Source: a virus | Length of the DNA stretch: 36,347 nucleotides | Direction: 5' to 3' (one strand) | Virus record (IMG/VR): IMGVR_UViG_3300043410_000078 | Span: 1-36,347 of that record | In this document: piece after piece, positions 1 through 36,347 of the stretch | How the letters are laid out: each line of letters begins with the position of its first letter | Position numbering within the stretch: position 1 is the stretch's first letter | The notes under the pieces: generated by a model | What the model saw: the letters and a program-made list of their open reading frames with translations, nothing else | The model's database searches: none | What the model was told of the DNA's origin: nothing | Translations under genes and position numbers: made by a program

Positions 1-194
1 AACGTCACTTCGACTTCCTTGCCATCAACTTTGACGGTGAAAACCTGTGGTTGTTCGTCTTCCTCTGCTTCATCAGAATCTTCTGACTGTTCCTCTGTCG
101 TTTCGTCACTGGACTCGTCGTCTTGCACGTCCAGTTCTTCATCGGCAGAAGCCGCGACTTCGGACTCCTCGTCCTCAGTCAACTGCGTCTCGTC
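1..194. repeat. Terminal direct repeat, left copy (circular overlap)
   Basis: These 194 bases recur at 36154-36347 with two differences: C at 65 is T in the right copy, and C at 174 is T. The repeat lies inside the scaffold gene, and joining the copies restores one continuous reading frame. It therefore reads best as overlap of a circular or circularly permuted genome, giving a unique length of about 36,153 bp. A physical terminal repeat is less likely because it would cut a structural gene. Confidence 0.93.
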
Positions 195-314
195 AACATC
201 TTGGCTTTGTCCCTCATCGGGAGCCATCATTTGATCGAGTGCGCTGGCTGCATCAGCCACTGACATTGGTCCTGTTGGGACGCTTCCTGACGGATTAGCG
301 ATATTTCCTGACAT
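1..314 (-). CDS. Scaffold protein, N-terminal part (continues at the right end)
   Basis: This is the 5' part of the scaffold gene, starting with ATG at 314 and running off the left edge. A purine-rich ribosome site (AAGGA, then GGAA) precedes it. The encoded stretch is very acidic, with runs of Asp and Glu, and low in complexity, which is typical of the disordered head of podoviral scaffolds. It continues at 36153-35454, for 337 residues in total. The left copy encodes Glu at residue 84 where the right copy encodes Lys. The next gene downstream is the major capsid protein and the upstream gene is a small protein following the portal. That order (portal, small protein, scaffold, capsid) supports the assignment, since scaffolds diverge strongly in sequence. 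Confidence 0.82.
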   Translation of the reverse strand, partial: MSGNIANPSGSVPTGPMSVADAASALDQMMAPDEGQSQDVDETQLTEDEESEVAASADEELDVQDDESSDETTEEQSEDSDEAEEDEQPQVFTVKVDGKEVEVT

Positions 315-325
315 TTCCAAATTCC

Positions 326-589
326 TTAAACAAGTGATTTCTGAGCGCGTTGAATCTCACGTTGAGCGATCTTTCCGTTATCCATGATCTTGTTCATCTG
401 GATACGGAACTGCTCAACTGCTTGAACCATGTGCCACGCACTCTCTCTTTTCACGGTGTCCTCTGGCTTCGTTGTTTTCCAAAGCCAGACAGCATCGTTC
501 TCCATTTGCAGCAAAGCTGCTGAGAAGGCTTCGTCCTGTATCAGACTCTCAGCCTTCTTCCCTTTTCTTACGGTTTCTTCGTTGCTCAC
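326..589 (-). CDS. Small conserved virion-module protein between portal and scaffold
   Basis: Encodes 87 residues from a GTG start that immediately follows the portal TAA. An AAGGAA ribosome site lies in the end of the portal gene, 8 bases upstream. The protein is helical and charged, with no cysteine, no signal peptide and no membrane segment. The middle has an aromatic patch (VWLWK) followed by a Gln/Arg-rich helix. Short proteins occupy this slot in many podoviruses with P22-type portals, and their function is generally unknown. Position suggests a role in head assembly, but that is inference from neighbours only. Confidence 0.75.
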   Translation of the reverse strand: MSNEETVRKGKKAESLIQDEAFSAALLQMENDAVWLWKTTKPEDTVKRESAWHMVQAVEQFRIQMNKIMDNGKIAQREIQRAQKSLV

Positions 590-2872
590 TTATGCCATTC
601 CTTGTGGGTTGATGGGTTGCATAGGCTGCTGGACTTCAGGCTGTGCTTGCTGAACAAATTGTTGAGCAATCGCACCTTGCTGTCTAACAGTCTCGCTGTT
701 CACATTCTGTTCTGCCACGATTTGGGCAGTGCTTATCTGTGTGTTGTACTTTAACTCAAGTTCGTATTGTTTAAGTAGTCGATCTTGAGTTAATTGGTCA
801 CGCCTGAAGTCGTCGTCAAGCAGCATTTGCTGGCGCTTCAATTCCAGTTCAGCCGCCTTCTTCTGGATGTCAGCCTGAATTGACTCAGCCTGAACCTTCG
901 CCAAGATTTCTTCTGGAGATGGCTGTGGCTGCTTTTCAGGAGCCTTCCAATCGTCTGGCAAGTCATTTATGAACGTAGAAGCGTCCTTAAAGCCAGACAA
1001 TTCGACCATCTTGCGCAAAGTACGGACATATTGCTGTGGTGTCACGACAGGGTTATCCAAGCCGTATTGACCAAGGATTGATTCCTGCTTTGCCACGAAT
1101 TGAGCCAATGCAGCCAATTTCTCGTTGGTGTCGCCGTTGCCCAAACCAATGTTCACGGTCACGTCCATTGACGTATCCCAAGCGCGTGGGTCAATCTGCA
1201 CCCACTCGTTGCGCAGACGAATCATCCGAGCCTTGTCTTGGTGTGTCACCGTCAAGAACAAAATCTTCTTAAACAAGGTTTTCATGCCTTCAGCCAACAG
1301 ACGTGAAGTCAATTCAATACGACCTTGGCTGGCGCTGATAGTGGCAGCGACAGCAGCGCGTGTGGAAGACTGCAAAGCGTCAGCGTTCAAGCCCATTGCG
1401 GCTTTGCTCATGCCAGTACGGTCTTCCTTGATGCTATCCACATAGTCCAGCATTGGGAAAGCAGCTTGACCAACAAACGGCTGTGCAAATGTCTGCACCA
1501 TGTTTGGCGCGCGCATACGAATCACAGCGCCTGTCTCGTTGTTCAGTACGTCATCAATGTTGACCTGACCTTCAACGATGGCAGTGCGTGGGTGAATCGA
1601 CTGAGCCAACGAGTCCAGCGTATTACGCAGAATCTCAGACTTGATCTCTTGGATGTCGTGGGTAATGTCAAAGATTGAGCCAGCTTCCAATGGGGAAGTG
1701 TGTGGCTCTGGGTCGCATGGGAACGCCACGAATGGAATGTAAGCTGAAGGCAAGTTACGCTTGACTTCGTAGCTTGGACCCATTGTGCAAATCTTGCGTA
1801 ACTCAGGAATACCGTCACCGTCAAAGTCAACACGGACGTACACCTCGCAGTACAAGACGCGCTGCTCCATTGGGTTTGCGCTTTGCTCAGTGAACTGCTG
1901 GTTGTTCAAGGCATGACGTGCCAAGTTTTCTTCGTTGTCAGCCAAGTCAGAAGAACCAACGTACTCAGTCACTTCATCTTCGTCATAACCAATGGAAATC
2001 AACTCAGCCACAGTTGCCATCTTGCGACGACCAATGATGGGTGAATTCTCAAAATCCAATGCCTGACGCGAAAGAATCAACTCCTCTGGAGCCACGCCAT
2101 TGATACGGATACGACCAGTATTGACTTTGCGACGAATTTCAACGTCATGCAACATTGCTGGTTCAGGCATGATTGGCTGACCAGATGTAGGGTCAACTTG
2201 TGTAGGCATTGCCATCTGTGCAGATTCATCTGGATAAGAGACAACGATCTTGAACTCAATACCGTCTTCTTTCTCTTGCTCCAGCAACTGCAAAGTTGCA
2301 TCGTCAAGACCAGAATATTGCTCAATACGGACTTCTTCGGATTCTTCCCAGACTGCTTCCATGATGCCGCACTTACGCGCCAAAGCATCCTTGAAAGTAG
2401 CGTATGCAGTCATAAATCCGTTGTTGTCAGCCGTGAACACATAGTTGGCATAGTCAGTGGCTTGCTGTGCGTTCTTCACGTCCTCTGGACCGCGTGGAAC
2501 AAACTCAACGACATTCTCAGTGCTGAAGAAGACACGCATCAATGAAGGCATCATTGCCGAGATGGTGTCGCGTGTCTCCATAGCCACGACTTGCGAACGA
2601 CCTTCTTCTTCGTTGCCGAAGGGGTCTCCACGGTAATAGCGTGTCGCCATCGCACGAATAGGCGACAAGTCTGAGTCAATGTAGGAAACAGCGTCAGTGA
2701 TCTCTTGACCAATCAAAGCCTCAAGTTCTTCATCATCCATTGGCTGATGTTCTTCTTCTTCGGCTTTGACTTCTTCAGGGTCTTTCGACTCCATCAAGTC
2801 TTCAATCTTCTTCTTTGCCTTGTTCAGCAAAGCACTTTGCGTCTCAGACTCAAACTCGTATGGAACTTTCAT
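590..2872 (-). CDS. Portal protein (P22-type)
   Basis: Encodes 760 residues, the usual size for P22-like portals. The portal forms the dodecameric ring at the special vertex, binds the terminase during packaging and later holds the tail. The N-terminus is acidic (residues 20-50). The region with IDSDLSPIRAMATRYYRGDPFG leads into the conserved core, where MPSLMRVFF is characteristic of this family. The C-terminal 120 residues are Gln-rich and predicted helical, fitting the extended barrel of P22 portals. The start ATG overlaps the methyltransferase stop (ATGA) and follows an AAAGGG ribosome site. The large terminase lies upstream and scaffold/capsid downstream, the normal order of a head module. 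Confidence 0.93.
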   Translation of the reverse strand: MKVPYEFESETQSALLNKAKKKIEDLMESKDPEEVKAEEEEHQPMDDEELEALIGQEITDAVSYIDSDLSPIRAMATRYYRGDPFGNEEEGRSQVVAMETRDTISAMMPSLMRVFFSTENVVEFVPRGPEDVKNAQQATDYANYVFTADNNGFMTAYATFKDALARKCGIMEAVWEESEEVRIEQYSGLDDATLQLLEQEKEDGIEFKIVVSYPDESAQMAMPTQVDPTSGQPIMPEPAMLHDVEIRRKVNTGRIRINGVAPEELILSRQALDFENSPIIGRRKMATVAELISIGYDEDEVTEYVGSSDLADNEENLARHALNNQQFTEQSANPMEQRVLYCEVYVRVDFDGDGIPELRKICTMGPSYEVKRNLPSAYIPFVAFPCDPEPHTSPLEAGSIFDITHDIQEIKSEILRNTLDSLAQSIHPRTAIVEGQVNIDDVLNNETGAVIRMRAPNMVQTFAQPFVGQAAFPMLDYVDSIKEDRTGMSKAAMGLNADALQSSTRAAVAATISASQGRIELTSRLLAEGMKTLFKKILFLTVTHQDKARMIRLRNEWVQIDPRAWDTSMDVTVNIGLGNGDTNEKLAALAQFVAKQESILGQYGLDNPVVTPQQYVRTLRKMVELSGFKDASTFINDLPDDWKAPEKQPQPSPEEILAKVQAESIQADIQKKAAELELKRQQMLLDDDFRRDQLTQDRLLKQYELELKYNTQISTAQIVAEQNVNSETVRQQGAIAQQFVQQAQPEVQQPMQPINPQGMA

Positions 2873-3402
2873 TTCTTGCCCTTTTGCAATATGACGTACA
2901 TGGAGTCCACCGCCCGTGGAGTCCTCAAAATCTCATCTTGTGGCAATTTTAGACTTTCCCCGACCTTTGAGAGCGTGAACTCCAGATGCTTAACAAAGAA
3001 ACGGTCTTCCCAACCTAGATACCAATGCCAATCTGTGTAATACAGCCATGACTTCTCATTGAAGGCACGAACGTGAGTTGGGTCTTGCCAAGCACCATAC
3101 GACAAGTCGTAAGGCACATGAATACGCATCTCGCCACCATCCTTCAACAAATCCTTGCAATTGGTCATCGCCTTGACCAAATCAGGGACGTGTTCAAGGA
3201 TGTCGTTTGCCAATATAACGTCAAACATCTCACGCTTTACGCGGAAGTCGCCTTTGCGAGTTACCAGTAATTCACCCCAATGAACGTCCTGAATGTCAAG
3301 ACACCAATCAGATTTGATTCGACGCTGGATGTCTGCGTTGATGCAGTCCTCACGCCAATCTTTACCTGAACCTAGATTAAGAACCAAAGAACTGTTCGAC
3401 AT
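2869..3402 (-). CDS. SAM-dependent methyltransferase (class I fold)
   Basis: The probable start is the ATG at 3402, giving 177 residues. The frame stays open to 3555, but that part lies wholly inside the upstream glycosyltransferase gene and looks like a shadow. Motif I is LVLNLGSGKDW (residues 6-16), the glycine-rich SAM loop. An acidic residue follows in INADIQ, and FDVILANDILEHVPD is the post-motif region typical of Methyltransf_11-like enzymes. The substrate is unknown. The gene overlaps the glycosyltransferase by 26 bases and the portal by 4, so the three are probably co-translated. Pairing with a glycosyltransferase suggests action on a sugar or glycan, but DNA or protein substrates cannot be excluded. 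Confidence 0.8.
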   Translation of the reverse strand: MSNSSLVLNLGSGKDWREDCINADIQRRIKSDWCLDIQDVHWGELLVTRKGDFRVKREMFDVILANDILEHVPDLVKAMTNCKDLLKDGGEMRIHVPYDLSYGAWQDPTHVRAFNEKSWLYYTDWHWYLGWEDRFFVKHLEFTLSKVGESLKLPQDEILRTPRAVDSMYVILQKGKK

Positions 3403-4075
3403 ACTGTGGACGGTTTTGCTCAATCCACGGACGTGCTTGAGCGTTGAGTTTCTCCACGTCAGAGCCAACTGTCTGGCTTCCAACGTGGTGGACATAAGAA
3501 GTTGAGACGTAATGTGAGTACCCTTTGGCTGACATATCCAAGCAGGAAACATCATCCGAATACCAGTTCAATGGTCCAAAACGACCATGATTCCAAGCAT
3601 CACGCGAGACATACGCGAAGATTGGAGCAATCACATCAGTTGGGAAAATGTAGTCTTCAGACGCAAACCGATTCATGTAAATCGGGTCTGACTCTCGGTT
3701 GAACCGAATGTTCTGTGGACAGCGCACCGAGTCGCTACGCGCAGCAACCCAACCAACTGATGGCTCCAATGAACGAATCGTGTCCACGTCATCCAGCAAT
3801 TTGGAATAACTGGTGGGGGTCAGTACAACATCGTCATTGCAGACGATACAAGCTGTGTGGTACTTCAAAGCATCGTCAATGATGTCGTTGTAGTCCTCAC
3901 CAAAGTTACGCGCCTCGCCCACCATGATGCGGACATTGGACAAGTTCTCCATCTTGCTAATTACGGACTCTGGACCGCGAAGATAGACAAACGCTTCTGG
4001 CGCGTATTGCTTAATGCTTTCTAACAGTACAGGCAACCCCTTGCCGTGTACTGTGGAGATGCAAATCGGAATCAC
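3377..4075 (-). CDS. Glycosyltransferase (GT-A / family 2-like)
   Basis: Encodes 232 residues. The start is GTG at 4075, overlapping the previous stop as GTGA, which suggests translational coupling. The N-terminus (PICISTVHGKGLPVLLESI) resembles the nucleotide-binding beginning of GT-A enzymes. CIVCNDDVVLTP around residues 76-87 supplies a DXD-like acidic pair for metal and UDP/GDP-sugar binding. No membrane segment is seen, so it is probably cytosolic. It lies between terminase-linked genes and the portal, next to a methyltransferase. The acceptor could be a virion protein, modified DNA or a host glycan. Nothing in the sequence decides this. Confidence 0.78.
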   Translation of the reverse strand: MIPICISTVHGKGLPVLLESIKQYAPEAFVYLRGPESVISKMENLSNVRIMVGEARNFGEDYNDIIDDALKYHTACIVCNDDVVLTPTSYSKLLDDVDTIRSLEPSVGWVAARSDSVRCPQNIRFNRESDPIYMNRFASEDYIFPTDVIAPIFAYVSRDAWNHGRFGPLNWYSDDVSCLDMSAKGYSHYVSTSYVHHVGSQTVGSDVEKLNAQARPWIEQNRPQYVEQFFGS

Positions 4076-4242
4076 TTTTTCTTTTTCATTGGTTTAGATT
4101 TACCAGCTTCGCTCATTGCAATTGCAATGGCTTGCTTTGGATTGCGAACTTCTGGACCTTTCTTGGAACCAGAGTGCAATTTGCCAGCTTTGTATTCGCC
4201 CATGACCTTGGCGATTTTCTTTGCTGCTGCTGCGACTTTCAT
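4072..4242 (-). CDS. DUF6496-like small basic protein
   Basis: Encodes 56 residues from ATG with a good ribosome site (AAGGGG, 6 bases upstream). It is Lys-rich throughout and ends in four lysines. The pattern with MGEYKAGKLHSGSKKG followed by NPKQAIAIAMSEAGKSK matches the small phage family known as DUF6496. The function is unknown. Such a short basic protein could bind nucleic acid. It sits between the PGDYG-type gene and the glycosyltransferase, and its stop overlaps the latter's GTG start. Confidence 0.8.
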   Translation of the reverse strand: MKVAAAAKKIAKVMGEYKAGKLHSGSKKGPEVRNPKQAIAIAMSEAGKSKPMKKKK

Positions 4243-4276
4243 GCGTTACCCCTTCAAAGTTAATGGAATGACTGCA

Positions 4277-4528
4277 TTATGCAGCTTCATACGTCATTTG
4301 GAAGATGTCTGGCTTACAAGGGTAGAACTCTCCTTTTACACCCTGAATAATCCAATCATCAATATTTGCCGTATGGTCACCCTCAAGCGTATTAATTGTT
4401 AAATACCAATGACGCTTTGCCATTGCTCTATTTCCAATCTTCGCACTACACCAATAAGCAACATCCAATATTGATTCTGTAGTTAATTGACGAGCCTCAA
4501 TTACAACTGGCTTCTTACGAAATTTCAT
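4277..4528 (-). CDS. PGDYG-type small phage protein
   Basis: Encodes 83 residues. The ATG at 4528 is chosen because AAGGAAA lies just upstream and because the family begins MK(F/Y)RKKPVVIEA, exactly as here; the open frame further upstream overlaps the terminase end. The second conserved block is DWIIQGVKGEFYPCKPDIF near the C-terminus. Proteins of this kind are very common in phages and have no established function. The gene follows the large terminase by 11 bases in the same direction. Confidence 0.85.
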   Translation of the reverse strand: MKFRKKPVVIEARQLTTESILDVAYWCSAKIGNRAMAKRHWYLTINTLEGDHTANIDDWIIQGVKGEFYPCKPDIFQMTYEAA

Positions 4529-4539
4529 ACTTTTTCCTT

Positions 4540-6033
4540 TTATGCAACCCGAGACACGTTCCTGCGCAGTGGCTTTGACCACTGTTGCGAAGTATTCGCA
4601 CCAAACATCCCAATGGCTGCATCAGATGCGAACGTCAAAACAAAGCTGTCAGCCTTGTCAGGTGACTTCAGACCGCGCTTACGGATGTCATCCTTGGACT
4701 CAATCTGAATCTTTCCATTGGACGTGAAGAAATAACGCACTGTAGCCAACTCAGCTACAAGTTCTTCATCCAAAGGAATTCGACAATCTCGCGCCTCGAA
4801 CCACGCTTTAGTCTTGTACCAAAGTTCGGCGCGTAAGTTTTTGTAAGTCGTACCCATTGCAGGGGACTCTGACACGTTGATGCCGCGGACAGGCAAACCC
4901 AACTCACGCAGTCGGTCAACCACGCCAGCGCCCAAGCCAATCGAGTCCACCAAGATTTCATGGGGACGCTGACTAGGAGTCAACGCTTCCCACTCAGCGA
5001 CAACAGCGCCAGTGAGTTGCATTAAGTCCAAGTTCTTCCATGTCTTCGTGGGTTCAATCAGAGCATTACCCTGACGCTTTGACAAGGCAGAACGGTCACC
5101 ACCAAAACGTGCAACGTCCAAACCCCATATCAACTTGGCGTGTTGAGAAGTCTCAACATCACGATGTTTAGCCAACTCAAGCAATTCCATTGGAATGATC
5201 GTGTCGTCGTCACTTCTTGGGAATTCACCAAGGACGCGAATCCGATAAGCGTTGGATTCCTCGCCATACCGAGCCTTCATCTCCTCAACGTAGGCTTCTG
5301 ATACCCGTGGAGAGTCCACGCATGACACCTTCATCGTCACCCAATCATTGGCAAGACGGTTGTGCGTGTCGTAAAAGAAGCCAGAAGAACGGACAGGGTT
5401 ACCAAGCAGGATGGTCACAGCGTTGTGTCCAGACATAGAGCCAGCAGCAGCTTCAAATACCTGTTCAGGAATACCAGACGCTTCGTCACCAATAAGCATG
5501 ACGTTCTCAGAGTGGACACCCTGCAACGCTTCAGGCTGCTCGGCTCGGCTTGTCCTTGCGGATACGAAGGCTTCAGTCTGTGCTTCTTTGACCTCGATAC
5601 GGTCCTGCTTGACTTCAAGCATATCGCGAAGTGTCTGCGGTAACTCCTTGACCCAACGCTTTAATTCCGCGAAAAGAGCGTCATACAACTGGCTGGACGT
5701 GGGGGCTGTCACCACCACCTTGACGGGGTAACGTAAAAGCAAATACCAGATGATTGCCCAACTTGCTCCTGTTGACTTTCCGACTCCATGACCAGATCGG
5801 ACAGAGATTCGTCGCTCACCTTTGGCGATGTGGTTGAGCATCGTCTCTTGCCACGGGTCAGGGGAAGTGTTCAAGACTTCCTTGACAAACAACACAGGGT
5901 TGTTCTTGTATCTTGCCGTGAAAGCAATGAATGGGTTGTTCTTGATCTTCTCGTCTAGCTTCTTGGCAGCGTTGTCCACCAACTCTTGTGTATCAACGTG
6001 CAGTTTCTTTTTTGGTGTTGATTCTTTAGTCAT
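4540..6033 (-). CDS. terL: Terminase large subunit
   Basis: Encodes 497 residues, full length for the family. It is the ATP-driven motor and nuclease that cuts concatemers and fills the procapsid. Residues 81-88 (GHGVGKST) are the Walker A loop. VMLIGDE (178-184) is Walker B with its catalytic Glu, and TILLGNP (208-213) fits the coupling motif. The RNase H-like nuclease domain has acidic residues in GLDVARFGGD (Asp306), ILVDSIGLGAG (Asp363) and SPDKADSF (Asp459/Asp462). The ATG start at 6033 lies just after a 21-base repeat containing a dyad. The small subunit is encoded upstream at 6977-7411. Confidence 0.96.
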   Translation of the reverse strand: MTKESTPKKKLHVDTQELVDNAAKKLDEKIKNNPFIAFTARYKNNPVLFVKEVLNTSPDPWQETMLNHIAKGERRISVRSGHGVGKSTGASWAIIWYLLLRYPVKVVVTAPTSSQLYDALFAELKRWVKELPQTLRDMLEVKQDRIEVKEAQTEAFVSARTSRAEQPEALQGVHSENVMLIGDEASGIPEQVFEAAAGSMSGHNAVTILLGNPVRSSGFFYDTHNRLANDWVTMKVSCVDSPRVSEAYVEEMKARYGEESNAYRIRVLGEFPRSDDDTIIPMELLELAKHRDVETSQHAKLIWGLDVARFGGDRSALSKRQGNALIEPTKTWKNLDLMQLTGAVVAEWEALTPSQRPHEILVDSIGLGAGVVDRLRELGLPVRGINVSESPAMGTTYKNLRAELWYKTKAWFEARDCRIPLDEELVAELATVRYFFTSNGKIQIESKDDIRKRGLKSPDKADSFVLTFASDAAIGMFGANTSQQWSKPLRRNVSRVA

Positions 6034-6035
6034 GC

Positions 6036-6056
6036 TGGCATTGTGCCATCAAAGAA
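6036..6056. repeat. 21-base direct repeat with internal dyad, copy 1 (before terL)
   Basis: An identical 21-base sequence occurs here and at 6480-6500. It contains the inverted repeat TGGCA-TTG-TGCCA. This copy ends three bases from the terL start codon, so it covers the ribosome-binding region. A bound protein or RNA hairpin here could affect terL translation. It could also be a terminase recognition site. Confidence 0.8.
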
Positions 6057-6060
6057 AGAA

Positions 6061-6450
6061 TTAGTCAGCCATGACGTAATCTTTGCGCTCCCACGCTTTG
6101 CAAGTACGCAGGTTGTGGCAAATGAACTCAAACTTATGGCAATAGCCACGACCACCACCATCAGCATCAAAGCGATCTTGAGGGATTGACTCCATCTCTG
6201 CCAACATCTCAGGAGTATTGTCAAAGTATTCGCAGTTGGCGCATAGCTGTCGGCGAGCTTGAGATGGTGGAACTTTCCACTCTTTAGCGATGGCGCTCCA
6301 GTAAACAGCGTTTGTTCCGCTGGTCTTATCAGGACCAAGCATCTGAGTTCTCACCAAGGTGTCACGCATCTTGGCGTTGGTAGTAGCCGTCAAACCATTG
6401 ATGTCAGCCTCTTTAGGCTCGCCACTCATCTCAATATCTAGGAGTCCCAT
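6061..6450 (-). CDS. Conserved cysteine-containing phage protein next to terminase
   Basis: Encodes 129 residues from ATG, with AAAGG 5 bases upstream. Residues 19-66 carry the pattern NGLTATTNAKMRDTL and YWSAIAKEWKVPPSQA. The C-terminal half has five cysteines in the arrangement CxxC, then GYCHKFEFIC and CKAWE, suggesting a metal or Fe-S site. Similar proteins sit beside terminase genes in other podoviruses, but I know of no proven function. The gene is bracketed by the two 21-base repeats at 6036-6056 and 6480-6500. Confidence 0.8.
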   Translation of the reverse strand: MGLLDIEMSGEPKEADINGLTATTNAKMRDTLVRTQMLGPDKTSGTNAVYWSAIAKEWKVPPSQARRQLCANCEYFDNTPEMLAEMESIPQDRFDADGGGRGYCHKFEFICHNLRTCKAWERKDYVMAD

Positions 6451-6479
6451 AAAAACCTTTCAGCGGAACAAAAACGCAT

Positions 6480-6500
6480 TGGCATTGTGCCATCAAAGAA
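6480..6500. repeat. 21-base direct repeat with internal dyad, copy 2
   Basis: Exact copy of 6036-6056, placed 30 bases upstream of the start of the 129-residue gene. It contains TGGCA-TTG-TGCCA. Two copies flanking one gene in a compact genome suggest a protein-binding site or mobility of that gene. Confidence 0.8.
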
Positions 6501-6542
6501 TGTAATGGGTTGTTGTGTCTTGTGTCCAAGCACTACTAAGAA

Positions 6543-6558
6543 TTGGTATCTATACCAA
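6543..6558. promoter_or_regulatory. Perfect palindrome, operator-like
   Basis: TTGGTATctATACCAA has 7-base arms and a 2-base centre, the form expected of a site bound by a dimeric protein. It lies in the noncoding region upstream of the terminase-linked genes. The binding partner is unknown. Confidence 0.5.
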
Positions 6559-6901
6559 CACGGATGAGGATTACCACACGGATGCCAGTTTGCAACCTGC
6601 CGCGCCTCGCTCAACGAGCAATCCTCATGCGTCTTGATGTAGCGGTCAAGTGTAATCGTTTTTTAGATTTTTTAAAAAATTTTTTGGACGGTTGCTTTAA
6701 TAACAGGGGGATGGGGGTGTGGTTGTTAAAATTTTTTTTTGGATATGTGTCGGCTTGCATCTGTAGCAGCGCCCCGCCCACCACCCAACCACGGGGGGCT
6801 AAATCTGGATTCTGTGGCACGATTCTCGCTTTGCATTGCAATCTGAATACTTTTGCACTCAGCTACTTTATACAACGTCCATTATGTAAAGTTATTTTTC
6901 A

Positions 6902-6967
6902 GTTATGCACAGGTCATACATACGTTTTGTTGCTTTGCTGCAACAAATCGCGTGACCTGTGGATAAC
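6902..6967. promoter_or_regulatory. Nested inverted repeat with two DnaA-box matches (candidate origin element)
   Basis: GTTATGCACAGGTCA at 6902-6916 pairs with the complement of 6953-6967, with one mismatch in 15. Each arm carries a DnaA-box match: TTATGCACA at 6903-6911 and TTATCCACA on the other strand at 6958-6966. Between them TTTGTTGC and GCAACAAA form a second stem. An AT-rich tract lies about 220 bases to the left. This arrangement fits host DnaA-assisted initiation. Confidence 0.55.
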
Positions 6968-6976
6968 TTGAACAAC

Positions 6977-7411
6977 TTACGTCAGTTTGTCTGTGGGTAA
7001 CTCAGCCTCGATGAACTCCCCATGTCGCAGCGCATCGAGCCGCAAATTAGCCAGATTGACCGTAACGCTCGGCATTTTGTTCTGCGCATACGCTGCTGGA
7101 TTCCATCTTTCAGCCACCCACTGCCGCGTTTGGACGCGTAAACGAGCCTTATTTACTTCACTTATGTCTGTTTCGTCAGCAATTTCTATCGTTTCCGACA
7201 CCAAATGGTCAGCCGCTCGTGCGCGCGCGTGCGTGAGGAAGGATTCCTGTTCTGGCTTGTCCAGCCATTCATGCAACGCTCGCTTGCTAACGCCAAGCTG
7301 CATACAGATGCGAGCCTCGGACATACCAGCTTCGAACATTGTTCTGAGTTGATCTTTCGGCAATGTGTCCAACAAAGCCATGTCGTGATGCTTCTTTTTA
7401 TTTCCAGCCAT
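6977..7411 (-). CDS. terS: Terminase small subunit
   Basis: Encodes 144 residues. The N-terminal half has a helix-turn-helix (FEAGMSEARICMQLGVSKRALHEWL, about residues 27-51) of the kind found in Sf6-like small terminases. A helical middle section (RARAADHLVSETIEIADE) fits the oligomerisation core, and a short C-terminal tail could touch the large subunit. The protein binds the packaging site and loads TerL. ATG at 7411 follows a GGAGAG ribosome site. The noncoding region with palindromes and DnaA boxes begins just after the stop, and terL follows one gene later. Confidence 0.87.
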   Translation of the reverse strand: MAGNKKKHHDMALLDTLPKDQLRTMFEAGMSEARICMQLGVSKRALHEWLDKPEQESFLTHARARAADHLVSETIEIADETDISEVNKARLRVQTRQWVAERWNPAAYAQNKMPSVTVNLANLRLDALRHGEFIEAELPTDKLT

Positions 7412-7479
7412 TTAAACGCTCTCCAATCAATTATTTAGTTAAATACTACTCTAGGTATTCACAACATATTTAAATCGCT

Positions 7480-8157
7480 TTAAAGTGCCTTCTGACTCGT
7501 TTTAGAGCCATACACAGTCGTGTCGAACACTTTAGCCATACGCGAACCGTTCAAAACACCATCATCTGATGGCATATCCTCTAAACCAGTTGCTCCACCA
7601 TCAGGAAACTTATTGGCTGGCTTGTCAAGCCTAACCATCTGCGCTTGAGGATATTGACGCTTCAGAGCCATAGTTTCCTTGACCACTTCAGCGTTCATCA
7701 CCAACTCTAGTTCTTCCATGCACCAGATGTGTCTGCGCGTATCAGGACCAGCAAACTGGTCAAAGTGCAGCGCATCCTCGTAAGTCTCAACCACGACCAT
7801 GATTGAGCCATCCTTCATCTCATACTGGCAGTTCTTAACCTCGGGCACCTGTTTAACACCAGTTGTAACAGCCCACTGCTCCAGTGCTGCATAAGCCTTC
7901 TTCATGCCTTCCACTGCCTTTGTCAGCCTAACCTCATCTCGCATCTTCTGTGCAGCGTAGATTCTTTCCGATTGAGTCCAGAACTTGACGCGGAACTCCT
8001 CATCCACCAAACCAATCAACCGACTGATACCCCACTTGCGTTCATGCGCTTGTTGAACGTTAAGAAGTTCAATCAACTTGCTTCGCATGAACAACTCAAA
8101 CGGGTCCGCTGGAATACTTGGTTGCTCAACCTTCTTTTTTATCTGCCTTGTTGCCAC
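7480..8157 (-). CDS. Unrecognised phage protein, replication module
   Basis: Encodes 225 residues from GTG, supported by AAGGAGAG 5-7 bases upstream. It has no signal peptide or membrane segment. Residues 35-100 are helical and basic (ERKWGISRLIGLVDEEFRVKFW, RIYAAQKMRDEVRL). The central part (YEMKDGSIMVVVETYEDALHF) looks like a beta region. The C-terminus is loop-rich. I do not recognise a family. It lies between the primase-helicase and terS, directly downstream of a repeat-rich noncoding stretch (8158-8324) that may control it. Confidence 0.75.
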   Translation of the reverse strand: MATRQIKKKVEQPSIPADPFELFMRSKLIELLNVQQAHERKWGISRLIGLVDEEFRVKFWTQSERIYAAQKMRDEVRLTKAVEGMKKAYAALEQWAVTTGVKQVPEVKNCQYEMKDGSIMVVVETYEDALHFDQFAGPDTRRHIWCMEELELVMNAEVVKETMALKRQYPQAQMVRLDKPANKFPDGGATGLEDMPSDDGVLNGSRMAKVFDTTVYGSKTSQKAL

Positions 8158-8324
8158 AAATCTCTCCTTACACTTTTCTTACAAATCTATCCCAAATCGA
8201 CTGCGACACATAGGACATTGGTGTGTGTCTTATAGACCCACACACCATATGTCCTACCTAAATGTCGGGACAAATGGACTTTCCCATATGTCCAAATGTC
8301 CTACCATTTGTCCTAGTACATCCA
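8158..8324. promoter_or_regulatory. Repeat-rich intergenic control region
   Basis: This 167-base gap precedes the GTG start at 8157. It holds a long inverted repeat: TAGGACATTGGTGTGTG (8211-8227) pairs with 8239-8256 through two stems (8 and 8 pairs) with a small bulge and an 11-base loop. Further copies of an (A/T)TGTCC(TA) motif follow at 8286-8293, 8294-8301 and 8306-8315, with imperfect copies near 8261-8279. Several ordered copies of one half-site suggest an operator array, an iteron cluster or a structured leader RNA. Confidence 0.6.
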
Positions 8325-10355
8325 TCACTTACTAAACGGTACGACAACACTTGAACCGTCCCCGTCAGCATAAATTGCCCAGACCCAATCCTTATGGATT
8401 TCGATCTTTTCAAGGTCAGTTAGCGTCATCTTTACCCTCGCCCATGCTTTGTTGAATGTCGCTGGCTCCACATCGCTGCCAAGTTTTGCCTTGAATTCTT
8501 CTCTCCACTGGTCCAACTTGATGGCTTTGTTGCGCTTGCCATCAATGTTTTCCATCATTCCGAACTTCTTGATGGCTGAGTGCAACGCTGTCAGCGCCAG
8601 CCTTTGGTTGTGTCCAGAGCCTGATCTATCTGGTGGTGGAGATGCGTTAGGACGCTCAACGTTCAATTCATTGTCAACTTCCACCGCCAAACTGCTTACC
8701 GTGTCGAACCCCAAAAGTGTTGTGGATAACTCCACCGTAATCATTTGAAAACCGTACCTTTGACCGTCCTCACCGTCCTTCTGCTTGCTGATGTGCAGGA
8801 TTCCTTTTGGCGCGTCCTCGATTCTTATGATCTCCAGTTCCGTGTCAACGGCTCCAAGTAAGCTGCTGTGACCACGCAATCCTTTGGTGGCATCCTTACC
8901 AGCGTGATGGACGACTAGAAGTGCGCAGTTGTATCGTCCTTGGATTGCGCCAGCCGCTGTGATGAAGGCTCCCATGTCCTCGCTTGCGTTCTCATTGCCA
9001 CCACCAAACGCTCTGGCTAGTGTGTCGATGACCACCAGTTCAAACTGGATTTCATGCGTTGCTTGGATGTCATCCACGGCTTGGATTAAGTCTTGGATGT
9101 CGGTTGCTGACGAGCGTAGGTTGATCTGTTTTCTGAGGAAGAACACTGGCGCACCTAATGGCGTGTTGTGATGCTTCTTCATGGCTTTGATACGCGCACC
9201 GATACCACCGTGACCTTCACCAGCAATGTAAAGCACTGCACCTTGATGCTTGACTTCTTTAGTCAGGAATTCTCGTCCTGTTGCAATGCACTCCGCAATA
9301 TCCAATGCCACGAATGACTTGAATGACGCTGGTGGCGCGTACAAGGCAACAAATGCTTTCTTTGGAATCACGCCTTCGATTAGCCATTCCACAGGCTCGT
9401 CGTCAATGTCGTCCAACTGCTCAATCTTGAATGGTTGTCTTTGTATACTTAAATTCGTTGATTGGATACTTAACTCTGGCTGCTCTGTATCTTTTTTCTC
9501 TGCTTCAACGAACCTATCAGGTATCGTTACATCATCCTCTGATGTGATCTTGTCCGTGTTCTTGGTCAACGCCGCCAAGTCCTGCTTGTCATAGCCGTAC
9601 CTGTTCACATACTCATACGCATCTTCCTTGATGTAATCCAGCGGTAGGTCCACGACTCGGATGGAGTTGGTGACGTTCTTGAGTGCCTTTACTGCCTTCT
9701 TCGCGTACTCCCAACCAACCTTGTCGTTGTCAGGCAGGATTACCACGTTCAGACCAGCAAAATACTGGATTGCGTCTTCAGGAAAGCTGCTGGCTCCTTG
9801 ATGCGTACAGGTAGCGACGACACCAATGGTTTTGAGCGCGTCCGCTGCCTTCTCGCCTTCCGTCAGGAATACGGTTCTGTTGTTTGCTCTGGCTGCTTCC
9901 ACCTCTGGCAAGTTGTACGGGACGATCTTTGCGCCAGTGATGGACATATGGCGCTTGCCATTCTCGTCCACCCTGATTTGCTTGTACGTCTTTCCCTTTG
10001 AGTCGTTGGTCTTGTAACGCTGCTTAATGAAAAGCGTCACACCGTCCTCATCCGTATAGTGCCACTCATGTTCCAGAGTTGGCGCTTCAAATGGCTTGAT
10101 GCTGGCTAAGAGTTCAGCGCGTGGCTCCAAGTCTGGCAAGAGTCCGTAGTCCTTAACAGCGTTGAACACGTCATGCTGCTCACACCCGCCGTGGCACTTG
10201 AACAGCGGTTTGCCATCAGGTCCATCAGTGATTGAAAGGCTTGGATTCCTGTCACCGTTTCCTTGCCCGTGAGTTGGCAACGGGCAACTCGCCAGCCAAC
10301 TTCCGTTGACCTTCTTCGCGTTGCCTAGCGCCTTTGCTATTTGTTCGGCTTGCAT
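8325..10355 (-). CDS. Primase-helicase (zinc-binding, Toprim and RecA-like ATPase)
   Basis: Encodes 676 residues. A zinc site is formed by Cys24, His29, Cys54 and Cys58 (CPLPTH, FKCHGGC), as in phage primases. The Toprim domain shows TEGEKAAD (Glu166) and LPDNDK (Asp209, Asp211). A RecA-like ATPase follows, with APPASFKSF as Walker A (Lys346), VVIDT as Walker B (Asp444) and a conserved VVHH (481-484), as in RepA/AAA_25 helicases. The C-terminal part resembles a DNA-binding tail. It should unwind DNA and lay primers at the fork for a host polymerase, since no phage polymerase is seen. Its ATG directly follows the stop of a 37-codon gene. Confidence 0.9.
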   Translation of the reverse strand: MQAEQIAKALGNAKKVNGSWLASCPLPTHGQGNGDRNPSLSITDGPDGKPLFKCHGGCEQHDVFNAVKDYGLLPDLEPRAELLASIKPFEAPTLEHEWHYTDEDGVTLFIKQRYKTNDSKGKTYKQIRVDENGKRHMSITGAKIVPYNLPEVEAARANNRTVFLTEGEKAADALKTIGVVATCTHQGASSFPEDAIQYFAGLNVVILPDNDKVGWEYAKKAVKALKNVTNSIRVVDLPLDYIKEDAYEYVNRYGYDKQDLAALTKNTDKITSEDDVTIPDRFVEAEKKDTEQPELSIQSTNLSIQRQPFKIEQLDDIDDEPVEWLIEGVIPKKAFVALYAPPASFKSFVALDIAECIATGREFLTKEVKHQGAVLYIAGEGHGGIGARIKAMKKHHNTPLGAPVFFLRKQINLRSSATDIQDLIQAVDDIQATHEIQFELVVIDTLARAFGGGNENASEDMGAFITAAGAIQGRYNCALLVVHHAGKDATKGLRGHSSLLGAVDTELEIIRIEDAPKGILHISKQKDGEDGQRYGFQMITVELSTTLLGFDTVSSLAVEVDNELNVERPNASPPPDRSGSGHNQRLALTALHSAIKKFGMMENIDGKRNKAIKLDQWREEFKAKLGSDVEPATFNKAWARVKMTLTDLEKIEIHKDWVWAIYADGDGSSVVVPFSK

Positions 10356-10469
10356 TTATTCTGCATCCCATTCTTCTTCTAGTGTTTCAATACGTTGCTC
10401 CAATTCATAGACCCTTTGAGCCAATGCAATTACGAGCAACTCCAAAAATTCTTCGTTTAGTATTTTCAT
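10356..10469 (-). CDS. 37-residue coiled-coil micro-protein
   Basis: The peptide is acidic and helical, with Leu/Val spacing of a short coiled coil and a run of glutamates near the end. The TAA stop abuts the primase ATG, so translation of the two is probably coupled. No clear ribosome site precedes its ATG, and a terminator (10476-10507) lies just upstream. Either read-through or a promoter after the terminator would be needed. The function is unknown; it could be a leader peptide for the primase gene. Confidence 0.5.
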   Translation of the reverse strand: MKILNEEFLELLVIALAQRVYELEQRIETLEEEWDAE

Positions 10470-10475
10470 AGAGAC

Positions 10476-10507
10476 AAAAAAACGGGACCGCCGTTAAGCA
10501 GCCCCGT
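10476..10507 (-). terminator. Rho-independent terminator after the SSB gene
   Basis: Read leftward, ACGGGGCTGC and GCGGTCCCGT form a 10-pair stem (two G-U pairs) with a 6-base loop, followed directly by seven T. It sits 14 bases past the putative SSB stop. It would lower transcription into the primase and late genes unless it is antiterminated. Confidence 0.88.
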
Positions 10508-10520
10508 CTTTTGTTTGATG

Positions 10521-11105
10521 TCAGAACATCTCGTCTTCTTCAAGAGCTTGCGCTGCATACGGTTTCGCTGCTGGCGCTGCTTGTGCAACAGTGCCTGATG
10601 CCGTGAACTGCTGTTCACCATCATCTTGTGCTGCTGCGTCCATGCCAGCAGGACGCTCAATCCAACTCACGATGTTGAAGGCTGGTACACGGGTTGTGCC
10701 TTTACCAATCTTCTCCAACTTCGCGCCTGTGTACTCAATCACTGGCAACTTGCCAGCGTTGGCTGCGCGTTGCGCCGACACTGCGTTGTATAACGCTTCG
10801 AGTCCCATATTAGGACCGACACCGTTAGATGACCACTCAACCAAGCCCATCTCTTTGTTGTAGAACTTAACGAGAAAACCGCGCTTGTGTTCAGGAGAAG
10901 GCTGCTTACCTTTCTGACCTAACGCTGCGTCAGGAATCCACTCGCGTTGACCAGTAACTAGCAACAGCCAACCTGTTTGCACGTTGTCGCAATCAAACAC
11001 AACCTTCTTGAGTTGTATTTCGCCATCAGCATTTGTCCATGCGTTGGCTTGTGGAGAGAAGCGGATGTAGTTGCCACCGCCAGATGATGATGAGAGATTA
11101 AGCAT
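10521..11105 (-). CDS. Putative single-stranded DNA-binding protein
   Basis: Encodes 194 residues. The N-terminal 130 residues are beta-rich with scattered aromatics (YIRF, WLLLVTGQREWIPD, FLVKFYNKE). An Ala/Gln-rich linker follows, and the end is an acidic tip, EEDEMF. A flexible linker plus an acidic tail ending in Phe is the hallmark of SSB proteins, which use it to recruit partners. The fold itself is not the standard bacterial SSB and I cannot name the family with certainty. It is encoded between a DUF2800 nuclease and the primase-helicase, which supports a replication or recombination role. A strong terminator follows. Confidence 0.68.
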   Translation of the reverse strand: MLNLSSSSGGGNYIRFSPQANAWTNADGEIQLKKVVFDCDNVQTGWLLLVTGQREWIPDAALGQKGKQPSPEHKRGFLVKFYNKEMGLVEWSSNGVGPNMGLEALYNAVSAQRAANAGKLPVIEYTGAKLEKIGKGTTRVPAFNIVSWIERPAGMDAAAQDDGEQQFTASGTVAQAAPAAKPYAAQALEEDEMF

Positions 11106-11154
11106 TTGCTTTTTGCCTTTCAGAGTTATGAGTCAAACGACTCGGGGGTTTGGA

Positions 11155-12222
11155 TTATTGCGCAAGTCCAACTGCTCTCGCAAGCGTCAGACCCGAAGAT
11201 TCTTTTTTGGTGATGTCATCCAGTAACACTCTGTCTTCTTTAGACAACAGTTTCGATGCTTCTGCTGGAGAAATTAACGCTGTTACATACAGCGATTCCT
11301 TACTAATTCCGTGGGACATTAGCAACTCAACTGCTGCTGATTCATCAACCCATTTACGCAGTGCGCGTTTTGGTTGCATCTGCCAGCCACGAATGATTGC
11401 ACCGCCTTCTAAACGCTCTGTGGCGTATTTGCGCAGTGCTTTGATGTAGTCCTCAACCACGTCAACCTTTGCAAGCATTGCTGCCAGTTCGTCCTCTGTC
11501 ATGGTGTGCATTGCTGGCTGTGCTGCTACCTCATTGAAGTTCTCAACGTGCGCAGGACAAGTTGCTTTCGCTGGACACCACTGACACGCCTTTTCAGATG
11601 GCGTTGGTGTTGTGCTGCCTTTGGAAATTTCAACTAATGCTGGTGTTAGAAATAGTGCTGCCCAATCATTTAATTCCTTGAACGTCATCTTGTGAGTGCG
11701 TGGTTCACCGTGATGCGGCTGAATGATTGCGAGTTCAATGTTCTTGAATTCTTCTTTGAGTCCACGCATCGCACCGATTGCGTAAATCTTCATCTGGTCA
11801 GAGTCAGCGTCAACATAACCACGACCTGTCTTCAAGTCTGCAATGACAAGCGTGTCCTTGTCTATGTTGTACGCAATCACGTCAGCAGTGCCGCCAAGAT
11901 TGAGTTTGTCCGACTCGTATGCTGTGACGTACTGCTCGACCTTTAATGTGCCAAGACGCAGTTCCAAATCTCTGATGTGATTGACGTGTTGCTGCGCGAA
12001 TTCTGCGTTGTCTTCAGTGATGGTGATGCCTTCAACTTCTTTGCCAATGAAGTCCACTGGAGATACACCCGTCAAGATGCAAGTCTCAGCAACAGCGTGA
12101 ATGGCTGTTCCGATTTGCGCTGCTTCTCCTGCTGGTTGGTACGGTATGCCTTCGCACAGCTTCACAGATGCAGGGCAGTTAATCCAGCGTGATGCTGCTG
12201 ATGGTCTTAGTTTTATTTTCAT
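11155..12222 (-). CDS. DUF2800 / Cas4-RecB-like PD-(D/E)XK nuclease
   Basis: Encodes 355 residues. The nuclease core is visible as His42, LGGTADVIA (Asp114) and VIADLKTGRG (Asp129, Lys131), followed by QMKIYAIGA, the QxxxY motif of RecB-type nucleases. Cys213, Cys216 and Cys222 (CQWCPAKATC) plus an N-terminal Cys16 match the split cluster that holds an iron-sulfur centre in Cas4 and AddB. Phage members are annotated DUF2800. A 5'-end-resecting exonuclease role in recombination or DNA turnover is likely. It is co-directional with the SSB and RuvC-like genes. A small hairpin (GAGTC-GTTT-GACTC, 11130-11143) lies after it. Confidence 0.87.
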   Translation of the reverse strand: MKIKLRPSAASRWINCPASVKLCEGIPYQPAGEAAQIGTAIHAVAETCILTGVSPVDFIGKEVEGITITEDNAEFAQQHVNHIRDLELRLGTLKVEQYVTAYESDKLNLGGTADVIAYNIDKDTLVIADLKTGRGYVDADSDQMKIYAIGAMRGLKEEFKNIELAIIQPHHGEPRTHKMTFKELNDWAALFLTPALVEISKGSTTPTPSEKACQWCPAKATCPAHVENFNEVAAQPAMHTMTEDELAAMLAKVDVVEDYIKALRKYATERLEGGAIIRGWQMQPKRALRKWVDESAAVELLMSHGISKESLYVTALISPAEASKLLSKEDRVLLDDITKKESSGLTLARAVGLAQ

Positions 12223-12231
12223 GGTTTCTTC

Positions 12232-12465
12232 CTAGTTATAAATGTATGAATAGTCGAGACAAGTTCTTGCTGCCATTAGGCGATTGCGTTCATCTTGCGT
12301 CATTGATTCTTTGATGTCGAAATACTCATCAACGTACATCTTGAAGAAGAAGTGACAAGTCATTGCATCTTCAAAGCGTCTGTCATCAATTGAAATTTGC
12401 CTTCCAAGTGCATAATTTTGAGATGATATGAACGCCTTCATTGCATCAATCACTTTCGATTCCAT
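12232..12465 (-). CDS. Hypothetical 77-residue protein
   Basis: Starts at ATG 12465 and overlaps the end of the preceding gene by 16 bases. It is helical, with an aromatic stretch CHFFFKMYVDEYFDIKE in the middle and no membrane segment. No family is recognised. It belongs to the run of small overlapping genes between the RuvC-like resolvase and the DUF2800 nuclease, so an accessory replication role is possible. Confidence 0.7.
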   Translation of the reverse strand: MESKVIDAMKAFISSQNYALGRQISIDDRRFEDAMTCHFFFKMYVDEYFDIKESMTQDERNRLMAARTCLDYSYIYN

Positions 12466-12677
12466 GACTGCACCTCACTCTCACGCTCATGGCTGAACAA
12501 GTTGTAAATGGCTGAACGTATCTCCTGTGGAACTGCCCAACCAACAACGTCAGGGTTCAACATATCGCGCAGAATGTTGTCACGCGCTTTAAGCTGCGCT
12601 TGAGTCTTCATCAACTCAGAGCCAAGCCAGACAATGTGTTCGCGCATCACTTCGGTTTCTGATTTGTTTTCGTTCAC
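12450..12677 (-). CDS. Hypothetical 75-residue helical protein
   Basis: The GTG at 12677 is preferred: it overlaps the previous stop as GTGA and lies 8 bases from AAGGAG, whereas the TTG two codons earlier is too close to that site. The sequence is helical with Lys/Gln-rich stretches (MKTQAQLKARDNILRDML), like a short coiled coil. No known domain. It overlaps the next gene by 16 bases. Confidence 0.7.
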   Translation of the reverse strand: MNENKSETEVMREHIVWLGSELMKTQAQLKARDNILRDMLNPDVVGWAVPQEIRSAIYNLFSHERESEVQSWNRK

Positions 12678-12856
12678 GTCCAACTCTCCTTTATCTTGTC
12701 AATGATTGATTTTTCTTGTGGTGGTGGTATTTGAATCAGCGTTGGAATCTGCTTCATGTATTCCTTGATGCATAACTCTGCGTATTCGTGCATCTGCTCC
12801 TTTGAATACTTCGCGTCAAATACGTTGCACTTGCGTGGTAAGCGTGGAAGTTTCAT
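12674..12856 (-). CDS. Hypothetical 60-residue protein
   Basis: ATG overlaps the previous stop (ATGA). The peptide is basic at the start (MKLPRLPRKC), helical in the middle (EQMHEYAELCIKEYMKQIP) and has a Pro-rich turn (QIPPPQEK). No domain is recognised. Translational coupling on both sides makes it a likely true gene. Confidence 0.7.
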   Translation of the reverse strand: MKLPRLPRKCNVFDAKYSKEQMHEYAELCIKEYMKQIPTLIQIPPPQEKSIIDKIKESWT

Positions 12857-13089
12857 GCTTCACCTTTTGCTCGGATTGCTGTGGCGCAGTTGTAGGCGGT
12901 GTCATAGCCATCCATGTGGCTACCGTCTTCTGCTGCGTCTTCACACACCTTTGCACATTTTTCACGCTCATTTAAGGCAACAAGTTTGGCAAAGGCGATC
13001 ATGTCTTCTTCTGTTCCAGCGGCTGCAAATTGATCGGCAACACGAAAGCCAACAAACCTAGCAATTTCAATTACTTCATCCTTAGTCAT
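12853..13089 (-). CDS. Conserved small phage protein (EREKCAKVCE type)
   Basis: Encodes 78 residues. The pattern NEREKCAKVCED followed by a Gly/Asp-rich turn and CATAIRAKGE is common in phages of Proteobacteria; its function is not known. It starts like the next upstream gene (MTKDEVIEIAR against MTQEEIIEMAR), and both have an AFAKLVA/AFVKLIA segment before the E-R-(E/K) block, so the two are probably duplicates. Three cysteines are conserved in the family and might bind metal. Four-base overlaps on both sides. Confidence 0.8.
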   Translation of the reverse strand: MTKDEVIEIARFVGFRVADQFAAAGTEEDMIAFAKLVALNEREKCAKVCEDAAEDGSHMDGYDTAYNCATAIRAKGEA

Positions 13090-13298
13090 GACTCACCTCT
13101 TGCTTTAATAAACTCTACAGCTTCATCTAAATCAGGGGAATCTATAAAATCTTTAACTATTGCAAGACATCCCTTACGCTCTTCTGAAGCGATAAGTTTG
13201 ACAAAGGCTTTAACCTTGCTCATAGAGTCTTCGCTTATATGTTCTATGTAGTCCATACCAGCCTGTCTAGCCATCTCAATGATCTCTTCTTGTGTCAT
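13086..13298 (-). CDS. Small phage protein, paralogue of the neighbouring gene
   Basis: Encodes 70 residues with the same plan as the 78-residue protein downstream: MT(Q/K)(E/D)E start, AF(V/A)KL segment, charged block, then a C-terminal (A/K)AR/AK-G-E end. It keeps only one cysteine (GCLAIV), so if the family binds metal this copy may not. It overlaps both neighbours by four bases (ATGA). Function unknown. Confidence 0.75.
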   Translation of the reverse strand: MTQEEIIEMARQAGMDYIEHISEDSMSKVKAFVKLIASEERKGCLAIVKDFIDSPDLDEAVEFIKARGES

Positions 13299-13762
13299 AA
13301 CTTGCTCCCGTAGTAAGCCATCATGGTTGCGTCTGCTCTGCCTGAATCCTTGACACGAGCAAACTGTTGTTGGTGATCTGGATGTAGTTCCATGCAGCGA
13401 TGACGGATTGCGTCCTTACCTTTACCGCATTGCGTTGCCTTCATCCATGCTTGTGGTGTAACGAATGTGATTGGCACTGACAGCGCAGACAGAGCACCTT
13501 CAATCAAGCCAGCAGCACGACCAAACGCAAACATTGATGTCACGCCTTGATTTGGCATTGCGCCAACCTTCTCAACGATTGCGTGAGTTGGATTTAACTC
13601 CTTGATGGCAGCAGCCACGCCTTGTGCAGAGATGTGGTTCTTCTTCTTGCCGCCGCGAATGACCTCAACGCAAGGCATATCAATGATGCGCTCAAACTTA
13701 CCGTCAACGTACAGCGAGAACGCTCCTTGAGCGCCAATGTCAACACCCATGACGCGAATCAT
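13295..13762 (-). CDS. RuvC-like Holliday junction resolvase
   Basis: Encodes 155 residues, the usual length. MGVDIGAQGAF holds the first catalytic Asp (Asp8) on the first strand of the RNase H fold. HAIVEKVGAMPNQG supplies Glu64, and SMFAFGRAAGLIEGAL is the helix after it, as in RuvC. VTPQAWMK precedes the C-terminal acidic pair in KDSGRADA (Asp139, Asp144). The enzyme should cut four-way junctions and branched concatemers before packaging. It follows the XRE regulator by a four-base overlap and heads the leftward replication genes. Confidence 0.88.
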   Translation of the reverse strand: MIRVMGVDIGAQGAFSLYVDGKFERIIDMPCVEVIRGGKKKNHISAQGVAAAIKELNPTHAIVEKVGAMPNQGVTSMFAFGRAAGLIEGALSALSVPITFVTPQAWMKATQCGKGKDAIRHRCMELHPDHQQQFARVKDSGRADATMMAYYGSKL

Positions 13763-13980
13763 GCTGAGTCTTTCGTCAGTTCGCTGATGCGAGTTGTGAT
13801 GAGCCTGTCCAGTGCTTGCTTCAACTTGTCCACGGATGACACCAATGGAACTGTTTTGCCTGAAATCCAGCGAGAGACTTGGGCTTGGTCCAATCCTGCC
13901 TCTCGGCTGACCTCTGCCATATTGAAGCCAGCAGACTCTGCTCGCTTTTTGATGTCTGTGATGTATGTAGATGTGTTCAT
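13759..13980 (-). CDS. XRE/Cro-type DNA-binding regulator
   Basis: Encodes 73 residues and is almost entirely a lambda-Cro/cI-type helix-turn-helix: GFNMAEVSREAGLDQAQVSRWISGKTVPL, residues 18-46. There is no C-terminal dimerisation or cleavage domain, so it is Cro-like rather than cI-like. It is the first gene of the leftward unit and faces the divergent control region, where two palindromes (13988-13997 and 14006-14021) are the obvious candidate operators. It probably represses its own unit, the rightward unit, or both. Confidence 0.86.
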   Translation of the reverse strand: MNTSTYITDIKKRAESAGFNMAEVSREAGLDQAQVSRWISGKTVPLVSSVDKLKQALDRLITTRISELTKDSA

Positions 13981-14005
13981 GTGCAGTATGTTAACATGAA
14001 CTTGA

Positions 14006-14021
14006 CTATGTAATCACATAG
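14006..14021. promoter_or_regulatory. Candidate operator for the XRE regulator
   Basis: CTATGT and ACATAG form a perfect 6-base dyad around AATC, about 26 bases from the start codon of the XRE gene. A second palindrome, ATGTTAACAT, lies 8 bases nearer to the gene. Paired sites in front of a Cro-like gene suggest autoregulation. Confidence 0.55.
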
Positions 14022-14023
14022 AC

Positions 14024-14054
14024 AAAAAGATGGGTGACAGCGAACCGCCACCCA
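14024..14054 (-). terminator. Leftward hairpin with TTCG loop and T-run (terminator or attenuator)
   Basis: Read leftward, TGGGTGGCGG-TTCG-CTGTCACCCA makes a 10-pair stem (two G-U pairs) closed by a UUCG-type tetraloop, then TCTTTTT. It stands upstream of the XRE gene rather than after a gene. It may attenuate the leftward operon or stop antisense transcription. Confidence 0.75.
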
Positions 14055-14167
14055 TTGAAAGGCAACTGCGCAGAGGAGAGCCACGCAGCAATGGCTGGAG
14101 AAACCGACCAGCCACATAGGATTTTAGGGATTTGTTGCTCAAACGACACACCTGATAAAAATAATCC

Positions 14168-14195
14168 TTGTCATGCTAATCAAGTATGATATGAT
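14168..14195 (+). promoter_or_regulatory. Sigma70-like promoter for the rightward unit
   Basis: TTGTCA (14168-14173), 16 bases, then TATGAT (14190-14195). Both hexamers match the consensus at five of six positions. Transcription would start near 14202, giving a leader of about 25 bases to the ATG at 14228, with AAGGA as ribosome site. Confidence 0.8.
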
Positions 14196-14227
14196 TCATT
14201 CATCAACAACCACTAAGGATTGAAACC

Positions 14228-14428
14228 ATGAAACTCAACGAAACAACCCGCCGCTTCCCAAACACTATGCGTGAAGCCTTTGGCGACAACTATTACGACT
14301 TGGAGCGCCAGCAGCGTTGGGAGTGGATGGAAGGTCACAAATCAGACTATGCAAAACAGGCTGAGTTCTGGACATACATTGCGCTGGCTTTTGCTGCTGG
14401 CTTCTTGGTTTCACATCTTTGGGGTTGA
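14228..14428 (+). CDS. Small membrane-anchored phage protein
   Basis: Encodes 66 residues and is the first gene of the rightward unit. The start KLNETTRRFPNTMREAFGD is a conserved beginning seen in many phages of Burkholderiales. The C-terminus (FWTYIALAFAAGFLVSHLW) is one membrane segment, so the N-terminal 45 residues probably face the cytoplasm. AAGGA stands 8 bases before the ATG. Function unknown; as a first-expressed gene it may act on the host. Confidence 0.83.
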   Translation: MKLNETTRRFPNTMREAFGDNYYDLERQQRWEWMEGHKSDYAKQAEFWTYIALAFAAGFLVSHLWG

Positions 14429-14430
14429 AC

Positions 14431-14580
14431 ATGACATTTTTTGTAATGACGTTTGTATTGGTTATGTTGACCATCAATTTATTTGCAGCTATTTGGAACC
14501 ACGATAAAGATAAAGCAATCCTATCTTTCGTTGGTGCGCTTGGATGGCTTTCAGCGTTACTTCAATTACTTCAACACTAA
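14431..14580 (+). CDS. 49-residue membrane micro-protein
   Basis: Starts at ATG two bases after the previous stop, with GGGG about 6 bases upstream. It has two hydrophobic segments (residues 3-21 and about 31-47) around a charged turn NHDKDK. The size and hairpin shape resemble small holins or membrane regulators, but it lies far from the lysis genes. No family recognised. Confidence 0.65.
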   Translation: MTFFVMTFVLVMLTINLFAAIWNHDKDKAILSFVGALGWLSALLQLLQH

Positions 14581-14603
14581 TGCTTTTTGGAGAGGAACAA
14601 TTT

Positions 14604-14810
14604 ATGTCCGAGCAACTACAAAACGACATTGACGACATCGTGACAGACTTCATTCGCCGTTCAGGTGGAAAGATTGGAATGATTCGTCCTGATGAATTAG
14701 CCACCATGATTCGTGAAGCAGCCAGCCGTGGAGCAATGGCTGGATGGCTTGGTGGTGTTAAGCAGGAGCGTGAACACTCACGCAGCAAACAATCACAGGT
14801 GCAGAAATGA
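14604..14810 (+). CDS. Hypothetical 68-residue protein
   Basis: The ATG at 14604 is chosen because GGAGAGGAA lies just upstream; the open frame before it overlaps the preceding gene. The sequence is helical with a Gly-rich centre (RRSGGKIG, GAMAGWLGG) and a charged, Gln-rich tail. No known domain. It overlaps the next gene by 4 bases. Confidence 0.72.
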   Translation: MSEQLQNDIDDIVTDFIRRSGGKIGMIRPDELATMIREAASRGAMAGWLGGVKQEREHSRSKQSQVQK

Positions 14811-14995
14811 AAAACAGAATACAAGCTCTGCTGATGGCGCGTGAACTTGAAGCCTACCAAGCTGAAGGACCATCAAAGATTGCAACTATGCTGTGCGATT
14901 TGGTCAAGCAGCTTGAGATTTACGAGCAAGAAGTTGACTCACTGCGTGACCGTGTGAAGACTCTTGAGATGGACATCATGGAGCGTGACTTGTGA
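14807..14995 (+). CDS. Small coiled-coil protein
   Basis: Encodes 62 residues. The C-terminal half (LVKQLEIYEQEVDSLRDRVKTLEMDIM) has clear heptad spacing, so it should form a coiled-coil oligomer. ATG overlaps the previous stop (ATGA) and its own stop overlaps the next GTG. Function unknown. Confidence 0.75.
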   Translation: MKNRIQALLMARELEAYQAEGPSKIATMLCDLVKQLEIYEQEVDSLRDRVKTLEMDIMERDL

Positions 14996-15468
14996 GTCGT
15001 AAGAAATCAAAGTACAAGCCAAGAGCAGTTCGTCTTGATGCAATCACTTGGGTCATCAATGGCTTCAGGAACATCAGCGAAACAGGAGATGCAATCCTGC
15101 ACTTGAAGATCAAGAACCATGAGTCATTGGAGTGTCTGCGCAAAGGAGAAGCGCAGCGCATTGACATTGACACCATCATTGGTGCGTTCAACATTGCAGA
15201 AGCACTGGCACGAATGAAGATTGGCGATGACTACGCCAAAGAGATTAAAGCTGGTCAGGATGCTTTGCTTGAAGTTGCCAAGCGTGGCGTTAGTCGTGAT
15301 GACAAATTCATCTTGAAGGCTGCTGAACTGTCTGCCATCAACTTGACGATGGAAGTGCATGATGCACAGCTTGAAATCACAACCATTGGTGAACTTGAGA
15401 AGGCAATGGACATCGTTGCCAAGGAAATAAAAGCGCGTAAGGCACGATCAGTATTGGAGAAAACATGA
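14992..15468 (+). CDS. Conserved phage protein (SRKKSKYKPR start)
   Basis: Encodes 158 residues from GTG, overlapping the previous stop as GTGA. The basic N-terminus SRKKSKYKPRAVRLD and the later NHESLECLRKG, IDTIIGAFNIAEAL and EVHDAQLEITTI blocks are shared by proteins in many phages of Burkholderiales. It is helical throughout after residue 40. I know of no assigned function; the basic start suggests nucleic acid contact. Confidence 0.82.
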   Translation: MSRKKSKYKPRAVRLDAITWVINGFRNISETGDAILHLKIKNHESLECLRKGEAQRIDIDTIIGAFNIAEALARMKIGDDYAKEIKAGQDALLEVAKRGVSRDDKFILKAAELSAINLTMEVHDAQLEITTIGELEKAMDIVAKEIKARKARSVLEKT

Positions 15469-15608
15469 TTGACGAAGATGATGACGACTACGAAGCGTGT
15501 AGCTGGTGTGGTGGCTGCGGAGAAGGAATGTATGACGGTGCTGCTTGCCGCAAATGTCACGGAACTGGCATTGAGCCAGTAGAAAAAGAGGACGACGATT
15601 ATGAGTAA
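15465..15608 (+). CDS. 47-residue DnaJ-like zinc-ribbon micro-protein
   Basis: ATG overlaps the previous stop, with GGAG 5 bases upstream. The centre has CSWCGGCGEG and CRKCHGTG, two CxxC pairs with Gly as in the DnaJ cysteine-rich domain, so it should bind one zinc ion. Both ends are very acidic (DEDDDD, KEDDDYE). It might act as a small adaptor for a host chaperone, but only the zinc motif is actually visible. Confidence 0.75.
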   Translation: MIDEDDDDYEACSWCGGCGEGMYDGAACRKCHGTGIEPVEKEDDDYE

Positions 15609-15987
15609 AGAAGCAATGAAGCTGGCGCTTGAGGCGTTACAAGGTTCCATCGCTATCACAATGGCAAAGATTGATTTTCGAAACAAAGCCATCAAAACCC
15701 TAGAAGAAGCACTAGCCAAGCAAGATCAAAGCACGAAGTGCGTGGGTGAGCCTGTTGGAGAAATGGTTGCTTGGCCTAATGATTTTGAAAGGGTTGGTGT
15801 TGATTGGATTAGCTATGTTCCTGACGTTGGAACCAAGCTCTACACCACACCACAACAACGCACGTCACGGAGTGACATGACATGGGTTGGTCTGACGGAT
15901 GAGGAATTTGAAGCAATCTGGAAACGATATGGTTGCTATGAACTGATGCGGGAAATTGAAGCCAAACTCAAGGAGAAGAACACGTGA
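15601..15987 (+). CDS. Modular phage protein (KLALEAL / LYTTPQQ type)
   Basis: Encodes 128 residues. It begins with a helical repeat-like segment (MSKEAMKLALEALQG), followed by a beta region ending LYTTPQQR, and finishes with WVGLTDEEFEAIW and IEAKLKEKNT. This patchwork is widespread in phages of Burkholderiales and its parts are shuffled between genes. Function unknown. The final IEAKLKEKNT is repeated in the next protein. Confidence 0.82.
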   Translation: MSKEAMKLALEALQGSIAITMAKIDFRNKAIKTLEEALAKQDQSTKCVGEPVGEMVAWPNDFERVGVDWISYVPDVGTKLYTTPQQRTSRSDMTWVGLTDEEFEAIWKRYGCYELMREIEAKLKEKNT

Positions 15988-16274
15988 CAAGAGAAGACAT
16001 CATCAAAGCAACTCGCAACAGCCTGAACATCTATTCATTCACTGCCGAGGCGCTTGAGAAATTGATTGCCGCAATCCAGTCAGAACATAAATGCCAGACC
16101 TGTGAAGCGCTTGCCATAACAGTAATGATGGATCAGACGGCGCATGACACGCATACCGCAGCGCAGAGGCAATGGGTATGGCTAAGTGATGAGGAGATTG
16201 CAAAACTTGATTGTTACGACCATCTTAAATTTGCCCGTGCCATTGAAGCCAAACTCAAAGAGAAGAACACATGA
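15984..16274 (+). CDS. Modular phage protein, related C-terminus to its neighbour
   Basis: Encodes 96 residues from GTG, overlapping the previous stop as GTGA. The C-terminal third (WVWLSDEEIAKLD, then AIEAKLKEKNT) parallels the previous protein's WVGLTDEEF and EIEAKLKEKNT, suggesting duplication and replacement of the N-terminal part. A CQTC pair sits in the middle (residues 37-40). No function known. Confidence 0.78.
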   Translation: MTREDIIKATRNSLNIYSFTAEALEKLIAAIQSEHKCQTCEALAITVMMDQTAHDTHTAAQRQWVWLSDEEIAKLDCYDHLKFARAIEAKLKEKNT

Positions 16275-16480
16275 AATACATTGACCACATCGCATACCCG
16301 ATCATGCTGGCTGTCATCTACGTGCTGCTTGGCTTCGTCAAATGGGACAGCAACCCTGCCAATTGGGATTTGAAAGACAGATGGCTGTGGATTATTTGGG
16401 GATTAGCGTGGGGCTTTGCACTTCGTCAACGCATACTGCGTGAACTAGGTCGTAATCAATTCATGTGGATGCCAGAATGA
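16271..16480 (+). CDS. Small membrane protein
   Basis: Encodes 69 residues. There are two hydrophobic segments (IMLAVIYVLLGFV, about 11-23, and WLWIIWGLAWGFAL, about 38-51), followed by a basic tail (RQRILRELGR). It is probably a membrane hairpin with both ends cytoplasmic. It overlaps both neighbours by four bases. Function unknown. Confidence 0.75.
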   Translation: MKYIDHIAYPIMLAVIYVLLGFVKWDSNPANWDLKDRWLWIIWGLAWGFALRQRILRELGRNQFMWMPE

Positions 16481-16620
16481 TTCACTTTGTATTTGAAGAC
16501 ATTGCCAACATTGCACTGCTGTGCTTTTTGCTTGGCATTGGATTTATCACTTTTGTCGCTGTAGCACTTACCTACATCGCAGCTTATTTTTTAATGGAAG
16601 AATTCAATGACAACAGCTAA
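16477..16620 (+). CDS. 47-residue single-span membrane micro-protein
   Basis: ATG overlaps the previous stop. One long hydrophobic stretch covers residues 11-39 between an acidic start and an acidic tail (MEEFNDNS). No family recognised. It overlaps the next gene by 14 bases. Confidence 0.62.
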   Translation: MIHFVFEDIANIALLCFLLGIGFITFVAVALTYIAAYFLMEEFNDNS

Positions 16621-16942
16621 TCAAATTATCAACTGTTTCCATCCTGACTATGTAAAGACGCATATGTCAGAGTTCTTAACCCATGTGCAACAGCAAAACA
16701 AATACGAGAAATCGTCTCAGCACATGGCAAGTTTTGTCACCAACAAACGCAAGACAGAACCATCGCATGGGACAATTCACGGCATATCAAAGCCGCTTCA
16801 CGTCAATCGAGCATCGAGTTACAACTCAATCAATCGTGATGGCACAACGCCAAAGCAACGCGTTGAGTTAGCACCAAAAGAGTTCAAGATTTTCAGCCGC
16901 GCTGGAACAGCAAACGTTAAACCTAAAGGAAAGAAAAAATGA
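16607..16942 (+). CDS. Hypothetical basic protein
   Basis: Encodes 111 residues. The C-terminal half is basic and low in complexity and ends KPKGKKK. The middle is rich in Ser, Asn and His. The look is of a nucleic-acid-binding or disordered protein. Not recognised. Confidence 0.72.
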   Translation: MTTANQIINCFHPDYVKTHMSEFLTHVQQQNKYEKSSQHMASFVTNKRKTEPSHGTIHGISKPLHVNRASSYNSINRDGTTPKQRVELAPKEFKIFSRAGTANVKPKGKKK

Positions 16943-17241
16943 GTTACGCACACACAGAGATGAACGTCATTGTTTGGGGAACCAAGCGTGGAATCATTCA
17001 AAATAGCACTGCACTTGCACAGGCAAACAAGACGCAAGAAGAAGTCAATGAGTTGTTCCAAGCAATTCACAGCAAAGACAAAGCTGCAATGGCTGACGCT
17101 TATGGCGACATCATGGTCACGCTTGTCATGGGCGCTGCTATCGCTGACCTTGACTTACAAACTTGCTTTGAGTTGGCATATCAGGAGATCAAGGACCGCA
17201 AAGGTTCTTTGAACGCTGATGGCATTTGGGTTAAGGAGTAA
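16939..17241 (+). CDS. MazG-like NTP pyrophosphohydrolase
   Basis: Encodes 100 residues. TQEEVNELFQAI (Glu34, Glu35, Glu38) and MADAYGDIMVTL (Asp53, Asp57) match the EExxE...ExxD metal site of all-alpha NTP pyrophosphatases. The ADGIWVKE end is typical of phage members. In place of the second-motif Glu there is Ala54; I recall the same change in other phage homologues, so activity is uncertain. Phage MazG proteins are thought to alter nucleotide or (p)ppGpp pools. Confidence 0.82.
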   Translation: MSYAHTEMNVIVWGTKRGIIQNSTALAQANKTQEEVNELFQAIHSKDKAAMADAYGDIMVTLVMGAAIADLDLQTCFELAYQEIKDRKGSLNADGIWVKE

Positions 17242-17244
17242 GTC

Positions 17245-17430
17245 ATGGGTAAAGGCAGCGCAAGACGCAAAGAAGATACAGACAAAATTATCAGTAATTG
17301 GGACGCAATCTTTGGAAAGAAAGACAAGAAAAATGACGGACAACGTGAACAATCCGAAACACTACAACAGCCACCCGTCAGGGATTCAGGCAATCCAAGT
17401 GACGGAACACATGAACTTTTGTCTCGGTAA
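17245..17430 (+). CDS. MGKGS-type small phage protein with extended overlapping tail
   Basis: Encodes 61 residues with a strong ribosome site (AAGGAG, 6 bases). The first 28 residues (MGKGSARR, then NWDAIFGKK) match a widespread tiny phage family that usually stops soon after FGKK. Here the frame runs on for another 30 residues across the start of the DUF3310 gene in a different frame. The tail is Gln/Ser/Pro-rich and may be an accidental extension. Function unknown. Confidence 0.72.
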   Translation: MGKGSARRKEDTDKIISNWDAIFGKKDKKNDGQREQSETLQQPPVRDSGNPSDGTHELLSR

Positions 17431-17536
17431 CGCGATGAAGTACATCTGGAGAGCCGATCTAAAGCACGATGCAATCGAAGACTTAGAGAAGGCTGTCTGG
17501 TACATCAATCGTGAGATTGAAAGACGTAAGCGATGA
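17333..17536 (+). CDS. DUF3310 (SaV-like) protein
   Basis: Encodes 67 residues. The start at ATG 17333 gives the family's NNPKHYNSHP beginning; MNFCLGNAMKYIWRADLKH and AIEDLEKAVWYINREIER complete the standard pattern. The family is common in phages and is sometimes called a nucleotide kinase, but that activity is not established. It overlaps the MGKGS gene by 98 bases in another frame and the next gene by four. Confidence 0.88.
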   Translation: MTDNVNNPKHYNSHPSGIQAIQVTEHMNFCLGNAMKYIWRADLKHDAIEDLEKAVWYINREIERRKR

Positions 17537-17907
17537 AATCAGTTCAGCGTCCAAGACTCATCAAAGCAATCATGGATGAACCTTTGACAGCGATGGAAGT
17601 GTCAAAGGTTATTCACTGTCATGTGCGTAACGCAAGAGCAATCTTGCGTCAACTCTATCTCGATGGAAGCGTATTCATACAAGAATGGCATCCTTCTGAG
17701 TACCAAGGAATCCCGACTGCTGCTTACCGTTTTGGCATTGGTGTTGACGCTAAAAAGCCAAGACCAATGACAAACACTGAGCGAGTTCGTAAGATGCGCG
17801 AGAAGGAAGACGTAGAGAAGAAAGCGTTTCGACTAGCTAGAGAGCGCCAACTCAAAAGGAAAGTTAGACGCGACCCTCTGACTGCTGCTTTCTTTGGGTC
17901 AGCTTAA
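17533..17907 (+). CDS. Winged-helix DNA-binding protein
   Basis: Encodes 124 residues and is the last gene of the rightward unit. Residues 8-70 look like a winged helix: LIKAIMDEPLTAMEVSKVIHCHVRNARAILRQLYLDGSVFI, then an AAYRFG strand. The C-terminal 50 residues are a highly charged helix (RVRKMREKEDVEKKAFRLARERQLKRK). It is probably a transcription regulator. Its target is unknown; late-gene control is one possibility. Confidence 0.75.
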   Translation: MKSVQRPRLIKAIMDEPLTAMEVSKVIHCHVRNARAILRQLYLDGSVFIQEWHPSEYQGIPTAAYRFGIGVDAKKPRPMTNTERVRKMREKEDVEKKAFRLARERQLKRKVRRDPLTAAFFGSA

Positions 17908-17971
17908 TAGAGAAGACAGCAGTATGAATCATTGCGCTTTCGCCAAGTTCAGTGACTGCTGCCATGTTTTA
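17908..17971. terminator. Convergent intergenic region with possible bidirectional terminator
   Basis: CAGCAGT (17917-17923) and ACTGCTG (17955-17961) form a 7-base stem around a loop holding a smaller GCG-CTTT-CGC stem. TTTT follows on the rightward side. It is the only gap between the ends of the two units, so termination is expected here, but the T-run is weak. Confidence 0.35.
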
Positions 17972-19471
17972 CTAATCTAACAAACCTTTGTTCATGTAGT
18001 AGCCAGCTTGATTGAAGTGAAGCAAATCTTCTGGCTTTACATCAAGACCATACTTAGCACCAGTTGGGTCGTATTCATATGGGAAGTATTGTCTACGTTC
18101 TTCTGGAGTTAGATTCATACGTCTTTCAGTCAAACGTGCTTCTGCTTCTCCCATAAGATTTTTGTAAAGTGTTTTTTGATCTGATGGGAAAGACGCAATG
18201 TCTTTTCTCATAGCCCAATCCATAACTTGTGGATTTGTACTATGTCCTAAGTTGTCACGAACCCATTTTGCTGCTTCAGATGGAGTTTCTCCAGCTTGCA
18301 GTCTGGCTCCAATAATCTTGGCAGTATTCATTTCAGATTCAGATGGAAACATTGATGGACTTCCACCAATTCCAAAACCTTCACGCTCCTGAATCGCGTG
18401 TTGCAATTCATGTAGTGTGATTGTTCTTGATGATGGCGATAATCCAACTCCACCTTCTCCAGTTCCAACTAAAGAGTATTGAAGGTCTTGATACTCATTG
18501 CTTAATGCTCTTGCTTTTTTCTCTAAATTTGGATTGACTAATCCTTTTATGTCTTGTCCTGATTCATCAGCTTTTTCAAGCGCATCGTTGTATGACTTCC
18601 ATTCATCACTTGTTCTAAAGTCATCCCATTTTTTCTTTGCGGAATCAACTGCTTGTTGCTGTGTATCAGTCAATAACCCACGCTGATATTTGCCTTGGTT
18701 ATATGAAACAGAGTCTGTTGCTGGATAGTACGTTGCAAGCACATCTGTATTGATATTGCTATTAAATGAACCACCAACATTCTTCAACTCTGGATAAGCC
18801 TTATAAAGTTCTGGATGCTCTAATGCTTGAGACATTTTCCAAGATGGAACATCTCCATATTCGTCAATGTATTCTGTTGGAAGTCTTCCAGTAAGAATCT
18901 TTGATTCTTTGTCGCTGATTTCTTGTCTCCACTGACCATCAGCGCCTTTTATTGTTCCTGTTTCTTTCCAAATTTCTTGTGGAGTCTTTTCCTTTGATGC
19001 CATGTTTTCTGCTTTAAATGCAAGTTTCTTGTCAAACATTGGCGACTCAGCACCAATAAACATACGCATAGGCTGTGGAGTAATCGAAGCCAATGGACCA
19101 CGACCATAAACCATTGCTTCGTTTACTGTATTACCAAGCAATCCACCAGCACCTTTGACGAGTTCAACAGGACCACGCGGATTCATTGCAGCACCAAGCT
19201 GCTCCATGCCAGAAGTCTCCATGCGTGGATTCGATACGCGTGGAATGTTTGACAGAATCTGCTCAGTTGTTGGTGCTGCTGGCGCTGATTCCAACAGGCT
19301 TTGCATCTTTTGTGGCAAACGTGGCGTGATGTACTGACGACCTAATGCGTTAATGTCACCAAGCAAACCAACTGGCGCAGCAGTAAAACCACGACCAAGA
19401 GACTCTGCGTTGCTCAAAGAGCCACGCAGTGCATCCATCAAAAGACTATCTGAATATTGGTTTGCTGGCAT
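17972..19471 (-). CDS. Virion protein with HELQH zinc-metalloprotease domain
   Basis: Encodes 499 residues and is the last gene of the leftward unit. Residues 354-358 are HELQH within TLHELQHAIQEREGF, an HExxH zinc site. GEAEARLTERRMNLTPEERR (from residue 441) supplies a probable third ligand Glu and is the conserved end block of metalloprotease-like domains in large polyvalent phage proteins. The N-terminal 150 residues are Ala/Gly/Pro-rich, like the ejection proteins upstream. It may be packaged and injected, cutting a host or virion target. The target is unknown. Confidence 0.75.
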   Translation of the reverse strand: MPANQYSDSLLMDALRGSLSNAESLGRGFTAAPVGLLGDINALGRQYITPRLPQKMQSLLESAPAAPTTEQILSNIPRVSNPRMETSGMEQLGAAMNPRGPVELVKGAGGLLGNTVNEAMVYGRGPLASITPQPMRMFIGAESPMFDKKLAFKAENMASKEKTPQEIWKETGTIKGADGQWRQEISDKESKILTGRLPTEYIDEYGDVPSWKMSQALEHPELYKAYPELKNVGGSFNSNINTDVLATYYPATDSVSYNQGKYQRGLLTDTQQQAVDSAKKKWDDFRTSDEWKSYNDALEKADESGQDIKGLVNPNLEKKARALSNEYQDLQYSLVGTGEGGVGLSPSSRTITLHELQHAIQEREGFGIGGSPSMFPSESEMNTAKIIGARLQAGETPSEAAKWVRDNLGHSTNPQVMDWAMRKDIASFPSDQKTLYKNLMGEAEARLTERRMNLTPEERRQYFPYEYDPTGAKYGLDVKPEDLLHFNQAGYYMNKGLLD

Positions 19472-19474
19472 TGA

Positions 19475-21403
19475 TTAACGTCCCAAAAGTCCACCAGAAA
19501 TATCACCACCTTGACTGCCAGCAGTGATTGCTGCTGCTGATGGTACAGCGCGTTGTGCTTGTCCAAACATCTGAGTCACACGATCTTGCAGCATCTTGAT
19601 GCCGCTTTGATCTTTCAAGGCGTTCAGAACAAACTTAGGGTCTTCCGACACCAAGATTTGAGCAACCTGTGCGCGTTGTGCATCAGACAATGTTGGAGTT
19701 GCTTTGTCCAAAGCCTTCTTTGCAACTGTCAACATACTTGAAACATTGCCACCAAGTGCAGATGAAATCTCTTGTGCAGAAATGTTCATACCAACACGGT
19801 TTGCGTTCATTGCAGTTGGTGCAGTAGAAGAACCACCAAGAACAGCAGTTGCAGCACGTTGAGATTGCGATGCACGACCAACTGTTTCAAGCATTGAATC
19901 AATCTGGTCTTGTGGGAAGATTGTTCGCAGAATCTGACCTTCTTTAGAAGCAGGGTCTTCAATCTTTTGCATCAGAGTTTTACCAGCACCAAGGCTTGAT
20001 TTGTTACGCAAAGCATCCATCACACCAGCGCGGAACGCTTTTGCTGCACCTTCACTCTTTGATGCCAAGTTTTCAAAGTCGTACTGAATCTCGTCAGCAC
20101 TCTTGGTGAATACCTTACGACCAGCATCAAAAGATTCTGAAGCCAGACGGTTTGAAGCAACTGTTTCACGCGCAGTACGCAAAGCCAAAGAAGATTTGTC
20201 CAACTCACCACGAAGTGCGAGTTCAGCTTTGCCAAGGTTTGTACCAACTCCACCATTGCCAGATGAAAACGCTGCGTTCTTAGCGTTAGCAACGCCACGA
20301 CGAATTATCTCCATGTCTTCAAGCGTAGGCATCTTGTCCCATTTGACGTTACCAGTTTCATCAACTGACCAAAATGGAGTCTTACCAGTTGCTGAACGAT
20401 AAAAGTCATTGATGGCTTTACCGCTTTCAGGAGTACGCTTCAACGCATCAGTTGCAGCGTTAATCATGTCACCATTTACAACGCCACCTTGTGCATAAGC
20501 CGATTTGTAAAGTTGATCTTCAACCTTGCCGAGTTCTTTTTCACCAGCGCGATATGACTTCAAGACGTTGGTGTCCAACTCTCCTGCCAAGCCTTGTTGC
20601 AACTCATTCATTGCTTGACCACGCAAAGCTGGTGGACGTTCAGTCAAAGCCTTCTTCAGAATAGTTGATGCCTGACCACCACCACGCGCATAGACGCGAA
20701 CAGCGTCTTGCAGGGTAGCGTTCTCAGCCATGATTTCACCATTAGCGATTTTCTGAACCAACTCATCTGGTGTCAGACCAGTTTCAGTTGTTAATCGTTG
20801 GATTTCATTCTCAACAACTTTCGCGCCACGGTCACCAACACGACGACGAACTGTGTCAATCACGCCAGTAACCAGACCACCAACAGCTTTTACAGCTTGC
20901 TGTGCAACTGGAGCCATCAAAGAACCTTCGACAGCGCCGCCAACAGCACGTTTCAGACGGTCAGCAATGTCGTTTTCACCGCTTGCAGCACCAGCAACAC
21001 CGCCTTGTGCTGCACCCATAGCCATCAAACGACCTAAAGCTGGAGCAGCTTGAGCAGCACCTTCAACCAGAGATGCGCCACCAGTGAATGGAGCCATTGC
21101 TACAGCAGGAGCCAATGCTCCTGTAAGTTCGTATGAAGTCGATTCAACTGGATATGCCTTTTGGTACACAGCCAACTTCTGACGAATCTGGTTCAATTCA
21201 TCTTGATACTTCGTGCCAAACATTGCTGAACGAGCAGCAGCCTCTGCTTCATCAGCCGTGTTCAGTGTTGCACCTTGAGCAAACTGACGAATACGCTGAG
21301 TCTCAGGAGCAGGAAGCTGCGAAAGCAACTTGATCTTTTCCTCTTGGCTGATGCCATCAGGAAACTCCACAAAGCCGTAGCCTTCAACCATTTCTCTAGA
21401 CAT
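19475..21403 (-). CDS. Large ejection (internal virion) protein
   Basis: Encodes 642 residues. Residues 93-160 form a Gly/Ala-rich hydrophobic stretch (LTGALAPAVAMAPFTGGASLVEGA and beyond) of the sort that could cross a membrane during DNA injection. The rest is helical and Gln/Lys-rich. The position after the gp10-like gene, in series with two other Ala/Gly-rich proteins, matches the ejection-protein block (gp7, gp16, gp20) of P22-like phages, although I see no direct sequence match to those. The C-terminus ends SQGGDISGGLLGR. Confidence 0.72.
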   Translation of the reverse strand: MSREMVEGYGFVEFPDGISQEEKIKLLSQLPAPETQRIRQFAQGATLNTADEAEAAARSAMFGTKYQDELNQIRQKLAVYQKAYPVESTSYELTGALAPAVAMAPFTGGASLVEGAAQAAPALGRLMAMGAAQGGVAGAASGENDIADRLKRAVGGAVEGSLMAPVAQQAVKAVGGLVTGVIDTVRRRVGDRGAKVVENEIQRLTTETGLTPDELVQKIANGEIMAENATLQDAVRVYARGGGQASTILKKALTERPPALRGQAMNELQQGLAGELDTNVLKSYRAGEKELGKVEDQLYKSAYAQGGVVNGDMINAATDALKRTPESGKAINDFYRSATGKTPFWSVDETGNVKWDKMPTLEDMEIIRRGVANAKNAAFSSGNGGVGTNLGKAELALRGELDKSSLALRTARETVASNRLASESFDAGRKVFTKSADEIQYDFENLASKSEGAAKAFRAGVMDALRNKSSLGAGKTLMQKIEDPASKEGQILRTIFPQDQIDSMLETVGRASQSQRAATAVLGGSSTAPTAMNANRVGMNISAQEISSALGGNVSSMLTVAKKALDKATPTLSDAQRAQVAQILVSEDPKFVLNALKDQSGIKMLQDRVTQMFGQAQRAVPSAAAITAGSQGGDISGGLLGR

Positions 21404-21412
21404 AGTGTCGCC

Positions 21413-22750
21413 TTATTCAAAAACCCAAGAGCCGTTCTTAAACTTCCATGTGCCTTGGTTTGCAGCAGGAGCAACTGTATTTTCCTTCAAGTTCTTCTGC
21501 ATCAACTCTTTGCTTGTCAACTCTGGTGGTTTGACGTAAGGCTGGAAGATTGACTTAACAGCAGACTGTGGCATATATTGACCAAGCAATTCAGCCTTGC
21601 GAGCAGCTTGCTTGTTGTATGCGTCAATCGCTACGTTTGCAGATGAACGAGCCAAGTTAGCCAAGTCCAATCGTGCTTGCTCACTGCCAACACCACCAGC
21701 TTGAATCTTGTCCAAATAACCCTGCATACGGTCAGCCATACCTTGCATCTGTGCAGCAGCATTTGCTTCACCTTGCATAACAGCAGAATTCGGGTCAAGC
21801 GCCTTGATGGACTTGATAAGAACACCATAATCAGATATGCCACCTTGACCAGTTGTCACCAAGTCTTTGACGATGCCATAAGACTGCAAGATGCTTTCAA
21901 CTGGAGCGCGGTAGTTCTTATCCCAATCCTGTGCAGCAGTGCTGATTTGCTCTGGCTTCATGGCTGGAGCCATGCCACCAGCGTAAGCTGGAGCGCCACC
22001 ACCAGCAGCAGGAGCGCCGCCAGCAGCAGGAACATTACCAGCACCAGCAACTGCTTTTGCGGTACGAGTTGGAACAACGCCTAATGGATTGTTCATGTCA
22101 ATCAACTGCTTACCACCAGCAGGAGTCTCGATATATTGGTAGTCAGGACGATATGTAATCTTGACTTCACCAGTTGGAGCCTTGAAGCCCAAAGTGCCTG
22201 ATGGCAAACCAAGTTGAGCAATATCGTCATTTGTCAACTGAGTGAACTGAGTGTTAGTCATCTTCAGAATCTCACCCATTGCTTCTTTTCGTGGCATCTG
22301 ACGCAGAATTGCAGCCTGTGTTGGTGTCACGTTGAAACCACCAATGTTGACCATGCCTTCTGGAGTAGCAGTACCACCAGCAGGAACACCACCAACTCCA
22401 GCAGGAGCAGCGCCACCAGCAGCAACTGGTGCTGTTGGAACAATGCCACCACCAGCAGCCCAATCAGCGTTCATCTTCGCTTCGCGCAACTTTTCACGCG
22501 CCAATAATGTCTGAATTGCACCTTGCTGTGCAGTTGAATAGCCTTGTTGACCAGCTTGCAAAGCACCGCCAAGAGCCTGACCAAGTGAAATTGGACGTGC
22601 GCTAGGACCACCAGCTTGCATCAAAGCTGCTGCTGCTTGCAGCATACCTTGTTGCTGAATGTCATTTGTCATCTCTGGTGTCATGTAGTCTTCAAGACCA
22701 CTTCCACCTTGACCAAAGAGTAAACCACCAAAACCTTGAGTTGCCATCAT
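21413..22750 (-). CDS. Ejection-type virion protein with Pro/Ala/Gly linkers
   Basis: Encodes 445 residues. Two long low-complexity linkers of Ala, Gly and Pro (about 100-130 and 235-265) separate a helical N-terminal part, a compact middle (NIGGFNVTPTQAAILRQMP) and a helical C-terminal part. The end, GTWKFKNGSWVFE, resembles a small beta repeat. Two ATG codons stand in tandem; the second (22747) is better spaced from AAGGAG. Order and composition suggest an internal virion protein that leaves the capsid with the DNA. Confidence 0.68.
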   Translation of the reverse strand: MMATQGFGGLLFGQGGSGLEDYMTPEMTNDIQQQGMLQAAAALMQAGGPSARPISLGQALGGALQAGQQGYSTAQQGAIQTLLAREKLREAKMNADWAAGGGIVPTAPVAAGGAAPAGVGGVPAGGTATPEGMVNIGGFNVTPTQAAILRQMPRKEAMGEILKMTNTQFTQLTNDDIAQLGLPSGTLGFKAPTGEVKITYRPDYQYIETPAGGKQLIDMNNPLGVVPTRTAKAVAGAGNVPAAGGAPAAGGGAPAYAGGMAPAMKPEQISTAAQDWDKNYRAPVESILQSYGIVKDLVTTGQGGISDYGVLIKSIKALDPNSAVMQGEANAAAQMQGMADRMQGYLDKIQAGGVGSEQARLDLANLARSSANVAIDAYNKQAARKAELLGQYMPQSAVKSIFQPYVKPPELTSKELMQKNLKENTVAPAANQGTWKFKNGSWVFE

Positions 22751-22757
22751 TTACTCC

Positions 22758-24356
22758 TTAGAACAATTTTCCAGAACCTAATAAGCCGCCAGCGATTGCG
22801 CCATATCCAGCACCTGTTGCTCCGCCAATCATATTTCCCAAAATACCGCCAGACAAAGAACCACCAAGAATTCCTGCTCCAGTATTTGTATAAATTGGTG
22901 TTGTAGTTGTACCGCCAAGGTTTGCTGGCTGGATACCCAAAGCGCCTTGAGAGATGCCCAAACGTTCCAAAGACAAGTTACGAGCAGCATCCAGTTTTGC
23001 TTGCTCCAATGCTTGACGTTGTGCTTCAGATTGCATGACTGCTTGAGCGCCAGCAATACCCAAGTTTTGCTGTTGAGCAGCCAAGTTACCCATTTGACCA
23101 GCAGCGTTCAATCGAATACCAGCGCCTTGTGCAGCAGCAGCTTGATTTGCCAAGTTTGCTTGTTGGATTTGGCTTGCGTTGTATTGAGCCATTTGATTTT
23201 GTGCAGCAACGTTTGCCAAGTTTGCTTGGTTAGTTGCACCAGCACCAAACTGAGCAGCTTGGTTGACAGCGCCTTGGTTAGACATCAAACCTTGCATCTT
23301 CAACTGTGCATTGGCTTGCTCCAAACTCAAGTCAACACCTTGGTTTGCCATCTGTGCTTGCAACATACGAGCAGCGTCAGTTTGACCAAGTTGAGCAGCA
23401 GTATTAAAGCCAGCAGAGCGCAAGTTTGCAGCAGTGCTTGAAGCATTGCGCAATGCAGCTTCGTTTGTCAATGCTTCTGCAACACCTTGACGTGAACCAC
23501 CAAATGCTTTTGCAGCAGTAGCAGCAGCACGATCTGACAAACCAGCACGTTGACGTGCAAGTTCAACATCAGACAGTGCAGATTGAACAACTTGATTCTC
23601 ATAAGGATTCATGTACTGGCTCATAAACTGAGCGCCAGTTCCACCACTTACGTTTTGTACATTTGCACGATTTGCTTGTGCAGCAGCAATTTGCTCTGGC
23701 GTATATCCTTGAGAAGCAGCCAGTTGAGCTTGACCAGCTTGTGCAGCAGCAATTTGCTGTGGTGTATATCCAGCTTCCAAAGCAGACAAACGAGATGCTT
23801 CAGCAGTACCAGTTTGACCAGCACCACCAATTCCAAGATTTTGAAGTTGCTGTTCAGCAGTGCCATATTGATCGCTGAAGCCAGCAAATTGCTTTTGACC
23901 TAAAGCAGCAGCAGTTGTCCGCGCTTCTTCTAAGTTGCGCAGATACGCAGCTTTCATCTCAGGGTCAATTGCAGTGCTTGATGTTGAAGATGTTGGCTGA
24001 CTTCCACCACCAAGGACAGATGTTGCTGCTAAACCAGCACCAGCAGCAGCCAATGGGTTTGCTTTAGCCCAATCAACTGCATTGCTTAAAAGACCACCAC
24101 CAGCAGCGCCAGCAGCAGCAGGACTTGTTGCCCAAGCACCACTGGCTTCGCCAAGAAGTTCTGGTGCAGCAGCTTCAGCAGCAGTACCGCCAAGTGTTAA
24201 ACCACCCAATCCACTAAGACCGCCAGTAGCGTAAAGACCACCACCAATCAAAGCCGCCTTGCCTAGTGGAGTGCTTGCAACACTTTTTACAGTGTCAACA
24301 ACTGGAGCCGCAACGCTCTTAACTACGTCTGTCACTGCACTTACTGCACCACCCAT
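22758..24356 (-). CDS. Ala/Gln-rich ejection-type virion protein
   Basis: The ATG at 24356 (532 residues) is preferred: it has AAAGGGGAA just upstream and begins one base after the previous stop; the open frame further upstream overlaps that gene. The N-terminus has an amphipathic VTDVVKSVAAPVVDTVKSVAS and a Gly-rich segment (LGKAALIGGGLYATGGLSGLGG). The middle is extremely rich in Ala and Gln. It includes a 21-residue tandem repeat (GYTPxQIAAAQA) and many QANLAN/NQAA units. The end is again Gly-rich (GGILGNMIGGATGAGYG). It is probably helical and injected with the DNA. Confidence 0.7.
   Translation of the reverse strand: MGGAVSAVTDVVKSVAAPVVDTVKSVASTPLGKAALIGGGLYATGGLSGLGGLTLGGTAAEAAAPELLGEASGAWATSPAAAGAAGGGLLSNAVDWAKANPLAAAGAGLAATSVLGGGSQPTSSTSSTAIDPEMKAAYLRNLEEARTTAAALGQKQFAGFSDQYGTAEQQLQNLGIGGAGQTGTAEASRLSALEAGYTPQQIAAAQAGQAQLAASQGYTPEQIAAAQANRANVQNVSGGTGAQFMSQYMNPYENQVVQSALSDVELARQRAGLSDRAAATAAKAFGGSRQGVAEALTNEAALRNASSTAANLRSAGFNTAAQLGQTDAARMLQAQMANQGVDLSLEQANAQLKMQGLMSNQGAVNQAAQFGAGATNQANLANVAAQNQMAQYNASQIQQANLANQAAAAQGAGIRLNAAGQMGNLAAQQQNLGIAGAQAVMQSEAQRQALEQAKLDAARNLSLERLGISQGALGIQPANLGGTTTTPIYTNTGAGILGGSLSGGILGNMIGGATGAGYGAIAGGLLGSGKLF
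23681..23806. repeat. 63-base tandem repeat inside an ejection-protein gene
   Basis: The stretch beginning CAGCAGCAATTTGCT at 23681 recurs 63 bases later at 23744 with a few changes. It encodes the 21-residue repeat GYTPxQIAAAQA plus spacer. A unit of exactly 21 codons keeps the frame and suggests growth by in-frame duplication. Confidence 0.7.
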
Positions 24357-24357
24357 A

Positions 24358-24675
24358 TCATTCCCCTTTGTTACGCTTTGAAGCGTAGATGTAGGCTTTT
24401 GAGCCATCAATCAAAACTATTTGACACTTCTCTATCCAGCCAAATGACTCAGCGAACTTCTTGAGTTTGGTGTCTTCTTCACGAATCAATGCTGCAATTG
24501 GACAATCAACCAACTCCAGCAACTGATTCACATCTTTCCTGTAACGCCTTTTCGTGTCACCCGTCCACTTAAAAATGTCCGTGTGAAACCAGATGTTGTC
24601 GTTCCAATATTCAAAGTACATGATGTAGTCTTTACGGACACAAACTGGTACTTTTCCACCTTGCAACTCTTGCAT
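24358..24675 (-). CDS. Small conserved phage protein in the ejection block
   Basis: Encodes 105 residues from ATG 24675 (a TTG one codon earlier is possible). The pattern is MYFEYWNDNIWFHTDIFKW, then KDVNQLLELVD and KLKKFAESFGW. Similar short proteins in other podoviruses are sometimes described as acetyltransferase-like, which I cannot confirm because no acetyl-CoA loop is evident. It lies between the gp10-like gene and the ejection proteins, where assembly helpers are common. Confidence 0.72.
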   Translation of the reverse strand: MQELQGGKVPVCVRKDYIMYFEYWNDNIWFHTDIFKWTGDTKRRYRKDVNQLLELVDCPIAALIREEDTKLKKFAESFGWIEKCQIVLIDGSKAYIYASKRNKGE

Positions 24676-24715
24676 CAATTTTAGTCTCTGATTGACTCTT
24701 TAGCACACCACTCGT

Positions 24716-26197
24716 TTAGCGACCACCAGAAGCAACAGCTTCCAGACGAGTCACGCCAACGCGCCAATCAGCCAATATGTTTGCCGTGTAGCGAATCTTT
24801 ACTTGACGTGCTGAGAAGCGAACGTCAGTTGGTTGAGACGCTGAATATGGTCCAAATGTGGATTCGTCAGAAGTTGGGTACATCCGAGTTTTAAATGACA
24901 CCACAACTTCTCCCAAAGACTGCTCATCTGGTATCACTTGACGTACTGACATTACAGCGTCACCAGTACCAACTTCAATTGGTCCAGACTCAGCATAGAC
25001 TTCAGCACCATCGTAGTTAAAGCCAACTTCGTGTTCATAGATGTAGCCATCTGGTGAAATCATCAAAGGATTAGTGAAAACCCCACGATCAGTTCCAGCA
25101 GTACGAGACATACGACCAATAGACCAATGACCTTCTCGATAGTTGTATGTGACATACGAGTCGTTTTCAGTTGACTGAGATGAAGGGTAATACCAAGTGA
25201 TTTCACCATAGCTGCTATTGTGGACAGCGTAAACCTTGCTCGATTGGCTGTAGTTCATATTGTTGAACACATAGTCACCAACTTCAGAAGTCAATGGCTT
25301 GACGTATCCGTCATATACCCAGAAACCTGAACGAGACATCCACATTGCTGACGTATCAATTGCAGCCACAGCCTGAGACGAAATCACTCCACAACCTGAC
25401 CCAACCTTCTCAAACGAATAGACGTATGGAGCGCCAATATATGAAGATGCGTGGACATCAACGTCAGTAAACAGTAAGTTCAATCCACGAACACGCTTAC
25501 CGCACTTCAATGAACCAACTGTCTGCAACTCAAAGTCACCAGCCTGATTGGTTGTAGAAGGAGTCCAATCTGTGTTGTCTTCTTGGTCACACCACTTTAC
25601 CAAGCGTGGATTTCCTGATGCACCAAGAGCAAAGACAAAGCGTTCAGCAGTTGTCATCACAGCAGCACATGACGTTGGAGCGCCACTAATTGCAGCAGCA
25701 ATTGTTGGTGTTGAGAAGCCTAATTGCCACTCATACAGCTTACCGTCAGCATCTGAACAAGCAACGACATACTCGCCCCATGTATCCATTGTCCATGTAG
25801 TTGCTGGAGTTATAGACCCCAAGTCTGGACGAGCAACGCCAAAAGCAAAAGAACCGTAAGTGCCGTATCCATATCCTGTTTTCACTACCGCATCTGTCAC
25901 GCCAGTTGTAAATCCTGACGGTGTAATGTCTTTGATTGTTCCTGATTCGTTCATGGCATACAGCTTTGACGCTGTACCAGCCACAATCCAACGATCTGCT
26001 GAGTTATCACGCCAAGTGATAAGACCACGACAAACACCAGACATTTGAGTAGATGAACGCTTACGCCATCCACCGATTGGACGCAAAGTTCCTTCAAACC
26101 AGCGAACTAGGTTTGAGTCGTAGTAGCGTCCAGCAGACTGATATTCAGTGCCATTACGATAAACACCAGCAGGAATCTTGAGTGGAATGAGTGGCAT
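24716..26197 (-). CDS. Phage stabilisation / tail accessory protein (P22 gp10-like)
   Basis: Encodes 493 residues, close to the size of P22 gp10. It starts PLIPLKIPAGVYRNGTEYQSAGRYYDSNLVRW, the characteristic beginning of the stabilisation protein family. The rest is beta-rich with repeated short blade-like motifs (WRDNSADRWIVAGTASKLY, MDTWGEYVVACSDADGKLYEW), suggesting a propeller. The protein closes the tail after packaging and joins the tail hub to the needle or fibres. It is the best evidence for a P22-like short tail here. Confidence 0.87.
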   Translation of the reverse strand: MPLIPLKIPAGVYRNGTEYQSAGRYYDSNLVRWFEGTLRPIGGWRKRSSTQMSGVCRGLITWRDNSADRWIVAGTASKLYAMNESGTIKDITPSGFTTGVTDAVVKTGYGYGTYGSFAFGVARPDLGSITPATTWTMDTWGEYVVACSDADGKLYEWQLGFSTPTIAAAISGAPTSCAAVMTTAERFVFALGASGNPRLVKWCDQEDNTDWTPSTTNQAGDFELQTVGSLKCGKRVRGLNLLFTDVDVHASSYIGAPYVYSFEKVGSGCGVISSQAVAAIDTSAMWMSRSGFWVYDGYVKPLTSEVGDYVFNNMNYSQSSKVYAVHNSSYGEITWYYPSSQSTENDSYVTYNYREGHWSIGRMSRTAGTDRGVFTNPLMISPDGYIYEHEVGFNYDGAEVYAESGPIEVGTGDAVMSVRQVIPDEQSLGEVVVSFKTRMYPTSDESTFGPYSASQPTDVRFSARQVKIRYTANILADWRVGVTRLEAVASGGR

Positions 26198-26198
26198 A

Positions 26199-26843
26199 TT
26201 AGTTCGACACGAATGAAAGCGTCACAACAACGCTTGGGATTGATGGACGAGCATATGGACTCGTTTGAGCGGCATATGCTTCAAAATATGCAGATGTGCT
26301 TGAACTTGCAGCCCATAACTCAACGTGGTCACCATCAGCAAGATCAACATAAAAATTGCAAGCTGCAATCAAATAACCATCAGATGAGCCATGTTTGCTT
26401 GGAATATCAAACTTGCTTGCTGTTCCAACAATATCGGTTCCATTCTTCCTTAACCAGACAACACAGTTTTGGATTGCAGTATCTGTGTTTGCAATCTGGA
26501 TGCTGAACTGATAGTTGTACTTTCCAGCTTGCACAACGTGCAAACCATCACCAACATCAAGAGTCATTCCATTGAGAAAGTCAGTTGTGTTGCAAGTTAC
26601 GAGATATGCAGTATTTGAAGCAGAAAAGTTGAAATCTGTACTTCTTTGAACGGCTCCATATGGAAAGTTGATGTTCTTTCCACCTCTAGGTCCAATCAAT
26701 GAACCAAACAAACTTGAGACTTTAAGGAAGAAGTTACGCAAAGCAGCATTGGTCAAAGCAAACGAACGAGCGTCATATCTGTCTTGCGGATGAGGCAAGT
26801 CAGGGACTGCTGGTGTAGTTAGCTGCTGATTTACGTTTGACAT
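26199..26843 (-). CDS. Tail-associated jelly-roll protein (C1q/TNF-like)
   Basis: Encodes 214 residues. An N-terminal helical part (residues 25-50) could trimerise. The remainder is a beta domain with the pattern FSASNTAYLVTCNTT, LHVVQAGKYNYQFSIQIANT, CVVWLRKNGTDI and GDHVELWA, like the jelly-roll heads of marine phage tail proteins. It is probably a receptor-facing or decoration protein. It ends one base before the gp10-like gene. Confidence 0.72.
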   Translation of the reverse strand: MSNVNQQLTTPAVPDLPHPQDRYDARSFALTNAALRNFFLKVSSLFGSLIGPRGGKNINFPYGAVQRSTDFNFSASNTAYLVTCNTTDFLNGMTLDVGDGLHVVQAGKYNYQFSIQIANTDTAIQNCVVWLRKNGTDIVGTASKFDIPSKHGSSDGYLIAACNFYVDLADGDHVELWAASSSTSAYFEAYAAQTSPYARPSIPSVVVTLSFVSN

Positions 26844-26863
26844 AGACTATATTTTCGCTGAAA

Positions 26864-27463
26864 TTATGCTGTCAAAACCGCCAGTGCTTCGTTCGTGTGT
26901 TTGATTCTGTCATCTAGACCAATCGTCCCACCATTGATCTTCTTGGTAAGTCCAACCCAATCTGCTGCTTCAGCCAAGTTGTTGCAGTTGTGAGTTGACC
27001 AGAACCAGCCAGCAGTTAGGGCTGCATACTTTGGAGTACCCACCAAGTCAGGGTCAGCAATAAAATCAATCCCCAATGCCTGACCAGCATGAAAATAGTT
27101 AGCATGACCAGTAAGCTGAATACACCCACGACCGCGAAAACGGTAACCATCCCCAGATGACTCATCACGGTTACCCATGCGAGAAGCATAGACCATGTTA
27201 GCGATTTTCTTTGGGTTTCCAGCATATTGATTTGCTACCTCTAAAGTAGGAAAACGCTTTGCCCACAGCTTCATCAGAGTGGCAGCACGATAGTTAAGAT
27301 TTTCTTCAAGGATTTTGAAGCTTCCACATTCATGTCCGCACTGCCCAATGAAAGCAGCCTGTTGTCTTGGTGTATTGATGCCAAAACGGTTGAATGTTTC
27401 ATTCAGAGCATCAACCCATTGTGGACCAATGTGAAGTTTGGCTAGTTGTTCAGCGGTTACCAC
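26864..27463 (-). CDS. Endolysin, glycoside hydrolase family 19
   Basis: Encodes 199 residues from GTG, with AAGGAG 8 bases upstream; it overlaps the Rz end by 14 bases. QCGHECGSF gives the catalytic Glu45, and LEENLNYRA (Glu53/Glu54) the second acidic residue. YRFRGRGCIQLTGHANY is the family's substrate-loop signature. The enzyme cleaves the glycan strands of peptidoglycan. No signal peptide or SAR segment is seen, so it needs a holin to leave the cytoplasm. Confidence 0.93.
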   Translation of the reverse strand: MVTAEQLAKLHIGPQWVDALNETFNRFGINTPRQQAAFIGQCGHECGSFKILEENLNYRAATLMKLWAKRFPTLEVANQYAGNPKKIANMVYASRMGNRDESSGDGYRFRGRGCIQLTGHANYFHAGQALGIDFIADPDLVGTPKYAALTAGWFWSTHNCNNLAEAADWVGLTKKINGGTIGLDDRIKHTNEALAVLTA

Positions 27464-27875
27464 TTAACGTACTCCTTACGGCTTCGTACCTGTCGATGCA
27501 GGAGTTCAATTCGATGATGGCCCTGTCGCCTTCTGCGACGAGCCTGATAAGGTCTTCAACAGTCTGTCCGTCAAGTTCGGCTCTCTCTTGACCATTGACG
27601 CTGGCAGTGGTGGAACATCCACCTTTGGTGGTTGTGTTGACGAACAGCCTTGGACGACTAGCAAGAACGCTAGACAGCTTAGTTTCAAACTCTTGTTTAG
27701 TGGCTTCATCTTTAACATCCTGCTGTTCCTTTTGATGGTTCATCTCTGCGTTCTTCTGTGCAATCACCAGTTGGTCCTCTGTGTCTTTTAATACATAGCC
27801 GACATGGTGACCGTAAAAGTATGCAGCAACCGCGACACTGATACTCCCAAGAATCATCCAAGGGTTTACCATCAT
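27450..27875 (-). CDS. Rz-like inner-membrane spanin
   Basis: Encodes 141 residues. One N-terminal membrane segment (WMILGSISVAVAAYFYGHHVGYVL, residues 6-29) is followed by a charged helical periplasmic domain. The context is decisive: it lies directly upstream of the endolysin and contains an Rz1-type lipoprotein gene in another frame (27506-27718). Two ATG codons stand in tandem; the first overlaps the previous stop. With Rz1 it should fuse inner and outer membranes at the end of lysis. Confidence 0.85.
   Translation of the reverse strand: MMVNPWMILGSISVAVAAYFYGHHVGYVLKDTEDQLVIAQKNAEMNHQKEQQDVKDEATKQEFETKLSSVLASRPRLFVNTTTKGGCSTTASVNGQERAELDGQTVEDLIRLVAEGDRAIIELNSCIDRYEAVRSTLSGNR
27506..27718 (-). 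CDS. Rz1-like outer-membrane spanin lipoprotein, nested in Rz
   Basis: Encodes 70 residues wholly inside the Rz gene in a different frame. The signal peptide LKLSCLAFLLVVQGC ends in a lipobox with Cys25. Ser at +2 favours sorting to the outer membrane. The mature part is Pro-rich (TQPPKVDVPPLPA), as Rz1 proteins are. The ATG at 27718 has AAAAGGAA 8 bases upstream; a second ATG three codons later has none. It pairs with the surrounding Rz to form the spanin complex. Confidence 0.87.
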   Translation of the reverse strand: MLKMKPLNKSLKLSCLAFLLVVQGCSSTQPPKVDVPPLPASMVKREPNLTDRLLKTLSGSSQKATGPSSN

Positions 27876-28369
27876 CGCTCTCCTGCTCTAGCCAAGGCAA
27901 TTTCCTCTCGGACATCATCAGACTCCAAATGTTCTGGTGGTGTTGTCGGTGGTGGTGGTGCAACCCAAGATTCATCAAGTTCTGGATTCTTAAAGCCGCC
28001 AAAGTTGAAATCAAACATTCCCCCAGATGAAGCCGTAGGCGCAGGGGAAGTGCTAGGCGCTACGGTTGGTGTCTTTGGGGGCTGTGTAGCCGCCATCTTC
28101 TCTGATGCTGCTTGGACACCTTTACGGCTCATTACGCCACCAATGCCGCCAACAACCAACAGAACAATATCGTTCAACATCTTGGCAAAGGCTTGGTCCA
28201 TTGGAGCCATTGACTTCAATGGTTGAACCACAAAAGCCAAGCTGTAAAGCATAAAAGCCACAATGCCAGCCAGAATCAGCGTGACAACGATAACCACGAA
28301 TCCCCAGATTCGTGTTTCAAATTCTTCAGCGGTCAGAGGACGCTGCTGGTGCTGGTGCTTGTGTTGCAA
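27872..28369 (-). CDS. Two-span membrane protein, putative holin
   Basis: Encodes 165 residues from a TTG start, supported by GGAG 7 bases upstream. Membrane segments are at 21-48 and 66-81; the tail from 90 on is Pro/Ser/Ala-rich and acidic, probably cytoplasmic. The place right before Rz/Rz1 and the endolysin, and the two spans, fit a holin, which would let the GH19 enzyme reach the wall. The long disordered tail is unusual for a classic holin, so the call stays tentative. Confidence 0.6.
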   Translation of the reverse strand: MQHKHQHQQRPLTAEEFETRIWGFVVIVVTLILAGIVAFMLYSLAFVVQPLKSMAPMDQAFAKMLNDIVLLVVGGIGGVMSRKGVQAASEKMAATQPPKTPTVAPSTSPAPTASSGGMFDFNFGGFKNPELDESWVAPPPPTTPPEHLESDDVREEIALARAGER

Positions 28370-28541
28370 TTTGCTTCTCCAATACAGGTGCGACTAAATA
28401 ATCTGGACAGTCTTGTGTGAATAGACAGTCAGGACGTTGGCAGCGTTTTGCGCTGAAGTTTTGTGGGTCTTGGCAAAAATACCGAAACCTATCATCACAA
28501 GCCGCCAGCATCAATATGCTTAACAGTATCAGTTTTCTCAT
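28326..28541 (-). CDS. Small lipoprotein of the lysis/membrane block
   Basis: Encodes 71 residues. The signal LILLSILMLAAC ends in a lipobox at Cys15, followed by Asp at +2, which in enterobacteria keeps lipoproteins in the inner membrane. The mature part has the pattern RYFCQDPQNF, then five more Cys and Pro in CQRPDC and DCPDYL, a family I know from many phages of aquatic bacteria. Four further cysteines suggest disulfides in the periplasm. It overlaps the holin-like gene by 44 bases. Function unknown; a lysis or exclusion role is possible. Confidence 0.8.
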   Translation of the reverse strand: MRKLILLSILMLAACDDRFRYFCQDPQNFSAKRCQRPDCLFTQDCPDYLVAPVLEKQIATQAPAPAASSDR

Positions 28542-28821
28542 GGCTTTCTTTAATCTCCTTCTTGAGTTTCTTCAACTGACGAATCTCGTACTGCAACTCT
28601 GACTTCATCTTCATGTAGTCAACCACTACAAGAACTGAAACTGGCAACGCAAAGAACAAAACAACTGACAGAACAACTACACCAGCGACAAACCATTTGG
28701 TGTCTTCGCGAGCCATCCGAGTGATAGCAGCAGCGCCCACATCCATAGAATTACCAGCAGCACCGCCGTTGTAACTACCAACCGATCTATTCTGTGATTG
28801 CGTAGTAATGCGCGTTGCCAC
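28495..28821 (-). CDS. Single-span membrane protein with coiled-coil tail
   Basis: Encodes 108 residues from GTG 28821, with AGGAAAGAG 7 bases upstream. The first 48 residues are encoded inside the end of the preceding 254-residue gene in another frame (145-base overlap). Residues 43-70 form one membrane span, and EIRQLKKLKKEIKESHEK is a short coiled coil. It also overlaps the next lipoprotein gene by 47 bases. Such heavy overlap marks the lysis-region block. Function unknown. Confidence 0.7.
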   Translation of the reverse strand: MATRITTQSQNRSVGSYNGGAAGNSMDVGAAAITRMAREDTKWFVAGVVVLSVVLFFALPVSVLVVVDYMKMKSELQYEIRQLKKLKKEIKESHEKTDTVKHIDAGGL

Positions 28822-29441
28822 TTTGAATCTCTTTCCTGTTTGCGTTTCAGTTGTCTATCAAACTCCTGCTCCTCAAGGATTAGGTCATACATCTCAAGGA
28901 ATCGGCTGTATATCGCTCTGAGTTCCTTTGGCGCGTAGACCATTGCTTCTCTGATTTGAGTCGTCATATTCTCCAATTGGAGTTCGATCTGCACCCTGTC
29001 AATCGCACTGTCTTCAATCGTTGTCGTCGTCTTGCTGATTTCTTCCAACTCAAGACAATGTGCTTGCAAGTTTCTTCGTATCTCAAAGAACACCTTTAAC
29101 TGTTCGCAAACCTGATGGATTGCTCTGGTTTGGTATTCCTCATAACTTAGTTCTGGTTCACGCTCCTTTGTCTTCTTTGCAACGCTTGGAACAATTGACT
29201 CAGTGACAATTGGAGTCGCAATCGCAACCTTCTTATCTGGCTTCTTGCCGCCAAATAAACCAAGAAGCCACGACCATAAGGTGGTGACTTCTTTGTAGAT
29301 TGCTTTCGCATCTCCAATGCCTTGCTCAATATTCTTCTTGAGTTTGCCAATTTCAGCCTTCCCTTCTGAAAGCATCTCGCAACCTTTGCGAACTGCTGCA
29401 ACAGCAGCTTGCGCTGCCATGAGAAGGCTGATTGGGTCCAC
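28677..29441 (-). CDS. Conserved phage protein with C-terminal membrane segment
   Basis: Encodes 254 residues from GTG. DPISLLMAAQAAVAAVRKGCEMLSEGKAEI and AKAIYKEVTTLWSWLLGLFGGKK at the start are shared by many short-tailed phages of aquatic bacteria. The middle is a long charged helix (residues 95-215), and residues about 222-246 form a membrane segment. The shape suggests an anchored helical rod in the inner membrane. Function unknown. Confidence 0.8.
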   Translation of the reverse strand: MDPISLLMAAQAAVAAVRKGCEMLSEGKAEIGKLKKNIEQGIGDAKAIYKEVTTLWSWLLGLFGGKKPDKKVAIATPIVTESIVPSVAKKTKEREPELSYEEYQTRAIHQVCEQLKVFFEIRRNLQAHCLELEEISKTTTTIEDSAIDRVQIELQLENMTTQIREAMVYAPKELRAIYSRFLEMYDLILEEQEFDRQLKRKQERDSKWQRALLRNHRIDRLVVTTAVLLVILWMWALLLSLGWLAKTPNGLSLV

Positions 29442-29442
29442 A

Positions 29443-29622
29443 TCACTTCATGTGCGTAATGGTTGACCAGATAACACCAGCCATGCTGATGGTAAGAACA
29501 CCAAAAGCCTTGATGATGATTCCTTCAAGGCGTTTGAGTCTTGCATTGATCTGCTCGTAACGCATCGCACAAATTTCTTCGTGCGTTGACAAACGAGCAT
29601 CTGTTGCATCAACTGTTGCCAT
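29443..29622 (-). CDS. Small membrane-anchored protein
   Basis: The ATG at 29622 (59 residues) is preferred over an upstream one because the earlier part lies inside the preceding gene. The first 35 residues are a charged helix (HEEICAMRYEQINARLKRLEG). Residues 36-55 form a membrane span. A protein with a helix and a C-terminal anchor in a lysis block resembles hemolysin XhlA-type proteins, but this is only a likeness. Confidence 0.68.
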   Translation of the reverse strand: MATVDATDARLSTHEEICAMRYEQINARLKRLEGIIIKAFGVLTISMAGVIWSTITHMK

Positions 29623-29773
29623 CTTCAGCTTTCTGTTCTTTCGGTACTTGTGGGTCTGCTTGATTCTTGATTTCAACAATCAATGGGAAAGCACCCGTCT
29701 TACTTGGCAACTCACCAAGTACGTTCAAGATGAAGTTGACTGCATCAACTGTGAGTTCTAACTTGATATTCAT
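29609..29773 (-). CDS. 54-residue phage protein
   Basis: ATG overlaps the end of the previous gene and GGAG lies 6 bases upstream. The pattern NIKLELTVDAVNFILNVLGELPSKTG is shared by small proteins of other short-tailed phages of aquatic bacteria. The tail is Lys/Glu/Gln-rich. Function unknown; it lies between the fibre genes and the membrane-protein block. Confidence 0.75.
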   Translation of the reverse strand: MNIKLELTVDAVNFILNVLGELPSKTGAFPLIVEIKNQADPQVPKEQKAEDGNS

Positions 29774-30066
29774 TCTTGACTCCAAGGAAGACCTAAAGCT
29801 TTAACTGGAGTGCGTTGAGCCTCAATCTGAGCCTTTAGAGCAGCTTCTACAGCTTCTTTGTCTACCTTCTCCCACAACCACGCAAGCACAGTAGCTTCAT
29901 TCAAGGTAGCGTAATCCACAAATGTCTCACCACGTTCTAGCTGTTGAGTGTTTACGATAGAGGCTGAGAAGTCTCCGTCTACCAATGAAGCACCCCAATG
30001 AATAGTAGTCACCAAACCATCAGCGGTTTCACGGTCTAGGTTATTGATTGTCCAAGTTGTAGTCAT
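29770..30066 (-). CDS. Conserved protein following the tail fibre
   Basis: Encodes 98 residues. The pattern TWTINNLDRETADGLVTTIHWGAS, then NEATVLAWLWEKVDKEAVEAALKAQIE is well known from cyanophages and other aquatic phages, next to tail fibre genes. The first half looks beta, the second helical. It may be a fibre-associated or chaperone protein; no proof is available. Confidence 0.78.
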   Translation of the reverse strand: MTTTWTINNLDRETADGLVTTIHWGASLVDGDFSASIVNTQQLERGETFVDYATLNEATVLAWLWEKVDKEAVEAALKAQIEAQRTPVKALGLPWSQE

Positions 30067-30067
30067 A

Positions 30068-31654
30068 TTATTTGGCTTTCAGAGCAGCTACGTCAGCTTG
30101 CAGTTGAGTGATGATGGCTTGTTGTTCTTGGATGGCTGCTGTCAGAGTAGCAACCAAGAAGCTGGAGTCAATGCCTTGGTATTTTGGATTGCCGTCAGCA
30201 TCTACAGCGTCTTTCTCACCGTGTACGGCTTGTGGAAATACTTCAGCTAATTCATGAGCAATGAATCCTTCACCGTCTGAACTGTCGGTGTTCCACTTGT
30301 ACGTTACAGGTTTAAGCAATGCAATCTTATCCAATGCGCCCGTCATTGGGGTGACCGTATTCTTCAAACGGTAATCTGACGAAGTGTTGTAAGAAGTAGA
30401 TGTTCCATTAGTTGTGATGTTTCCAACACCAGTTGTTGTATATTGAAAAGCAATAAATTCTCCAGTTGACGCACTTCTACGCATGAACGAACATAAACCA
30501 TTACCGCCTGCACCAGACGTAATAATTGTTGTTCCCCAATCGCCTGAATTTACTTGAATCCCTGCCACAGAACTTCCCAACTTACTTGTAGTCCCCACCA
30601 GCAAGTTACCGCTGGAGTCGATACGGGCGCGTTCTGCTCCGTTAGCGCCCAAAGACAAATAACCGTTTTGGTTATTAAGAATTTGAAGGTTTGCACCATT
30701 TTGAAAAATGTATGAACCTAAAGCTCCGTTGTAACCAAGAGTTACGGTTGAACCATTTACACCATTCAATGAAAGTTCGTGGGTACTTCCAGCGCCAAGC
30801 AGTGGAGAAGTAGTGCCAACAAGCAAATTCCCACTAGCATCAAGCGTCATTGCTTGGGTGAAGGTAACGTTAGAGCCAGCAGAACCAGAAGCCGCAGTTT
30901 GCCAAACGTGCTGACCACTATTCTGGTAATAACGACTTGCGTAGTCAGTACCAATGTATTTATCGTTTGTGCCATCAGAATAAAAGTTCTGGCTGACCAT
31001 TGCATACGCACTGTTTAAAGACAAAAATCCAGCTCTTTGAATTTGCGTAGCTTTCCAAGAGCTTCCCCAAGCACTAGGAGTAACACCCAAGCCTAGGTTA
31101 CCGTTGACATCAAGGCGCATACGCTCGGTAGCCGCTGCATCGTTTGTACTGGTTTTAAAAATCAATCCACCAGATTGTCCGTATGTTGAGCCAGCATCAA
31201 CATAATGCCAAATACCAGCAATACCACGATCAAAAGACCCATCGTATCGTTGAGAACCAAGCAGCATCGCAGACTCAGTACCAGCAGTGTTTCCAGTCTG
31301 AGGGTTGTTAATTCGAATGTTGCCGACTTTTACTTCTAGTTTTGAACTGGGGGAAGTTGTACCAACACCCAAGTTAGTACCATCAAACACCAAAGCACTA
31401 CCTGAAGTGACTACTTTAGAGCCGTTCAAGTAAGCAACACCGTTGGCTGTGCCTGCACTATTACTGATTGAACCAGCAATAGCCAATGTCTTACCAGAAC
31501 CAATATTTAATCCAACAGATGTACCTGTACCGTCAGACTTGAAGATCGCATCAATGGTGTCAAGATCGGTATTGATCTTTGTACCCCATGTGTCTGTTGA
31601 CGCGCCAACCTCTGGTTTGGTCAGCGATATGTTGGTGGTTGTGGTATCAGCCAT
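30068..31654 (-). CDS. Tail fibre/spike with self-cleaving S74 chaperone domain
   Basis: Encodes 528 residues. The N-terminus ([29 protein letters not shown]) is a standard phage fibre attachment beginning. The middle carries repeated beta units of the form GNLLVGTTS / GNLGLGV, as in triple-beta-helix shafts. SSDYRLKN (Ser426, Asp427, Lys431) begins a C-terminal Peptidase S74 domain, an intramolecular chaperone that trimerises the fibre and cuts itself off before the Ser. The last 25 residues are a coiled coil. It is the likely host-recognition protein. Confidence 0.9.
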
Positions 31655-31664
31655 TTTTCAATCC

Positions 31665-32429
31665 TCATGCAGCAATTTGCCACGTTTCAGTGTTATCAGA
31701 TATTGGAACCCAAGTCTCTGTCGTATCGTCAATATCCGTCCATGATTCTGACGTATCAGAAGCAACTACCCAATCATTTGACGTGTCATCAATTCCTGTC
31801 CACGTCTCATTTGTGTTGTCCTCATTTTCCCACTTTTTACGCGCATAAACAGACATTTCTGAATTGCACGAAACTGTGAAACCTTCATTCTGGACACGGA
31901 TGCCATCAATGATGACTTCGCTTGATGCCTCAATCGTAACTGGCTGATTCACAATAACTTGTGAACTGACAGTCATCACAGCATCATCAAAGAGACTTAT
32001 CTCAGCAAAAGCAACGCGAACTCCATTGACAGCCATTGCGCTTGCATCAGTTGATGTCAATGCGCCAATGGCAATACGTTCGCCAGAAATAGATGCAGAG
32101 AAAACAGATGCAGCAGTTACAGCGCCTATTGCGTAACGCAATCCATCAATAGAAGCAGAAGATGCAGATGCAGCGGTTGCTGCACCAATTGCAATACGTT
32201 CGCCAGCAGCAGTTACTGAACTGGTTGATGCAATAGTAAATGATGCATCAGGCTTGACTACGTTGGCAGCAACTGCAACAGCACTGGCGCTAGAAACAGA
32301 AAACGCGCCTATACAGACGCGAGTTCCTGACGTAGTGACAACTGAGTCATCTACGATTGCTACGGCTCCAAGGGATACTCCACGGGAGTAATTGCCCCCG
32401 CCGTAATAGCCAGAGCCGTAAGCTGCCAT
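31665..32429 (-). CDS. Repeat-rich tail-associated protein
   Basis: Encodes 254 residues. After a Gly/Tyr-rich start (YGSGYYGGGNY), residues 30-150 consist of about five repeats of roughly 25 residues with the core G(E/T/L)R(I/V/Y)xIGA followed by Ser/Ala-rich strands, a beta-solenoid pattern. The C-terminus has four and a half copies of a 10-residue unit, (E/N)(T/S/D)W..(I/A).D(T/N)(S/T). It lies between the fibre and another tail protein. Probably a fibre or spike component, variable between relatives. Confidence 0.75.
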   Translation of the reverse strand: MAAYGSGYYGGGNYSRGVSLGAVAIVDDSVVTTSGTRVCIGAFSVSSASAVAVAANVVKPDASFTIASTSSVTAAGERIAIGAATAASASSASIDGLRYAIGAVTAASVFSASISGERIAIGALTSTDASAMAVNGVRVAFAEISLFDDAVMTVSSQVIVNQPVTIEASSEVIIDGIRVQNEGFTVSCNSEMSVYARKKWENEDNTNETWTGIDDTSNDWVVASDTSESWTDIDDTTETWVPISDNTETWQIAA

Positions 32430-32431
32430 GA

Positions 32432-32830
32432 TTAGGTCAGAGTGACTGTCAGACTAGATGCAGGGATACGGAACACGTCACCATCGTTGATAGTACGTGA
32501 TGTAGTCAATGGCGCCCATGCCAACATAGTTCCACCGCTTGATGCTGTGAAGATTGCAGCATGAGTCACAGTACCCCAGTTGCCACCAGAAGCAGCAGCA
32601 AATTCGATTGCAGCAGAGTTTGTTGCAGTAGTTGGAGATGTGCCTGAAACACTGATTGTTCCAGTTGCAACACGCGCATAAGCGTTGCCAGTAACTTCAG
32701 TACCGCCACCAGTATCTGATGGTGCTGCTGTGAACAAACCAACATACCAAGCTGTTGGACGTGTTGCTGAGTTAGTGGTCAATAACCAGTTGAGAACTAG
32801 GTTCTCTGTGTAATCGCTAAAAGATGACAT
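32432..32830 (-). CDS. Tail fibre-associated protein
   Basis: Encodes 132 residues. The pattern NLVLNWLLTT, TAWYVGLFTAAPSDTGGGTEVTG, then THAAIFTASSGGTMLAWAPLTTSRTINDGDVFRIP matches a widespread small phage tail or fibre protein family of beta fold. It usually lies beside fibre genes, as here, and is thought to be a structural fibre part. No catalytic residues are visible. Confidence 0.82.
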   Translation of the reverse strand: MSSFSDYTENLVLNWLLTTNSATRPTAWYVGLFTAAPSDTGGGTEVTGNAYARVATGTISVSGTSPTTATNSAAIEFAAASGGNWGTVTHAAIFTASSGGTMLAWAPLTTSRTINDGDVFRIPASSLTVTLT

Positions 32831-32840
32831 CTCTTATTCC

Positions 32841-33461
32841 TTATCCAAAAGTTCTTGCTCTTGCCTTCAATGCGCCACCAGATGTCGCACCACGGTCATC
32901 AGCAACTTGCAAATCTTCCATTGCTGACGTATACATCGTTGCCCATGTTGTGATTCTCGCATCATCCTTCAAGTATGGAGCAGCCTGTAACAACGCACCA
33001 TACAAATAGACATCAGGAGCAGCAGTCAGCAACCAATTTGTTGTAGTTGTATCTGATAACTTAGTCAACTTACCGTAATAAGTCAACTCAGCCGTATATG
33101 ATGAATCAGGCACTGGAACAGTACGAATCTGAGAACCAACAATACTGAAATATCGTGGCTTGCCTGACGATGGATATTGAGATTGCAGATTGTCAAGAGA
33201 GTCAATCGTCTCAAACTGCAAAGGAGTCACTGGATTCGTTTGCAGCTTGAGAGACTTAACTTCCAAAAAGTCTGCTGGAACAGTGCCGTACTCAGTGTCC
33301 ACAGTGGCTGTTGCACGAACAATCATTTGACGTGTTCGCAGCTTACGCTCAACTTGCGCTTCAGCCAATGAGATGAAGTCAGGGATTGCTGCTGTCAGAT
33401 CGGTACGGTTCAACCAATCACCAACTGAAGACTTCAACTCTGAGTAGGTAGAGAGTGCCAT
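32841..33461 (-). CDS. Head-tail adaptor (SU10-type)
   Basis: Encodes 206 residues. STYSELKSSVGDWLNRTDLTAAIPDFISLAEAQVERKLRTRQM is the characteristic start of the SU10/P22 gp4-like adaptor family. TVPADFLEVKSLKL and AAPDVYLYGALLQAAPYL are further conserved blocks. The protein forms the ring under the portal on which the tail assembles. Its ATG shares a base with the stop of the second glycosyltransferase gene. Confidence 0.87.
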   Translation of the reverse strand: MALSTYSELKSSVGDWLNRTDLTAAIPDFISLAEAQVERKLRTRQMIVRATATVDTEYGTVPADFLEVKSLKLQTNPVTPLQFETIDSLDNLQSQYPSSGKPRYFSIVGSQIRTVPVPDSSYTAELTYYGKLTKLSDTTTTNWLLTAAPDVYLYGALLQAAPYLKDDARITTWATMYTSAMEDLQVADDRGATSGGALKARARTFG

Positions 33462-34120
33462 TAGGATGCCTTTTGTGCTTTCTCCAAGTCACGCATCACC
33501 CAAGTGTGATCGTGCCTGAATTCAAATGTCCCAATGTGTCCGATTTCCTTCGACACATCGTGGTCTATGTATATTTTAAAGCCAGCAGCCGTTGCTTTGC
33601 GACAGAAGAAAACATCCTCACCAATGTAGCCACGTTTGTCTGTACGCCAAGGAGTTTCAAACCACGGCTCTGATAATTTCTCAAACACTTTACGTGAAAT
33701 CAGCATCACGCCCATACCAATGGACTCAACTTCTTCCAATCCTGTTGAATCTGGCATTGAGTAGACAAGCTGACCGTCTAAGCCTCTAGCTGTTGGTCCT
33801 GTTGGTAGACGACGACGAGCGCAATTGGTAGCCACGATGTCTTTTTCATGTGCCAGCAAACGACCAACCATGTCCTGCGGGAATGTCATATCTGAGTCAA
33901 TGAACAAAACGTGAGTGCAGTCCTCACGCATTGCTTCAAGGCACAAATCTGCGCGTTGGTTCTGAATCAAGGTTCCTTGATTGATCTTCAAGCAGATTGC
34001 ATCAGGTGTGTTGAGTGTGTGATACGCCACCATATTGACCAAACAGAACGTGTAGTTCGAATGGACCATATCTCTCGCTGGTGTGCATACTGCAATGTAT
34101 TTAACGGTTTCTTGTGTCAT
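33461..34120 (-). CDS. Glycosyltransferase (GT-A fold), second copy
   Basis: Encodes 219 residues. VLFIDSDMTFP (Asp75, Asp77) is a clear DXD metal/nucleotide-sugar motif. GEDVFFCRKATAAGFKIYIDHDV and a late EIGHIG agree with the acceptor and catalytic end of phage GT-A enzymes. No membrane span. It is placed between the capsid-linked genes and the adaptor, and is only distantly like the enzyme at 3377-4075. The acceptor is unknown; a virion protein or host surface sugar is possible. Confidence 0.83.
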   Translation of the reverse strand: MTQETVKYIAVCTPARDMVHSNYTFCLVNMVAYHTLNTPDAICLKINQGTLIQNQRADLCLEAMREDCTHVLFIDSDMTFPQDMVGRLLAHEKDIVATNCARRRLPTGPTARGLDGQLVYSMPDSTGLEEVESIGMGVMLISRKVFEKLSEPWFETPWRTDKRGYIGEDVFFCRKATAAGFKIYIDHDVSKEIGHIGTFEFRHDHTWVMRDLEKAQKAS

Positions 34121-34123
34121 TTT

Positions 34124-34438
34124 TTATACTTGTCCTTCTTTCACGCGAAAGAATCTGTTGTCAGGGTCATTTAACCAACGCTTCATATAAGCATCATCAT
34201 CCAATTTGCCTTGAGCCTTTAGTTCGTAGTAAACAGACAATGGGATTCGTGCAACATGATGGAACTCACCTTTCCATCCAGTGTTGTCGGATTGCGTTAA
34301 GTCCATCTTGTTCATCTCAATGATGGGCTTTACGTCTTGCAATGTTTCAATCGTTGCCTCATCTTTTTCTTCGTCGTAGTGCCAGACTTTTTTGATGCCT
34401 GTGTACTCGTCGTAGTCAAATAATCGTGATTCGTTCAT
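34124..34438 (-). CDS. Conserved protein next to the capsid gene
   Basis: Encodes 104 residues. GIKKVWHYDEEKDEATIETLQDVKPIIEMNK, then GWKGEFHHVARIPLSVYYELKAQG and WLNDPDNRFFRV are conserved in podoviruses, always near the capsid gene. It has no membrane segment and is probably cytosolic or in the virion. Function unknown. The capsid terminator lies just before its start, so it depends on read-through or a promoter not identified here. Confidence 0.82.
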   Translation of the reverse strand: MNESRLFDYDEYTGIKKVWHYDEEKDEATIETLQDVKPIIEMNKMDLTQSDNTGWKGEFHHVARIPLSVYYELKAQGKLDDDAYMKRWLNDPDNRFFRVKEGQV

Positions 34439-34440
34439 AT

Positions 34441-34469
34441 AAAAAAAGGGGCGAGTTTCCCCGCCCCTT
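34441..34469 (-). terminator. Rho-independent terminator after the capsid gene
   Basis: Read leftward, AAGGGGCG and CGCCCCTT form a perfect 8-pair stem with an 8-base loop, followed by a run of T. It stands 13 bases past the capsid stop and would allow more capsid mRNA than mRNA for the tail genes behind it. Confidence 0.92.
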
Positions 34470-34481
34470 CCATTGCTTTGA

Positions 34482-35444
34482 TTAAGAAGTAATCAAGTCA
34501 GCAGCCAATCCCATTGCGTTCTCAGCCAACACTTTGTGACCCCACTCAACGATCAGCATACGCTTCTCAGCGTCACCAGTCTTGGCGAGTTCAACTTGTT
34601 GGTAAGGACGCAGAGTAGTCATCTTAGCCATGTCAGGGTCGATAACCCATGCGTCACGCTCACGTTGGAAGCGGTTAGCCACAACAGACACGTTACCGAA
34701 GTCAGACACATAGATGTCAACTGCACCAACCAAAGTTGCAGGACGATCACCACCGTTGATGTTGAAACGGCTTGATGCGATACCAGAGAAGCCAGACACG
34801 CGCTGCTTGTTCACTGGACCTGTCATCAACATCTTTGGTGTACCGCCAGCAGTCCACACTTGTTGAATCACGTTCTTCAAGATGGTTTCAGTGAAAGTAC
34901 GAACGTTACCGTCAGTACGGGCGCTGTTAGGCAAAGTGGTGTACGAAGGGTTCGCACCGTTGGTTTGCATATCAACGTTAGTCTTGACGAAAGCGCCCAA
35001 AGAAGCAGTGCCACGGGCAGTTGTAGTGTTGCCAGCAGCAGCCACAGCGCCATTCAGCAATGTGAATTCTTGGTCACGCTTCAACTCAGCGCCACGCTTG
35101 GCGATTTGGTAAGCCAATTCGCTACGACGACCAGCTTTGTTCACTGTTTCTTCAGTGGCAGACAACACGATTGTCTTGCGGCTGATCTGAGCGTAGTTTT
35201 GCATACGCACAGTAGCAGTCACGCTGTCGAAAGAAGTGATGTCGTCACCTTCCAACTGCTTGTTAGCAGCGGCAGCAGCCAATGCGTCAGTCTGCCACTC
35301 GTACAAAGAGTTGCTCACAGACTCACGGCCGATGTTGCTCATGTAAGGAGTTTCTTCGGGAGAGATGTTTGTGATGACGTTTGACAGGTCTTCACGGATG
35401 CCTTTTGCATCAAAGGTGGTAAAGGTGTTAGTTACGATAGACAT
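34482..35444 (-). CDS. Major capsid protein (SU10 / DUF5309 type)
   Basis: Encodes 320 residues, normal for the family. It starts TNTFTTFDAKGIREDLSNVITNISPEETPYMSNIG, a hallmark of DUF5309 capsid proteins with the HK97 fold. RMQNYAQISRKTIVLSATEE (the E-loop/P-domain side), RGAELKRDQEFTLLNG and the end block VELAKTGDAEKRMLIVEWGHKVLAENA are also typical. It forms the shell together with the scaffold encoded upstream. A strong terminator follows. Confidence 0.95.
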   Translation of the reverse strand: MSIVTNTFTTFDAKGIREDLSNVITNISPEETPYMSNIGRESVSNSLYEWQTDALAAAAANKQLEGDDITSFDSVTATVRMQNYAQISRKTIVLSATEETVNKAGRRSELAYQIAKRGAELKRDQEFTLLNGAVAAAGNTTTARGTASLGAFVKTNVDMQTNGANPSYTTLPNSARTDGNVRTFTETILKNVIQQVWTAGGTPKMLMTGPVNKQRVSGFSGIASSRFNINGGDRPATLVGAVDIYVSDFGNVSVVANRFQRERDAWVIDPDMAKMTTLRPYQQVELAKTGDAEKRMLIVEWGHKVLAENAMGLAADLITS

Positions 35445-35453
35445 TCAAGAGCC

Positions 35454-36347
35454 TCATTTCAAAAGATGTTCAATTGCTTTAGCCGCATCATCGACACGAC
35501 CAGTTTTTGCAAGACGCTGTTTTGCGCGAGTACCTTCAGTTGTTGAGGAGACCCGACCAGCAGCACTAGGCTTTACTGGACGTGGACCGTTGTTGACTAC
35601 GGGTTTGATGTCTTTACGTTTAGACATCATCTGGTCGTACAACGCTGCTTTACGCAAAGTAACGACAGCCCTGTGGTCAAAAACATTCTTGAGTTCATCT
35701 TCAGAATAGCCAACCTTCTGTCCAAACTCGATAAGCAAAGCCTTCTCAGCCTTCGCCTTCTTCTCGTCTTTCCATTCAGGCACAGCTTGAATGAGTGCAG
35801 CTTGCTGTTCAGCAAGTGTTGCCTTCAATTCTTCTGCTCGTTGTTGCGCAGTAAGCTGAGAAAGTCGTTGCTGTTCAGATTGAATAGCTAGTTTCTTCTC
35901 TTGCTTGTCACGCGCCAACTCTCGCTGACGCACCCATTCAATGGGGTCTTCCGTATAAAGACGGTCCCAATCAACAGGCTGCTCATCAGCAGACTCAAGT
36001 TGCTGTTGCAACGCTCCCAACAATTGAGCGTACTGTTCACGCTCGGCACGAATAGCAGCAGCTTCAGCCTCAACCTGTTTACGGGTTTCAGCGATCTGTT
36101 GCGTCTTTCGTGTGTAGTCTTGGGTTCTGCTGTAGCCTTTTTGGAGTTCGTCCAACGTCACTTCGACTTCCTTGCCATCAACTTTGACGGTGAAAACCTG
36201 TGGTTGTTCGTCTTCCTTTGCTTCATCAGAATCTTCTGACTGTTCCTCTGTCGTTTCGTCACTGGACTCGTCGTCTTGCACGTCCAGTTCTTCATCGGCA
36301 GAAGCCGCGACTTCGGACTCCTCGTCTTCAGTCAACTGCGTCTCGTC
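35454..36347 (-). CDS. Scaffold protein, main part (continues from the left end)
   Basis: This is the 3' part of the gene that starts at 314; together they give 337 residues. After the acidic N-terminal region comes a folded stretch (VFTVKVDGKEVEVTLDELQKGYSRTQDYTRKTQQI), which many podoviral scaffolds share. A long charged helix rich in Gln and Glu follows, and a basic C-terminus (about 300-337), as expected for the part that binds the shell. The gene ends 10 bases before the capsid start. The last 194 bases duplicate the left end. Confidence 0.9.
   Translation of the reverse strand, partial: DETQLTEDEESEVAASADEELDVQDDESSDETTEEQSEDSDEAKEDEQPQVFTVKVDGKEVEVTLDELQKGYSRTQDYTRKTQQIAETRKQVEAEAAAIRAEREQYAQLLGALQQQLESADEQPVDWDRLYTEDPIEWVRQRELARDKQEKKLAIQSEQQRLSQLTAQQRAEELKATLAEQQAALIQAVPEWKDEKKAKAEKALLIEFGQKVGYSEDELKNVFDHRAVVTLRKAALYDQMMSKRKDIKPVVNNGPRPVKPSAAGRVSSTTEGTRAKQRLAKTGRVDDAAKAIEHLLK
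36154..36347. repeat. Terminal direct repeat, right copy (circular overlap)
   Basis: Second copy of positions 1-194. The two differences change scaffold codon 84 from Glu (left) to Lys (right) and codon 47 silently. Two real variants in the population or one sequencing error at each site could explain this. Confidence 0.93.

Follow-up and report, generated by a model that had tools for sequence, protein, structure and literature searches.

Sites of Xer recombination comprise an 11-bp XerC arm, a centre of 6–8 bp and an 11-bp XerD arm, the arms being similar to those of the host dif. In the plasmid sites psi (pSC101) and cer (ColE1), which are 28–30 bp long, require host XerCD and have a centre unlike that of dif, an accessory sequence of approx. 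200 bp lies next to the XerC arm and binds ArgR or ArcA with PepA. Plasmid Xer accessory sequences are located on the XerC side (PMC11724359). Phage P1 carries loxP 4 kb from pac, beyond pacA and pacB, in an arrangement that places the site in the terminal redundancy of packaged DNA, and encodes its own recombinase, Cre. A dif-like attP is found in phages of the IMEX type (CTXphi, VGJphi, TLCphi; NO16, Jorvik and gokushoviruses), which have no integrase and insert into the chromosome at dif or elsewhere; the published cases that were found belong to filamentous, microvirus or tailless phages, and it is mainly in these, as integration sites, that dif-like sites have previously been described. 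In Burkholderiales, the chromosomal dif of the Rhodoferax type has the centre TGTATA and lies at the chromosome terminus. Finally, DnaA-dependent origins of plasmids and phages combine several consensus DnaA boxes with a nearby AT-rich tract.

The window, by which we mean the whole stretch of 36,347 nucleotides analysed here (IMG/VR record IMGVR_UViG_3300043410_000078, positions 1 to 36,347), resembles several of these systems in part. Like psi and cer, it carries a 28-bp Xer site with a centre distinct from that of dif; however, it belongs to a tailed-phage setting, with terminase genes and DnaA boxes as neighbours, and the boxes lie on the XerD side instead of the XerC side. As in P1, the recombination site lies within a few kb of the terminase genes, but no tyrosine recombinase was found (PF00589 was detected in none of 14 records, with control genomes positive), so the host, unlike that of P1, would have to supply one. 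The IMEX phages likewise combine a dif-like site with the absence of an integrase, whereas the family of the window is tailed and no integrated copies of it were seen. Both arms are identical to arms of individual Burkholderiales chromosomal sites, yet the centre is CGTCCA and the site is on a phage genome. As in DnaA-dependent origins, several consensus boxes accompany an AT-rich tract, although no initiator gene or iterons were identified beside them.

An earlier note, made from the sequence of the window, had placed a candidate replication origin at 6660–6967. That origin is plausible, although a module of origin plus Xer site describes the region better. The 28-bp site lies within this very range and yet had gone unnoticed. 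With moderate confidence, we interpret the intergenic DNA that separates terS from the small gene preceding terL as a composite cis-acting maintenance module, in which an origin used by host DnaA would be joined to a resolution site like psi and cer or a cyclization site like lox. Its features and the neighbouring genes are as follows.

4540–6033, minus strand: terminase large subunit gene terL (phrog_2, 3e-44), with its start codon 846 nt from the Xer site
6061–6450, minus strand: small conserved gene between the module and terL, with homologues in 63 of 164 loci from later scans
6646–6705, no strand: AT-rich tract with a 14-nt palindrome, a candidate unwinding element by its AT content
6793–6798, plus strand: G run on the XerC side of the Xer site, read from the sequence
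6865–6892, plus strand: Xer site (xrs/dif-like) of 28 bp, found with dif PSSMs and conserved in relatives
6865–6875, plus strand: XerC-type arm of the Xer site, ACTTTATACAA
6876–6881, plus strand: centre of the Xer site, CGTCCA
6882–6892, plus strand: XerD-type arm of the Xer site, TTATGTAAAGT, ending 10 nt before the first DnaA box
6901–6968, no strand: inverted repeat with 16-nt arms and an inner stem, a hairpin that is not kept in a more distant clade
6903–6911, plus strand: exact DnaA box TTATGCACA, starting 10 nt past the XerD arm
6958–6966, minus strand: exact and conserved DnaA box TTATCCACA, facing the first
6977–7411, minus strand: Sf6-type terminase small subunit gene terS (PF20901, 6e-15; phrog_1482)
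6992–7000, minus strand: weaker box TTACCCACA, located within terS at its 3' end; the alignment shows good conservation of the corresponding stretch
8325–10355, minus strand: primase-helicase gene with an AAA_25 domain, by family match

The 28-mer is very probably a Xer site, judging from its layout and its similarity to known dif sequences. A PSSM built from 47 published proteobacterial dif sites (PMC2731167) placed it at the top of the whole window with 17.6 bits, compared with shuffle maxima that averaged 8.7 and reached 13.8 at most. The same matrix ranked the element first in the window and in all 34 of 34 family loci, in either orientation, the reverse match in some loci being due to the near-palindromic nature of the site, while nothing strong was found in the control phage phiM5. 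The arms follow the 11-6-11 arrangement and are like those of host dif. In the alignment of relatives, it is this site, not the boxes or the hairpin, that is the most conserved element of the region: a nearly invariant block, AACTTTACATAATG, lies about 10 nt from the boxes and reads on the opposite strand as the XerD half of a dif-type site. The XerC half is more variable than the XerD arm, as it is in dif (PMC2731167), and in some clades it is weak (-2.5 in locus L142, scored with the host-family matrix described below). A sigma-70 promoter within the 28-mer was also considered and rejected, as a mere 12 nt separates the candidate hexamers and promoter prediction made no call there.

Searching 200 Burkholderiales genomes with the Rhodoferax-type dif pattern gave two matches, and the search was then narrowed to the family of one of them. 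In 61 of 121 genomes of this family, the site ATACGA-TGTATA-TTATGT was present with at most two mismatches, as a single copy in 59 of the 61. The dif type of the family is that published for Rhodoferax ferrireducens, from which we infer that the matching host family is Comamonadaceae. With a host-family PSSM derived from 40 of the 61 sites, the Xer site of the window scored 26.6 and the next unrelated place -0.8. Its XerC arm ACTTTATACAA is identical to that of host site L291 and its XerD arm TTATGTAAAGT to that of L289. Two genomes of the family, G235 and G272, each contain a second dif-like copy (ATACGATGTATATTAAGTTAA and ATACGATATATCTTATGTAAA), possibly on mobile elements. Separately, four viral contigs (L598, L599, L609 and L610) carry dif with the host centre TGTATA and without boxes, and may represent proviruses at dif or host flanks.

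The centres of the phage and host sites differ. TGTATA was found in 38 of 40 host sites and in 3 of 249 phage sites, in which TGTCCA (61/249), TGTTCA (36/249), CGACCA, TGACCA, CGTCCA and CATTCA were common; these counts are biased, because one scan pattern fixed TGTCCA and another the last bases of the centre. In pSC101, psi has the sequence GGTGCGCGCAA-GATCCA-TTATGTTAAAC, and thus has TCCA in common with the centre of the window. Xer exchange requires homology at the exchanged bases (PMC4246890), and CGTCCA departs from the dif centre both in the XerD half and at the first base on the XerC side. This mismatch speaks for recombination of phage copies with each other and against recombination with dif.

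The structural part of the origin proposal was confirmed. The inverted repeat has arms AGTTATGCACAGGTCA (6901–6916) and TGACCTGTGGATAACT (6953–6968), which are 16 nt long (15 had been given), contain one mismatch and are separated by 36 nt; no other inverted repeat in the 36-kb window has arms of 15 nt or more with no more than one mismatch and a loop not exceeding 80 nt. The two facing boxes, TTATGCACA and TTATCCACA, are exact, the second stem was found inside the repeat (6923–6933/6940–6950), and the perfect 14-nt AT palindrome, ATTTTTTAAAAAAT, is at 6667–6680, 221 nt from the inverted repeat. The 60-mer starting at 6646 belongs to a stretch that ranks among the top two of the genome in AT content. 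Two copies of TTATNCACA within 60 nt of each other did not occur in any of 300 Markov shuffles of the window, whereas one-mismatch DnaA boxes are not enriched across it (30 found, 38 expected); among the DnaA boxes of the window, only the local pair stands out.

To follow the arrangement in relatives, 80 were gathered via terS and 80 via terL. Downstream of terS, nearly all have several boxes or near variants, and conservation of the boxes extends from the terS relatives to nearly all of the more distant TerL clades examined. In the neighbourhoods of 85 distinct relatives, the density of TTATNCACA within 200 nt of this place was 135 times that in the rest of the same loci, and 143 of 174 copies were TTATCCACA. 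In the supergroup of the window, two boxes face each other around the inner stem; in a more distant group, a further box stands in place of that stem, and the boxes persist in relatives even where the hairpin is lost. Compensatory change on both sides was seen in only 2 of 15 predicted pairs. What is conserved is the boxes and not the hairpin, and the inverted repeat as a unit is a feature of a sub-clade. Four outgroup phages with a related TerL (MW202879, phiM5, MW202711 and MW202496) had neither a dif-like site nor a box array in the parts covered.

The proposed origin is partly supported: a lack of box conservation in relatives, named in the note as a refuting outcome, was looked for and did not appear, but the Xer site had been overlooked. 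The suggested check by GC skew lent it no support: skew goes with the direction of the genes, and its sign flips near 14.0 and 16.5 kb instead of at 6.9 kb. A search of 12 records for a phage-coded DnaA domain IV gave none, which, together with the AT-rich tract, makes host DnaA the natural reader of the boxes. On this evidence it is fairly likely that the boxes are part of a working origin.

Scans of IMG/VR yielded 206 distinct Xer sites of the window type, with patterns that fix most of the arms and would miss other arm sequences. TerL was detectable in the loci of 163 sites, which fall into lineages A (132), B (26), C (3) and D (2), so that lineages C and D rest on few sites. TerL identity was 24% over 208 aa between A and B and 23% over 379 aa between B and D, and other pairs gave no meaningful match. 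All 163 sites were within 4.1 kb of TerL, with a median of approximately 0.8 kb in lineages A and B, although the limited length of the fetched loci favours a TerL close by. Boxes were overwhelmingly on the XerD side (615 versus 33 on the XerC side, 252 sites), and in 151 of the 252 phage sites the first TTAT box began exactly 10 nt from the XerD arm. The first lineage-B phage had the same boxes and spacing as lineage A, which suggests a shared module; as the proximity in A and B may go back to one ancestral module, the independent cases may be only three. Lineages C and D have the Xer site without boxes, and in lineage C it adjoins a gene for an O-like replication protein. Methylophilales phage MEP301, whose relationship is to TerL lineage C, has at 3995 an arm like that of XerC, which was rejected because the XerD arm was poor. 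In 164 of 249 phage sites, the 300 nt flanking the XerC arm contain a run of five or more G or C, compared with 18% of random 300-nt stretches.

The genome maps as a circle: the ends of the window overlap by 194 bp with 192 identities, and 9 of 10 near-complete relatives also have overlapping contig ends. Family matches bore out the primase-helicase claimed previously; the putative SSB gene and the gene at 6061–6450 gave none. A small HTH_3 repressor-like gene (13759–13980 and 14228) is located at a divergent gene boundary, where GC skew also flips sign. Next to terS, a gene on the minus strand (7480–8157) encodes a 225-aa protein that is conserved at this position in the family of the window and in part of lineage B. 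It had no family match and no fold match in PDB, and is a candidate replication or packaging factor; as an initiator it was rejected (AlphaFold pLDDT of 67, which is middling, and no PDB match at E ≤ 0.001). That neither a tyrosine integrase nor a phage DnaA domain IV was found in the records searched, nor any prophage, and that the phage has a primase-helicase and an HTH_3 gene, fits, without proving it, an episomal or virulent circular replicon that would use host DnaA and XerCD.

The Xer site could serve integration instead of maintenance. As an attP, it would allow XerC and XerD to insert the phage at the host dif, as filamentous IMEX phages, gokushoviruses and NO16- or Jorvik-like phages do or are thought to do. 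A phage with no integrase but with an HTH_3 repressor-like gene and dif-like arms fitted to its host would suit such a life cycle, many phage centres begin with TGT like that of host dif (including the two counted above), and XerC-first integration needs homology only next to the XerC site (PMC4246890). The centre of the window and three others (CGACCA, CATTCA and CGTTCA) nevertheless mismatch dif at precisely the first XerC-proximal base, and the Xer site lies uninterrupted between phage genes in the family loci. Among 301 genomes of the matching family, no TerL relative exceeded 35% identity and matches of 34–35% occurred in only three; a TerL-alignment search of genome contigs, at its sensitivity, found no relative either, so that neither set yielded integrated copies at host dif with attL and attR. 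TerL matches in plasmid records were all below 60% identity, with 37% at most among the ten listed. Integration therefore seems unlikely, and dimer resolution or cyclization would be the likely role of the site.

Other readings concern the boxes and the repeat. A pac site read by the small terminase subunit, with only a secondary resemblance to dif, would agree with a location directly downstream of terS and near terL, and with the proximity of the Xer site to TerL in every lineage in which TerL was found. We regard this as very improbable, because the box sequence matches the DnaA consensus (the predominance of TTATCCACA noted above), phages with unrelated terminases share these boxes and this site, and Limnohabitans phage DC31 has the boxes without a Xer site or an annotated terminase nearby. 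Were the boxes to form an origin while the 28-mer, as an operator or another kind of protein-binding site, resembled dif by chance, its near-palindromic form, as in many operators, and the presence of DnaA boxes with an AT-rich tract would be accounted for; the exact 11-6-11 layout with arms identical to chromosomal dif arms of one family, the top PSSM rank in every relative scanned and the dif-like variability of the XerC half (PMC2731167) make such a coincidence improbable. The inverted repeat folds very stably as a single strand (z = -6.9) right after the terS stop codon, as an RNA hairpin or transcription terminator might. There is, however, no T tract on either strand and thus no hairpin followed by a U tract, no terminator was called and no Rfam match was obtained here, compensatory change is rare, and the more distant clade replaces the hairpin by a further box; we give this reading hardly any credence.

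Under the preferred reading of a maintenance module, the phage probably copies and tidies its circular genome by means of host DnaA and XerC/XerD. Host DnaA would bind the array of boxes and, together with the AT-rich tract close by, would most likely help to start replication of the circle. Host XerC and XerD would bind the 28-bp site and recombine two phage copies, by which dimers or terminally redundant linear genomes may become monomeric circles, in the manner of cer and psi on plasmids and of the loxP beside pac on P1. By known Xer rules, host-like arms around a non-host 6-bp centre would favour recombination between phages over that between phage and chromosome. The position of the boxes on the XerD side, where plasmids have accessory sequences on the XerC side, counts against this reading. 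It is possible, though doubtful, that the box array is itself the Xer accessory sequence, with host DnaA, bound one helical turn from XerD, controlling XerCD recombination. If so, replication initiation of the phage circle would be coupled to its monomerization or cyclization, and the replication initiator would take the place of ArgR/ArcA/PepA or FtsK in governing a Xer system, in more than one terminase lineage of tailed phages. In the present case, dif-like sites occur in many tailed freshwater phages, beside terminase genes, often beside DnaA boxes and with a centre unlike that of the host. This suggests a route to circular monomers for phages without their own recombinase, ties phages to hosts through the type of dif arm, and makes it possible to test concretely whether uncultured phages have a plasmid life style.

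Two further loci with boxes were observed. In the cultured phage DC31 (PQ492658; L627:6234–6351), five perfect TTATCCACA boxes are present in an unannotated intergenic region, adjoining AT-rich sequence and tandem direct repeats, an arrangement resembling a DnaA/iteron origin that lacks a Xer site. Near position 2753 of locus L590, a long array of DnaA-like boxes, mostly in one direction, stands beside a dif-like site with the centre CGGGCG.
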